From Gammaproteobacteria bacterium (lineage in GTDB: Bacteria > Pseudomonadota > Gammaproteobacteria > SpSt-1174): a stretch of 45,337 bases of DNA. Below the pieces are notes generated by a model. It did not search any database. It was given only the letters and a program-made list of their open reading frames with translations, and was not told the DNA's origin. How positions within the stretch are numbered: the stretch's first letter is position 1; every line of letters starts with the position of its first letter. Both the position numbers and the translations under genes were made by a program. Shown one piece after another: positions 1-45,337 of the stretch. The stretch lies in the NCBI GenBank assembly GCA_037388465.1, contig JARRKE010000010.1:1-45337 (forward strand), given 5' to 3'.

Positions 1-1
1 G

Positions 2-472
2 CTGATGGTCAAGTGGCGCGCCGTCAGCGCCTTCATCGACCAGCACCTGGCCGGCGATCTCGCGGCGCTTGCCGTGCAGCTCACCGAGTTCGTGCAGCAG
101 AACGAGACCGACGCCGCGCTGGGCGATCTGCTCACCACCCTGGGCAAGCTGCATCGCAACGGCACCCTGCGCCGCCTGGGCGATCTCAGCGATCTGCTGG
201 CCGGGGTCGAGGAAAGCGTGGATCTGGTCGCCCTGCTGGGCGATGTGGTCCACGATGCCGACAAGCTGTCGGTCGGCAAGGCGCTGCAGATGATGAAGAG
301 TGCGGAGCAGGCGTTCGAGGATGCCCAGCACGCCGGGGATCATCAGGATTACGGCGGCTGGCGCGGCCTGTTGCACCTGATGTCCGACAAGGATGTGCAG
401 AAGGGACTGCGCCTGATCTCGATCCTGCCCGGCTATCTGGAAAAGCGCATCGAACAGGCGCAGGCCGCCTGA
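2..472 (+). CDS. DUF1641-like protein, 5' end cut by window edge
   Basis: The reading frame is open to the left edge, so the first ATG (position 5) may be internal and the gene probably begins upstream. The visible 155 residues are soluble, helical and leucine-rich with no signal peptide. The C-terminal part (GLLHLMSDKDVQKGLRLIS...) resembles the DUF1641 signature, in which a short helix near the C-terminus reads roughly 'LL..L.dpdVqkgL..l'. DUF1641 proteins have no settled activity; they are often found beside sulfide:quinone oxidoreductase or formate dehydrogenase genes, but no such neighbour is visible here. It is convergent with rnhB, with only 15 bases between the two stop codons. The family assignment is from memory of the motif and is moderate. 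Confidence 0.55.
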   Translation: MMVKWRAVSAFIDQHLAGDLAALAVQLTEFVQQNETDAALGDLLTTLGKLHRNGTLRRLGDLSDLLAGVEESVDLVALLGDVVHDADKLSVGKALQMMKSAEQAFEDAQHAGDHQDYGGWRGLLHLMSDKDVQKGLRLISILPGYLEKRIEQAQAA

Positions 473-487
473 GCCGGCTGCAGGGCG

Positions 488-1099
488 TTATCTGCCCGCC
501 GCGCGGCGCACCGGTGCGAAGCTGAGCCGGTGGCAGGGGCTGGGGCCGTGGCGGCCCAGGGCCTCGATGTGGGCGGCGGTCGGATAGCCCTTGTGCCTGG
601 CGAAGCCGTATTCGGGATGCCGGCCGTCGAGCTCCAGCATGTAGCGGTCGCGGGCGACCTTGGCCAGGATGGAGGCGGCGCTGATGGCCGCTTCGGTGGA
701 GTCGCCGCCGACGATGGCGCGCGTCTCGCAGGGCAGATCCGGGCAGCGGTTGCCGTCCACCAGCGCCAGTCCGGGCGCGACCTTCAGTTCGGCCACGGCC
801 CGCTGCATCGCCAGCATGCTGGCGTGCAGGATGTTGATCTCGTCGATCTCGCGTTCGTCGGCAAAGCCCAGGCCCCAGGCCAGGGCCTTTTGCTCGATCT
901 CGGCGGCCAGGCGTTCGCGGCGGCGTTCGCTGAGCTTTTTGGAATCCGCCAGCCCCTCGATGGGTGCGTCCGGATCGAGAATGACCGCTCCGGCGACGAC
1001 CGGGCCCGCCAGCGGCCCCCTGCCCGCTTCGTCGACTCCCGCGACCAGTCGAGGCGAGGAAAAGGCGAGTTCGATCTGGGGCGGGTCGGTGTGCGTCAT
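488..1099 (-). CDS. rnhB: Ribonuclease HII
   Basis: Cytoplasmic RNase HII cuts the RNA strand of RNA-DNA hybrids and starts removal of misincorporated ribonucleotides. The protein opens its fold with [21 protein letters not shown], carrying the catalytic Asp-Glu pair (DEAGRG). It continues with LVDGNRCP (third acidic residue) and the [14 protein letters not shown] segment typical of type 2 enzymes. The frame is open up to 1171, but the start at 1099 (MTHTDPPQ) gives about 203 residues, the usual family length; there is no strong ribosome-binding site before either start. In many gammaproteobacteria rnhB directly follows lpxB on the same strand. Here lpxB lies on the opposite strand and is separated from rnhB by two sugar-nucleotide genes, which suggests a local inversion. 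Confidence 0.95.
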
Positions 1100-1197
1100 C
1101 GCGGCATGATAGACCAAGGCGCCTGCGGCGTCCTCTCTTGCGCCGTTGAGTATGTTAGGCTTAGCCGCCATTCAGCATGGACCGGATTCAAAGCCTG

Positions 1198-2151
1198 ATG
1201 ACTGCACTTCGATGCGCCGTGGTCGGCGTAGGTTACCTCGGCAAATTCCACGCCCAGAAATACGCCGCCGCCCCCGATGCCGAACTGGTCGCGGTGGTCG
1301 ACGCAGACCCGGAAAGCGCGCAGCGCGTAGCCACCGAGAATGGCTGTCAGGCCCTGACCGATTACCATGAACTGCTCGGCAAGGTGGATGCGGTGAGCAT
1401 CGCCGTGCCGACCACCCTGCACCACCAGGTCGCCAGGGATTTCCTGCAGGCGGGCGCACACGTGCTGGTCGAGAAACCGATTACCGTGACTCCCGAGGAA
1501 GCCGGCGAGCTGGTCGATATCGCGGCGCAGAAAAACTTGGTGCTGCAGGTCGGCCATCTCGAGCGTTTCAACGCGGCCATCCTCGGCCTGGGCGACCGGT
1601 TGGCCGAACCCATGTTCATCGAGTCGCACCGCCTGGCGCCGTTCAAGCCGCGCGCGACCGACGTGAACGTGGTGCTGGATCTGATGATCCACGACATCGA
1701 CATCATCCTGGATATCGTGAAGTCCGAGGTGGTCAACATCGCGGCCAGCGGCGCGCAGGTGCTGTCCAGCGACATCGATATCGCCAACGCCCGCCTGGAA
1801 TTCGCCAACGGCTGCGTGGCCAACGTCACGGCCAGCCGCATCAGCATGAAGATGGAACGCAAGATGCGCCTGTTCCAGCGCGATGCGTACATCGCCATCG
1901 ATTTCCAGAACAAGGGCCTGACCATCCACCGCAAGGGTGAGGGCGAGATGTTCCCCGGCGTGCCGGAGATCAAGAGCGAAGAGACCTTTTACGAAGAGAG
2001 CGACGCGCTGAACAGCGAGATTCTCGCCTTCCTGAACGCCATCAGGACCGGCACCCCACCGCCGGTGAGCGGGGAGGACGGCAAGCGTGCGCTGGAAACT
2101 GCGATGCGTATCACCGACCTGCTCGCGCAATCCCCCAACAGTCTCAACTGA
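1198..2151 (+). CDS. gnnA: Gfo/Idh/MocA oxidoreductase, probable UDP-GlcNAc 3-dehydrogenase (GnnA-like)
   Basis: This is an NAD(P)-dependent sugar dehydrogenase of the Gfo/Idh/MocA family, about 317 residues. The N-terminal Rossmann motif GVGYLG lies at residues 10-15, the family EKP motif at 92-94, and the catalytic-type segment DLMIHDID at 161-168 (His165, Asp168). It is followed 27 bases later by a DegT aminotransferase and then lpxB. In Acidithiobacillus ferrooxidans and Leptospira, a dehydrogenase/aminotransferase pair (GnnA/GnnB) beside lpx genes oxidises and then transaminates C3 of UDP-GlcNAc, giving a 2,3-diamino sugar for lipid A. I infer the same role from context. A WlbA-type UDP-GlcNAcA dehydrogenase is the main alternative. 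ATG 1198 was chosen because it sits just before the Rossmann strand; an in-frame ATG at 1177 is also possible. Confidence 0.72.
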   Translation: MTALRCAVVGVGYLGKFHAQKYAAAPDAELVAVVDADPESAQRVATENGCQALTDYHELLGKVDAVSIAVPTTLHHQVARDFLQAGAHVLVEKPITVTPEEAGELVDIAAQKNLVLQVGHLERFNAAILGLGDRLAEPMFIESHRLAPFKPRATDVNVVLDLMIHDIDIILDIVKSEVVNIAASGAQVLSSDIDIANARLEFANGCVANVTASRISMKMERKMRLFQRDAYIAIDFQNKGLTIHRKGEGEMFPGVPEIKSEETFYEESDALNSEILAFLNAIRTGTPPPVSGEDGKRALETAMRITDLLAQSPNSLN

Positions 2152-2178
2152 TTCCAACTTTATATAGAGGTTACAGCC

Positions 2179-3273
2179 ATGATCCCCATGGTCGATCTCA
2201 AACAGCAGTACCACGAGCTCAAGGCCCAGATCGACGCCGGCATACTGGAGGCGTTGGAGAACACCCACTTTATCCTCGGGCCGAACGTACAGGAATTCGA
2301 GAACGAAACCGCCGCCTACCTGGGTGTGAATCACGCCGTGAGCTGCGCCTCCGGCACCGACGCCCTGCACCTGGCGCTGGTGGCGCTGGGCGTGGGCCCG
2401 GGCGACGAGGTGATCACCACGCCGTTCACCTTCATCGCCACCGCCGAGGCGATCCGCTACGTGGGCGCGACGCCGGTGTTCGTGGACATCGACGAGCGCA
2501 CCTTCAACATCGACCTGAACCAGCTGGAGGCCGCCCTCACCCCGGCGACCAAGGCCGTCATCCCGGTGCATCTGTTCGGGCAGCCGGTGGACACCGTCAG
2601 CCTCAAGGCCTTTTGCGAGGCGCACGACCTGCTGCTGGTCGAGGACTGCGCCCAGTCCTTCGGTGCGGCGGTCAAGGATCGCATGACGGGCGGTTTCGGC
2701 GATGCGGGCTGCTTCAGCTTTTTCCCCAGCAAGAACCTGGGCGGCGTCGGTGACGGCGGCCTGGTCACGAGCCAGTCCGACGAGGTGGCGGCGCGCCTGC
2801 GCATGCTGCGCAACCACGGCAGCAGCAAGCGCTACTATCACGACACGATTGGCTTCAACAGCCGTCTCGACGAACTGCAGGCGGTCGTGCTGCGCATCAA
2901 GCTCAAGCATATCGACCGCTACAATCAGGAGCGGCGCCGGGTCGCCCACCGCTACAACGACGGCCTGGTCGGCACCGATATCCTCACTCCGCACGAGGAC
3001 GGCATCGGGACTCACGTGTTCCACCAGTACACCCTGCTCAGCGACCGCCGCGACCGCATCATGGCCGCGCTGTCGGACAAGGAGATCGCCTCGGCGATCT
3101 ACTACCCGGTGCCCCTGCATCAGCAAAAGGCCTTTCAGGACACGGTCAGCGGCCAGAACTTCCCGGTGACCGAGAGCGTGGCCGCACGTTGCCTGTCGCT
3201 GCCGATCTTCCCCGAACTGGAGAACTCACAGATCGACACCATCTGTGAGGTGATCAAAGAAGCCATCCAGTGA
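2179..3273 (+). CDS. gnnB: DegT/DnrJ/EryC1 aminotransferase, probable GnnB-like
   Basis: This is a PLP-dependent sugar aminotransferase of 364 residues. Family landmarks are the SCASGTDAL cofactor-phosphate loop (residues 55-63), DCAQSFGA (Asp156, pyridine nitrogen contact) and FFPSKNLGGVGDGG, with the Schiff-base lysine at Lys185. An AGAGG ribosome-binding site (2166-2170) precedes the ATG. Its stop codon overlaps the GTG start of lpxB (GTGA), so transamination and lipid A disaccharide synthesis are translationally coupled. With the preceding dehydrogenase it would convert the 3-keto UDP-GlcNAc intermediate to UDP-2-acetamido-3-amino-2,3-dideoxyglucose, the substrate that yields amide-linked rather than ester-linked acyl chains at C3. 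The family is certain; the precise substrate is inferred from the lpx context. WecE- or WbpE-type enzymes are alternatives. Confidence 0.72.
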   Translation: MIPMVDLKQQYHELKAQIDAGILEALENTHFILGPNVQEFENETAAYLGVNHAVSCASGTDALHLALVALGVGPGDEVITTPFTFIATAEAIRYVGATPVFVDIDERTFNIDLNQLEAALTPATKAVIPVHLFGQPVDTVSLKAFCEAHDLLLVEDCAQSFGAAVKDRMTGGFGDAGCFSFFPSKNLGGVGDGGLVTSQSDEVAARLRMLRNHGSSKRYYHDTIGFNSRLDELQAVVLRIKLKHIDRYNQERRRVAHRYNDGLVGTDILTPHEDGIGTHVFHQYTLLSDRRDRIMAALSDKEIASAIYYPVPLHQQKAFQDTVSGQNFPVTESVAARCLSLPIFPELENSQIDTICEVIKEAIQ

Positions 3274-4397
3274 AGCGGGCCATGATCGTCGCCGGAGAGG
3301 CCTCCGGCGACCTGCACGCGGCGAACCTGGTCCGCGAGCTGTACCGGCTCAATCCCGCCGTGCACGTCTACGGTATGGGCGGCGGCCAGCTGCGCGCCGC
3401 CGGCGCCAAGATCCTGATCGACTCCACCAAGCTCGCCGTGGTCGGGCTGTGGGAGGTGTTGGCCCATTACCGCGAAATCAAGCAGGTGCTGGGCCAGCTG
3501 CAGTCCTCCCTGCGCGACGATCCCCCCGACCTGCTGATCCTGGTCGATTACGCCGAGTTCAACCTCAAGCTCGCCAAGACGGCGCGTGAGCTCGGTATCA
3601 AGGTGTTCTTCTATATCAGCCCCCAGGTGTGGGCCTGGCGCGAAAAGCGTGTCCGCAAGATCAAGGAGCGGGTCGACCTCATGGGCGTGCTGTTCCCGTT
3701 CGAGGCCGATTTCTACCGCAAGCACGATGTGCCGGTGGAATACGTCGGCCATCCGCTGATCGATCACGTCGAGGCGGGGCTGAGCCCGCAGGCCACGCGC
3801 GAGATGCTGGGCCTGGACGCCGACGAGCCCGTCGTCGCCCTGCTGCCCGGTTCGCGCAAAAGCGAGATCTCGCGCCTGATGCCGCTGATGAACGCGGCGG
3901 TGGCGCATATCGGTAAGGAAGATCCGCGGTGCCGGTTCGTATTGCCGATCGCGCCCGGGCTGGAACGCGAGCTCATCGTGTCGCACCTGGAGGACCCGGA
4001 GCGGGTCGTTCTGGTGGAGGGGCACGCCTATGACGTGATGCAGATCGCGCGCGCCGCCATCGTGGCATCGGGAACGGCCACCCTGGAATGCGCCCTGATG
4101 GGCACGCCGATGGCTATCGTCTACCGGGTGGCGCCGCTCAGCTATTTCCTGTTCAAGCGGCTGATCCGCATCCCCTTCGTGGGGCTGGTGAACGTGATCG
4201 GCGGACGGGAGATGGCGGCCGAGTTCATACAGGACCGGGCCACGGCCGGGAACGTGGGCAGCGAGGTGTTGAGACTGCTGCGCGACGAGTCATATCACGC
4301 CGAGCGCCGTGCCCTGCTGCAGGAGGTGCGTGAGCGTCTGGGCAGCGGTGGAGGGGCCCGCAACGCGGCGGCGGCCGCGCTGAGCCTGCTGACCTAA
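3270..4397 (+). CDS. lpxB: Lipid-A-disaccharide synthase
   Basis: LpxB condenses UDP-2,3-diacyl-glucosamine with lipid X to form the lipid A disaccharide at the inner face of the cytoplasmic membrane (GT19 family). The GEASGD motif is at residues 9-14. Also visible are FYISPQVWAWREKRVRKI, VEYVGHPLIDH, LLPGSRKSEI and SGTATLECALMGTPMAIVYR, all expected of the family, and the length (375 aa) is normal. The start is GTG inside the stop of the preceding aminotransferase (GTGA overlap); an ATG at 3282 would also leave the domain intact. It is convergent with lpxA with only 12 bases between stop codons and no terminator. The usual lpxA-lpxB-rnhB order is broken because lpxB points the other way. Confidence 0.95.
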   Translation: MKRAMIVAGEASGDLHAANLVRELYRLNPAVHVYGMGGGQLRAAGAKILIDSTKLAVVGLWEVLAHYREIKQVLGQLQSSLRDDPPDLLILVDYAEFNLKLAKTARELGIKVFFYISPQVWAWREKRVRKIKERVDLMGVLFPFEADFYRKHDVPVEYVGHPLIDHVEAGLSPQATREMLGLDADEPVVALLPGSRKSEISRLMPLMNAAVAHIGKEDPRCRFVLPIAPGLERELIVSHLEDPERVVLVEGHAYDVMQIARAAIVASGTATLECALMGTPMAIVYRVAPLSYFLFKRLIRIPFVGLVNVIGGREMAAEFIQDRATAGNVGSEVLRLLRDESYHAERRALLQEVRERLGSGGGARNAAAAALSLLT

Positions 4398-4409
4398 CAG
4401 GTTGTCGTT

Positions 4410-5177
4410 TTAACGGATTACTCCGCGGTTGCTAGTCAGCACGAAGTCGCGCAACTGCCCCACTTCCGGATATTTCGCGGCGTCTTCCTGCACCGCCTCC
4501 AGGGCCTCGGCCCGGTCGGTACAGCGGATCAGCGTCTTGAAGGCGCGGCGCAGGGCCTGGATGGTTTCCGGGGTGAAACCGCGCCGCTTGAGCCCTTCCT
4601 TGTTGATGCCTACCGCATGCGCGTAGTTGCCTGACGCCATGGTGTAAGGCGTCAGGTCGCGGTTCAGGGCGGAGCCCATGCCGGTAAAGGCATGCGCGCC
4701 GATGCGGCAGAACTGGTGGACCAGGGTGAAGCCGCTGAGGATGACGTGATCCTCGACCACCACGTGCCCGGCCAGGGACGAGGCGTTGGAGAAGATCACG
4801 TTGTTGCCCACCTCGCAGTCGTGAGCCACGTGCACGTAGGCCATCAACAGGTTGTTGCTGCCGATGGTGGTCTTGCCGTGGCCTTTGGTCGTGCCGCGAT
4901 GCAGGGTCACGAATTCGCGGATGACGTTGTTGTCCCCGATGACCAGCTGCGTGTCCTCGCCGCGGTATTTGAGGTCCTGCGGTTCCTCGCCCACCGACGC
5001 GAACTGGAATATCCGGTTGTTCTCGCCGATGTGCGTCGGCCCCTTGATGGAGACATGCGGGCCGATCTCGCAGCCCTTGCCGACGGTGACACCCGGTCCA
5101 ATGATGCTGTATGCGCCGACCGATACGTCTTCTGCAAGCTCGGCGGCTGGATCGATGATCGCCGTCGGGTGAATCAC
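4410..5177 (-). CDS. lpxA: Acyl-ACP--UDP-N-acetylglucosamine O-acyltransferase (LpxA)
   Basis: LpxA performs the first acylation of lipid A, moving a 3-hydroxyacyl chain from ACP to position 3 of UDP-GlcNAc (or to the 3-amino group of UDP-GlcNAc3N). It is a left-handed beta-helix of hexapeptide repeats, 255 aa, ending in the helical LKRRGF...RGVIR region. The catalytic His in HVAHDCEVG is His119 (equivalent to E. coli His125). The start is GTG at 5177, overlapping the fabZ stop as GTGA; this gives the family N-terminus VIHPTAI. By hand alignment, the residue matching E. coli Gly173, the end of the hydrocarbon ruler, is Met167 (sequence HAFTGMGSA), as in the Pseudomonas C10-selective enzyme. 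With GnnA/GnnB-like genes nearby, it may accept an amino-sugar acceptor. Confidence 0.95.
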
Positions 5178-5617
5178 ATCTCCACCTCGCGTCCGGCACA
5201 CATCAGCTCGGCGCTGGCACAGAGTTCACCGTCCACCAGCGCGCTGGCCTCGAATTTCCACATGCCGCGGACCACACGGATCAGGCGAACCTTGAGCGTC
5301 AGTTGATCGCCGGGTTCCACCTGGCGCTTGAAGCGCGTGTTGTCCACCGATACGAGCAGATAGACGAAGTTTTCGCTGGGTTTGTCGTCCATGGTCCTGA
5401 ACGCGAGCAGACCGGTGGCCTGGGCCATCGCCTCGATGATCAGTACACCCGGCATGACCGGCTTGATGGGGAAATGCCCCTGAAAGAAGGGTTCGTTGAT
5501 GCTGACGTTCTTGATGGCGGTCAGGGTTTCGCCAGGCGTGCACTCCAACACCCTGTCCACCAGTAGAAAGGGGTAACGGTGAGGCAGATGCCCCATGATT
5601 TGATTGATGTTCATCAT
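5174..5617 (-). CDS. fabZ: 3-hydroxyacyl-ACP dehydratase FabZ
   Basis: FabZ is a hot-dog fold enzyme that removes water from 3-hydroxyacyl-ACP in fatty acid elongation. It competes with LpxA and LpxD for the same substrates, which explains its constant place between them. The sequence begins [23 protein letters not shown]. The catalytic His is in QGHFP (His48) and the catalytic Glu in VLIIEAMAQ (Glu62). Length 147 aa is typical. Two adjacent ATG codons (5617 and 5614) can serve as start. It lies 42 bases after lpxD and overlaps lpxA by four bases. Confidence 0.97.
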
Positions 5618-5659
5618 GATCCAATATCCAACAAGTCCACTAAATCCTGTATTCGGGCG

Positions 5660-6652
5660 TTATTGTTCTGATTTACGCGCGCTGTTCAGCCGTTTGATAC
5701 ACGCCATGGTGCGTTTCCATTCGCGCGTTTCCTGGGCCGGCATGCCGGAGGAGTAGACTCCGGGTCGTTCGATCGAGTTGGTCACCATCGACATGCCGGT
5801 GATGACGCTGCCGTCGGCGATTTTCAGGTGGCCGACGATACCGACCGCGCCGCCGATGGCGCAATTTTTGCCGATCACCGTGCTGCCCGCGATCGCCGTT
5901 GCGGCCGCGATGGCGGTATTTTCGCCGATCACCACGTTATGGGCGATCTGGACCTGGTTGTCGATCTTAACACCCGACTCGATACGCGTATCATCGATGG
6001 CGCCGCGGTCGACAGTGGTGTTGGCGCCGATCTCGACGTTATCACCGATGACGACCCGGCCGATCTGCTGCACCTTGATCCATTGCCCACCGTCGTTGGC
6101 AAAGCCGAAGCCGTCGGCGCCGATGACCGCGCCGTGGTGAATCTGGCAGGCCGTCCCGATTTGGCAGTCCTCGCCGATCGTGACATTGGCGCCGAGCCGG
6201 GTATCCCGGCCGATGGAGGCGTTCTCGAGCACGCAGCTGCCGGGGCCGATGAAGGCGCCGGCGGCCACAACCACGCCAGCCCCGATCACGGCGTGCGCCG
6301 AGACGGTTGCGGATGCGTCGACACGGGCGGCAGGGTCGACAAAGGCCGACGGATGCTGTCCTCCGGCCGATTCGGGCTGCGGGTACAACAGCGGCAGCGC
6401 CTTCGCGTAGGCGACGTACGGGTCGGAGACGACCAGGCAGTTGATCCGGCAATGCCCCGCATCCTTCTCGGTCAGCAGCACCGCAGAGGCCTGCGTGTGT
6501 TCGAGGTGCTTGCGGTACTTGGTGTTGCTGAGGAACGTCAGTGCGCCGGGTGCAGCATTCTGGATGGTGGCCACGTGGTCCACCGTTTCCTGCGCATCAC
6601 CGATCAGCTTCGCTTCCAGACGGGAAGCGAGTTCCCCCAAGGTCAATGCCAT
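5660..6652 (-). CDS. lpxD: UDP-3-O-acylglucosamine N-acyltransferase (LpxD)
   Basis: LpxD adds the second 3-hydroxyacyl chain, to the 2-amino group, in lipid A synthesis. The 330 aa protein has the uridine-binding N-terminal domain (residues 1-100, with TFLSNTKY). This is followed by a long left-handed beta-helix of hexapeptide repeats (about 105-290) and a C-terminal helix ([15 protein letters not shown]). The catalytic His is His238 in [15 protein letters not shown]. It follows skp after 19 bases. In an organism making 2,3-diamino-glucose lipid A, this step would be unchanged while LpxA would form an amide at C3. Confidence 0.97.
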
Positions 6653-6671
6653 CTGCCCCGCTCTTTCGTAT

Positions 6672-7199
6672 TTATTTGCTGTCTTTGTTCTTGTTTTTGT
6701 TCAGGTAGTCGAGCACTTCGTTGGTAATGTCGACGCGTTTGCTGGCGTAAACCACGTTGTTGGCCAGGACGATGTCGTAATGGCCCTGCTCCGAGATCTG
6801 CACGATGGCGTTATATATCTGCTTTTGCAGCTTGCCCAGCGCCTCGTTGCGGGCGGAGTTGAAGTCTTCCTGGAAGGCGCTCAGTTCGCGGCTGAAGGTG
6901 CGTGACTTGTCGTTGATCTCGTTTTGCAGGTTTTCCTTTTTCTTGGCGGACATGACATCGCCTTCGTTCTTCATCTGCTCGTTGAGCTTCTGAAGCGCCT
7001 GGCGCTTTTTCATCAGGTCGCTTTCCCGAGCGGAGAACTTCTGCTTGAGCGCGTCGTTCGCTGCCTGAGCCTGCGGGGACTTCTGCATCAATTCAGAGAC
7101 ATTGACCACGGCGATCTTGAGGTTCGCGTCGGCCGCCTGGGAAGCCAGCGGAACCATCAGCATTGCCGCCATGAAAATCGAGCTCAGCCATTTCTTCAT
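6672..7199 (-). CDS. skp: Periplasmic OmpH/Skp-family chaperone
   Basis: Skp holds unfolded outer-membrane proteins in the periplasm on the way to BamA. The protein of 175 aa has a clear Sec signal peptide ([22 protein letters not shown], cleavage before AD), then a short beta strand ([16 protein letters not shown]). Two long charged helices of coiled-coil character follow and form the tentacles (about residues 45-130). A C-terminal strand ([26 protein letters not shown]) closes the trimer-forming body. The ATG at 7199 was chosen over in-frame codons up to 7271 because it begins the signal peptide and has a GGAGAGAG ribosome-binding site. It sits between bamA and lpxD as in most gammaproteobacteria. 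Confidence 0.95.
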
Positions 7200-7212
7200 G
7201 ATTCTCTCTCCA

Positions 7213-9495
7213 TCAGAATTGGGTACCGATCGTAAACTGGAAACTCTGAGTATGATCACCCGGTTTCGCATTCAGCGCGCTGGCGAAACTGAAATTCAAC
7301 GGCCCGATCGGAGACAGCCAGATCAGCCCTATGCCGGCCGAGGTCCTGAGCTGGTTGAATTCGAAGTCCTTCGGTTTGGCGAATACGTTACCGGCATCGA
7401 AGAACGCGCTCATCCGCACAGAATCCAGTTTTTGGCTGAACGGGACCGGGAACAACAGCCCGGTACTAAAGGTGGTCCGCAGGTCGCCACCATAGGGATC
7501 TCCGTTCGAGTCCAGCGGGCCCAGGCTATTATCCTTGTAACCCCGCACCGTGCCTACACCACCGGCATAGTATTTTTCGAAAAACGGCAGCGTGGTCGTC
7601 TTGCCGTAGCCCTTGCCGTAGCCGATGTTGCCCTTGGCGAATAAGCTTGTTTTATCGCTTAGGGGATAATGGTAAGTATTGTATAAGCTTAACTTATAGT
7701 ATTCCAGGTCGCTGCCCGGCAGGGCGACGCTCAGGCCGGTCGTGCTCAGCAACCCGGAGTTGGCGAATACGGTACGGTTGCGGCTGTCGTGGGTGTAGCC
7801 CACGTTGATGAGGTATTCGTTGAATTCGTTGCCATTGGTACGCAGGTAATCCTGTACCTGGGTGGAGGCATTGGTACCGGTCTTGACCTTGGTGTTCTGC
7901 AAGCCCACGCCGAAGTTGAAGTTGTCAAACTCGGAAAGCGGGACGCCGTAGTTCAGATTGCCGCCGTAGCGGTCCGCGCTGTAGGTGGTCACGCCCGCGG
8001 CCGCGGCGTCGATCGTGCGGTAGTAGACGCTGAACCCGCGACTGATTCCGTTCAGGGTGTAATAGGGATTGGTGTACGACAGGCTGTAGACCGTGTTGAC
8101 CTTGCTGGTATTGACCGACACGGCGACGTTCTTGCCCGTTCCGCGGAAGTTGCCGAAGCTCAGGCTGGTGTTGAAGATCACGCCCTCGCTGTCGGAATAG
8201 CCGATGCCGGCGCTGAAGCTGCTGGCCAGCCGTTCCTTGACGTCGACGACCAGGTTGACGGCGTCGTCGCGGCCGGGAATGCGCACCGTCTTGACGTTGG
8301 CCGACTCGATGTAACTGAGGCGCTGCAGACGGGTCTTGGAGCGCTTGATCTGGGCGCGGTCGTACCAGGCGCCCTCCATCTGGCGCATCTCGCGGCGCAG
8401 CACCACGTCCTGGGTCTTGTAATTGCCATGGAAGGTGATGCGGTTCACGTACACCCGACGGCCGGGGTCCACGTACAGCGTGACGGCGACCGTCTTGTTC
8501 TTTTTGTCGATGGTCGGAATTGGGTTGACGGTGGCGAACGCGTAGCCGTAGTTGCCCAGCCGTTCCTCGATTTTTTCGATCAGGTCGTTGATCTTCTTGC
8601 GCGAGAAGATCTCACCGGGCTTGATGGTGGACATGGCCTGCAGTTCCTTGACCGGCACGATGGTATCGCCGGCAAAGCCCACCGAGCTGACGCGGTACTG
8701 ATCGCCCTCGTCCACGTTGATGGTAATGTAGATGTCCTTCTTGTCCGGCGTCAGCGAAACCTGGGTGGAATTGATATTGAAATTGATGAACCCGTGGTCG
8801 AGGTACAGCGACTTGATGCGTTCCAGGTCGCCGGCCAGTTTTTGCTTGGAATAGTCGTTGCTGCCGGTGATGAACGAGAACAGCGAGCCTTCGCTGGTTT
8901 CCAGTTCGTTCTTGATGTCGTCTTCGCTGTAGTAATGGTTGCCGACGATGTTGATGCGCTTGATTTTCGCGGTGGCGCCTTCGTGGATGTCGATGTCGAT
9001 GCTGACGCGGTTGCGCGGCAGGTCCTTGACGCTGGTCTTGATGCGCACGTCGTATTTGCCGCGCGACAGGTAAACCTGCTGCAGCTCCGATTTCAGGCGA
9101 TCGAGCACCGCACGATTGAAGGTGCGCCCGCGCGAAATCCCGACCTGCTTGAGCGATTCCTGCAGCTGTTTGGTTTCGATGAGCTTGTTGCCGTGGATCT
9201 TGATTTCGTCGATGGCCGGACGCTCGACGACCTTGATGACCAGCGAATCGTCCTGCTTCAGCAGTTCGATGTTCTTGAAGAAGCCGGTCTGATAAAGCGC
9301 ATCGATGATCTTGGTGCTCTGGCCGTCATAGGTATCCCCCACCTGAATCGGCAGATAGGAAAAGACGGTGCCGGCGCTGATGCGGTGTAAGCCTTCAATC
9401 TTGATGTCTTTGACCTGAAATCCGTCGGCCAGCGCTGGTGTAGACAGCAAAAGCAGGCCCATACAGACCAGGTCCGGTCGTATGCGATGACTCAT
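7213..9495 (-). CDS. bamA: Outer membrane assembly factor BamA (Omp85)
   Basis: BamA is the essential core of the beta-barrel assembly machine. After a signal peptide (cleavage near ALA|DGF) come five POTRA domains (about residues 25-420), each with the family's alternation of strands and helices, beginning FQVKDIKIEGLHRISAGTVFSYLPI. A 16-strand barrel follows. The L6-type motif VRGYKDNSLGP (near residue 635) and the terminal TIGTQF, ending in Phe as expected of an outer-membrane barrel, are present. At 760 aa the length is normal. Its ATG abuts the TAA of rseP with no spacer, so the two are likely co-translated. skp follows after 13 bases. Confidence 0.97.
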   Translation of the reverse strand: MSHRIRPDLVCMGLLLLSTPALADGFQVKDIKIEGLHRISAGTVFSYLPIQVGDTYDGQSTKIIDALYQTGFFKNIELLKQDDSLVIKVVERPAIDEIKIHGNKLIETKQLQESLKQVGISRGRTFNRAVLDRLKSELQQVYLSRGKYDVRIKTSVKDLPRNRVSIDIDIHEGATAKIKRINIVGNHYYSEDDIKNELETSEGSLFSFITGSNDYSKQKLAGDLERIKSLYLDHGFINFNINSTQVSLTPDKKDIYITINVDEGDQYRVSSVGFAGDTIVPVKELQAMSTIKPGEIFSRKKINDLIEKIEERLGNYGYAFATVNPIPTIDKKNKTVAVTLYVDPGRRVYVNRITFHGNYKTQDVVLRREMRQMEGAWYDRAQIKRSKTRLQRLSYIESANVKTVRIPGRDDAVNLVVDVKERLASSFSAGIGYSDSEGVIFNTSLSFGNFRGTGKNVAVSVNTSKVNTVYSLSYTNPYYTLNGISRGFSVYYRTIDAAAAGVTTYSADRYGGNLNYGVPLSEFDNFNFGVGLQNTKVKTGTNASTQVQDYLRTNGNEFNEYLINVGYTHDSRNRTVFANSGLLSTTGLSVALPGSDLEYYKLSLYNTYHYPLSDKTSLFAKGNIGYGKGYGKTTTLPFFEKYYAGGVGTVRGYKDNSLGPLDSNGDPYGGDLRTTFSTGLLFPVPFSQKLDSVRMSAFFDAGNVFAKPKDFEFNQLRTSAGIGLIWLSPIGPLNFSFASALNAKPGDHTQSFQFTIGTQF

Positions 9496-10854
9496 TTAGT
9501 GAAACAACCTGGATAAATCGTTGTAGAACGCCAGCACCATCAGCGCAGCGATAATAGCGAGCCCGATTCTTTGTCCCAAGGCCTCGGCCTCTTCGGAGAC
9601 CGGGCTGCCTTTTACGAATTCAATCAGGTAGTACAACAGATGGCCGCCATCGAGTACAGGGATTGGCAGCAAATTGAGCACTCCCAGGCTGACGCTGATC
9701 AGGGCCAGGAAAGACAAAAACGCCGAGATGCCGATGCTGGCCGAGATGCCGGCGTATTCCGCGATGGTGATCGGGCCGCTGATATTGCGGATGGACACGT
9801 CGCCCTTGAGAAGGTTCCAGAACATCTGCACGGTCAGCGACGACATTGCCCAGGTTCGGGTCAGGCCCGCGCCCAGGGCGTCCACCGGCCCCTTGCGCAC
9901 GATGGTCGACACCTCCTCGCGCATCGCCTGGGAAACGTAGGCGCCCACCTTGGCGCCGATGTAGCCTTCGACCTGGCCCTTGCGCTCGGCCTGCCCGGGC
10001 GTGATCGGCAGGGTCTGTCGTGCGCCGTCCCGCAGGATCAGCAGTTGCAGCGTCTTGTCCGGATTCTGGCGGATCACGTCGATGAAATGCGGCACGGACA
10101 CGGCCGGCCGGCCGTCGATCTCGAGCACGCGGTCGTCTTTTTTCAGGCCGGCCTTGGCCGCGGCACCGCCGGCCTCGACGCCGGCGATGTAAGGGTTGGC
10201 GGCGTAAAACGGCACCATGCCGAGATTCCGGATCAGATCGGTTTCGTGCTTGAGGGCGGTCTGGTCATTGAGCTTGAGGTCGATGCGGCGTTCCTGCGCT
10301 CCGTTGGCGACCTGCAGGGTGATGTCGTGCTGATCGACCACGGCCTGTAGCATCGCCAGGCGCGCCTCCTCCCAGGTCTCGACCGGATCCCCGTCGACAC
10401 TGCGGATGAGGTCGCCGGCCTGCAGACCGGTGACGGCGGCGGGCGTGCCGGGAACGACCGCACCGACATAGGGACGCACGCCCTGGACGCCGATGACGAA
10501 CATCAAGGCGTAGGCGGCGATGGCGAACAGGAAATTGAAAAACGGTCCGGCGAACACGACGGCAAACCGTTTCCACAGGACCTGGTTGTTGAACGCCAGC
10601 GGGCGTTCCGCCACCGGCACCTCCCCTTCCCTTTCGTCCAGCATCTTGACGTAACCGCCCAGGGGCACGGCCGACACGACGTACTCGACGTCATCCTTGC
10701 CGCGAATCGCGAACAGGGGCTTGCCGAAGCCGATCGAAAAACGCAGCACCTTGATGCCGAGTTTGCGGGCCACCCAGAAATGGCCGAATTCGTGCACCGA
10801 GACCAGGATCCCGATGGCGACGATAAAGGACAGGACGCTGATCAGAAAGCTCAT
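9496..10854 (-). CDS. rseP: RIP metalloprotease RseP
   Basis: RseP is the inner-membrane site-2 protease that cuts RseA after DegS, releasing sigma-E in envelope stress, and also clears signal-peptide remnants. The zinc site HEFGH is at residues 21-25 in the first transmembrane helix, and the third ligand is in LDGGHLLYY near residue 400. Two PDZ domains lie between (about 110-200 and 205-300, the second with IAGVEAGGAAAKAGLKKDDRVLEI). C-terminal helices complete the four-helix topology. Length 452 aa is typical. Its start overlaps the dxr stop by four bases (ATGA) and its stop abuts the bamA start. Confidence 0.97.
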   Translation of the reverse strand: MSFLISVLSFIVAIGILVSVHEFGHFWVARKLGIKVLRFSIGFGKPLFAIRGKDDVEYVVSAVPLGGYVKMLDEREGEVPVAERPLAFNNQVLWKRFAVVFAGPFFNFLFAIAAYALMFVIGVQGVRPYVGAVVPGTPAAVTGLQAGDLIRSVDGDPVETWEEARLAMLQAVVDQHDITLQVANGAQERRIDLKLNDQTALKHETDLIRNLGMVPFYAANPYIAGVEAGGAAAKAGLKKDDRVLEIDGRPAVSVPHFIDVIRQNPDKTLQLLILRDGARQTLPITPGQAERKGQVEGYIGAKVGAYVSQAMREEVSTIVRKGPVDALGAGLTRTWAMSSLTVQMFWNLLKGDVSIRNISGPITIAEYAGISASIGISAFLSFLALISVSLGVLNLLPIPVLDGGHLLYYLIEFVKGSPVSEEAEALGQRIGLAIIAALMVLAFYNDLSRLFH

Positions 10855-12053
10855 GCCCGCTCCAGGTGCCTGGCGACATCGACCGCGTGGGCGCGCGCCT
10901 GCGCATCGATCTCGAGGATGTGTTCGATGGAATCCGGCTTTTCCAGCGGCGTCTCGTCCAGCGTCTGTTCGATGACGCGCGGGATGTCGGTGAAACGCAG
11001 GCGCCGTTCGAGAAAGCTGTCGACGGCGATCTCGTTGGCGGCATTCAGAATGGCGGTGGCCGAATCGCCGCGCTGGAAGGCCTCGAAGGCCAGCGCCAGG
11101 CAGCGGAATTTTTCCATGTCCGGCTGGCGGAATTCGAGCTGGCCGAGGCTGAAGAAATCGAGCGGTTTCACGTTGGCTGCGATCCGGCCGGGCCAGCCCA
11201 GCGCATGGGCGATGGGGGTGCGCATGTCCGGCTGACCCATCTGGGCCAGGATGGAGCCGTCCACATAAGAGACCATGGAGTGGATGATGCTCTGCGGATG
11301 GATGACCACGGTGATGTCGTCGGGCGTGACGGAGAACAGCCAGCAGGCCTCGATGACCTCCAGTCCCTTGTTCATCATGGTGGCCGAATCGACGGAGATC
11401 TTGCGTCCCATCACCCAGTTCGGATGCGCGCAGGCATCCTCGGGCGTGACCGCTTCAAGTTTCTCCAGCGGTGTGTTCAGGAACGGTCCACCGGAGGCGG
11501 TCAGCAGCAGTTGATTGACGCCGGCGGCCTCGAGCCCGCCGGAAAAATCCGCCGGCAGGGATTGAAAGATGGCGTTGTGTTCGCTGTCGATGGGCAGGAG
11601 TTCGGCGGCGTGCTTGCCGACCTCGTCCATGAACAGCTGGCCGGACATGACCAGCGCCTCCTTGTTGGCGAGCAGGATGCGCTTGCCGGCCCGTGCCGCG
11701 GCCAGAGTGGGCGGCAGGCCGGCGGCACCGACGATGCCCGCCACCACGGTATGCACGTCCGGATGCTCCGCGAGCTGGCACAGGGCATCCTGGCCCGCGA
11801 GCACTTCGGTCGGCAGATCGTCGTCACGCAATCGCTGGCGCAGCTGCGCCGCCTTGTCCGGATCGGCCATCGCCGCCAGCGGGGGACGGTACCGGGCGCA
11901 CAGCTTATGCAGACCATCGACGTCGTTGTTGGCCGTCAGCGCAACGATATGAAAGCGGTCGGAGTGATTCGACAGCACGTCGAGGGTGTTGGCGCCGATG
12001 GTTCCGGTGGCGCCGAGAATGCAGATACCCTTGCTGTTGGCCTGATTCGCCAT
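10851..12053 (-). CDS. dxr: 1-deoxy-D-xylulose 5-phosphate reductoisomerase
   Basis: Dxr rearranges and reduces DXP to MEP, the committed step of the non-mevalonate isoprenoid pathway. The NADPH-binding GATGTIGANTLDV motif is at residues 14-26. Metal and substrate residues are in LLPIDSEHNAIFQ, LTASGGPF and SVDSATMMNKGLEVIEA. The 400 aa length is standard. The product supplies UppS immediately downstream of cdsA, IspD at 37 kb and the squalene enzymes at 28-30 kb. It follows cdsA after 19 bases and overlaps rseP by four bases. Confidence 0.97.
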   Translation of the reverse strand: MANQANSKGICILGATGTIGANTLDVLSNHSDRFHIVALTANNDVDGLHKLCARYRPPLAAMADPDKAAQLRQRLRDDDLPTEVLAGQDALCQLAEHPDVHTVVAGIVGAAGLPPTLAAARAGKRILLANKEALVMSGQLFMDEVGKHAAELLPIDSEHNAIFQSLPADFSGGLEAAGVNQLLLTASGGPFLNTPLEKLEAVTPEDACAHPNWVMGRKISVDSATMMNKGLEVIEACWLFSVTPDDITVVIHPQSIIHSMVSYVDGSILAQMGQPDMRTPIAHALGWPGRIAANVKPLDFFSLGQLEFRQPDMEKFRCLALAFEAFQRGDSATAILNAANEIAVDSFLERRLRFTDIPRVIEQTLDETPLEKPDSIEHILEIDAQARAHAVDVARHLERA

Positions 12054-12072
12054 ATAAACCCGGACCTCGAGA

Positions 12073-12873
12073 CTAATGCATGTAACGGAGACCGAGGGCG
12101 AATACCGGGGCGGCAGCGGTCAAGCTGTCGACCCGGTCCAGGATGCCTCCGTGCCCGGGTAGGATATGGCCACTGTCCTTGGCCCCCGCGGCCCGCTTGA
12201 GCAGGCTCTCGAACAAATCACCGAAGACGGAAACCACCACGACGAGCAACGAGAGCAGCACCAAGTATACCCCGTCGCCCAGGGGCAGCCCGAAGATTTT
12301 GCCGGCCGCAGCGGCCGCGACGCCGCTGAACAGCAGCGCGCCGAACAGGCCTTCGAGGGTCTTGCCCGGACTGAGCTCGGGAGCGAGCTTGCGCTTGCCG
12401 AAGGTCTTGCCGGAGAGATACGCGCCGGTGTCGGCCAGCGAGGTCAGCAGCACCAGATAGAACAGCCATTGCCAGCCCTGCTGGTGGATCCAGTAGATGC
12501 TGGCGAGCAGTACGGCGAGCACCGGCGGCCCGGCGGCCTTGAGCAGATAGTGCAGCGGCGAGGCGCCGTGCGGAACGTGGCGGATAAACGACAACAACAC
12601 GACGACGAACGTCCACCAGGCCGTACCCGCGTAGATGGCGACCAGATTCAGGGGGGCGAACCAGACGACGGCCGCGCAGGCCGCGGCGGTCAGTATCAGA
12701 TAGCCCGCGCGTGCGGCATTGTTCTGGATGCCGACCAGATTGGCCCATTCCCAACCGCCGACCAGCAGCATGATCAGCACCAGGACGGCCAGCAGTTCGC
12801 TGTTCACGAAGGCAATGGCGCCGAAGACGGCCAGCGCCAGAATCATCCCGGTAACCACACGTTGCTTAAACAC
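12073..12873 (-). CDS. cdsA: Phosphatidate cytidylyltransferase
   Basis: CdsA makes CDP-diacylglycerol from phosphatidate and CTP in the inner membrane. The 266 aa protein has about eight hydrophobic helices. The family signature near the C-terminus reads S-x-[LIVMF]-K-R-x4-KD-x-[GSA]-x2-[LIF]-[PG]-x-H-G-G; here it is SLLKRAAGAKDSGHILPGHGGILDRVDSL. The start is GTG at 12873 and lies eight bases inside the end of uppS, so the two are translationally coupled. No ATG that would preserve the first membrane helix is available. Confidence 0.95.
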   Translation of the reverse strand: MFKQRVVTGMILALAVFGAIAFVNSELLAVLVLIMLLVGGWEWANLVGIQNNAARAGYLILTAAACAAVVWFAPLNLVAIYAGTAWWTFVVVLLSFIRHVPHGASPLHYLLKAAGPPVLAVLLASIYWIHQQGWQWLFYLVLLTSLADTGAYLSGKTFGKRKLAPELSPGKTLEGLFGALLFSGVAAAAAGKIFGLPLGDGVYLVLLSLLVVVVSVFGDLFESLLKRAAGAKDSGHILPGHGGILDRVDSLTAAAPVFALGLRYMH

Positions 12874-13606
12874 GTCCGCCCACCTGTTCGGAGGTCATGC
12901 CGAAACGCCGCTGCCGGCGCGAGAAATCCGCCACGGCCTGGCCCAGCTCGGCTTCGCCGAAATCGGGCCACAGGGTGTCGGTGAAGTACAACTCTGCGTA
13001 CGCGAGCTGCCACAGCAGGAAGTTGCTGATGCGCTGTTCGCCGCCGGTACGGATGAACAGGTCCGGATCGGGCTGATCGGCCAGGGCCGTGAAACCCGCC
13101 AGCTGTTCCGGGGTGAGGGATTCGACCGGTTCGCCGCGTTCGATGGCGTCCTTTACGGCCAGCTGCGCCGCCTGGGCGATGTCCCAGCGTCCGCCGTAAT
13201 TGACGGCGATGTTGAGATACAGGCGACTCTGCCCGGCGGACTGTTCCTCGGCGCGCGCCATCTCCTGCTGAAGCTTTTCGTTCAGCGCCTCCCGCTCACC
13301 GATGAATTGCAGCCTAACGCCCTGCTCGACCAGTGCCTTGATTTCGCGTTTAAGCGCGCTCAAAAACAGCTCCATCAGCGCGCTGACCTCGCCGCTGGGA
13401 CGGCGCCAGTTCTCGCTGCTGAACGCAAACAGCGTCAGATGTTTGATCTCGAATTTAACGCACGCCTTGATGATGGCGCGGGCCGCTTCGACGCCCTTGC
13501 GGTGGCCGACGGTGCGCGGCAAATGCCGGGCCTGTGCCCAGCGGCCGTTGCCGTCCATCACGATTGCCACATGGGTAGGGATCTTATCTGCCCCGACTTC
13601 AGACAT
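12866..13606 (-). CDS. uppS: Di-trans,poly-cis-decaprenylcistransferase (undecaprenyl diphosphate synthase)
   Basis: UppS extends farnesyl diphosphate to undecaprenyl diphosphate, the lipid carrier for peptidoglycan and O-antigen. VAIVMDGNGRWA (catalytic Asp18) is followed by HRKGVEAAR, FAFSSENWRRP, and the C-terminal DLFIRTGGEQRISNFLLWQLAYAELYF, all diagnostic of cis-prenyltransferases. A GTG at 13609 immediately precedes the chosen ATG at 13606; either gives about 246 residues. Between frr and uppS there is a perfect 12-base palindrome (13612-13623), close enough to overlap the ribosome-binding region. Confidence 0.96.
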   Translation of the reverse strand: MSEVGADKIPTHVAIVMDGNGRWAQARHLPRTVGHRKGVEAARAIIKACVKFEIKHLTLFAFSSENWRRPSGEVSALMELFLSALKREIKALVEQGVRLQFIGEREALNEKLQQEMARAEEQSAGQSRLYLNIAVNYGGRWDIAQAAQLAVKDAIERGEPVESLTPEQLAGFTALADQPDPDLFIRTGGEQRISNFLLWQLAYAELYFTDTLWPDFGEAELGQAVADFSRRQRRFGMTSEQVGGRV

Positions 13607-13622
13607 CACGCACAGGGCCCTG

Positions 13623-14180
13623 TCAGATCTCCATCAATTCTTTTTCTTTGACATCCAGAATACCGTCGATTTCAGCGACGAACTGATCGGTCAGCTTCTG
13701 GATTTCGTCCGAGGCCCTGCGTTCGTCGTCTTCGGAGATTTCCTTTTCCTTCTGCAGGGTCTTGAAATCGGAATTCGCATCGCGCCGGATGTTGCGGATC
13801 GCGACACGGGCACTCTCGCCTTCGGCGCGCACGACCTTGACCAGTTCGCGGCGGCGCTCCTCGGTCAGCGGCGGCATGGGGACGCGAATGACGGTGCCGG
13901 CAGTCGCCGGATTCAGACCCAGATCGGAATTCATGATGGCCTTTTCAACGGCGGAGACCATCGGTTTTTCCCACGGCGTGACGGTCAGGGTGCGCGCGTC
14001 TTCCACATGGATGTTGGCGACCTGGCTGATCGGCACCTCGCTACCGTAGTATTCGACGGTCACGTGATCGAGGATGCTGGTATGCGCACGACCGGTACGG
14101 ATCTTTTTCAACTCCGCATGCAGCGATTCGACACTTTTCTGCATGCGTTGTTTGGCGTCTTTTTTAATGTCCTCAATCAT
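13623..14180 (-). CDS. frr: Ribosome recycling factor
   Basis: Frr, with EF-G, splits the post-termination ribosome. The protein has the exact family length of 185 aa. Typical segments are [34 protein letters not shown] (three-helix bundle plus hinge), [47 protein letters not shown], and a C-terminal helix of domain I. It starts three bases after the pyrH stop and is followed by uppS after 16 bases, as in Escherichia and Pseudomonas. Confidence 0.97.
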
Positions 14181-14183
14181 GAC

Positions 14184-14906
14184 TCAACCTCGAACAACCA
14201 ATGTACCGATATCCTCGCCGTGGACCACGCGTTTGAGGTCGCCGGGCTTGAAAATATTGAATATCCGCAGAGGGATGTTGTTGTCACGGCACATGACCAT
14301 GGCCGTGGCATCCATGACGCCGAGACGCTGTTGCAGCGCCTCGTCGTAGGTGATTCGCGAATAACGCTTCGCATCGGCATCCAACTTGGGGTCGGCGGTG
14401 TACACGCCGTCCACCTTGGTCGCCTTGAGCATCAGGTCGGCGTTGATCTCGCTGGCGCGCAGGCTGGCTGCGGTATCGGTCGTGAAATAAGGATTGCCGG
14501 TACCGGCCGCAAATACGACGATGCGCCCCTTTTCCAGATGACGTATGGCGCGGCGGCGGATGTAGTCCTCGCAGACCTGATTGATCTTGAGCGCCGACAT
14601 GACGCGGCAGAATCCGCCGATGCGCTCGATGGCGTCCTGCATCGCCAGCGCGTTGATGACCGTCGCGAGCATGCCCATTTGATCCCCCGTCACGCGGTCC
14701 ATACCGGCCTGCTGCGCGAGCCCCGCACCGCGGAAGATGTTGCCTCCCCCGATAACGATGGCGAGTTCGACCTTTTCGCGGCTGAGTTCGAGAATTTCCT
14801 CGCCGAGCCGGTTGATGATTTTCGGATCGATCCCGTACTCGAGATCGCCCATCAGGGCTTCGCCGCTTATCTTCAATAAAACGCGCTTGTATTGGGGTTT
14901 GCTCAT
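14184..14906 (-). CDS. pyrH: UMP kinase
   Basis: PyrH phosphorylates UMP to UDP. It belongs to the amino-acid kinase family and not to the NMP kinases. The N-terminus [15 protein letters not shown], the IGGGNIFRG loop, and the [19 protein letters not shown] nucleotide-binding region are all present. At 240 aa it is full length. It is separated from tsf by a strong hairpin terminator, so it is served either by read-through or by its own promoter; I see no convincing promoter in the 45 bases between the terminator and the ATG. Confidence 0.97.
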
Positions 14907-14951
14907 GCTTGTCTGGAATCGGTCACCAACTTGTTGTTTTAAATTTCCGAC

Positions 14952-14981
14952 AAAAAAAGGGGGCTTGCAGGCCCCCTTTTT
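14952..14981 (-). terminator. Rho-independent terminator after rpsB-tsf
   Basis: On the minus strand, starting four bases after the tsf stop codon, a run of five A precedes a perfect six-pair stem GGGGGC/GCCCCC with a CTGCAA loop (14959-14976), followed by seven T. The A and T runs on both sides make it potentially bidirectional. It would end or attenuate the rpsB-tsf transcript before pyrH. Confidence 0.9.
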
Positions 14982-14984
14982 CGA

Positions 14985-15866
14985 TCAAGCCCCTTTGACC
15001 TGGGCCATGACCTCGTCTGCGAAGTTTTCCTGCTTCTTCTCTATTCCTTCGCCGACTTCGTAGCGGATGAATCTGATGACTTCCGCGCCCTTCTCGGACA
15101 GCAGCTTGCCGACGGTCTGGTCGGGGTTCTTGACGAACGGCTGTCCCACCAGGGTGATCTCGGCCAGGTACTTCTTGATGCGGCCGGTGATCATCTTTTC
15201 GACGATCTCGGCGGGCTTGCCGCTTTCTTCGGCCTGCGCCTTGAAGATCTGCTTTTCCTTCTCGACGAGATCGGCGGGCACCTGCTCCTCGCTGATGCAT
15301 ACCGGCCGGCTGGCGGCGATGTGCATGCAGATGTCCTTGGCCAGCTCCTGGTCGCCGCCCTTGAGGTCCACCACGACGCCGATACGGGTGCCGTGGGTAT
15401 AGACGCCCAGGTTGTCGCCCGCGGTTTCGAAACGTTGGAAACGGCGGATCTGGATGTTTTCGCCGATCTTGCTCACCAGTTCCTGGCGGGCGTCCTCCAC
15501 GCTCTGGCCGTTGGCCAGTTTGTGGCTGAGCAGCGCGTCCAGGTCGTCCATCGGGTGGTCGAGCAGCACCTGTGCGACGCTGTCGGTGAAGGACTCGAAG
15601 TTTTCGTCCTTGGCGACGAAATCGGTTTCGCAGTTGATCTCCACGATCACGGCCTTGGAACCGGCATCGTCGGTCTTGACCACGATCTTGCCTTCCGCGG
15701 CGATGCGGCCGGCCTTCTTGACGGCCTTGGCGGCGCCGGACTTGCGCATCAGTTCAATGGCGGCTTCGATATCGCCATTGGTTTCCGTCAGCGCCTTTTT
15801 GCATTCCATCATCCCCGCGCCGGTGCGCTCGCGGAGATCCTTGACCATTGCAGCTGTAATCGACAT
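14985..15866 (-). CDS. tsf: Elongation factor Ts
   Basis: EF-Ts is the guanine-nucleotide exchange factor of EF-Tu. It begins MSITAAMVKDLRERTGAGMMECKKAL (UBA-like N-terminal domain), then has the core region ETDFVAKDENF and, near the C-terminus, LVGQPFVKNPDQTVGKLL. Length 293 aa is normal. The ATG has a clear GGGAGG ribosome-binding site and lies 15 bases after the rpsB stop, forming the classic two-gene operon ended by a hairpin terminator. Confidence 0.98.
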   Translation of the reverse strand: MSITAAMVKDLRERTGAGMMECKKALTETNGDIEAAIELMRKSGAAKAVKKAGRIAAEGKIVVKTDDAGSKAVIVEINCETDFVAKDENFESFTDSVAQVLLDHPMDDLDALLSHKLANGQSVEDARQELVSKIGENIQIRRFQRFETAGDNLGVYTHGTRIGVVVDLKGGDQELAKDICMHIAASRPVCISEEQVPADLVEKEKQIFKAQAEESGKPAEIVEKMITGRIKKYLAEITLVGQPFVKNPDQTVGKLLSEKGAEVIRFIRYEVGEGIEKKQENFADEVMAQVKGA

Positions 15867-15881
15867 GTCGTCCTCCCGAAA

Positions 15882-16778
15882 TTATTCAGATTCGGCTTCG
15901 TTGGACGCCTCGGCGGCACCCTGCTCGGCCTCGGAAGACGCCTCGGTGTCTTCCGTCTTGGTCGCGGCCTTTTTCTTGGGGGCGGCCTTCTTGGTCGCAG
16001 CCTTCTTCTTCGGGGCGGCCTTTTTCTTGGGAGCGGCCTTGGGGGCCTCCTCGACCATCTCGACGTAGTCTTCGCCGGCCTGGGCCTGAGTCGACACGCT
16101 GTTTATGCCGTCGAGAATGCTGTCGGCCGCGGCCACGGTGTACAGCTGGATGGCGCGCATGGAGTCGTCGTTGCCCGGAATGACGTAATCGATGCCTTCA
16201 GAAGAGTTGTTGGTATCGACCACGCCGACCACCGGGATACCCAGCTTGTTCGCCTCGGAAACGGCGATGCGCTCGTAGCCGACGTCGATGATGAACAGGG
16301 CGTCGGGCAGCCCGTTCATGTCCTTGATGCCGCCCAGGCTCTTGTTCAGCTTGTCCAGCTCGCGGCGGCGCATCAGCACCTCTTTCTTGTTGAGGCGCTC
16401 AAAACCGCCTTCCTGAAGCATGGTTTCCAGCTCGTTCAGGCGGCGAATGGACTGCTTGACGGTCTTGAAGTTGGTCAGCATGCCGCCCAGCCAACGGTGG
16501 TTGACGTAGGGCATCTTGCAGCGTGCTGCCTCTTCGGCGATGGTGTCGCGGGCGGAACGCTTGGTGCCCACGAACATGATCTTGCCGCCGTTGGCGGCCA
16601 GTCGACCCAGGTAGTTCATGGCCTCGTTGAACAGAGGCAGGGTCTTTTCCAGGTTAACAATGTGGATTTTATTGCGTTCGCCGAAGATGAAAGGGGCCAT
16701 CTTCGGATTCCAGTAGCGGGTCTGGTGCCCGAAATGCACGCCAGCTTCGAGCATCTGGCGCATGGTTACGCTCGTCAT
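15882..16778 (-). CDS. rpsB: 30S ribosomal protein S2, with long charged tail
   Basis: S2 joins the back of the small subunit late in assembly and is needed to hold S1. The start [27 protein letters not shown] (ATG 16778, GAGGAA ribosome-binding site) matches the family. The body ends near residue 243. It is followed by about 55 extra residues: a Lys/Ala/Pro-rich stretch with AAPKKKA-type repeats (245-273, coding bases 15960-16046), then a Glu/Ser/Ala-rich acidic end (275-298). E. coli S2 has 241 residues, so the tail is an addition and not part of the conserved fold. Confidence 0.97.
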
Positions 16779-16798
16779 GACAATATTCCTCGTTAGGG

Positions 16799-16844
16799 TT
16801 GAGCCTCCATACGTCCCATACGACAACCCGGCTCAATGGCCGGG
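16799..16844 (-). promoter_or_regulatory. rpsB leader: hairpin and candidate pseudoknot before the start codon
   Basis: In the rpsB leader (minus strand) there is a perfect six-pair hairpin CCCGGC-CATTGA-GCCGGG (16844 down to 16827). Its loop and 3' arm contain TTGAGCC (16836-16830), which is perfectly complementary to GGCTCAA (16805-16799), about 20 bases before the ATG and next to the ribosome-binding site. The two pairings either exclude one another, or the loop UUGA pairs with downstream UCAA as a pseudoknot. A conserved leader structure bound by S2 is known to autoregulate rpsB-tsf in gammaproteobacteria; that this is its local version is inferred. Confidence 0.6.
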
Positions 16845-16939
16845 CACCCAGTCGCATGTGTCGACGTATGTGTGGTTTTTAACGGCCGGCAAAATCGGGT
16901 TTCGACGGCCTGTTTCGGGTTTGCGCGTAGCGCCGGCGC

Positions 16940-16968
16940 TTTATAACATAAACAGCTTATTCCAACAA
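16940..16968 (-). promoter_or_regulatory. Sigma-70 promoter for rpsB-tsf with GC-rich discriminator
   Basis: On the minus strand: TTGTTG (-35, 16968-16963), a 17-base spacer, and TATAAA (-10, 16945-16940). Immediately downstream is an all-GC run (GCGCCGGCGC, 16939-16930), the kind of discriminator found at stringently controlled ribosomal promoters. It would give a leader of roughly 150 bases containing the hairpin at 16799-16844. The same AT-rich patch may hold a weaker plus-strand promoter for map, for which I see no good hexamer pair. Confidence 0.7.
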
Positions 16969-17014
16969 TCAGGCGCGGTCTTTTGCCGCCCTCTCTACAC
17001 TGACCCTGTTCCCC

Positions 17015-17782
17015 ATGTCCGTATCCATTAAAAACCCCGAGGAAATCGAAAAAATGCGGGTGGCCGGCCGTCTGGCCGCCCAGGTGCTCGAGATGATCGG
17101 GCCACACGTCCAGCCCGGGGTGACCACCGGCGAGCTGGACAGTCTGTGCCACGACTTCATCGTCAACGAACAGCAGGCCATCCCCGCGCCGCTCAATTAC
17201 CGGGGCTTTCCCAGGTCCATCTGCACTTCCGTCAATCACCAGGTCTGCCACGGCATCCCGGGCGACAAGAAGCTCAAGAAGGGCGACATCCTGAATATCG
17301 ACGTCACGGTGATCAAGGACGGCTTTCACGGCGATACCAGCAAGATGTTCTTCGTCGGCAAGTCCACGCCGGCGGCCGAGCGTCTGGTCAAGGTCACCCG
17401 CGAGGCCATGATGGTCGGCATCGAGATGGTCAGGCCCGGCGTGCGTCTGGGCGACATAGGCCACGCCATCCAGCAGTACGCCGAAGCCCGTCACTGCTCC
17501 GTGGTGCGCGAGTACTGCGGTCACGGCATCGGGCGCGAATTCCACGAGGAGCCGCAGGTGCTGCACTACGGCAAGCCGGGCACCGGGCTCGAACTCCAGG
17601 CCGGCATGACCTTCACCATCGAGCCGATGCTCAACAACGGCAAACGCCATGTCCGCATGCTGCCCGACGGCTGGACGGTGGTGACCAAGGACCACAGCCT
17701 TTCCGCGCAATGGGAGCATACCGTGCTGGTCACCCCCGACGGCGTGGAGATTCTCACCCTGCGTGAGGAGGAAAAGGTCTGA
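17015..17782 (+). CDS. map: Type I methionine aminopeptidase
   Basis: Map removes the initiator Met from nascent proteins. This is a 255 aa protein of the pita-bread fold. The five metal ligands are all in place: Asp96 and Asp107 (ILNIDVTVIKDGFHGDTS), His170 (EYCGHGIG), Glu203 (TIEPML) and Glu234 (QWEHT). His79 (NHQVCHG) also matches the catalytic His. It is divergent from rpsB, a common arrangement, with the shared 236-base region holding the rpsB promoter and leader. glnD follows within about 40 bases and probably shares its transcript. Confidence 0.97.
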   Translation: MSVSIKNPEEIEKMRVAGRLAAQVLEMIGPHVQPGVTTGELDSLCHDFIVNEQQAIPAPLNYRGFPRSICTSVNHQVCHGIPGDKKLKKGDILNIDVTVIKDGFHGDTSKMFFVGKSTPAAERLVKVTREAMMVGIEMVRPGVRLGDIGHAIQQYAEARHCSVVREYCGHGIGREFHEEPQVLHYGKPGTGLELQAGMTFTIEPMLNNGKRHVRMLPDGWTVVTKDHSLSAQWEHTVLVTPDGVEILTLREEEKV

Positions 17783-17823
17783 GCACCCCGGTCGTATGGA
17801 CGAACCTGCCCGAGCCTGACTGG

Positions 17824-20496
17824 TTGCAGCGCGCCGCCCTGACGGCGCCCGATTTCGACGACCGCAGCCGGCTGCTGCCGCAGACCAAGGAATACCTGCG
17901 CCAGCTGTCCAAGGCGCTGCAGGCCGAATTCGAGCAGGACACGCCCATCACCGAACTGGTGCGCGGGCGCGCCCAGGCCGTGGATCAGCTGCTGGCCGGC
18001 TGCTGGCATGCCTTCGGCCTGGACGAGGATGCCTCGCTGGCCCTGCTCGCGGTGGGCGGCTACGGCCGGGGCGAACTGCACCCGGCGTCAGATATCGACA
18101 TCCTGATCCTCTATCCGGACGAATCGCATCCCGACGAAGACCGGCTGTCCGCCTTTTTGACCTTCCTCTGGGATATAGGTCTCGACGTGGGGCACAGCGT
18201 GCGCAGTCTCGCGGTCTGCATCCAGGAGGCCGAAGCCGACGTCACGGTGATCACCAACCTGATCGAAAAGCGCCTGATCACGGGATCGCAACAGACGTTT
18301 CAGGTGCTGGACGCCGCCCTGGCGCCGGAACGGGTATGGAACAGCCGGGATTTCTTCAGCGCCAAGCTCAAGGAGCAGCAGGACCGGCACGAAAAGTTTC
18401 TCGCCTCGGCGTACCGGGTGGAGCCGAACCTGAAGGAAAGCCCGGGCGGGCTGCGCGACATCCAGATGATCGGCTGGGTCTGCAAGCGCCATTTCGGCAC
18501 CGAATCCCTGCAGGAGCTGGTCGAACACGAGTTCCTCACGCAAAAGGAATACGACACGCTGGTCGAAGGCCAGAATTTCCTCTGGCAGGTCCGTTTCGCC
18601 CTGCATCAGATCTGCGGACGCAAAGAGGATCGCCTGCTGTTCGAGTTCCAGCGTCAGCTCGCCCACCATTTCGGTTACACGGAGGACGCCAACAACGCCT
18701 CGATCGAGGCCTTCATGCAGCGCTACTACCGCACCGTGATGGAACTGGAGCGGCTGAACGAGATGCTGCTGCAGCATTTCTACGAGGAGATTCTGCTCGG
18801 CGGCCGCAAGAACATTCCCGTCGTGGCGTTGAACCGGCGTTTCCAGTCCCGCGGCGGTTATCTGGAGGCGATCAATCCGCAGGTCTTCAGTCACTATCCG
18901 CCTTCCCTGCTCGAGCTCTTCCTGGTGCTGCAACAGCATCCGGAACTGGTCGGCATCCGGGCCAGCACGATTCGCCTGATCCGCGCCCATCTGCATCTCA
19001 TCGACCAGCGCTTCCGCAAGGACCTGATCTGCCGCAGCCTGTTCATGGAGATGTTCCGCCACGGCGAGGGCCTTACCGCCACGCTGCGCATGATGAACCG
19101 GCACGGCGTGCTGGCGGCCTATCTGGCGCCATTCAGCAATGTGGTGGGTCGCATGCAGTTCGATCTGTTCCACGTGTACACCGTGGACGAGCACATCCTG
19201 ATGGTGGTGCGCAATCTGCGCCGCTTCGCGATACCCGAATTCCGCCATGAGCTGCCGCAGTGCAGCAGCATTTTCGAAAACCTGCCCAAGCCCGAGCTCC
19301 TTTACCTGGCGGGCCTGTTCCACGATGTCGCCAAGGGTCGCGGCGGCGACCACTCGGAACTGGGTGCGGAGGATGCGCTGCAGTTCTGCCTCGACCACGG
19401 CCTCAGCCAATACGACGCTCACCTGGTCGCCTGGCTGGTGCGCGCCCATCTGATCATGTCGATGACGGCCCAGCGCCGCGACATCAGTGACCCGGTGGTG
19501 ATTCACGAGTTCGCCCAGCAGGTCGGCAGCACCACCCGCCTGGACTATCTCTATCTGCTGACGGTGGCCGACATTCGCGGCACCAACCCCGACCTGTGGA
19601 ACGACTGGAAAGGCCGGTTGCTGGCCGACCTGTATCAACGGACCCGGCGCGCCCTGCGCGAGGGGCTGGATCAGCCGCTGAACGCAAACGAACTCATCGC
19701 GGAGGTCCAGAACGAGGCATTGGCGTTATTGCGGGACAGGGAGATCGACGAAGAGACGGCGCGGCGTTGCTGGTCGGTGCTCGACGCGGATTATTTTCTG
19801 CGCCATTCGGCGGACGAGGTCGCCTGGCACGTGCAGGTCCGCCTGCAGGCCGATCCCGCCGAGCTGCCGGTGGTCGAGATCCGTCGCAAGACGGGTCGTG
19901 GCAGCACCGAAATCCTGATCTTCACCCGCGACGATCCGCGCCTGTTCGCGCTGGTGACGGCGGTGCTGGCGCAGGCCGGACTCGATATCCTGGATGCGCG
20001 CATCTTCACCACCGACGACGGCTACACCCTGGACACCTTCCTGGCGCTGGACGAGGACGGCGAGCCGATTACGGAAACGCATCACATCCGGCATATTCGC
20101 CAGGCACTGCTCGAGGCCCTGCATACGCCGACGGCGTTGCCGGTGGTCCAGCGCATGACGCCGCGGGTGCTCAAGCAGTTCTCGGTGCCCTGCCGGGTCA
20201 GCTTTTCCAATCCCGAATGGCTCCGGTATACCGTCATGGATCTCACCGCGGCCGACCGCCCGGGCCTGCTCGCCAAGGTCGGCAAGGTCATGGCGGAACT
20301 GGGGCTGCGGGTGCACAAGGCGCGTATCGCCACGGTCAGCGAAGTCGCCGACGACGTCTTTTTCATTACCGACGGACAGGGGCGGAAGGTGACGGGTGAC
20401 ACGCCGCAGGAAGAAATCCGCGCCCGCCTGGTCGAGGCGCTCGGCACGGCGGATGTGCCCGCGCAACCGCCGCCGGCAGGTCTGGAGACCAAATAA
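17824..20496 (+). CDS. glnD: Bifunctional [protein-PII] uridylyltransferase / uridylyl-removing enzyme
   Basis: GlnD senses glutamine and uridylylates or deuridylylates PII proteins (GlnB/GlnK), setting glutamine synthetase activity and NtrC signalling. Domains in order are: nucleotidyltransferase with GGYGRGELHPASDIDIL (residues 78-94, Asp90 and Asp92); the GlnD helical domain; an HD hydrolase domain with HDVAKGRGGDHSELGAED (from His500); and two C-terminal ACT domains (about 695-775 and 800-875) that bind glutamine. At 890 aa it is full length. The start is a TTG: the frame opens only at 17767 and has no ATG or GTG before the conserved region, so TTG 17824 (or a CTG at 17806) must be used. 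Confidence 0.95.
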   Translation: MQRAALTAPDFDDRSRLLPQTKEYLRQLSKALQAEFEQDTPITELVRGRAQAVDQLLAGCWHAFGLDEDASLALLAVGGYGRGELHPASDIDILILYPDESHPDEDRLSAFLTFLWDIGLDVGHSVRSLAVCIQEAEADVTVITNLIEKRLITGSQQTFQVLDAALAPERVWNSRDFFSAKLKEQQDRHEKFLASAYRVEPNLKESPGGLRDIQMIGWVCKRHFGTESLQELVEHEFLTQKEYDTLVEGQNFLWQVRFALHQICGRKEDRLLFEFQRQLAHHFGYTEDANNASIEAFMQRYYRTVMELERLNEMLLQHFYEEILLGGRKNIPVVALNRRFQSRGGYLEAINPQVFSHYPPSLLELFLVLQQHPELVGIRASTIRLIRAHLHLIDQRFRKDLICRSLFMEMFRHGEGLTATLRMMNRHGVLAAYLAPFSNVVGRMQFDLFHVYTVDEHILMVVRNLRRFAIPEFRHELPQCSSIFENLPKPELLYLAGLFHDVAKGRGGDHSELGAEDALQFCLDHGLSQYDAHLVAWLVRAHLIMSMTAQRRDISDPVVIHEFAQQVGSTTRLDYLYLLTVADIRGTNPDLWNDWKGRLLADLYQRTRRALREGLDQPLNANELIAEVQNEALALLRDREIDEETARRCWSVLDADYFLRHSADEVAWHVQVRLQADPAELPVVEIRRKTGRGSTEILIFTRDDPRLFALVTAVLAQAGLDILDARIFTTDDGYTLDTFLALDEDGEPITETHHIRHIRQALLEALHTPTALPVVQRMTPRVLKQFSVPCRVSFSNPEWLRYTVMDLTAADRPGLLAKVGKVMAELGLRVHKARIATVSEVADDVFFITDGQGRKVTGDTPQEEIRARLVEALGTADVPAQPPPAGLETK

Positions 20497-20522
20497 AAAA
20501 CCCGCCATCCGAAGACGGCGGG
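20491..20522 (-). terminator. UUCG-capped terminator for the minus-strand outer-membrane gene
   Basis: Read on the minus strand: CCCGCCGTC, loop TTCG, GATGGCGGG (nine pairs including one G-T), then six T and an AT-rich run. The stem is closed by C-G on a UUCG tetraloop, a very stable cap. The T run overlaps the glnD stop codon on the other strand; on the plus strand there is no T run after the stem, so it mainly ends transcription of the gene at 20548-21309. Confidence 0.85.
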
Positions 20523-20547
20523 CCTGGCGGCAAGCGGCGAGCCGGAA

Positions 20548-21309
20548 TCAGAACTTGGCGAACAGTCCCAGATAGCTGCCGCCGAATTTGATATCGCCGT
20601 TGGTGTCGATGCTGCTGCTGTCGATCTTCAACTGAACCTGGCGATACCCGCCTTCGATACCGATGTGATCACCGAATACGTAGGCGACGCGGGCGCGGAC
20701 GTCACTGAAGGACGACTTGCTGTAGCCGATGTAGCTGCCGGAGACACCCAGCGAAAGCGAGGTGGCCGGAATCTCGAAACCCAGGTTGCCGTACAGCATC
20801 GGAACCACGGCCGAGCCCTTGGCCTGCGTCGTCTGCGAGCTGTCGCTGAGCTTGAAATCCATGTCCAGGTATTTGAGGTCCAGACCCAGGTCGAGCTTCA
20901 CCCAGTTATTGAGCGGGCTGTAGTAGAGCACCAGGTCGGTCTGGTTGACCTTGGCGTCGGTAACCACGCGCGTCCCCGTCGTATAGGTATTACCGCCGTA
21001 GGTGATGCTGCGTGTGACCACGTTGTCGCCGGTGGTTTTCAGGGTGCTGTAACCGAGGCGGATATTGGGCAATACGGGAAGCGGGTGTTCCAGGTCGGCC
21101 CACAGGTAGGTCTGGGTCTTGGATTTCAGGCCCAGATCGTTCTGGAGGTCAATGTCCGTGCCGGTGGTGCCGCCATTGGTATAGCTGATGTTGCCCGTGG
21201 GTTTGATATCCCAGCCGCCGCCACCGATTGAAAAATCGATCAGCCCGGCGTGGGCGGCAGGTGCGGTCAGGAATGTGGTCAACAGACCAACGGCAGCGAG
21301 TCGCTTCAT
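20548..21309 (-). CDS. Outer membrane beta-barrel protein, TIGR04219-like
   Basis: A 253 aa exported protein with a Sec signal peptide (MKRLAAVGLLTTFLTAPAAHA, cleavage before GLIDF). Alternating amphipathic strands run through the whole mature part, with many aromatic residues at strand ends, and it finishes SYLGLFAKF with the terminal Phe typical of BamA substrates. The start of the mature protein, GLIDFSIGGGGWDIKPTG, and the pattern LWADLEHPLPVLPNIRLGY resemble the TIGR04219 outer-membrane family (inferred from memory); function is unknown. A ribosome-binding site (AAGGGG) precedes the ATG and a strong terminator follows. Nothing in the neighbourhood (glnD, mtnA) suggests a specific cargo. 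Confidence 0.75.
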   Translation of the reverse strand: MKRLAAVGLLTTFLTAPAAHAGLIDFSIGGGGWDIKPTGNISYTNGGTTGTDIDLQNDLGLKSKTQTYLWADLEHPLPVLPNIRLGYSTLKTTGDNVVTRSITYGGNTYTTGTRVVTDAKVNQTDLVLYYSPLNNWVKLDLGLDLKYLDMDFKLSDSSQTTQAKGSAVVPMLYGNLGFEIPATSLSLGVSGSYIGYSKSSFSDVRARVAYVFGDHIGIEGGYRQVQLKIDSSSIDTNGDIKFGGSYLGLFAKF

Positions 21310-21384
21310 GATTGCCCCTTATTATTTATGCTGCGGCCTCAACGGGCCGTATGGTTGTCAAAAATTGGTCACAGTCTAGCGGGG

Positions 21385-22449
21385 TTAGCCGGACGTAGCC
21401 AGCGGAACGTCCGTCTGCATCAGCTGCGCCATGCGCTCTGCCGTAGGCTGCTGCACGATTCCCTTTTCGGTAACGATCACATCCACCAGTTCAGCGGGCG
21501 TGACGTCGAAGGCGGGGTTCCAGGCATCGGCACCCTCCGCCGCGATGCGCTGGCCGTTCAGTGCCAGCACCTCGTCCTTGCTGCGCGTTTCGATCGGGAT
21601 GTCGCCGCCGTGCGCGGTGCGCATGTCCACGGTGGAGCTTGGCGCGACGACCATGAACTTCACGCCGTGATGGCGCGCCAGGATCGCCAGACCGTAGGTG
21701 CCGATCTTGTTGGCGACGTCGCCGTTGGCGGTGATGCGGTCCGCACCCACCACGACCCAGGATACCTTGCCGGTGCGCAGCAACGAGGCCGCCGCCCCTT
21801 CGCAGATCAGCTCCACCGGAATGCGGTCACGGACCAGTTCCCAGGCGGTCAGGCGCGCGCCCTGCAGCCAGGGGCGGGTTTCGTCCGCATAGACCTGGCT
21901 GATGCGGCCTGCGGCGTAGGCGCTGCGAATCACCCCCAGCGCCGTGCCGTAACCGCCGGTGGCCAGCGAGCCGGTATTGCAATGCGTCAGCACCGCGCCG
22001 TCCTCGATCAGCGCCGCGCCGGCCTCGCCCATGCGGTAATTGGCGGCGATGTCGGCTTCGTGGATCGCGCCGGCCTCCGCGAGGAGCTTGTCGTAGGGAT
22101 CGCCATCGATGCCGGCCAGCGCGCCCTGCAGGCGTTCCAGGGCCCAGAACAGGTTGACGGCGGTCGGGCGCGACGCGGCCAGACAGCGCATGTCCTCTTC
22201 CAGGGCCTCGCGCCAGTGGCCGGGGTCTTCGCGAAAGCGCTGGCGCGCCGCCATGACCACGCCGTAAGCGGCGGTGATGCCGATGGCCGGGGCACCGCGC
22301 ACGACCATGTCGCGGATGGCGTTGGCGGTATCGTCGGCGTCGTAGAGGTCCAGCCAGCGTTCCTCGAACGGCAGCAGACGCTGGTCGAGTAGGCGCAGGT
22401 GATCCTCTGTCCACGCCATTGCGCGAATCGTGTCATGTCGTGTATCCAT
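21385..22449 (-). CDS. mtnA: S-methyl-5-thioribose-1-phosphate isomerase
   Basis: MtnA converts methylthioribose-1-phosphate to methylthioribulose-1-phosphate in the methionine salvage pathway. It is related to eIF2B-type folds. Landmarks are [34 protein letters not shown] (catalytic Cys157) and [21 protein letters not shown] (catalytic Asp237). The frame is open up to 22494, but ATG 22449 gives the usual short N-terminus before the first conserved strand and leaves a 74-base divergent promoter region shared with mtaD. Pairing with mtaD suggests methylthioadenosine is deaminated first, then cleaved, as known in Pseudomonas aeruginosa. Confidence 0.93.
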
Positions 22450-22523
22450 GGCGACATTCTCGGCGGCGGACCGTGCTTCATCAAGCTTGTGCATGTCACT
22501 GACTGTCGCTATCGTTGCTCGCC

Positions 22524-23852
22524 ATGCACAAGGTCGACACGCTTTTACATGCCCGCTGGGTCATTCCGGTCGAACCGGCAGGCACGGTCTTCGAACATCA
22601 CAGCGTCGCCATCCACGAAGGGCTCATCGTCGAGATTCTGGATACCGAGACGGCACGCGATCGTTATCAGGCCGATATCGAACACGACTTCGCCGACCAC
22701 GCGCTGATCCCCGGACTCATCAATACGCATACCCACGCCGCCATGAGCCTGATGCGCGGCCTGGCCGATGACCTGCCCCTGCACGACTGGCTGCAACGCC
22801 ACATCTGGCCCACCGAGGCGGCCTTCGTCAGCGAGTCCTTCGTGCGCGACGGCGTGACCCTGGCCATTGCCGAGATGCTGCGCGGCGGCACGACCTGCTT
22901 CAACGACATGTATTTCTTCCCCGAGGTGGCCGCGCGGGTGGCCACGCAGCTCGGCATGCGCGCCAGCATCGGGCTGATCGTGATCGACTTCCCCACGGTC
23001 TGGGCCAAGAACGCGGACGAATACATCGCCAAGGGGCTGGAGGTCTACGATCAGCACAAGGGCGAATCGCTGCTCAGCTTCGCGTTCGCGCCGCACGCCC
23101 CCTACACGGTTTCCGATGCGCCCCTGCAGCGCATCAACACCCTGGCCAACGAGGTCGGCGGCAGCATCCCCATTCACATGCACGTGCACGAAACGGCCAC
23201 CGAGGTGGAGGAATCCGAAGCCCAGAACGGCCAGCGCCCGCTGGAGCGCCTGAACCGGCTCGGCCTGCTCTCGCCGCTGCTGCTCGCCGTGCACATGACC
23301 CAGCTGACCGATGCGGAAATCGACGCCGTCGCCGCGGCCGGCGCGCACGTCCTGCACTGCCCCGAGTCGAACCTCAAGCTGGCCAGCGGGTTCTGTCCCG
23401 TCGCCAGGCTCATGGAGGCCGGCGTCAACGTCGCCCTCGGGACGGACGGCGCCGCCAGCAACAACGATCTCGACCTGTTCGGCGAAATGCGCACCGCCGC
23501 CCTGCTGGCCAAGGGCGTATCCGGAAACGCGGCCGCCCTGCCCGCCGATCAGGTGCTGCGCATGGCGACCCTGAACGGCGCCCGCGCCCTCGGCCTGGAC
23601 GATCGCATCGGTTCACTCGAACCCGGCAAGGCCGCCGACATCGTGGCGGTCGACCTCGGCGCCCTGGAGACACAGCCGCTGTACGATCCGGTCTCGCAGA
23701 TCGTGTACGCCGCCGGCCGCGACCAGGTGACCGACGTGTGGGTCGCCGGCCGCCACCTGCTCAAGTCGCGTGCCCTGACGCGCATCGACGAGAACGAGAT
23801 GCTGGGCGCCGTTCGCGACTGGCAGGCGCGCATTCAGGCCCGCGAGGCCTAG
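22524..23852 (+). CDS. mtaD: TRZ/ATZ family hydrolase, probable 5-methylthioadenosine / S-adenosylhomocysteine deaminase
   Basis: An amidohydrolase of 442 aa that deaminates methylthioadenosine (and often S-adenosylhomocysteine) to the inosine form. Metal ligands are visible: NTHTHAAM (His69, His71), [25 protein letters not shown] and [17 protein letters not shown] with its metal Asp. The N-terminal strand domain and the C-terminal [12 protein letters not shown] end are typical of the superfamily. ATG 22524 is used; a TTG nine bases upstream is in frame but unlikely. It lies divergent to mtnA and 73 bases before ubiG, a methyltransferase gene whose reaction produces S-adenosylhomocysteine. 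The same gene order occurs in Pseudomonas. Confidence 0.88.
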
Positions 23853-23925
23853 CCGAGCTGCATGCCCAAAGCCGGCGGCGGCTGGTACACTGGGCGGCAC
23901 AGGTTTCCGCAGCCGGATATCAGCC

Positions 23926-24636
23926 ATGAGTGCCGAACAAGCCAACGTCGACCATAACGAGATCAGCAAATTCGACGAGATCGCCCACCGCTGGTGGGAC
24001 ATGCAGGGCGAATTCAAACCCCTGCACGAGATCAACCCCCTGCGGCTGGATTACGTCGAAGCACGTGCCGGCAGTCTGGCCGGCAGGCACGTCGCGGACG
24101 TCGGCTGCGGCGGCGGCATCCTGGCCGAGGGCATGGCCGCGCGCGGCGCGAGGGTGACCGGCATCGACATGGCCGAGTCGCCGCTCAACGTCGCCCGCCT
24201 GCACGCGATGGAAAGCGGGCTGGAGATCGATTACCGCTGGATCACCGCCGAGGGGCTGGCCGCCGAAATGACGCACAGCTTCGACGTCGTCACCTGCATG
24301 GAGATGCTGGAGCACGTGCCCGACCCGGGTTCGGTGATCCGCGCCTGCGCCCAGCTGGTCAAGCCCGGCGGTCACGTCTTTCTTTCCACCATCAACCGCA
24401 ATCCCAAATCCTTCCTGTTCGCCATCGTGGGCGCCGAATACGTGCTCGGCATGCTGCCCCGCGGCACGCATGAATTCGCCCGGTTCATCCGTCCCTCGGA
24501 ACTCGGCGCCTGGGTGCGCGAGGCCGGCCTCGAGGTCCAGGACATCACGGGCATGAGCTACAACCCCCTGACCCGCGAATACCGCCTGGGCCGCGACGTG
24601 GACGTGAACTACCTGGTCCACACCCGTCCCGAATAG
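23926..24636 (+). CDS. ubiG: Ubiquinone biosynthesis O-methyltransferase
   Basis: UbiG performs both O-methylations of the ubiquinone ring, using S-adenosylmethionine. It begins with the family hallmark [34 protein letters not shown], then the SAM-binding motif [27 protein letters not shown] (residues 61-87), and the late signature [21 protein letters not shown]...[16 protein letters not shown]. Length 236 aa is normal. An aerobic or nitrate-based respiratory chain using ubiquinone is implied. The MupP-like phosphatase starts six bases after its stop. Confidence 0.97.
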
Positions 24637-24642
24637 GCGCCT

Positions 24643-25332
24643 ATGCCCGCCGAGATACGCACGGTCCTTTTCGACCTCGACGGCACGCTCGCCGACACCG
24701 CGCCCGATCTGGCCCAGGCCCTCAACACCCTGCTCGTGGAGCAGGGTCGCGAACCCCTGCCCTACGCGCACATCCGCAACCGCGTCTCGCACGGGGCCAC
24801 CGCCCTGATCGAACTGGGCTTTCCCGAGGTCGCCGGCGACGGCGTCGCGCACTTGCGGCAACGCCTCATCGACCTGTATGCCGAAAACCGGCATCTCGAG
24901 ACGCGCCTGTTCCCCGGCATGGAAGCGGTGCTCGGCTGGCTGGAAAAAAAGGGCCTGAGCTGGGGCGTGGTCACCAACAAGCCGACGGCACTGACCGAAC
25001 CCCTGCTGCACATGCTCGGCCTGGACGGGCGCGCCGCCAGCGTGGTCTGCGGCGACACCCTGGAAAACCGCAAGCCGCATCCCGACCCGTTGCTGCTGGC
25101 CTGCAACCAGGCGGGATCGGCGGCGGCTGAATGCGTCTACGTCGGCGATGCGCAGCGCGACGTGGAGGCGGCGCACGCCGCCGGCATGCCCGCACTGATC
25201 GCCCTGTACGGTTATATCTCGCCGGACGACGACGTCGAGTCCTGGCGTGCCGACTCGCATATCAACGAACCGCGCGAAATCGTGGACTGGCTGCTGTCCG
25301 GCACCGCGTCCCTGCGCAAGGTGGAGCTATGA
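24643..25332 (+). CDS. mupP: HAD-superfamily phosphatase, MupP-like (often annotated Gph)
   Basis: A 229 aa HAD subfamily IA phosphatase: motif I FDLDGTLADTAPDL (nucleophile Asp11, Asp13), motif II VVTNKP, motif III with KPHPDPLLLA, motif IV VGDAQRD. By gene order it sits between ubiG and (further on) a YciK-type SDR, exactly where Pseudomonas carries mupP, the N-acetylmuramic-acid-6-phosphate phosphatase of the MurA-bypass wall-recycling route. Several segments (WGVVTNKP, LYGYISPDDDVESWRAD) recall MupP. Phosphoglycolate phosphatase is the traditional label and remains possible, since sequence alone does not separate them. Its stop overlaps the rmuC start (ATGA). Confidence 0.7.
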   Translation: MPAEIRTVLFDLDGTLADTAPDLAQALNTLLVEQGREPLPYAHIRNRVSHGATALIELGFPEVAGDGVAHLRQRLIDLYAENRHLETRLFPGMEAVLGWLEKKGLSWGVVTNKPTALTEPLLHMLGLDGRAASVVCGDTLENRKPHPDPLLLACNQAGSAAAECVYVGDAQRDVEAAHAAGMPALIALYGYISPDDDVESWRADSHINEPREIVDWLLSGTASLRKVEL

Positions 25333-26603
25333 ACGGGCTCGACAGTCTGTCCTGGATCATCGTCGCCGGCATAGGCGGGTTTGCATTCGGCGCCCTGCTG
25401 ATCTGGGCGATCGCGCAGCGCCGCGAAGGCCGGTTGCGCAACCGCGTCACCACCCTGGAGGCGCAGATAGAGATCGACAACCGCCTGCACGAGGAACGCC
25501 TGGCGGCGCTGGAGCGCACCAAGCAGCAGCTCAGCGACAGTTTCGCCGCGATCTCCCGGGAGGCGCTGTCCAAGAACAACCAGGCCTTTCTGGATCTGGC
25601 GGCCGAAAACCTCAAGGGACTGCAGCAGCAGGCCCGCGCCGAACTCGATAAAAAGGAAAAGGGCATCGAAAACCTGGTCAACCCGATCCGCGAGACGCTG
25701 CAAAAAACCGAACAGCAGATTCGCGAGATAGAAAAGGAGCGCAAGCAGTCCTACGGCTCGCTGAGCGAACTGGTCAAGCAGATGAACCAGAGCAACTCGG
25801 CGCTGCAGCGCGAGACGCAAAACCTCGTCAACGCCCTGCGCCGTCCCGAGGTGCGCGGCCAGTGGGGAGAGATGACCCTCAAGCGGCTCGCGGAGCTGGC
25901 CGGCATGGTCGAGTACTGCGACTTTTTCGAGCAGGAGTCGCGCGATACCGAAGAGGGCCGCATGCGTCCCGACATGATCGTGCGCATGCCCGACCAGCGC
26001 GAGCTGGTGGTGGACGCCAAGACACCGCTGGATGCCTACCTCAATGCCGTCGGCGCGCGCGACGAGGAGGAACGCAAGACCTACCTCCGACAGCATGCGC
26101 GCAAGGTGCGCGACCGCATGAAGGAGCTGGCCAGCAAGGCCTACTGGGCGCAGTTCCCCCGTTCACCGGATTACGTCGTGCTGTTCATTCCCGGCGACCA
26201 GTTCCTGAGCGCGGCGCTGGAGCAGGATCCGGCACTGCTCGAGGACGCCCTCAACAACCAGGTCATCCTCGCCACGCCCACCAGCATCATCGCCCTGCTG
26301 CGGGCGGTGGCCTTCGGCTGGCGCCAGCAGGCCATCGCCGAGAACGCCGAACAGATCCGCGGCCTCGGCGAGGATCTCTACAAACGGCTCAGCGTGTTTG
26401 CGGGGCATCTGTCCCTGGTGGGCAAAGGGCTGACCCGCAGCGTGGATTCCTACAACAAGGCGGTCGGTTCGCTGGAGCGCAGCGTCATGCCGGGGGCCCG
26501 CCGCTTTACCGAACTCGGCATTCAGGCCCGCAAGCCGATCGAGCCGCCGGCGCGCGTGGAAGAACCCCCGAGGCAGCTCGACGTCGCCGATCCGGACGAA
26601 TAA
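25329..26603 (+). CDS. rmuC: DNA recombination protein RmuC
   Basis: RmuC is a membrane-anchored coiled-coil protein with a nuclease-like domain that limits inversions at short inverted repeats. Here: one N-terminal transmembrane helix (residues 8-28, SWIIVAGIGGFAFGALLIWAI), a long coiled coil (about 30-170), then the RmuC domain with LVNALRRPEVRGQWGEMTLKRLAELAGM, VVDAKTPLDAYLNA and YVVLFIPGDQFLSAAL. The ATG at 25329 overlaps the upstream phosphatase stop by four bases; in-frame codons further upstream read through that gene and were rejected. Length 424 aa fits the family. Confidence 0.94.
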   Translation: MNGLDSLSWIIVAGIGGFAFGALLIWAIAQRREGRLRNRVTTLEAQIEIDNRLHEERLAALERTKQQLSDSFAAISREALSKNNQAFLDLAAENLKGLQQQARAELDKKEKGIENLVNPIRETLQKTEQQIREIEKERKQSYGSLSELVKQMNQSNSALQRETQNLVNALRRPEVRGQWGEMTLKRLAELAGMVEYCDFFEQESRDTEEGRMRPDMIVRMPDQRELVVDAKTPLDAYLNAVGARDEEERKTYLRQHARKVRDRMKELASKAYWAQFPRSPDYVVLFIPGDQFLSAALEQDPALLEDALNNQVILATPTSIIALLRAVAFGWRQQAIAENAEQIRGLGEDLYKRLSVFAGHLSLVGKGLTRSVDSYNKAVGSLERSVMPGARRFTELGIQARKPIEPPARVEEPPRQLDVADPDE

Positions 26604-26624
26604 AACCAACATGAAATCAGGCGG

Positions 26625-26653
26625 TTAACTGTAGGATGTCTGACTGATATACT
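26625..26653 (+). promoter_or_regulatory. Candidate sigma-70 promoter for the cold-shock-domain gene
   Basis: TTAACT (-35, 26625-26630), a 17-base spacer and TATACT (-10, 26648-26653). Transcription would begin near 26660, leaving only about 13 bases before the GTG at 26673, with GGGG (26661-26664) as the ribosome-binding site. If translation instead began at ATG 26721, the leader would be about 60 bases. Confidence 0.55.
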
Positions 26654-26672
26654 TTGGATTGGGGAAAACACA

Positions 26673-27182
26673 GTGAGTACAGCAACAATGACTGCCATTA
26701 CGTATCAACGGGCTAACACCATGAACAAAAAGGAAATACGCAACAGTCTGATCATCAGCCTGCTGGTCTCCATTCCAGCGGCCTTCATCTTGTTTGCGCT
26801 ATTGGAATTACTCGGCCTTTTCGACGTTCCGTCGGCCAATCTGGGCAGCTTCTGGCATCTGCATGCCTGGGGCATCCTGAGCTTTTTTGTCGCCGCCTTC
26901 GCGAGCTCGATGATCGTGCTCACGCTGAGCCGCCGCAGATCGCGCCCCACCTATACCCCGGGCAGCGTGGCCGGCGAGCGCAAGATGGGCAACGTGAAGT
27001 GGTTCAACCTGACCAAGGGTTTCGGCTTTATCGTGCAGGACGACGGACAGGAGGTTTTCGTGCACTATCGTTCGATCCGCGGCAGCGGCCGCCGTTACCT
27101 GCGTGAAGGCCAGCGTGTCGAGTACACCGTGGTGCAGCAGCCCAAGGGACCGCAGGCCGAAGATGTTCAGATCCTGAACTGA
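26673..27182 (+). CDS. Membrane-anchored cold-shock-domain protein
   Basis: The C-terminal 66 residues (about 104-169) form a complete cold-shock domain. GNVKWFNLTKGFGFIVQDDG contains RNP1 (KGFGFI), and EVFVHYRSI contains RNP2, so single-stranded nucleic acid binding is expected. Before it lie two hydrophobic helices (about 24-49 and 65-85) and a basic linker (SRRRSRPTYTPG), placing the domain on the cytoplasmic face of the inner membrane. CspA itself is a free 70-residue protein. The GTG at 26673 has a well-spaced GGGG ribosome-binding site; ATG 26688 and ATG 26721 are alternatives with poorer sites. It has its own promoter and terminator, so it is a single-gene unit. What RNA it might hold at the membrane is unknown. 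Confidence 0.8.
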   Translation: MSTATMTAITYQRANTMNKKEIRNSLIISLLVSIPAAFILFALLELLGLFDVPSANLGSFWHLHAWGILSFFVAAFASSMIVLTLSRRRSRPTYTPGSVAGERKMGNVKWFNLTKGFGFIVQDDGQEVFVHYRSIRGSGRRYLREGQRVEYTVVQQPKGPQAEDVQILN

Positions 27183-27202
27183 ATCGAATCCACATAAACG
27201 GC

Positions 27203-27231
27203 AAAAGGCGCCGCAAGGCGCCTTTTGTTTT
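27203..27231 (+). terminator. Rho-independent terminator after the cold-shock-domain gene
   Basis: AAAAGGCGCC, loop GCAA, GGCGCCTTTT, then GTTTTT. The GC stem is six pairs, extended by four A-T pairs, with a GNRA-type loop. The A run on the other side could also serve the small minus-strand gene that ends at 27252. Confidence 0.9.
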
Positions 27232-27251
27232 TGACGGTTTTTGCGGTGCCG

Positions 27252-27440
27252 TTATTTCAGCGAATCGCGCAAATTGCGTTTGACGTCGTGCAGCGTGTCC
27301 TGCAAATCACCCTTCAACGTATGCCGCTTGAACGGGTTGGCGTAAATCGGTTCACCCCGCCCGTAGTTGACGCCGAACCAGAGTCCGAGCAGCAGGCCGA
27401 TCACCAAACCGGTTACCAGCATCTTCAAACGCTTTATCAT
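27252..27440 (-). CDS. Small single-pass membrane protein
   Basis: A 62 aa protein beginning MIKRLKMLVTGLVIGLLLGLWFG: positively charged start and one transmembrane helix (about residues 7-23), then a polar tail ending in a charged amphipathic segment (LQDTLHDVKRNLRDSLK). A GGAGG ribosome-binding site sits six bases before ATG 27440, which decides this start against the longer frame reaching 27509. It is divergent from hpnC (37 bases apart), so the two may share a control region. I do not recognise a named family. Confidence 0.65.
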   Translation of the reverse strand: MIKRLKMLVTGLVIGLLLGLWFGVNYGRGEPIYANPFKRHTLKGDLQDTLHDVKRNLRDSLK

Positions 27441-27477
27441 CACGCCTCCAAGATCGATAGCCCCAGAATATTGACGC

Positions 27478-28344
27478 ATGACAATGCCTGAAGCCCGTTT
27501 GAGCGTCAAACATGCCTACCGCAGTTGCGAACAACTGGCTGCCGCGCATTACGAGAACTTTCCCGTCGCATCCTGGCTGCTGCCGCGCCGCATACGTAAA
27601 CCGGTCGCCGCCATTTACGTCTTTGCGCGGCGCGCGGATGATTTTGCCGACGAGGGCACGGATACCGCCGATGTCCGGCTCGCGCAACTGGACGCCATGG
27701 GCGCGGCGCTGGATCACGTCGTCGCGGGCGGCGAATCGGACGATCCGCTGTTCATTGCACTGGGCGATGCCATCGCACGGCATCATCTGCCACCGCAATT
27801 GTTTCATGACCTGCTCGCCGCCTTTCGTCAGGACGTGGACAAACGGCACTACGCCGATTTCGGCGAGGTCATGCAGTATTGCCGCCTTTCAGCCAATCCG
27901 GTGGGCCGCCTGTTGTTGCATCTCACGGGAGAAGCCAGTGAACGCAACCTGGCCTATTCCGATGCGATCTGCAGTGCCCTGCAGCTGATCAATTTCTACC
28001 AGGACCTGTACAGTGACTACGCAGAGCGCGGGCGAATTTACATTTCCCAGGACGAGATGGACCGCTTCGGCGTCGATGACTCCTATTTTGCCGGACGCGT
28101 TACGGATGTGCGCATGCGCCGGCTGATGGAACACCAGTTTCAGCGCGCCGACCAGTTGCTGCGTTCCGGGGCGCCGCTTGGCCGCGCCCTGCGCGGGCGT
28201 TTCGGTATGGAGATACGCGCCATCATCACCGGCGGCGCGCGCGTGCTTCACAAACTCAAGCAGCAATCCGACCTGTTCAGCCGCCCGCGGCTCGAATCCG
28301 GCGACGCCTGGCACATCATCAAGGCAGCCCTGTTCGGGCGCTGA
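27478..28344 (+). CDS. hpnC: Squalene synthase-like HpnC (hydroxysqualene synthase)
   Basis: HpnC converts presqualene diphosphate to hydroxysqualene in the three-enzyme bacterial squalene route (HpnD, HpnC, HpnE). It has the trans-prenyltransferase fold with the first Asp-rich motif RRADDFADEG and the second region FYQDLYSDYAERGRIYIS. Length 288 aa is typical. Start ATG 27478, with a second ATG two codons on. It is followed by hpnD and hpnE in the common order C-D-E. Confidence 0.92.
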   Translation: MTMPEARLSVKHAYRSCEQLAAAHYENFPVASWLLPRRIRKPVAAIYVFARRADDFADEGTDTADVRLAQLDAMGAALDHVVAGGESDDPLFIALGDAIARHHLPPQLFHDLLAAFRQDVDKRHYADFGEVMQYCRLSANPVGRLLLHLTGEASERNLAYSDAICSALQLINFYQDLYSDYAERGRIYISQDEMDRFGVDDSYFAGRVTDVRMRRLMEHQFQRADQLLRSGAPLGRALRGRFGMEIRAIITGGARVLHKLKQQSDLFSRPRLESGDAWHIIKAALFGR

Positions 28345-28365
28345 ACTCTCCGGTAGGCTTGCGCG

Positions 28366-29235
28366 ATGAATCCCGACCAGTACTGCCAGCAAAGGGCCGC
28401 GCGCAGCGGTTCCAGCTTTTATTACAGCTTTCTGTTTCTGCCCGAGGAACGGCGCCGGGCCATCATCGCCCTGTACGCCTTTTGCCGCGAGGTCGACGAT
28501 GTGGTCGACGAATGCACGGACCCGAATGTCGCGCGCACCAAGCTGGCGTGGTGGCGCGAAGAGGTGGAACGCTGCTTCCGGCATGCCGCCGAGCATCCGG
28601 TGACACAGGCGCTGCAGGACACGCTGGAGCGCTTCAACCTGCCGGAAGAGTATTTCCACGAGATCATCGACGGCATGCAGATGGATCTCGATTACGATTC
28701 CTACCCCACCTTCACCGAACTCTCGCTGTACTGTTACCGGGTGGCCGGCGTGGTCGGCCTGCTGGCGGCGGAGATTTTCGGTTACGAGGACCGTGCGACA
28801 CGCAAATACGCCAACGATCTCGGCCTGGCCTTTCAGCTCACCAATATCCTGCGCGACGTGCACGAGGACGTGAGCCGCGGACGCATCTACATCCCCCTGG
28901 ACGAACTGGACCGGTTCGGCGTCAAGCCGCAGGACCTCTCCCGTCCCCAGACCAACGACCGGCTGCGTGCCCTGTTCGCCTTCCAGGCCGAACGCGCGCA
29001 GGGCTATTACCGCCGCGCCTTCGAGCATCTGCCGGAACAGGACCGCTACGCCCAGCGCAGCGGCATCATCATGGCCGCCATTTACCAGCATCTGCTGGCG
29101 CTCATCGAACGCGACGGATTCCGTGTCCTGGAACAGCGTATCCGGCTGACGCCGCTCAGCAAGCTCTGGATCGCCTGGAAAACGATGCGCGGCGAACGTC
29201 GCCGTATGCGGCGCTTGCAGAAACAGCGTGCCTGA
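28366..29235 (+). CDS. hpnD: Presqualene diphosphate synthase HpnD
   Basis: HpnD joins two farnesyl diphosphates to presqualene diphosphate. Family signatures are SSFYYSFLFLPEERRRAIIALYAFCREVDDVVDEC (first Asp-rich motif) and LAFQLTNILRDVHEDVSRGRIYIPLDELDRFGV (second). Length is 289 aa. Its end overlaps the GTG start of hpnE by eight bases, supporting coupled expression. Related phytoene synthases share the motifs, but the placement beside hpnC and hpnE settles the call. Confidence 0.94.
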   Translation: MNPDQYCQQRAARSGSSFYYSFLFLPEERRRAIIALYAFCREVDDVVDECTDPNVARTKLAWWREEVERCFRHAAEHPVTQALQDTLERFNLPEEYFHEIIDGMQMDLDYDSYPTFTELSLYCYRVAGVVGLLAAEIFGYEDRATRKYANDLGLAFQLTNILRDVHEDVSRGRIYIPLDELDRFGVKPQDLSRPQTNDRLRALFAFQAERAQGYYRRAFEHLPEQDRYAQRSGIIMAAIYQHLLALIERDGFRVLEQRIRLTPLSKLWIAWKTMRGERRRMRRLQKQRA

Positions 29236-30535
29236 AGACGTCCTGGTCATCGGCGCCGGCTGGGCCGGGCTGGCGGCCGCCGTCGCCCTCAGCGCAAAAG
29301 GCATTCCCGTCCATCTGATCGAGGCCGCCCCCCAAGCGGGCGGACGCGCCCGCGCCGCCGGTCAGGGGCCGCGCCAGGCGGACAACGGCCAGCATCTTTT
29401 GCTGGGCGCCTACACCGCCATTCTCGGCCTGCAAAAGCTGATCGGCCTGGACGAAAAGACCCTGTACGAACGCCGTCCCCTGTCCCTGACGGTGTATCGT
29501 GATGGCAGCCCGCCGATGGGGCTCGCCCTGCCCCGTCTGCCGAGCCCGCTGCACCTGGCCGCCGGTTTGTTGCAGGCCCGCGGGCTGCGCTGGCGCGAGC
29601 GGATCGAGGCCCTGCTGCACGCCGGCGTCCTGACCAGAATCCCCGCCGTGGACCTCAGCGTTAGCGATTTTCTGGCCGCCAGCGGCCAACCCGAAACCCT
29701 GATCCGCGAATTGTGGGCGCCGCTGTGCCTGGCCGCCATGAATACCCCACCGGAAACCGCCTCGGCGCAGGTCTTCGCGCGCGTGCTGCGGGAGACCTTC
29801 CTGGCGCCGCGCCGTTATTCCGATCTGCTGCTGCCGCGCGTCGACCTCTCCGCCTTGCTGCCTCTGCCGGCCCTGGCGTACCTGCAGGAACGCGGGGCGC
29901 GGATTTCGTTCAAAACCCGCGTTCAGCGTCTGATCGTGGGCGATACGGGCATCGAAGGCGTGGAAACGCGTGACGGCCCGCTGGCGGCCAGCCGGGTCGT
30001 GCTGGCGACGGACACCGTCGCGGCGGCCCGGCTGCTGGCCGGGCATCCGCAGACCGCCGCCCTGGGCGAGGGCCTGGTCAGGCTCGGTGCCGAACCCATC
30101 TGTACCGTGTATCTCCAGTTCCCGCCGCAGTGCCGCTTGCCGACCCCCATGATGGGTTTTTCCGGCACGACCCTGCAGTGGCTGTTCGACCGGCGCCTGA
30201 CGGACGCGCCGGGCCTGTTCGCGGCGGTGATCAGCGGGCCCGGGGAGCACATGCTGTGGGATGCCGGTACGCTGCTCGAGCGCATCGCCGACGAGATCCG
30301 GCGCTTTCTGCCCGATCTGCCCGAACCCGAAGACGGCTGGGTGATCCGCGAAAAACGCGCGACCTTTCACTGTGGGGTCGGCAGCGAAACCGACCGTCCC
30401 GGCAACCGGACTCCGCTCGACGGCCTGTGGCTGGCCGGCGACTACACCCGCACGGGTTTGCCTGCAACGCTCGAAGGCGCGGTGCGCAGTGGTTTAGAAT
30501 GCGCCCGCGCAATGACAAAGCAGCTTACGATATGA
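29228..30535 (+). CDS. hpnE: Hydroxysqualene dehydroxylase HpnE
   Basis: HpnE is an FAD-dependent amine-oxidase-fold enzyme that reduces hydroxysqualene to squalene. The dinucleotide-binding motif VLVIGAGWAGLAAAVALSAKG begins at residue 5, followed by GGRARA and, near the C-terminus, LDGLWLAGDYTRTGLPATLEGAVRSG, which closes the FAD site. It is 435 aa, starting at a GTG within the end of hpnD. Its stop overlaps the next start (ATGA), tying an SDR gene to the squalene operon. Squalene-hopene cyclase is not in this window, so hopanoid formation is only implied. Confidence 0.94.
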   Translation: MPEDVLVIGAGWAGLAAAVALSAKGIPVHLIEAAPQAGGRARAAGQGPRQADNGQHLLLGAYTAILGLQKLIGLDEKTLYERRPLSLTVYRDGSPPMGLALPRLPSPLHLAAGLLQARGLRWRERIEALLHAGVLTRIPAVDLSVSDFLAASGQPETLIRELWAPLCLAAMNTPPETASAQVFARVLRETFLAPRRYSDLLLPRVDLSALLPLPALAYLQERGARISFKTRVQRLIVGDTGIEGVETRDGPLAASRVVLATDTVAAARLLAGHPQTAALGEGLVRLGAEPICTVYLQFPPQCRLPTPMMGFSGTTLQWLFDRRLTDAPGLFAAVISGPGEHMLWDAGTLLERIADEIRRFLPDLPEPEDGWVIREKRATFHCGVGSETDRPGNRTPLDGLWLAGDYTRTGLPATLEGAVRSGLECARAMTKQLTI

Positions 30536-31293
30536 CGCCAGAAGAGATTCTCAACTACCAGCCGGCGGGCGATCTGCTCAAGGACCGGGTCATCCTGGTC
30601 ACCGGTGCGAGTGACGGTATCGGCCGGGCCGTGTCGCGTGCCTATGCCAGACACGGGGCCACCATCATCCTGCTCAGCAAGACGATCAAGAAGCTCGAAG
30701 AGGTCTACGACGAGATCGAGGCCGACGGCGGGCCCAAACCTGCGATCTACCCGCTCAACATGCAGGGGGCCACGCCCAAGGATTACAAGGAGATGGCCGA
30801 GAACATCGAAAAGGAGTTCGGCCGTCTCGACGGCCTGCTGAACAATGCCGCCTGGCTGGGCGCCTACACGCCGTTCGTGCATTACGAGCCGGAGCTGTGG
30901 ACCCAGGTCATCACGGTCAACCTGCAGGCGCCTTACATGATCACCCACGCCTGCCTGCCGCTGCTGGAAAAGGCGTCCGATCCGGCGATCGTATTCTCGT
31001 CCCACGAATCGATGAAGGCCTACAACGGCGCCTTCGGCGTGGCCAAGGCCGGCCAGCACGCCATGATGAAGATCCTGGCCGACGAATACAGCGATACGGA
31101 CATCACCATCCGCGTCAACAGCGTCGATACCGGCCCCGCGCGCACCATGATGCGGCGCATGCATTACCCGGGCGAAAACCCCATGAGCGTCCCGGATCCC
31201 GCCGACCTGGTGGCGCCCTACCTGTATTTCATGGGACCGGAATGCACCGAGACCGGCACCGACTTCAGCATCCCCAGGGCCCGGGGCGAATAG
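30532..31293 (+). CDS. YciK-type short-chain dehydrogenase with Phe at the catalytic Tyr
   Basis: A classical-length SDR (253 aa) closely resembling E. coli YciK: the cofactor loop VTGASDGIGR (residues 23-32), LNNAAWLG in place of NNAG, and IVFSSHES with candidate Ser156/157. In the position of the active-site YxxxK, the sequence reads FGVAK (Phe168, Lys172), and the segment between Ser and Lys is three residues shorter than in YciK. Codon TTC at that position is unambiguous. The start overlaps the hpnE stop (ATGA). In Pseudomonas the YciK gene follows the MupP gene; here rmuC, the cold-shock gene and hpnCDE lie between. Enzyme activity is uncertain because of the lost Tyr. Confidence 0.8.
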   Translation: MTPEEILNYQPAGDLLKDRVILVTGASDGIGRAVSRAYARHGATIILLSKTIKKLEEVYDEIEADGGPKPAIYPLNMQGATPKDYKEMAENIEKEFGRLDGLLNNAAWLGAYTPFVHYEPELWTQVITVNLQAPYMITHACLPLLEKASDPAIVFSSHESMKAYNGAFGVAKAGQHAMMKILADEYSDTDITIRVNSVDTGPARTMMRRMHYPGENPMSVPDPADLVAPYLYFMGPECTETGTDFSIPRARGE

Positions 31294-31334
31294 CACCCTC
31301 CTCAGGATTTTCCTCCGGAACGTGTAACCGGCGC

Positions 31335-31367
31335 GGCGGGGGCTTGGCATGATGCCCGACCCCGCCG
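31335..31367. other. Strong GC hairpin between convergent genes
   Basis: The 84-base gap between the SDR and the thioredoxin gene contains a long imperfect inverted repeat: GGCGGGG arm, middle GGCA-TGA-TGCC, and CCCCGCC arm. No T run follows on either strand, so it is not a textbook terminator, but it may stop or stabilise both transcripts. Confidence 0.45.
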
Positions 31368-31377
31368 CCCGCCCGAG

Positions 31378-32418
31378 CTATTTCATCAAATCGATGGTCA
31401 CGCCGCGGGCGCGCAAGGCGTCGGCCCGCGTGTCGATATAGCGCTGGAACTCCGGCTGCTTGCGATAGGCTCCGGAGGCCACGTAGTCCAGCACGGACTG
31501 CATGTGGAAGGCCTTCAGGTAGGCGCCGGTGCGAAACACCTCCTGCCCCGAGGCATCGAAAAACACCAGACTGGGTGTGTAGCCGATCTGCAGCGATTTG
31601 GCCCACCTGGCTGCCGTGGTGCGCTTGCCCGAGGGCGTGGTGACGGGCGTGTCGGCCCACATGTCGAGTACCGCGACGTCATAGCGCCTGAGCAGTTTGA
31701 CGCTCTCGGGGCGCTTGAGGATATCCAGGTGCAGTTCGTCGCAATCGGCACAGGCCTTTTGCTCGAACATCACCACCAGCGGCTTGCCGCCCTTGAGCTT
31801 GGAAAAGTCGTAAGGCGGGTGCAGATACCAGGGCTCGACATGCAGCTTGCCGGTGGCGGGTTCCGGCGAGACCTTGGCCAGGTAACTGCGGAAACTCTCC
31901 CGGCCTTCGAGATGCCGCCCGGCGTAATCGAGCGCGACATTGAACTTGTGGGGCGGGAAATAGCCGTTGATGCGCAGCACGGTCTGCCCCTTGGCGTTCA
32001 GCATCACCAGCGTGGGGGTGAACATGATCTTCTGGGAGACGGCGAACTGTTTCTCGGTCATGGACTTGCCGTCGAAACCGGTGACGTCGCGGTCGCCCCA
32101 CATGTTGATGGCGATGACGTCGAAATACTTGCGGGTCTTGTCGGCGATCGACTTCTGCCCGAAATTGTCTTCCAGCAGCTTTTTGCAGTACGGGCAGCCG
32201 TCCTGATAGAAGTACAGCATCACCCGCTTGTGATGCGCCGCGGCCTCGGCCACGTCGTCGCGGATATCCAGAAACGACTGTTTGAACCAGGCGGGTTGCT
32301 CATGATAGCCCGGATTGACCATCCCCTCGGACAGTCCCCCCTCCTCGGCGGCATGCGCCATGCCGACAAGAGAAATCACCGCAAAAAACAAAGCCAACCT
32401 ATTGATTATAATAGACAT
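31378..32418 (-). CDS. Exported protein with two thioredoxin-like domains
   Basis: After a signal peptide (cleavage near AHA|AEE, residue 23), the 346 aa protein has two thioredoxin-fold halves. The first carries CPYC (75-78), with cis-Pro in FTPT (134-135). The second carries CADC (223-226), with cis-Pro in YTPS (281-282). CPYC is also the glutaredoxin dithiol, and the spacing and WGD/WAD segments recall SoxW-type or thioredoxin-fold 'DUF255-like' periplasmic proteins. ATG 32418 has a strong GGAGGGGG ribosome-binding site; a GTG just upstream was not chosen. It is the last gene of the rluB-glycosylase unit. A role in periplasmic cysteine reduction is inferred; a substrate is not evident. Confidence 0.8.
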   Translation of the reverse strand: MSIIINRLALFFAVISLVGMAHAAEEGGLSEGMVNPGYHEQPAWFKQSFLDIRDDVAEAAAHHKRVMLYFYQDGCPYCKKLLEDNFGQKSIADKTRKYFDVIAINMWGDRDVTGFDGKSMTEKQFAVSQKIMFTPTLVMLNAKGQTVLRINGYFPPHKFNVALDYAGRHLEGRESFRSYLAKVSPEPATGKLHVEPWYLHPPYDFSKLKGGKPLVVMFEQKACADCDELHLDILKRPESVKLLRRYDVAVLDMWADTPVTTPSGKRTTAARWAKSLQIGYTPSLVFFDASGQEVFRTGAYLKAFHMQSVLDYVASGAYRKQPEFQRYIDTRADALRARGVTIDLMK

Positions 32419-32432
32419 CACAACCCCCTCCG

Positions 32433-33095
32433 TTATCGTTCAAGTATAGCATCCGGATAACGACAACCGCGCCTCAGCGTACAGGCCTCGCAACGGGGCC
32501 TGGGCCGGCAGATATCCTTGCCGTGACGCACGATCAGGGCGTGGTACTCGTTCCAGACGCTGACCTCGGGTTTCAGCTCCGCTTCGAAGCGATGGCGCAA
32601 AGGCTCGTACCCGATATGTTCTTCTACGTAGCCCAGCCGGGAAAAGATGCGCCGCGTATAGGCGTCGACCACGAAGACCGGCCGCTCGAAGGCGTACAGC
32701 ATCATGTCATCGGCGGTTTCCGGCCCGATCCCGTGTACCGACAACAAGGCCCTGCGCAGTTCCAGGGTCGGATAGCGGGCGAGCCGTTCATAGCCGCCCT
32801 GCCCCAGATACCAGCGCGTGAACACCTGCAGGCGTCTGGCCTTGATGTTGAAATAGCCGGACGGCCTGAGATGCCGGGCCAGCTCGTCCGGCCCCGCCGT
32901 GGCGATTCCCGCGGGGGTACACAGCTCAGCCCGTTTGAGATTGGCGATGGCGCGCTCGACATTGCGCCAGCTGGTGTTCTGGGTCAGTACGGCGCCGACC
33001 ATGATCTCGAAGGCATCCGAGGCCGGCCACCAGTGTTGCGGACCGTAGGCCTTCAGCAAGCGCCGATAGACCGAAAACAGGCCGGCGGATTTCAT
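32433..33095 (-). CDS. Endonuclease III-domain DNA glycosylase, MagIII-like, with Fe-S cluster cysteines
   Basis: A 220 aa HhH-GPD base-excision glycosylase. The helix-hairpin-helix is SVHGIGPETADDMML (119-133) and the catalytic Asp is Asp144 in FVVDAYTRRI. The Lys that makes Nth a bifunctional lyase is replaced by Glu126, so a monofunctional glycosylase (3-methyladenine type, MagIII group) is more likely than a true Nth. Four cysteines near the C-terminus (Cys196, 202, 205, 211) are spaced C-X5-C-X2-C-X5-C, one residue shorter than the Nth cluster. ATG 33095 overlaps the rluB stop by four bases; the upstream open frame is the rluB shadow. Confidence 0.85.
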   Translation of the reverse strand: MKSAGLFSVYRRLLKAYGPQHWWPASDAFEIMVGAVLTQNTSWRNVERAIANLKRAELCTPAGIATAGPDELARHLRPSGYFNIKARRLQVFTRWYLGQGGYERLARYPTLELRRALLSVHGIGPETADDMMLYAFERPVFVVDAYTRRIFSRLGYVEEHIGYEPLRHRFEAELKPEVSVWNEYHALIVRHGKDICRPRPRCEACTLRRGCRYPDAILER

Positions 33096-33895
33096 CGCCG
33101 GCGCTGCGGCGGCCCATGCGATTTTTTCTTGTGTGCGTACAGCCTGGCGATCGCCGGCGGCTTGAGTCCGGCTGCCTGGTAAAGATCGCGTATCTGGCCG
33201 GGCGTGAGTTCCACCCAGCGGCCCGGACGCAGCTGGCGCTCCAGGGCGATGGGTCCGTAACGCACGCGCATCAACCGGCTGACCGTGATGCCCTGGCTGT
33301 TCCACAGGCGGCGCACTTCGCGGTTGCGCCCCTCGTGCAGGATGACGTGGTACCAATGATTGACGCCGCTGCCGCCGGCGTCGGTAATCTCGTCGAAACG
33401 CGCCTCCCCGTCCTCCAGCATCACGCCGCTGGTCAGGCGCTGGATGATCTCCGGGGTGACCTCGCCGCGCACGCGCACGGCATATTCGCGTTTGATCTCC
33501 GCGGACGGATGCATCAGCCGGTTGGCCAGTTCGCCGTCATTGGTGAACAGCAGCAACCCGGAGGTGTTCAGGTCCAGTCTTCCCACGGCCACCCAGCGAC
33601 TGCTTTTCATGTTCGGCAGCGAAGCGAAGACTGTGCGGCGGCCTTCGGGATCCGTGCGGGTGGTCACCTCCCCTTCGGGTTTGTGGTAGACGATGACCCG
33701 GATCCTGGGTTCTTCCGCGCGCCGCAAGGAGATCTGGCGGCCGCGCAGGGTGATCCGGTCGGTGGTCTCCACCTGCACGCCGAGCTGGGCGACGACGCCG
33801 TTGACTTCGATTTCACCGGCCTCGATCCAGCGTTCGATTTCGCGGCGCGAACCGTAACCGGCGCGGGCAAGCAGCTTTTGTAGACGTTCACTCAT
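33092..33895 (-). CDS. rluB: 23S rRNA pseudouridine synthase RluB
   Basis: RluB modifies a single uridine in the peptidyl-transferase region of 23S rRNA (2605 in E. coli). It has an N-terminal S4 RNA-binding domain (MSERLQKLLARAGYGSRREIERWIEAGEIEVNG) and the RsuA-family catalytic motif VGRLDLNTSGLLLFTND, with catalytic Asp108. Later segments (KREYAVRVRGEVT, HEGRNREVRRLW) fit RluB/RsuA. The basic C-terminus (KKKSHGPPQRRR) is common in RluB. Length 267 aa. RluE/RluF are less likely given the S4 domain and the family motif order. Confidence 0.93.
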   Translation of the reverse strand: MSERLQKLLARAGYGSRREIERWIEAGEIEVNGVVAQLGVQVETTDRITLRGRQISLRRAEEPRIRVIVYHKPEGEVTTRTDPEGRRTVFASLPNMKSSRWVAVGRLDLNTSGLLLFTNDGELANRLMHPSAEIKREYAVRVRGEVTPEIIQRLTSGVMLEDGEARFDEITDAGGSGVNHWYHVILHEGRNREVRRLWNSQGITVSRLMRVRYGPIALERQLRPGRWVELTPGQIRDLYQAAGLKPPAIARLYAHKKKSHGPPQRRR

Positions 33896-34151
33896 AGGAA
33901 ATGGTTATCGGATAACAGCGGGCTGAAAAATCGAATTCGGTGATTATGTCTCGAAACGGCCGCTTGGCGCGCGTTGTTTGCGTTCAAGGCGTATGCCCCT
34001 CTCCCCTAGTCAATATTTTGACATGGATCTGGCTTCAGGGTGTCGAAATCTGTATAAAAATCAGGCGAATATCCACAACAATTGCGTGGCGTATTCAACA
34101 TTCAAATTCTATACTCGGAAATCAGAAAGGAACGGAAATACCGAGGACGGA
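33896..34151. other. 256-base intergenic region between divergent rluB and the GGDEF-EAL gene
   Basis: This is the longest gap in the window and is noticeably AT-richer than its flanks. A perfect TTGACA lies at 34018-34023 on the plus strand, but no good -10 sits 16-18 bases after it. TATAAA (34053-34058) and TATACT (34110-34115) occur further down without a matching -35. A GAGG ribosome-binding site lies seven bases before ATG 34152. No hairpin or repeat stands out. Confidence 0.4.
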
Positions 34152-36617
34152 ATGGATACGCGAGAGCCGGACTCAATTCAGGATGCTTTTGACCCGGAAG
34201 AGGTTGGGATGCTGCGCAAAGCAGTGAACGTCCTGCCCGACATCTTCTTTATCTACGACATCGCCGCCGAGCGCTTCCTGTATTGGAACGATACCACGAC
34301 TGAGGCGACCGGATTCTCGGACGAAGAGATCGTCCACATGGCGCCGATCGATTTTTTCCGCGACACCGACGTCAAACGGTTCCAGCGCGCGATCCACGAA
34401 ACCGAAAAAACCGGTGAGTCGACCATTGACGTCTGTCTTTATCACAAGGACGGCAGCAGTCACCCCTATGAATTCAGTACGGCACGCCTGACCCCGTTCA
34501 ACAGCGAAAAGCAGATCATCTGCGGCGTAGGCAGGGACATCCAATCCCGTATCGAGGCCGAGCAGGCGCTGTTCGAAAGCGAGGAACGCTACCGGTTGAC
34601 CATGGAATCTTCGCTGGTCGGCATCGGCATCATTCAGGACCTCGGCTTCAAGTACGTCAATCCGATGATGTGCGAACTGTTCGGCTACGACCGCGAGGAA
34701 ATGCTGGATGATCTGCATGTACCCGATCTCGTGGTGCCGGAGCAGCGCGACCGGCTGAAAAGCAATCTCGTCATGCGCAGCCGGGGCGCGAAGACCGAAC
34801 CCTATGAACTGACGTTCGTGCGCAAGGACGGCACCAGGTTCTTCGCGCTGGTCAATGGCGCCCACGTCGATTACGAGGGCAAGCCGGCCTCCATCGGCGT
34901 GGTGATGGACATCACCTCCTACAAGAACGCGGAGCTGGAACGCCAGAAGGCGCACAGCTACCTGGACTCGGTGCTGGAGGGCATCATCGTCACGGATACG
35001 CGCGGCGTTATTTCATTCGTGAACTCCGCCTTCTCGCGCATGACGGGCTATGCCGCTTACGAGGTGATCGGCAAAACGCCCTCGGTGCTGAAGTCGGGGC
35101 GGCACGATCAGGCGTTCTATCAGGACATGTGGTCGTCGATCAAGGAAACCGGCCAGTGGCGCGGCGAGATATGGAACCGCAGCAAGGACATGAGTGATTT
35201 TCCGTGTCTGATGCATATCAGCGCGGTGAAGGATGCGTCGGGCAAGGTCACCAGCTACATCGGCGTTTTTTCCGACATCACCAGCATCAAGGAGTCGGAG
35301 CAGAAGCTCAATTACCTGGCCCACCATGATCCGCTGACGGATCTTCCCAACCGTCTGCTGTTCAGCGCGCGACTGGAACATACGATCGAGCGCCAGCGGC
35401 GCAACAAGCGCTATGCGGCGTTGCTGATGGTCGACGTCGACAGCATGAACAACATCAACAATGCCTTCGGGCATGCCATGGGCGACCACATTCTCAAGCT
35501 GGTCGCCGACCGCCTGCGCGATACGGTACGCAAGGAGGATACGGTTGCACGTCTCGGCGGGGACGAATTCGGCGTCATCATCGAGGATCTCGGCGAAACC
35601 CAGCATGCGGGACGGATCGCCGACAAACTGATCCGATTGATTTCCATCCCCATCGTGGTCGACAGCCATACCTTGATCGTCAAGAGCAATATCGGCATCA
35701 GCACTTATCCGCGCGACGGGGGAAGCCGGGATACCCTGGAAAAGGGTGCGGCATCCGCCCTGGCGCGCGCCAAGAAGCGCGGGGCCAACCAGTACGAATT
35801 TTCAGAACCCTCGCTGGCCAAGGTCGCGCGCAAAAAGCTCCATCTCGAGAGCGAGCTGTACAAGGCGATCGGCAGCAAACAGCTCGCCGTCCATTACCAG
35901 CCGCAGGTCGATCTGCGCAGCTGCCGGGTGGCCGGCTTCGAGGCGCTGATGCGCTGGCATCACCCTACCCTGGGCGACATTCCACCCAAGGACTTCATTC
36001 CCGTTGCCGAGGAGGCCGGCCTGATCGACGCGATCGGCGAATTCGTACTCAATACGGCGGCCAAGGACCTGAAGACATTCCAGACCTTGTCGGAGACACC
36101 GCTGCGGGTCGCGATCAATATCGCCACCCGACAGCTGCATGCCCAGCAGACCCTGTCAGAGATGGTGCAGGACATTATCACGCGCTATCAATTGAACCCG
36201 GACCAGCTCGAACTGGAAATTACCGAATCGGCCTTCGAGTCCTATGGCGAGGTCAAATCGGCCATCGACGCCATCGAGCGTCTGGGCATCCGTTTTTCGA
36301 TCGATGATTTCGGTACGGGGTATTCCTCGCTGCGGCGGCTGCAGCGCCTGCCCGTGCGGCGCATCAAGATCGACCAGGGATTCGTGATGGGCATTCCGTC
36401 CAACAAGGACAATATCGCCATCTCCACGGCCATTATCGCCATGGCGCACAGCCTCAGCATGGAGGTGGTGGCGGAAGGCGTTGAAACCCGCGCGCAACTG
36501 GACTTTTTACGCAATCAGGGTTGCGATGAAGTGCAGGGCTTTCTGATCAGCCGTCCGGTGCCAGCCAGCGAGGTGGCGGCGACGATCGAGAACGCACCGC
36601 TCGTCTGCGCCGACTGA
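34152..36617 (+). CDS. PAS-PAS-PAS-GGDEF-EAL cyclic-di-GMP enzyme
   Basis: A soluble 821 aa signalling protein without signal peptide or transmembrane helices. Three PAS units are visible (about residues 20-133, 142-260, 268-380), each ending in a PAC-like segment ([20 protein letters not shown]). The GGDEF domain (390-550) keeps the GGDEF signature (469-473) and an RxxD inhibitory site five residues before it (RKED, 460-463). The EAL domain (565-810) keeps EAL (597-599), [23 protein letters not shown] (718-727), K739, E775 and QGF. Both activities look intact, so it may make and degrade c-di-GMP with the PAS units sensing a ligand or redox state. Start ATG 34152 has a GAGG site; upstream in-frame codons to 33978 lack one. 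Confidence 0.92.
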
Positions 36618-36631
36618 CAATCCGCCAGCTG

Positions 36632-37330
36632 CTACGCCACGCCGTGCTCGGCGAGCCAGGCCTCGGCGTAGCGAAGATCCTCGGGATGCGTGATCTTGAG
36701 GTTGTCGGGCGCCCCGGCCACCAGGCGCACCTTCCTGCCCATCTGCTCCAGCGCCGACGCCTCGTCCGTGATGCTCAGTTCCGCATCCAGGGCCCTGGCC
36801 AGCGCCTCATGCAATTCCCCGAGACGGAACATCTGCGGCGTCAGCGCATGCCAAAGGCCGGTGCGCGGCACGGTCGAGGCGATGTGGCCCGTGCCGTCGT
36901 CGCGCTTCATGGTGTCGCGAACCGGGGCGGCCAGAATGCCGCCCTCGCCGCTCGACAGGCAGTCTTCGATGAGCCGGTCCAGATCGACCCGACTCAGGCA
37001 GGGACGGGCCGCATCGTGCACGAGCACCCAGTCATCCCGCGATGCGGTTTCGAGCAGCGCGTTCAGCGCGTTGAAAACGGAATGGGCGCGCTCCTCGCCG
37101 CCGGCGACCTGCCGCAGCCGGGCATCCCCGGCAATCGGCAGGGACGGGAAGTAGCGATCGTCCGCGCGCAGTGCAACGACCGCGCCCTCGATGCGAGGAT
37201 GTTCCAGCAAGGCAGAGAGGGCATGTTCGATGACGGTCCTGCCCGCCAGAGAGAGATATTGCTTGGGGCGGTCCGCCGCCATGCGGGTACCCAGACCGGC
37301 GGCGGGCACCGCCGCCCAAATCACACTCAC
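36632..37330 (-). CDS. ispD: 2-C-methyl-D-erythritol 4-phosphate cytidylyltransferase
   Basis: IspD adds CMP to MEP in isoprenoid synthesis. The nucleotide-binding N-terminus reads VIWAAVPAAGLGTRMAADRPKQYL (the GxGxR...PKQ signature), followed by VLVHDAARPC and TEALTPQxF-like HALTPQMF. Length 232 aa. The start is GTG, overlapping the ftsB stop (GTGA). In E. coli ispF follows ispD directly; here the next gene downstream is convergent, so ispF must lie elsewhere. The convergent GGDEF-EAL gene ends 14 bases away with no terminator between. Confidence 0.95.
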   Translation of the reverse strand: MSVIWAAVPAAGLGTRMAADRPKQYLSLAGRTVIEHALSALLEHPRIEGAVVALRADDRYFPSLPIAGDARLRQVAGGEERAHSVFNALNALLETASRDDWVLVHDAARPCLSRVDLDRLIEDCLSSGEGGILAAPVRDTMKRDDGTGHIASTVPRTGLWHALTPQMFRLGELHEALARALDAELSITDEASALEQMGRKVRLVAGAPDNLKITHPEDLRYAEAWLAEHGVA

Positions 37331-37626
37331 GGGCGGTCGTCCTTCTTGTCCGCAGGCAGGTGAACGATCTGGTAGAAGGTTTCGCCGGGTTTGACCATAC
37401 CCAGCTCGAGGCGGGCCCGTTCCTCGACCGCTTCGGTACCGGACTTAAGGTCCTCCACCTCCGCGGCGAGCGCCTGGTTGCGCTGTCCCAGGACCTGATT
37501 TTCCTGCTTTTGGGCGGCGACGGCGGCGCGAAGTCTCATGACGTCACCCACACTGCCGTCGCCTCCCCACAGCTTGACCTGCAGCAGAAGCAACAAGGCG
37601 AGCAGCAGCAGGTTGATGAGCTTCAT
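37327..37626 (-). CDS. ftsB: Cell division protein FtsB
   Basis: FtsB is a bitopic divisome protein that forms a complex with FtsQ and FtsL. A short cytoplasmic start and one transmembrane helix (MKLINLLLLALLLLLQVKLW) precede a coiled coil (RLRAAVAAQKQENQVLGQRNQALAAEVEDLKSG) and the family end EAVEERARLELGMVKPGETFYQIV. ATG 37626 was chosen because it starts this helix and matches E. coli FtsB; in-frame codons reach back into eno. Length 99 aa is typical. The gene lies 49 bases after eno. Confidence 0.94.
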   Translation of the reverse strand: MKLINLLLLALLLLLQVKLWGGDGSVGDVMRLRAAVAAQKQENQVLGQRNQALAAEVEDLKSGTEAVEERARLELGMVKPGETFYQIVHLPADKKDDRP

Positions 37627-37675
37627 GCCCCCGAGTTTAGCTGCTGTCGACGCCTCGGTCATGGTGGCGGTCGTG

Positions 37676-38974
<1,299 letters not shown>

Positions 38975-38986
38975 TTACTTCAGGAA

Positions 38987-38992
38987 GTTATA
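38987..38992 (-). promoter_or_regulatory. Possible -10 element upstream of eno
   Basis: On the minus strand, TATAAC lies 24 bases before the eno start, within a 66-base AT-rich gap after kdsA. A TGAAAT at about the right distance (16 bases) is a poor -35. The gap is AT-rich against a GC-rich background, which supports an internal promoter without proving it. Confidence 0.35.
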
Positions 38993-39028
38993 ACGATAAG
39001 TGAAAGTAATTTCAGATTTATGACCGGA

Positions 39029-41604
<2,576 letters not shown>

Positions 41605-41612
41605 CTACACAC

Positions 41613-41665
41613 AATAAAATCAACCGGTTATCCGGTCTATAACATGACTTTGAGCGAAACGCTCA
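41613..41665 (-). terminator. Weak hairpins after kup
   Basis: The kup stop codon itself begins a hairpin on the minus strand (TGAGCG-TTT-CGCTCA, 41665-41651) without a T run. About fifteen bases on lies ACCGG-ATAA-CCGGT (41636-41623), followed by TGATTTTATTG, a T-rich tail. The second may be a weak intrinsic terminator; it may also form part of the pyrG control region. Confidence 0.4.
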
Positions 41666-43597
41666 GATTTCCATGCGAATGCCGAGCTCGACCGACCGGC
41701 CCGTCGGCAAATGATAAAACTCCGTCGCCCGCTGCGCGTTGCGCGCCATGACGGCATAGAGGCGTTTGCGCCAGGTGGGCATCTCCTCACCCTCCCCGGT
41801 CACCACGTAGGTGGAACGATCGGAGTAAAACACCGTGGTCTCCGCCTCCAGGCCGGGAATCAGGTTCTGATCCTGGCACAGCTTCATGGCCACCGAGACG
41901 TTCGGGCTCTGCATGAAGCCGTAATAGACATAGAGACGGTAAAACCCGTGGCGCAGCGGCTGGACTTCCAGGCGACCGCTTGCCGGCACGCTGGGGATGT
42001 TTTCGTTGATGACGGTCAGCAGAATCACCCGCTCATGCAGCATCTGATTGAGCTTGAGGTGATGCAGCAGACCGCTGGAAACATGATTGCCTCTCGGGGT
42101 GAGAAACACGGCCGTGCCGGGCACCCGCTGCGGGTGCCCCTGCTCGAAACTGGCCAGGAAGGCATCGATCGGCATGGTCCGACTGCTGCCGCGCCCTTCC
42201 ACCAGCCGGCGCCCGCCCGCCCAGGTCGACATCAGCAACAGCACCAGACCGCCGATCACCAGCGGGAACCAGCCGCCCTCGATAATCTTGAACAGGTTCG
42301 CCCCGAGGAAGGCCAGGTCGACCGTCAGGAACCCGGCGACGACCAGCAAGGCCAGTGCCGGTGACCAGCGCCAGCGCCGGCGCATGACGAAATACGCCAG
42401 GATGGTGGTGATCACCATCGTGGTGCTGACCGCCACGCCGTATGCGCCCGCCAGGTTGCTGGAGGAACCGAAACCGACCACCAGGGATACGGTGGCCACC
42501 AGCAGGGCCCAATTGACGAAGGGCACATAGATCTGCCCCATCTCTTGTGACGAGGTCTGGATGATCTCGATGGGCGGCGACTGCCCCATCTGCACCGCCT
42601 GGCGGGTCAGGGAAAAGGTGCCGGAAATCACGGCCTGCGAGGCGATCACGGTGGTCACGGTGGCCAGGCCGATCATGGGATAGACCGCCCAGTGCGGCAC
42701 CAGGTTGTAAAACGGATGATGGACCAGGACGGGATGGTCGAGGATCAACGCCCCCTGACCGAAATAGTTCAGCAGCAACGCGGGCAGCACCAGCCCGAAC
42801 CAGGCCAGGCGTATCGGCCTGCGGCCGAAATGCCCCATATCGGCGTACAGCGCTTCGCCGCCGGTGACCACCAGAAACACACCGCCCAGCACCAGATACG
42901 AGGTGGGCGGATTGTCCAGAAAGAAGCGAACGGCATAAACGGGGTTGATGGCCGTCAGCACATGCGGATTGTGCAGGATGCCGTGCACACCCAGCACGGC
43001 CAGGACCACGAACCACAGCAACATGATGGGACCGAACACGGAACCGATGCGCTGGGTGCCGTGCTTCTGGCCCGCGAACAGCAGCACCAGAATCACGATG
43101 GTCAGCGGAATCACGAATTCATGCAGACGGGGCTCGGCGACCTTCAGCCCCTCCACCGCGCTCATCACCGAAATCGCCGGCGTGATCATGCCGTCGCCAT
43201 AGAGCAACGCTGCGCCGAACACCCCCATCAGCAGCAGGACGGACGCGCCTTTGGTCTCCCGCGAACGCCCGCGGCGCAGCAAAGCGATCAGGGCGAGGAT
43301 GCCGCCTTCCCCCCGGTTGTCGGCCCGCATCACGAAGATCAGATACTTGACCGAGATAACGATGATCAACGCCCAGAAAATGAGCGACAGGACCCCGAGC
43401 ACGTTGGCGTTGGTAATGGCCACGCCGCCGCTGCCCATAAAGCACTCGCGCAGTGCGTACAACGGGCTGGTGCCGATATCGCCATAGACGATGCCGAGCG
43501 CCGTCAGACTCAGGGGGAGTACCGACTTGTGGGGGCGGGCCGGTTCGGCCGAGGCGGCCCTGCTGCGGCCGGTCGAATTGAATGGTGTGTCACTCAC
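41663..43597 (-). CDS. kup: Kup-family low-affinity potassium transporter
   Basis: Kup imports K+ with protons across the inner membrane. The 644 aa protein opens its core with LSLTALGIVYGDIGTSPLYALRECF, the family hallmark, and has about 12 transmembrane helices up to residue 450. A cytoplasmic domain of about 190 residues follows and ends VELGIRMEI. RADNRGEGGILALIALL and GDGMITPAISVMSAVEGL are further conserved blocks. The ATG at 43597 lacks a strong ribosome-binding site. It is a single gene, divergent from the protease gene at 43765. Confidence 0.95.
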   Translation of the reverse strand: MSDTPFNSTGRSRAASAEPARPHKSVLPLSLTALGIVYGDIGTSPLYALRECFMGSGGVAITNANVLGVLSLIFWALIIVISVKYLIFVMRADNRGEGGILALIALLRRGRSRETKGASVLLLMGVFGAALLYGDGMITPAISVMSAVEGLKVAEPRLHEFVIPLTIVILVLLFAGQKHGTQRIGSVFGPIMLLWFVVLAVLGVHGILHNPHVLTAINPVYAVRFFLDNPPTSYLVLGGVFLVVTGGEALYADMGHFGRRPIRLAWFGLVLPALLLNYFGQGALILDHPVLVHHPFYNLVPHWAVYPMIGLATVTTVIASQAVISGTFSLTRQAVQMGQSPPIEIIQTSSQEMGQIYVPFVNWALLVATVSLVVGFGSSSNLAGAYGVAVSTTMVITTILAYFVMRRRWRWSPALALLVVAGFLTVDLAFLGANLFKIIEGGWFPLVIGGLVLLLMSTWAGGRRLVEGRGSSRTMPIDAFLASFEQGHPQRVPGTAVFLTPRGNHVSSGLLHHLKLNQMLHERVILLTVINENIPSVPASGRLEVQPLRHGFYRLYVYYGFMQSPNVSVAMKLCQDQNLIPGLEAETTVFYSDRSTYVVTGEGEEMPTWRKRLYAVMARNAQRATEFYHLPTGRSVELGIRMEI

Positions 43598-43713
43598 GGG
43601 CGGAAAGGTCCGGGTACATGGCGTTGAGTTTACCCGGAAAAGCCGGATTAGACCGGGCGATGTCGATTAGTTCAGCCATCCGAGCGGTTTCGATGCGCGA
43701 GACTCGTGACGGT

Positions 43714-43744
43714 TTGACAGGGATACATTATTCTCCAGCAATAT
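43714..43744 (+). promoter_or_regulatory. Possible promoter for the retropepsin-like gene
   Basis: A perfect TTGACA lies at 43714-43719 and CAATAT at 43739-43744, with a 19-base spacer, longer than optimal. The ATG at 43765 follows 20 bases later, with GAGG as the ribosome-binding site. Confidence 0.35.
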
Positions 43745-43764
43745 CCCGTTGCGAGGTCGATCGC

Positions 43765-44268
43765 ATGCCCCCGTCCCGCATCCCTGCCTGGCTGCTGCTG
43801 TTCATGCTCGCGGTTTACGCCCCACCCTTATGGGCCAAGACAGTGGTCGGCTGGGTCGAGCGCGCCAAGGTTTTTTATAACGCCCACACCCTGGAACTGC
43901 ACGCGAAGATCGACTCCGGCGCCAAGACCTCGTCGCTGAATGCCGACAACCTGGTGCGTTTCGAGAAAGACGGCAAGCCATGGGTGCGCTTTGAAGTGGT
44001 CGATGCGCAGGGGGAGCACGTGGTGGTCGAACGGCCGCTGCTGCGCACCGCGAAGGTACGCCGGCACTTCGGCGACACCCAGGTGCGCCCGGTCATCGAA
44101 CTGGGGCTGTGCCTGGGCGACATCTATGAAGTGACGCAGTTCACCCTCGTCGACCGGACCGGGTTCAACTATCCCCTGCTCGTCGGCCGCCGCTATCTCG
44201 ACGGCCACTTTCTTATCGATCCCGGCCGCACGCATTTGTCCAAACCCGCCTGCACGCCGGGCAAGTAA
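43765..44268 (+). CDS. Exported retropepsin-like (Zn_protease/PF05618-type) protein
   Basis: A 167 aa protein with a hydrophobic signal sequence (MPPSRIPAWLLLFMLAVYAPPLWA) then a compact domain. KIDSGAKTSSLNADNL carries the DSGA-type active-site Asp of retropepsin-like proteases, and LVGRRYLDGHFLIDPGRT closes the fold. The family was once labelled an 'ATP-dependent zinc protease' and includes RimB-type proteins near ATP-grasp ligases. ATG 43765 was chosen for its GAGG site and for starting the signal peptide; upstream in-frame codons read from inside kup. It overlaps the following gene (TAATG). With that gene it forms the start of a conserved group usually completed by an ATP-grasp ligase, probably beyond the window. 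Confidence 0.85.
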   Translation: MPPSRIPAWLLLFMLAVYAPPLWAKTVVGWVERAKVFYNAHTLELHAKIDSGAKTSSLNADNLVRFEKDGKPWVRFEVVDAQGEHVVVERPLLRTAKVRRHFGDTQVRPVIELGLCLGDIYEVTQFTLVDRTGFNYPLLVGRRYLDGHFLIDPGRTHLSKPACTPGK

Positions 44269-45337
44269 TGAACCAGCGGCACCTCTACATTCTCGTCACG
44301 CTGCTTTGCGCGATTGGCGGCGGACTGTTCCTGTACAAGCATTTCATCCTGGGCTTTCCGCTTTCCCCCGAAACCACCGAGCAAACCTGGCAATACGAGG
44401 TACGTATCCGTTTCGACGGCACCGGCGAGGCGGCCAAGATCAGCCTGCACATCCCCACCGGCAACCGATCCCTGGCGGTGCTGGGCGAGGATTTTTTCTC
44501 CGGTCGTTTCGGCCTGGGAACGGCGCGGGATACGGACGGTAACCGCGTCGCGCTGTGGACCATCCGCACCGCGAAGGGCCGGCAGACGCTGTTTTACCGG
44601 GCCACGCTGCAGCGCCAGGCGAATCGCGAAAGCGCCACGACGACCGCGCCGTCCTCCCCTCCCGCCGTACAGGCGCCCGATTTTTCCGATAGCGAAGCCA
44701 AGGCCGCGCAGGCCCTGATGGACCAGGTTCGCGCCCGCTCGGCAGATGCGACGACGCTGGTCACGCAGCTCCTGACGCTGCTGGCGAAACCGGGGCCGGA
44801 AACCGCGCTGTTGATCAAACCGCGCGACACGGACGAAACCAGGCTCGACATGGCGGCCCGGCTGCTCGCCCTGGCGGGCCTGCCCGCGCGCGTCGCGCAC
44901 GGCATCGAACTCTCCTCCCAGAACGCGCAGCCGAAAATCCACGCCTGGCTGGAAGTCTTCATGGGCCGCAGCTGGCAGCTGTTCGACCTGGCCACGCAGC
45001 AGCGGGTCTCGCGCTCGCAGGTGCTGGTCATCTGGCGCGGCGCGGGCGGAATCGCGTCCCTGCGCGGCGGCGAACGCCTCGATACCCGCGTGACGCTGAC
45101 GCCCGGCTCGGAACTCGCCACGCGCATGCTGTACCGCCAGGCCGGTTCGGCGGGGCACTGGCTGCTCGGATTCTCACTGCTCGGCCTGCCCCTGGAGACG
45201 CAGCAGGTTTACCGGGTGCTGCTCACGGTGCCGCTCGGTGTACTGGTGCTGGTGCTGCTGCGCAACCTCGTCGGCATCAAGACCTTCGGCACCTTCATGC
45301 CGGTCCTGGTCGCCCTGGCCTTTCGCCAGACCGAACT
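44268..45337 (+). CDS. Inactive-transglutaminase / 7TM protein, 3' end cut by window edge
   Basis: The ATG overlaps the upstream stop (TAATG), and about 356 codons are visible before the edge. After one N-terminal transmembrane helix (residues 7-30) comes a periplasmic part whose transglutaminase-like section (about 150-250) reads RLDMAARLLALAGLPARVAHGIEL...KIHAWLEVFMGRSWQLFDLAT. The His and Asp positions remain (HAWLEVF, LFDLAT), but no Cys occupies the expected nucleophile position. This matches the Pfam description 'inactive transglutaminase fused to 7 transmembrane helices'. Then LPLETQQVYRVLLTVPLGVLVLVLLRNLVGIKTFGTFMPVLVALAFR begins the 7TM domain, which is cut off. Domain names are from memory; the fit is good. 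Confidence 0.88.
   Translation, partial: MNQRHLYILVTLLCAIGGGLFLYKHFILGFPLSPETTEQTWQYEVRIRFDGTGEAAKISLHIPTGNRSLAVLGEDFFSGRFGLGTARDTDGNRVALWTIRTAKGRQTLFYRATLQRQANRESATTTAPSSPPAVQAPDFSDSEAKAAQALMDQVRARSADATTLVTQLLTLLAKPGPETALLIKPRDTDETRLDMAARLLALAGLPARVAHGIELSSQNAQPKIHAWLEVFMGRSWQLFDLATQQRVSRSQVLVIWRGAGGIASLRGGERLDTRVTLTPGSELATRMLYRQAGSAGHWLLGFSLLGLPLETQQVYRVLLTVPLGVLVLVLLRNLVGIKTFGTFMPVLVALAFRQTE

Follow-up and report, generated by a model that had tools for sequence, protein, structure and literature searches.

The last 1.6 kb of the window (by which we mean the whole stretch of 45,337 nucleotides that was analysed, identical to contig C10 of a gammaproteobacterial draft assembly of 151 contigs and 2.79 Mb) carry two overlapping plus-strand genes, and the question that they raise is to which system they belong and what that system does. 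An earlier note, made from the letters alone, placed them at the edge of a little-studied system, in which an exported DSGA-type protease would be coupled to a membrane protein with an inactive transglutaminase-like domain, and proposed looking for an ATP-grasp ligase beyond position 45337. The contig ends at that position, and this truncation is an assembly break; consequently, an ATP-grasp gene cannot be seen in the window. We conclude that the known rloABC operon begins in the window, which holds one and a half of its genes before the contig ends, and the system can no longer be called little-studied, as a crystal structure of RloA and a deletion of the operon were reported in 2025 (PMC12239564).

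In P. aeruginosa, rloABC has been described as encoding a protease, a transglutaminase-7TM protein lacking the Cys and an ATP-grasp protein (PMC12239564). The RloA proteins are dimeric retropepsins that cleave poly-glutamate, and the loss of all three P. aeruginosa copies prevents growth in low salt and also disturbs cell shape, biofilm formation and antibiotic resistance (PMC12239564). Thus, the involvement in osmotic stress and the peptide removal that had been suggested from the letters are both on record for the P. aeruginosa operon. Losing rloB or rloC relieves these defects wholly or partly (PMC12239564), which indicates that RloB and RloC make something that RloA must handle. In Pseudomonas, resistance to cell-wall antibiotics also requires the rlo operon. 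RimK, a relative of RloC, is known to make poly-alpha-L-glutamate (PMC11957791). Our literature search found no paper stating the product of RloC or the role of RloB.

The first gene of the pair, rloA (43765-44268, plus strand), is preceded by a GAGG located 8 bases 5′ of its ATG and codes for a secreted retropepsin-like aspartic peptidase of 167 residues (PF05618, 118.6 bits against a Pfam cut-off of 27, E = 2.5e-34; PDB 9g58, 1.9e-25). Its signal peptide, MPPSRIPAWLLLFMLAVYAPPLWA (24 residues, 43765-43836, cleavage after PLWA), was read by eye, and the active-site Asp50-Ser51-Gly52 (43912-43920) lies in the motif KIDSGAKT, with DSGA at residues 50-53, so that the exported DSGA-type protease of the earlier note stands. 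The closest solved structures are 9g58, 9g59 and 2pma; P. fluorescens RloA, P. aeruginosa RloA2 and a Legionella protein are the solved relatives (PMC12239564), the first two of which correspond, in our reading of that paper, to 9g58 and 9g59, respectively. In the alignment, K48, R94, R108 and R131 (43906-44157) match K46, R92, R114 and R137 of P. aeruginosa RloA, so all four of the poly-Glu contact residues given in PMC12239564 are present, and C116 and C163 (44110-44112 and 44251-44253) align with the disulfide cysteines of 9g58. The window protein differs from the Pseudomonas ones in its DSG, found in 6 of 77 aligned relatives, in place of DTG (71/77), and in the shorter spacing of the arginines flanking the flap (14 residues, where P. 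fluorescens RloA has 22), a feature common to most relatives. It also falls below the NCBIfam name cut-offs (120.7 against 210 bits for RloA3, 102.3 against 280 for RloA); these models appear to have been drawn around closer relatives of the Pseudomonas proteins, and consequently we file it as an RloA-family protein rather than a named orthologue.

Exactly two PF05618 genes were found in this genome, rloA and a rimB that lies beside rimK in a separate locus (C43, 9626-10881). The RimB-RimK system (PMC11957791) similarly combines a PF05618 peptidase with an ATP-grasp glutamate ligase, but its locus has no RloB, and RimB lacks both the signal peptide and the two cysteines at the disulfide positions. 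In fact, the mean hydropathy of the N-terminal hydrophobic 12-mer is 2.5 in the window RloA and -0.5 in the RimB of the same genome. The cytoplasmic target that the earlier note had allowed for is thus unlikely, given the signal peptide of the window protease and the presence of its cytoplasmic paralogue elsewhere.

The second gene, rloB, starts within the stop codon of the first, the TAA at 44266-44268 and the ATG at 44268-44270 having one base in common (TAATG), as the earlier note had read. Its 5′ two thirds (44268-45337, plus strand; 356 residues to the contig end) code for a transmembrane helix, a transglutaminase-like domain and the first helix of the membrane domain, and match PF14400 (2.1e-41), PF14402 (2.2e-26, the first 97 of 248 positions), PF01841 (7.3e-6) and, under its name cut-off, the NCBIfam RloB model (2.1e-62). 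The only Cys of the fragment, C14, lies in the first transmembrane helix, and the transglutaminase-like domain is therefore without Cys: in the remnant triad (44832-44987), no Cys occupies the nucleophile position (about residue 189), and His225 and Asp240 are kept. This agrees with the inactive transglutaminase of the earlier note, while its "7TM" comes by homology, since only the first membrane-domain helix is encoded before the contig ends. An AlphaFold2 model of a relative (L031) is consistent with seven transmembrane helices after the domain. The start of this conserved membrane domain (45054-45337) carries the motif GIKTFGTFMPVL, which, when 47 RloB proteins are aligned, is the stretch that varies least in the family. 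For the transglutaminase-like domain, the AlphaFold2 model comes close in fold to 3isr, a putative cysteine protease (E = 1e-10); for the membrane domain alone, the model had no match in the PDB below E 1.

The locus shares with rloABC of P. aeruginosa and P. fluorescens the gene order A-B, the signal peptide, the catalytic Asp, the poly-Glu contact residues, the disulfide cysteines, the Cys-less transglutaminase-like domain, the membrane domain and, through an inferred join with contig C121 that is discussed below, the ATP-grasp partner and hence the order A-B-C. The arrangement is also conserved. We read 90 loci (80 named and 10 from relatives), in all of which RloC follows next to RloB, downstream of it, and in 76 of which RloA is present. 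Similarly, among 281 gammaproteobacterial genomes, PF05618 occurs in 59 of the 63 that have RloB and in 75 of the 218 that lack it. The earlier note would have given up its proposal had there been no ATP-grasp partner and no conservation of the pair; a partner gene was found on C121, and the pair is widespread. The idea that rlo substitutes for osmoregulated periplasmic glucans was also considered and rejected, as OpgG (PF04349) is found both with RloB (17/63 genomes) and without it (31/218), which shows no mutual exclusion. In one relative of the same family (G002; L021, 4223-5135), the RloA match extends over two frames, 4223-5116 and 4956-5135, and this rloA may be broken or reflect an assembly error.

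A comparison of 103 aligned RloB proteins distinguishes three classes, each forming one clade in the RloB tree, so the pattern rests on few clades and few independent events. In seven of the 103 (class II: L029, L146 and L148-L152), a Cys is present at the nucleophile position of the transglutaminase-like domain, with His and Asp in place, and PF01841 gives the two members tested 60-63 bits, against 26.7 for the window RloB. RloA is found in none of the seven class II loci, whereas it accompanies 75 of the 88 distinct loci of class I, to which the window belongs. Three class II genomes (G083, G186 and G266) have no PF05618 at all, two (G106 and G174) have RimB only, and the other two (G264 and G035) have RloA beside a second, Cys-less RloB. 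The membrane domain of RloB and RloC, which is encoded directly downstream, are shared with the rlo system of the window, and in one case (L146, 4431-6989, on contig C24 of G174) RloB (residues 51-544) and RloC (562-841) are fused in a single 853-residue frame with an intact triad, which suggests that both proteins work as a unit. Class II loci differ from that of the window not only in the conserved Cys-His-Asp and the missing RloA but also in their additional genes. For instance, a periplasmic TPR protein anchored in the membrane by its N-terminus is encoded downstream in all seven, an outer-membrane barrel-like protein, assigned from its appearance and from one member's weak match to PF13505, follows it in six, and a TPR lipoprotein lies upstream in three; neither the barrel nor the TPR lipoprotein was found in any class I locus. 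This set looks arranged like a machine that exports a polymer across the whole envelope, by analogy with alginate-type systems.

A third class (L143-L145, L147 and L153) comprises divergent, Cys-less RloB proteins encoded near a secreted RloA and without an RloC of their own; the ATP-grasp proteins neighbouring L143 and L147 group with RimK. In an RloC tree with RimK as the outgroup, class II falls outside class I, so the intact triad would be ancestral, a weak conclusion given the long root branch. We found no paper on RloB classes in a literature search whose coverage did not extend to the 2009 amidoligase survey.

The presence of an intact triad in RloB proteins without RloA in their loci suggests that, in class I, RloA supplies the peptidase activity that RloB has lost, and, as class II is one clade, this swap may reflect a single event. 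RloA does not seem to be always needed in class I, however. Eleven class I loci belong to genomes without a secreted RloA: five with RimB only, all of them Lysobacterales with a Cys-less RloB and RloC (L077, L080, L100, L105 and L107), and six drafts with no PF05618. Likewise, G247 has a class I RloB and no PF05618, so that other peptidases, or tolerance, must exist. Upstream of rloB, inspection by eye of class I loci that lack RloA for a replacement protease revealed only housekeeping-type genes. Two of the Lysobacterales loci (L077 and L100) have a gyrase B-like gene upstream.

From these observations we infer the following model for the contig-cut rloABC operon, to which, taken whole, we give an even chance of being right. 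RloC, a cytoplasmic ATP-grasp ligase, would join glutamates, either as free poly-alpha-glutamate or onto a carrier, while bound to the cytoplasmic face of RloB, which would move the product across the inner membrane. In the periplasm, the dead transglutaminase-like domain of RloB would bind the product, and the secreted, dimeric RloA would cleave the glutamate chain and so avoid a build-up that, left unprocessed, would harm the envelope at low osmolarity. In class II, the RloB domain itself would trim the chain, a task that RloA would have taken over in class I. A broader version is more speculative and, in our opinion, rather unlikely as it stands: RloB-RloC might be a poly-glutamate-like synthase-exporter of many Gram-negatives, whose ancestor had its own transglutaminase-fold peptidase and an outer-membrane route to the surface, the latter suggested by the class II loci; in the class of the window, the domain would have died and RloA, borrowed from the RimB family and provided with a signal peptide, would have replaced it, with a periplasmic polymer of osmotic importance left as a result.

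The job proposed for RloB-RloC is the same as that of PgsB-PgsC, in which an amide ligase and a small polytopic membrane protein export polyglutamate that meets an external hydrolase, although PgsB is a Mur-type ligase and RloC belongs to the ATP-grasp proteins. A likeness in motifs led us to consider the RloB membrane domain as a homologue of PgsC (PF14102), a candidate that we did not retain: hmmscan at E 10 matched neither RloB members nor their consensus to PF14102, phmmer reached an E of 0.6 at best, and the hhalign score of 22.0 is suggestive only, being reached in 2 of 150 column shuffles matched for hydropathy, which were used as the null because a null set of membrane families from the locus flanks gave one family only. 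Separately, L129-L132 and L138 (G433, G350, G354, G441 and G544) encode proteins some 1085 residues long, in which two tandem CapC/PgsC domains (PF14102) are joined to an unassigned C-terminal part.

The alternative that survives best is that no polymer is exported, and that RloC glutamylates a specific envelope protein that RloB anchors or presents and from which RloA removes the tag. A modified protein is one of the two options considered in the 2025 paper, RloA cuts poly-Glu tagged proteins in vitro (PMC12239564), and there is a precedent in the action of RimK and RimB on the ribosomal protein S6 (PMC11957791). However, as the ligase is cytoplasmic and the peptidase periplasmic, the tagged protein must still cross the membrane, and the TPR and barrel genes of the class II loci fit export better, so we consider this explanation possible but on the unlikely side.

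It is less probable still, and we would be surprised to see it confirmed, that RloB is a receptor whose dead domain detects poly-Glu, or peptides of the cell wall, and passes a signal to RloC by way of the membrane domain. Dead enzyme domains are often binding modules, and the preservation of the transglutaminase-like domain as a fold, as predicted by the AlphaFold2 model resembling 3isr, would agree with such a role. By contrast, the most invariant residues of RloB are in the membrane domain rather than in the putative sensor, the domain appears, from its residues, to be catalytically intact in the sister class, and rloB loss rescues rloA loss as rloC loss does (PMC12239564), which fits a step in production.

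The model of synthesis, export and cleavage also assumes that the ATP-grasp gene expected by the earlier note is the one found on contig C121. PF14397 has a single strong match in the genome (8.4e-60), at the very end of C121 (position 10879), and the gene reads from the contig end inwards, as expected of the partner of rloB. Its 185-residue fragment scores 311 bits against positions 139-321 of 324 in an RloC profile built from related rlo loci, to which the RimK of the genome scores 34 bits. Judged by a relative of full length, RloB lacks about 156 residues and RloC 138, from which we estimate a gap of about 0.9 kb between C10 and C121. The two contigs are neither joined in the assembly nor spanned by a read, and the first 138 residues are absent from the fragment, as would also be seen if it belonged to a separate locus unrelated to the window rloB. 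This is very improbable, as the fragment is the only RloC-type gene of the genome, is cut exactly at a contig end in the expected orientation and groups with the class I, operon-borne RloC; its neighbours there, from Acidiferrobacterales, Ectothiorhodospiraceae and Nitrospirota, are of the same groups as those around the window RloB in its own tree. We thus take it as the 3′ half of the missing rloC.

Finally, that the divergent neighbour of rloA, kup (41663-43597, minus strand), provides the osmotic link as part of a potassium or osmolyte module is hardly credible, although the earlier note had seen its adjacency as fitting an osmotic theme. A Kup homologue was found in 0 of the 90 rlo loci, even when searched at E 10, which makes this neighbour incidental and the argument fail, and the osmotic phenotype of rlo, a hypo-osmotic one, has been mapped to the genes of the operon (PMC12239564).

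The earlier interpretation was thus partly supported and had already been largely answered by the 2025 paper (PMC12239564). The single RloA of this genome, compared with three in P. aeruginosa, means that the redundancy found in that species would not hide the effect of a knockout here. The part worth following is the class II relatives, which offer a new clue to the rlo system: together, the class with an intact triad and the RloB-RloC fusion predict that these proteins form a complex, that its product crosses the membrane and that the peptidase step may be provided by either of two unrelated enzymes.
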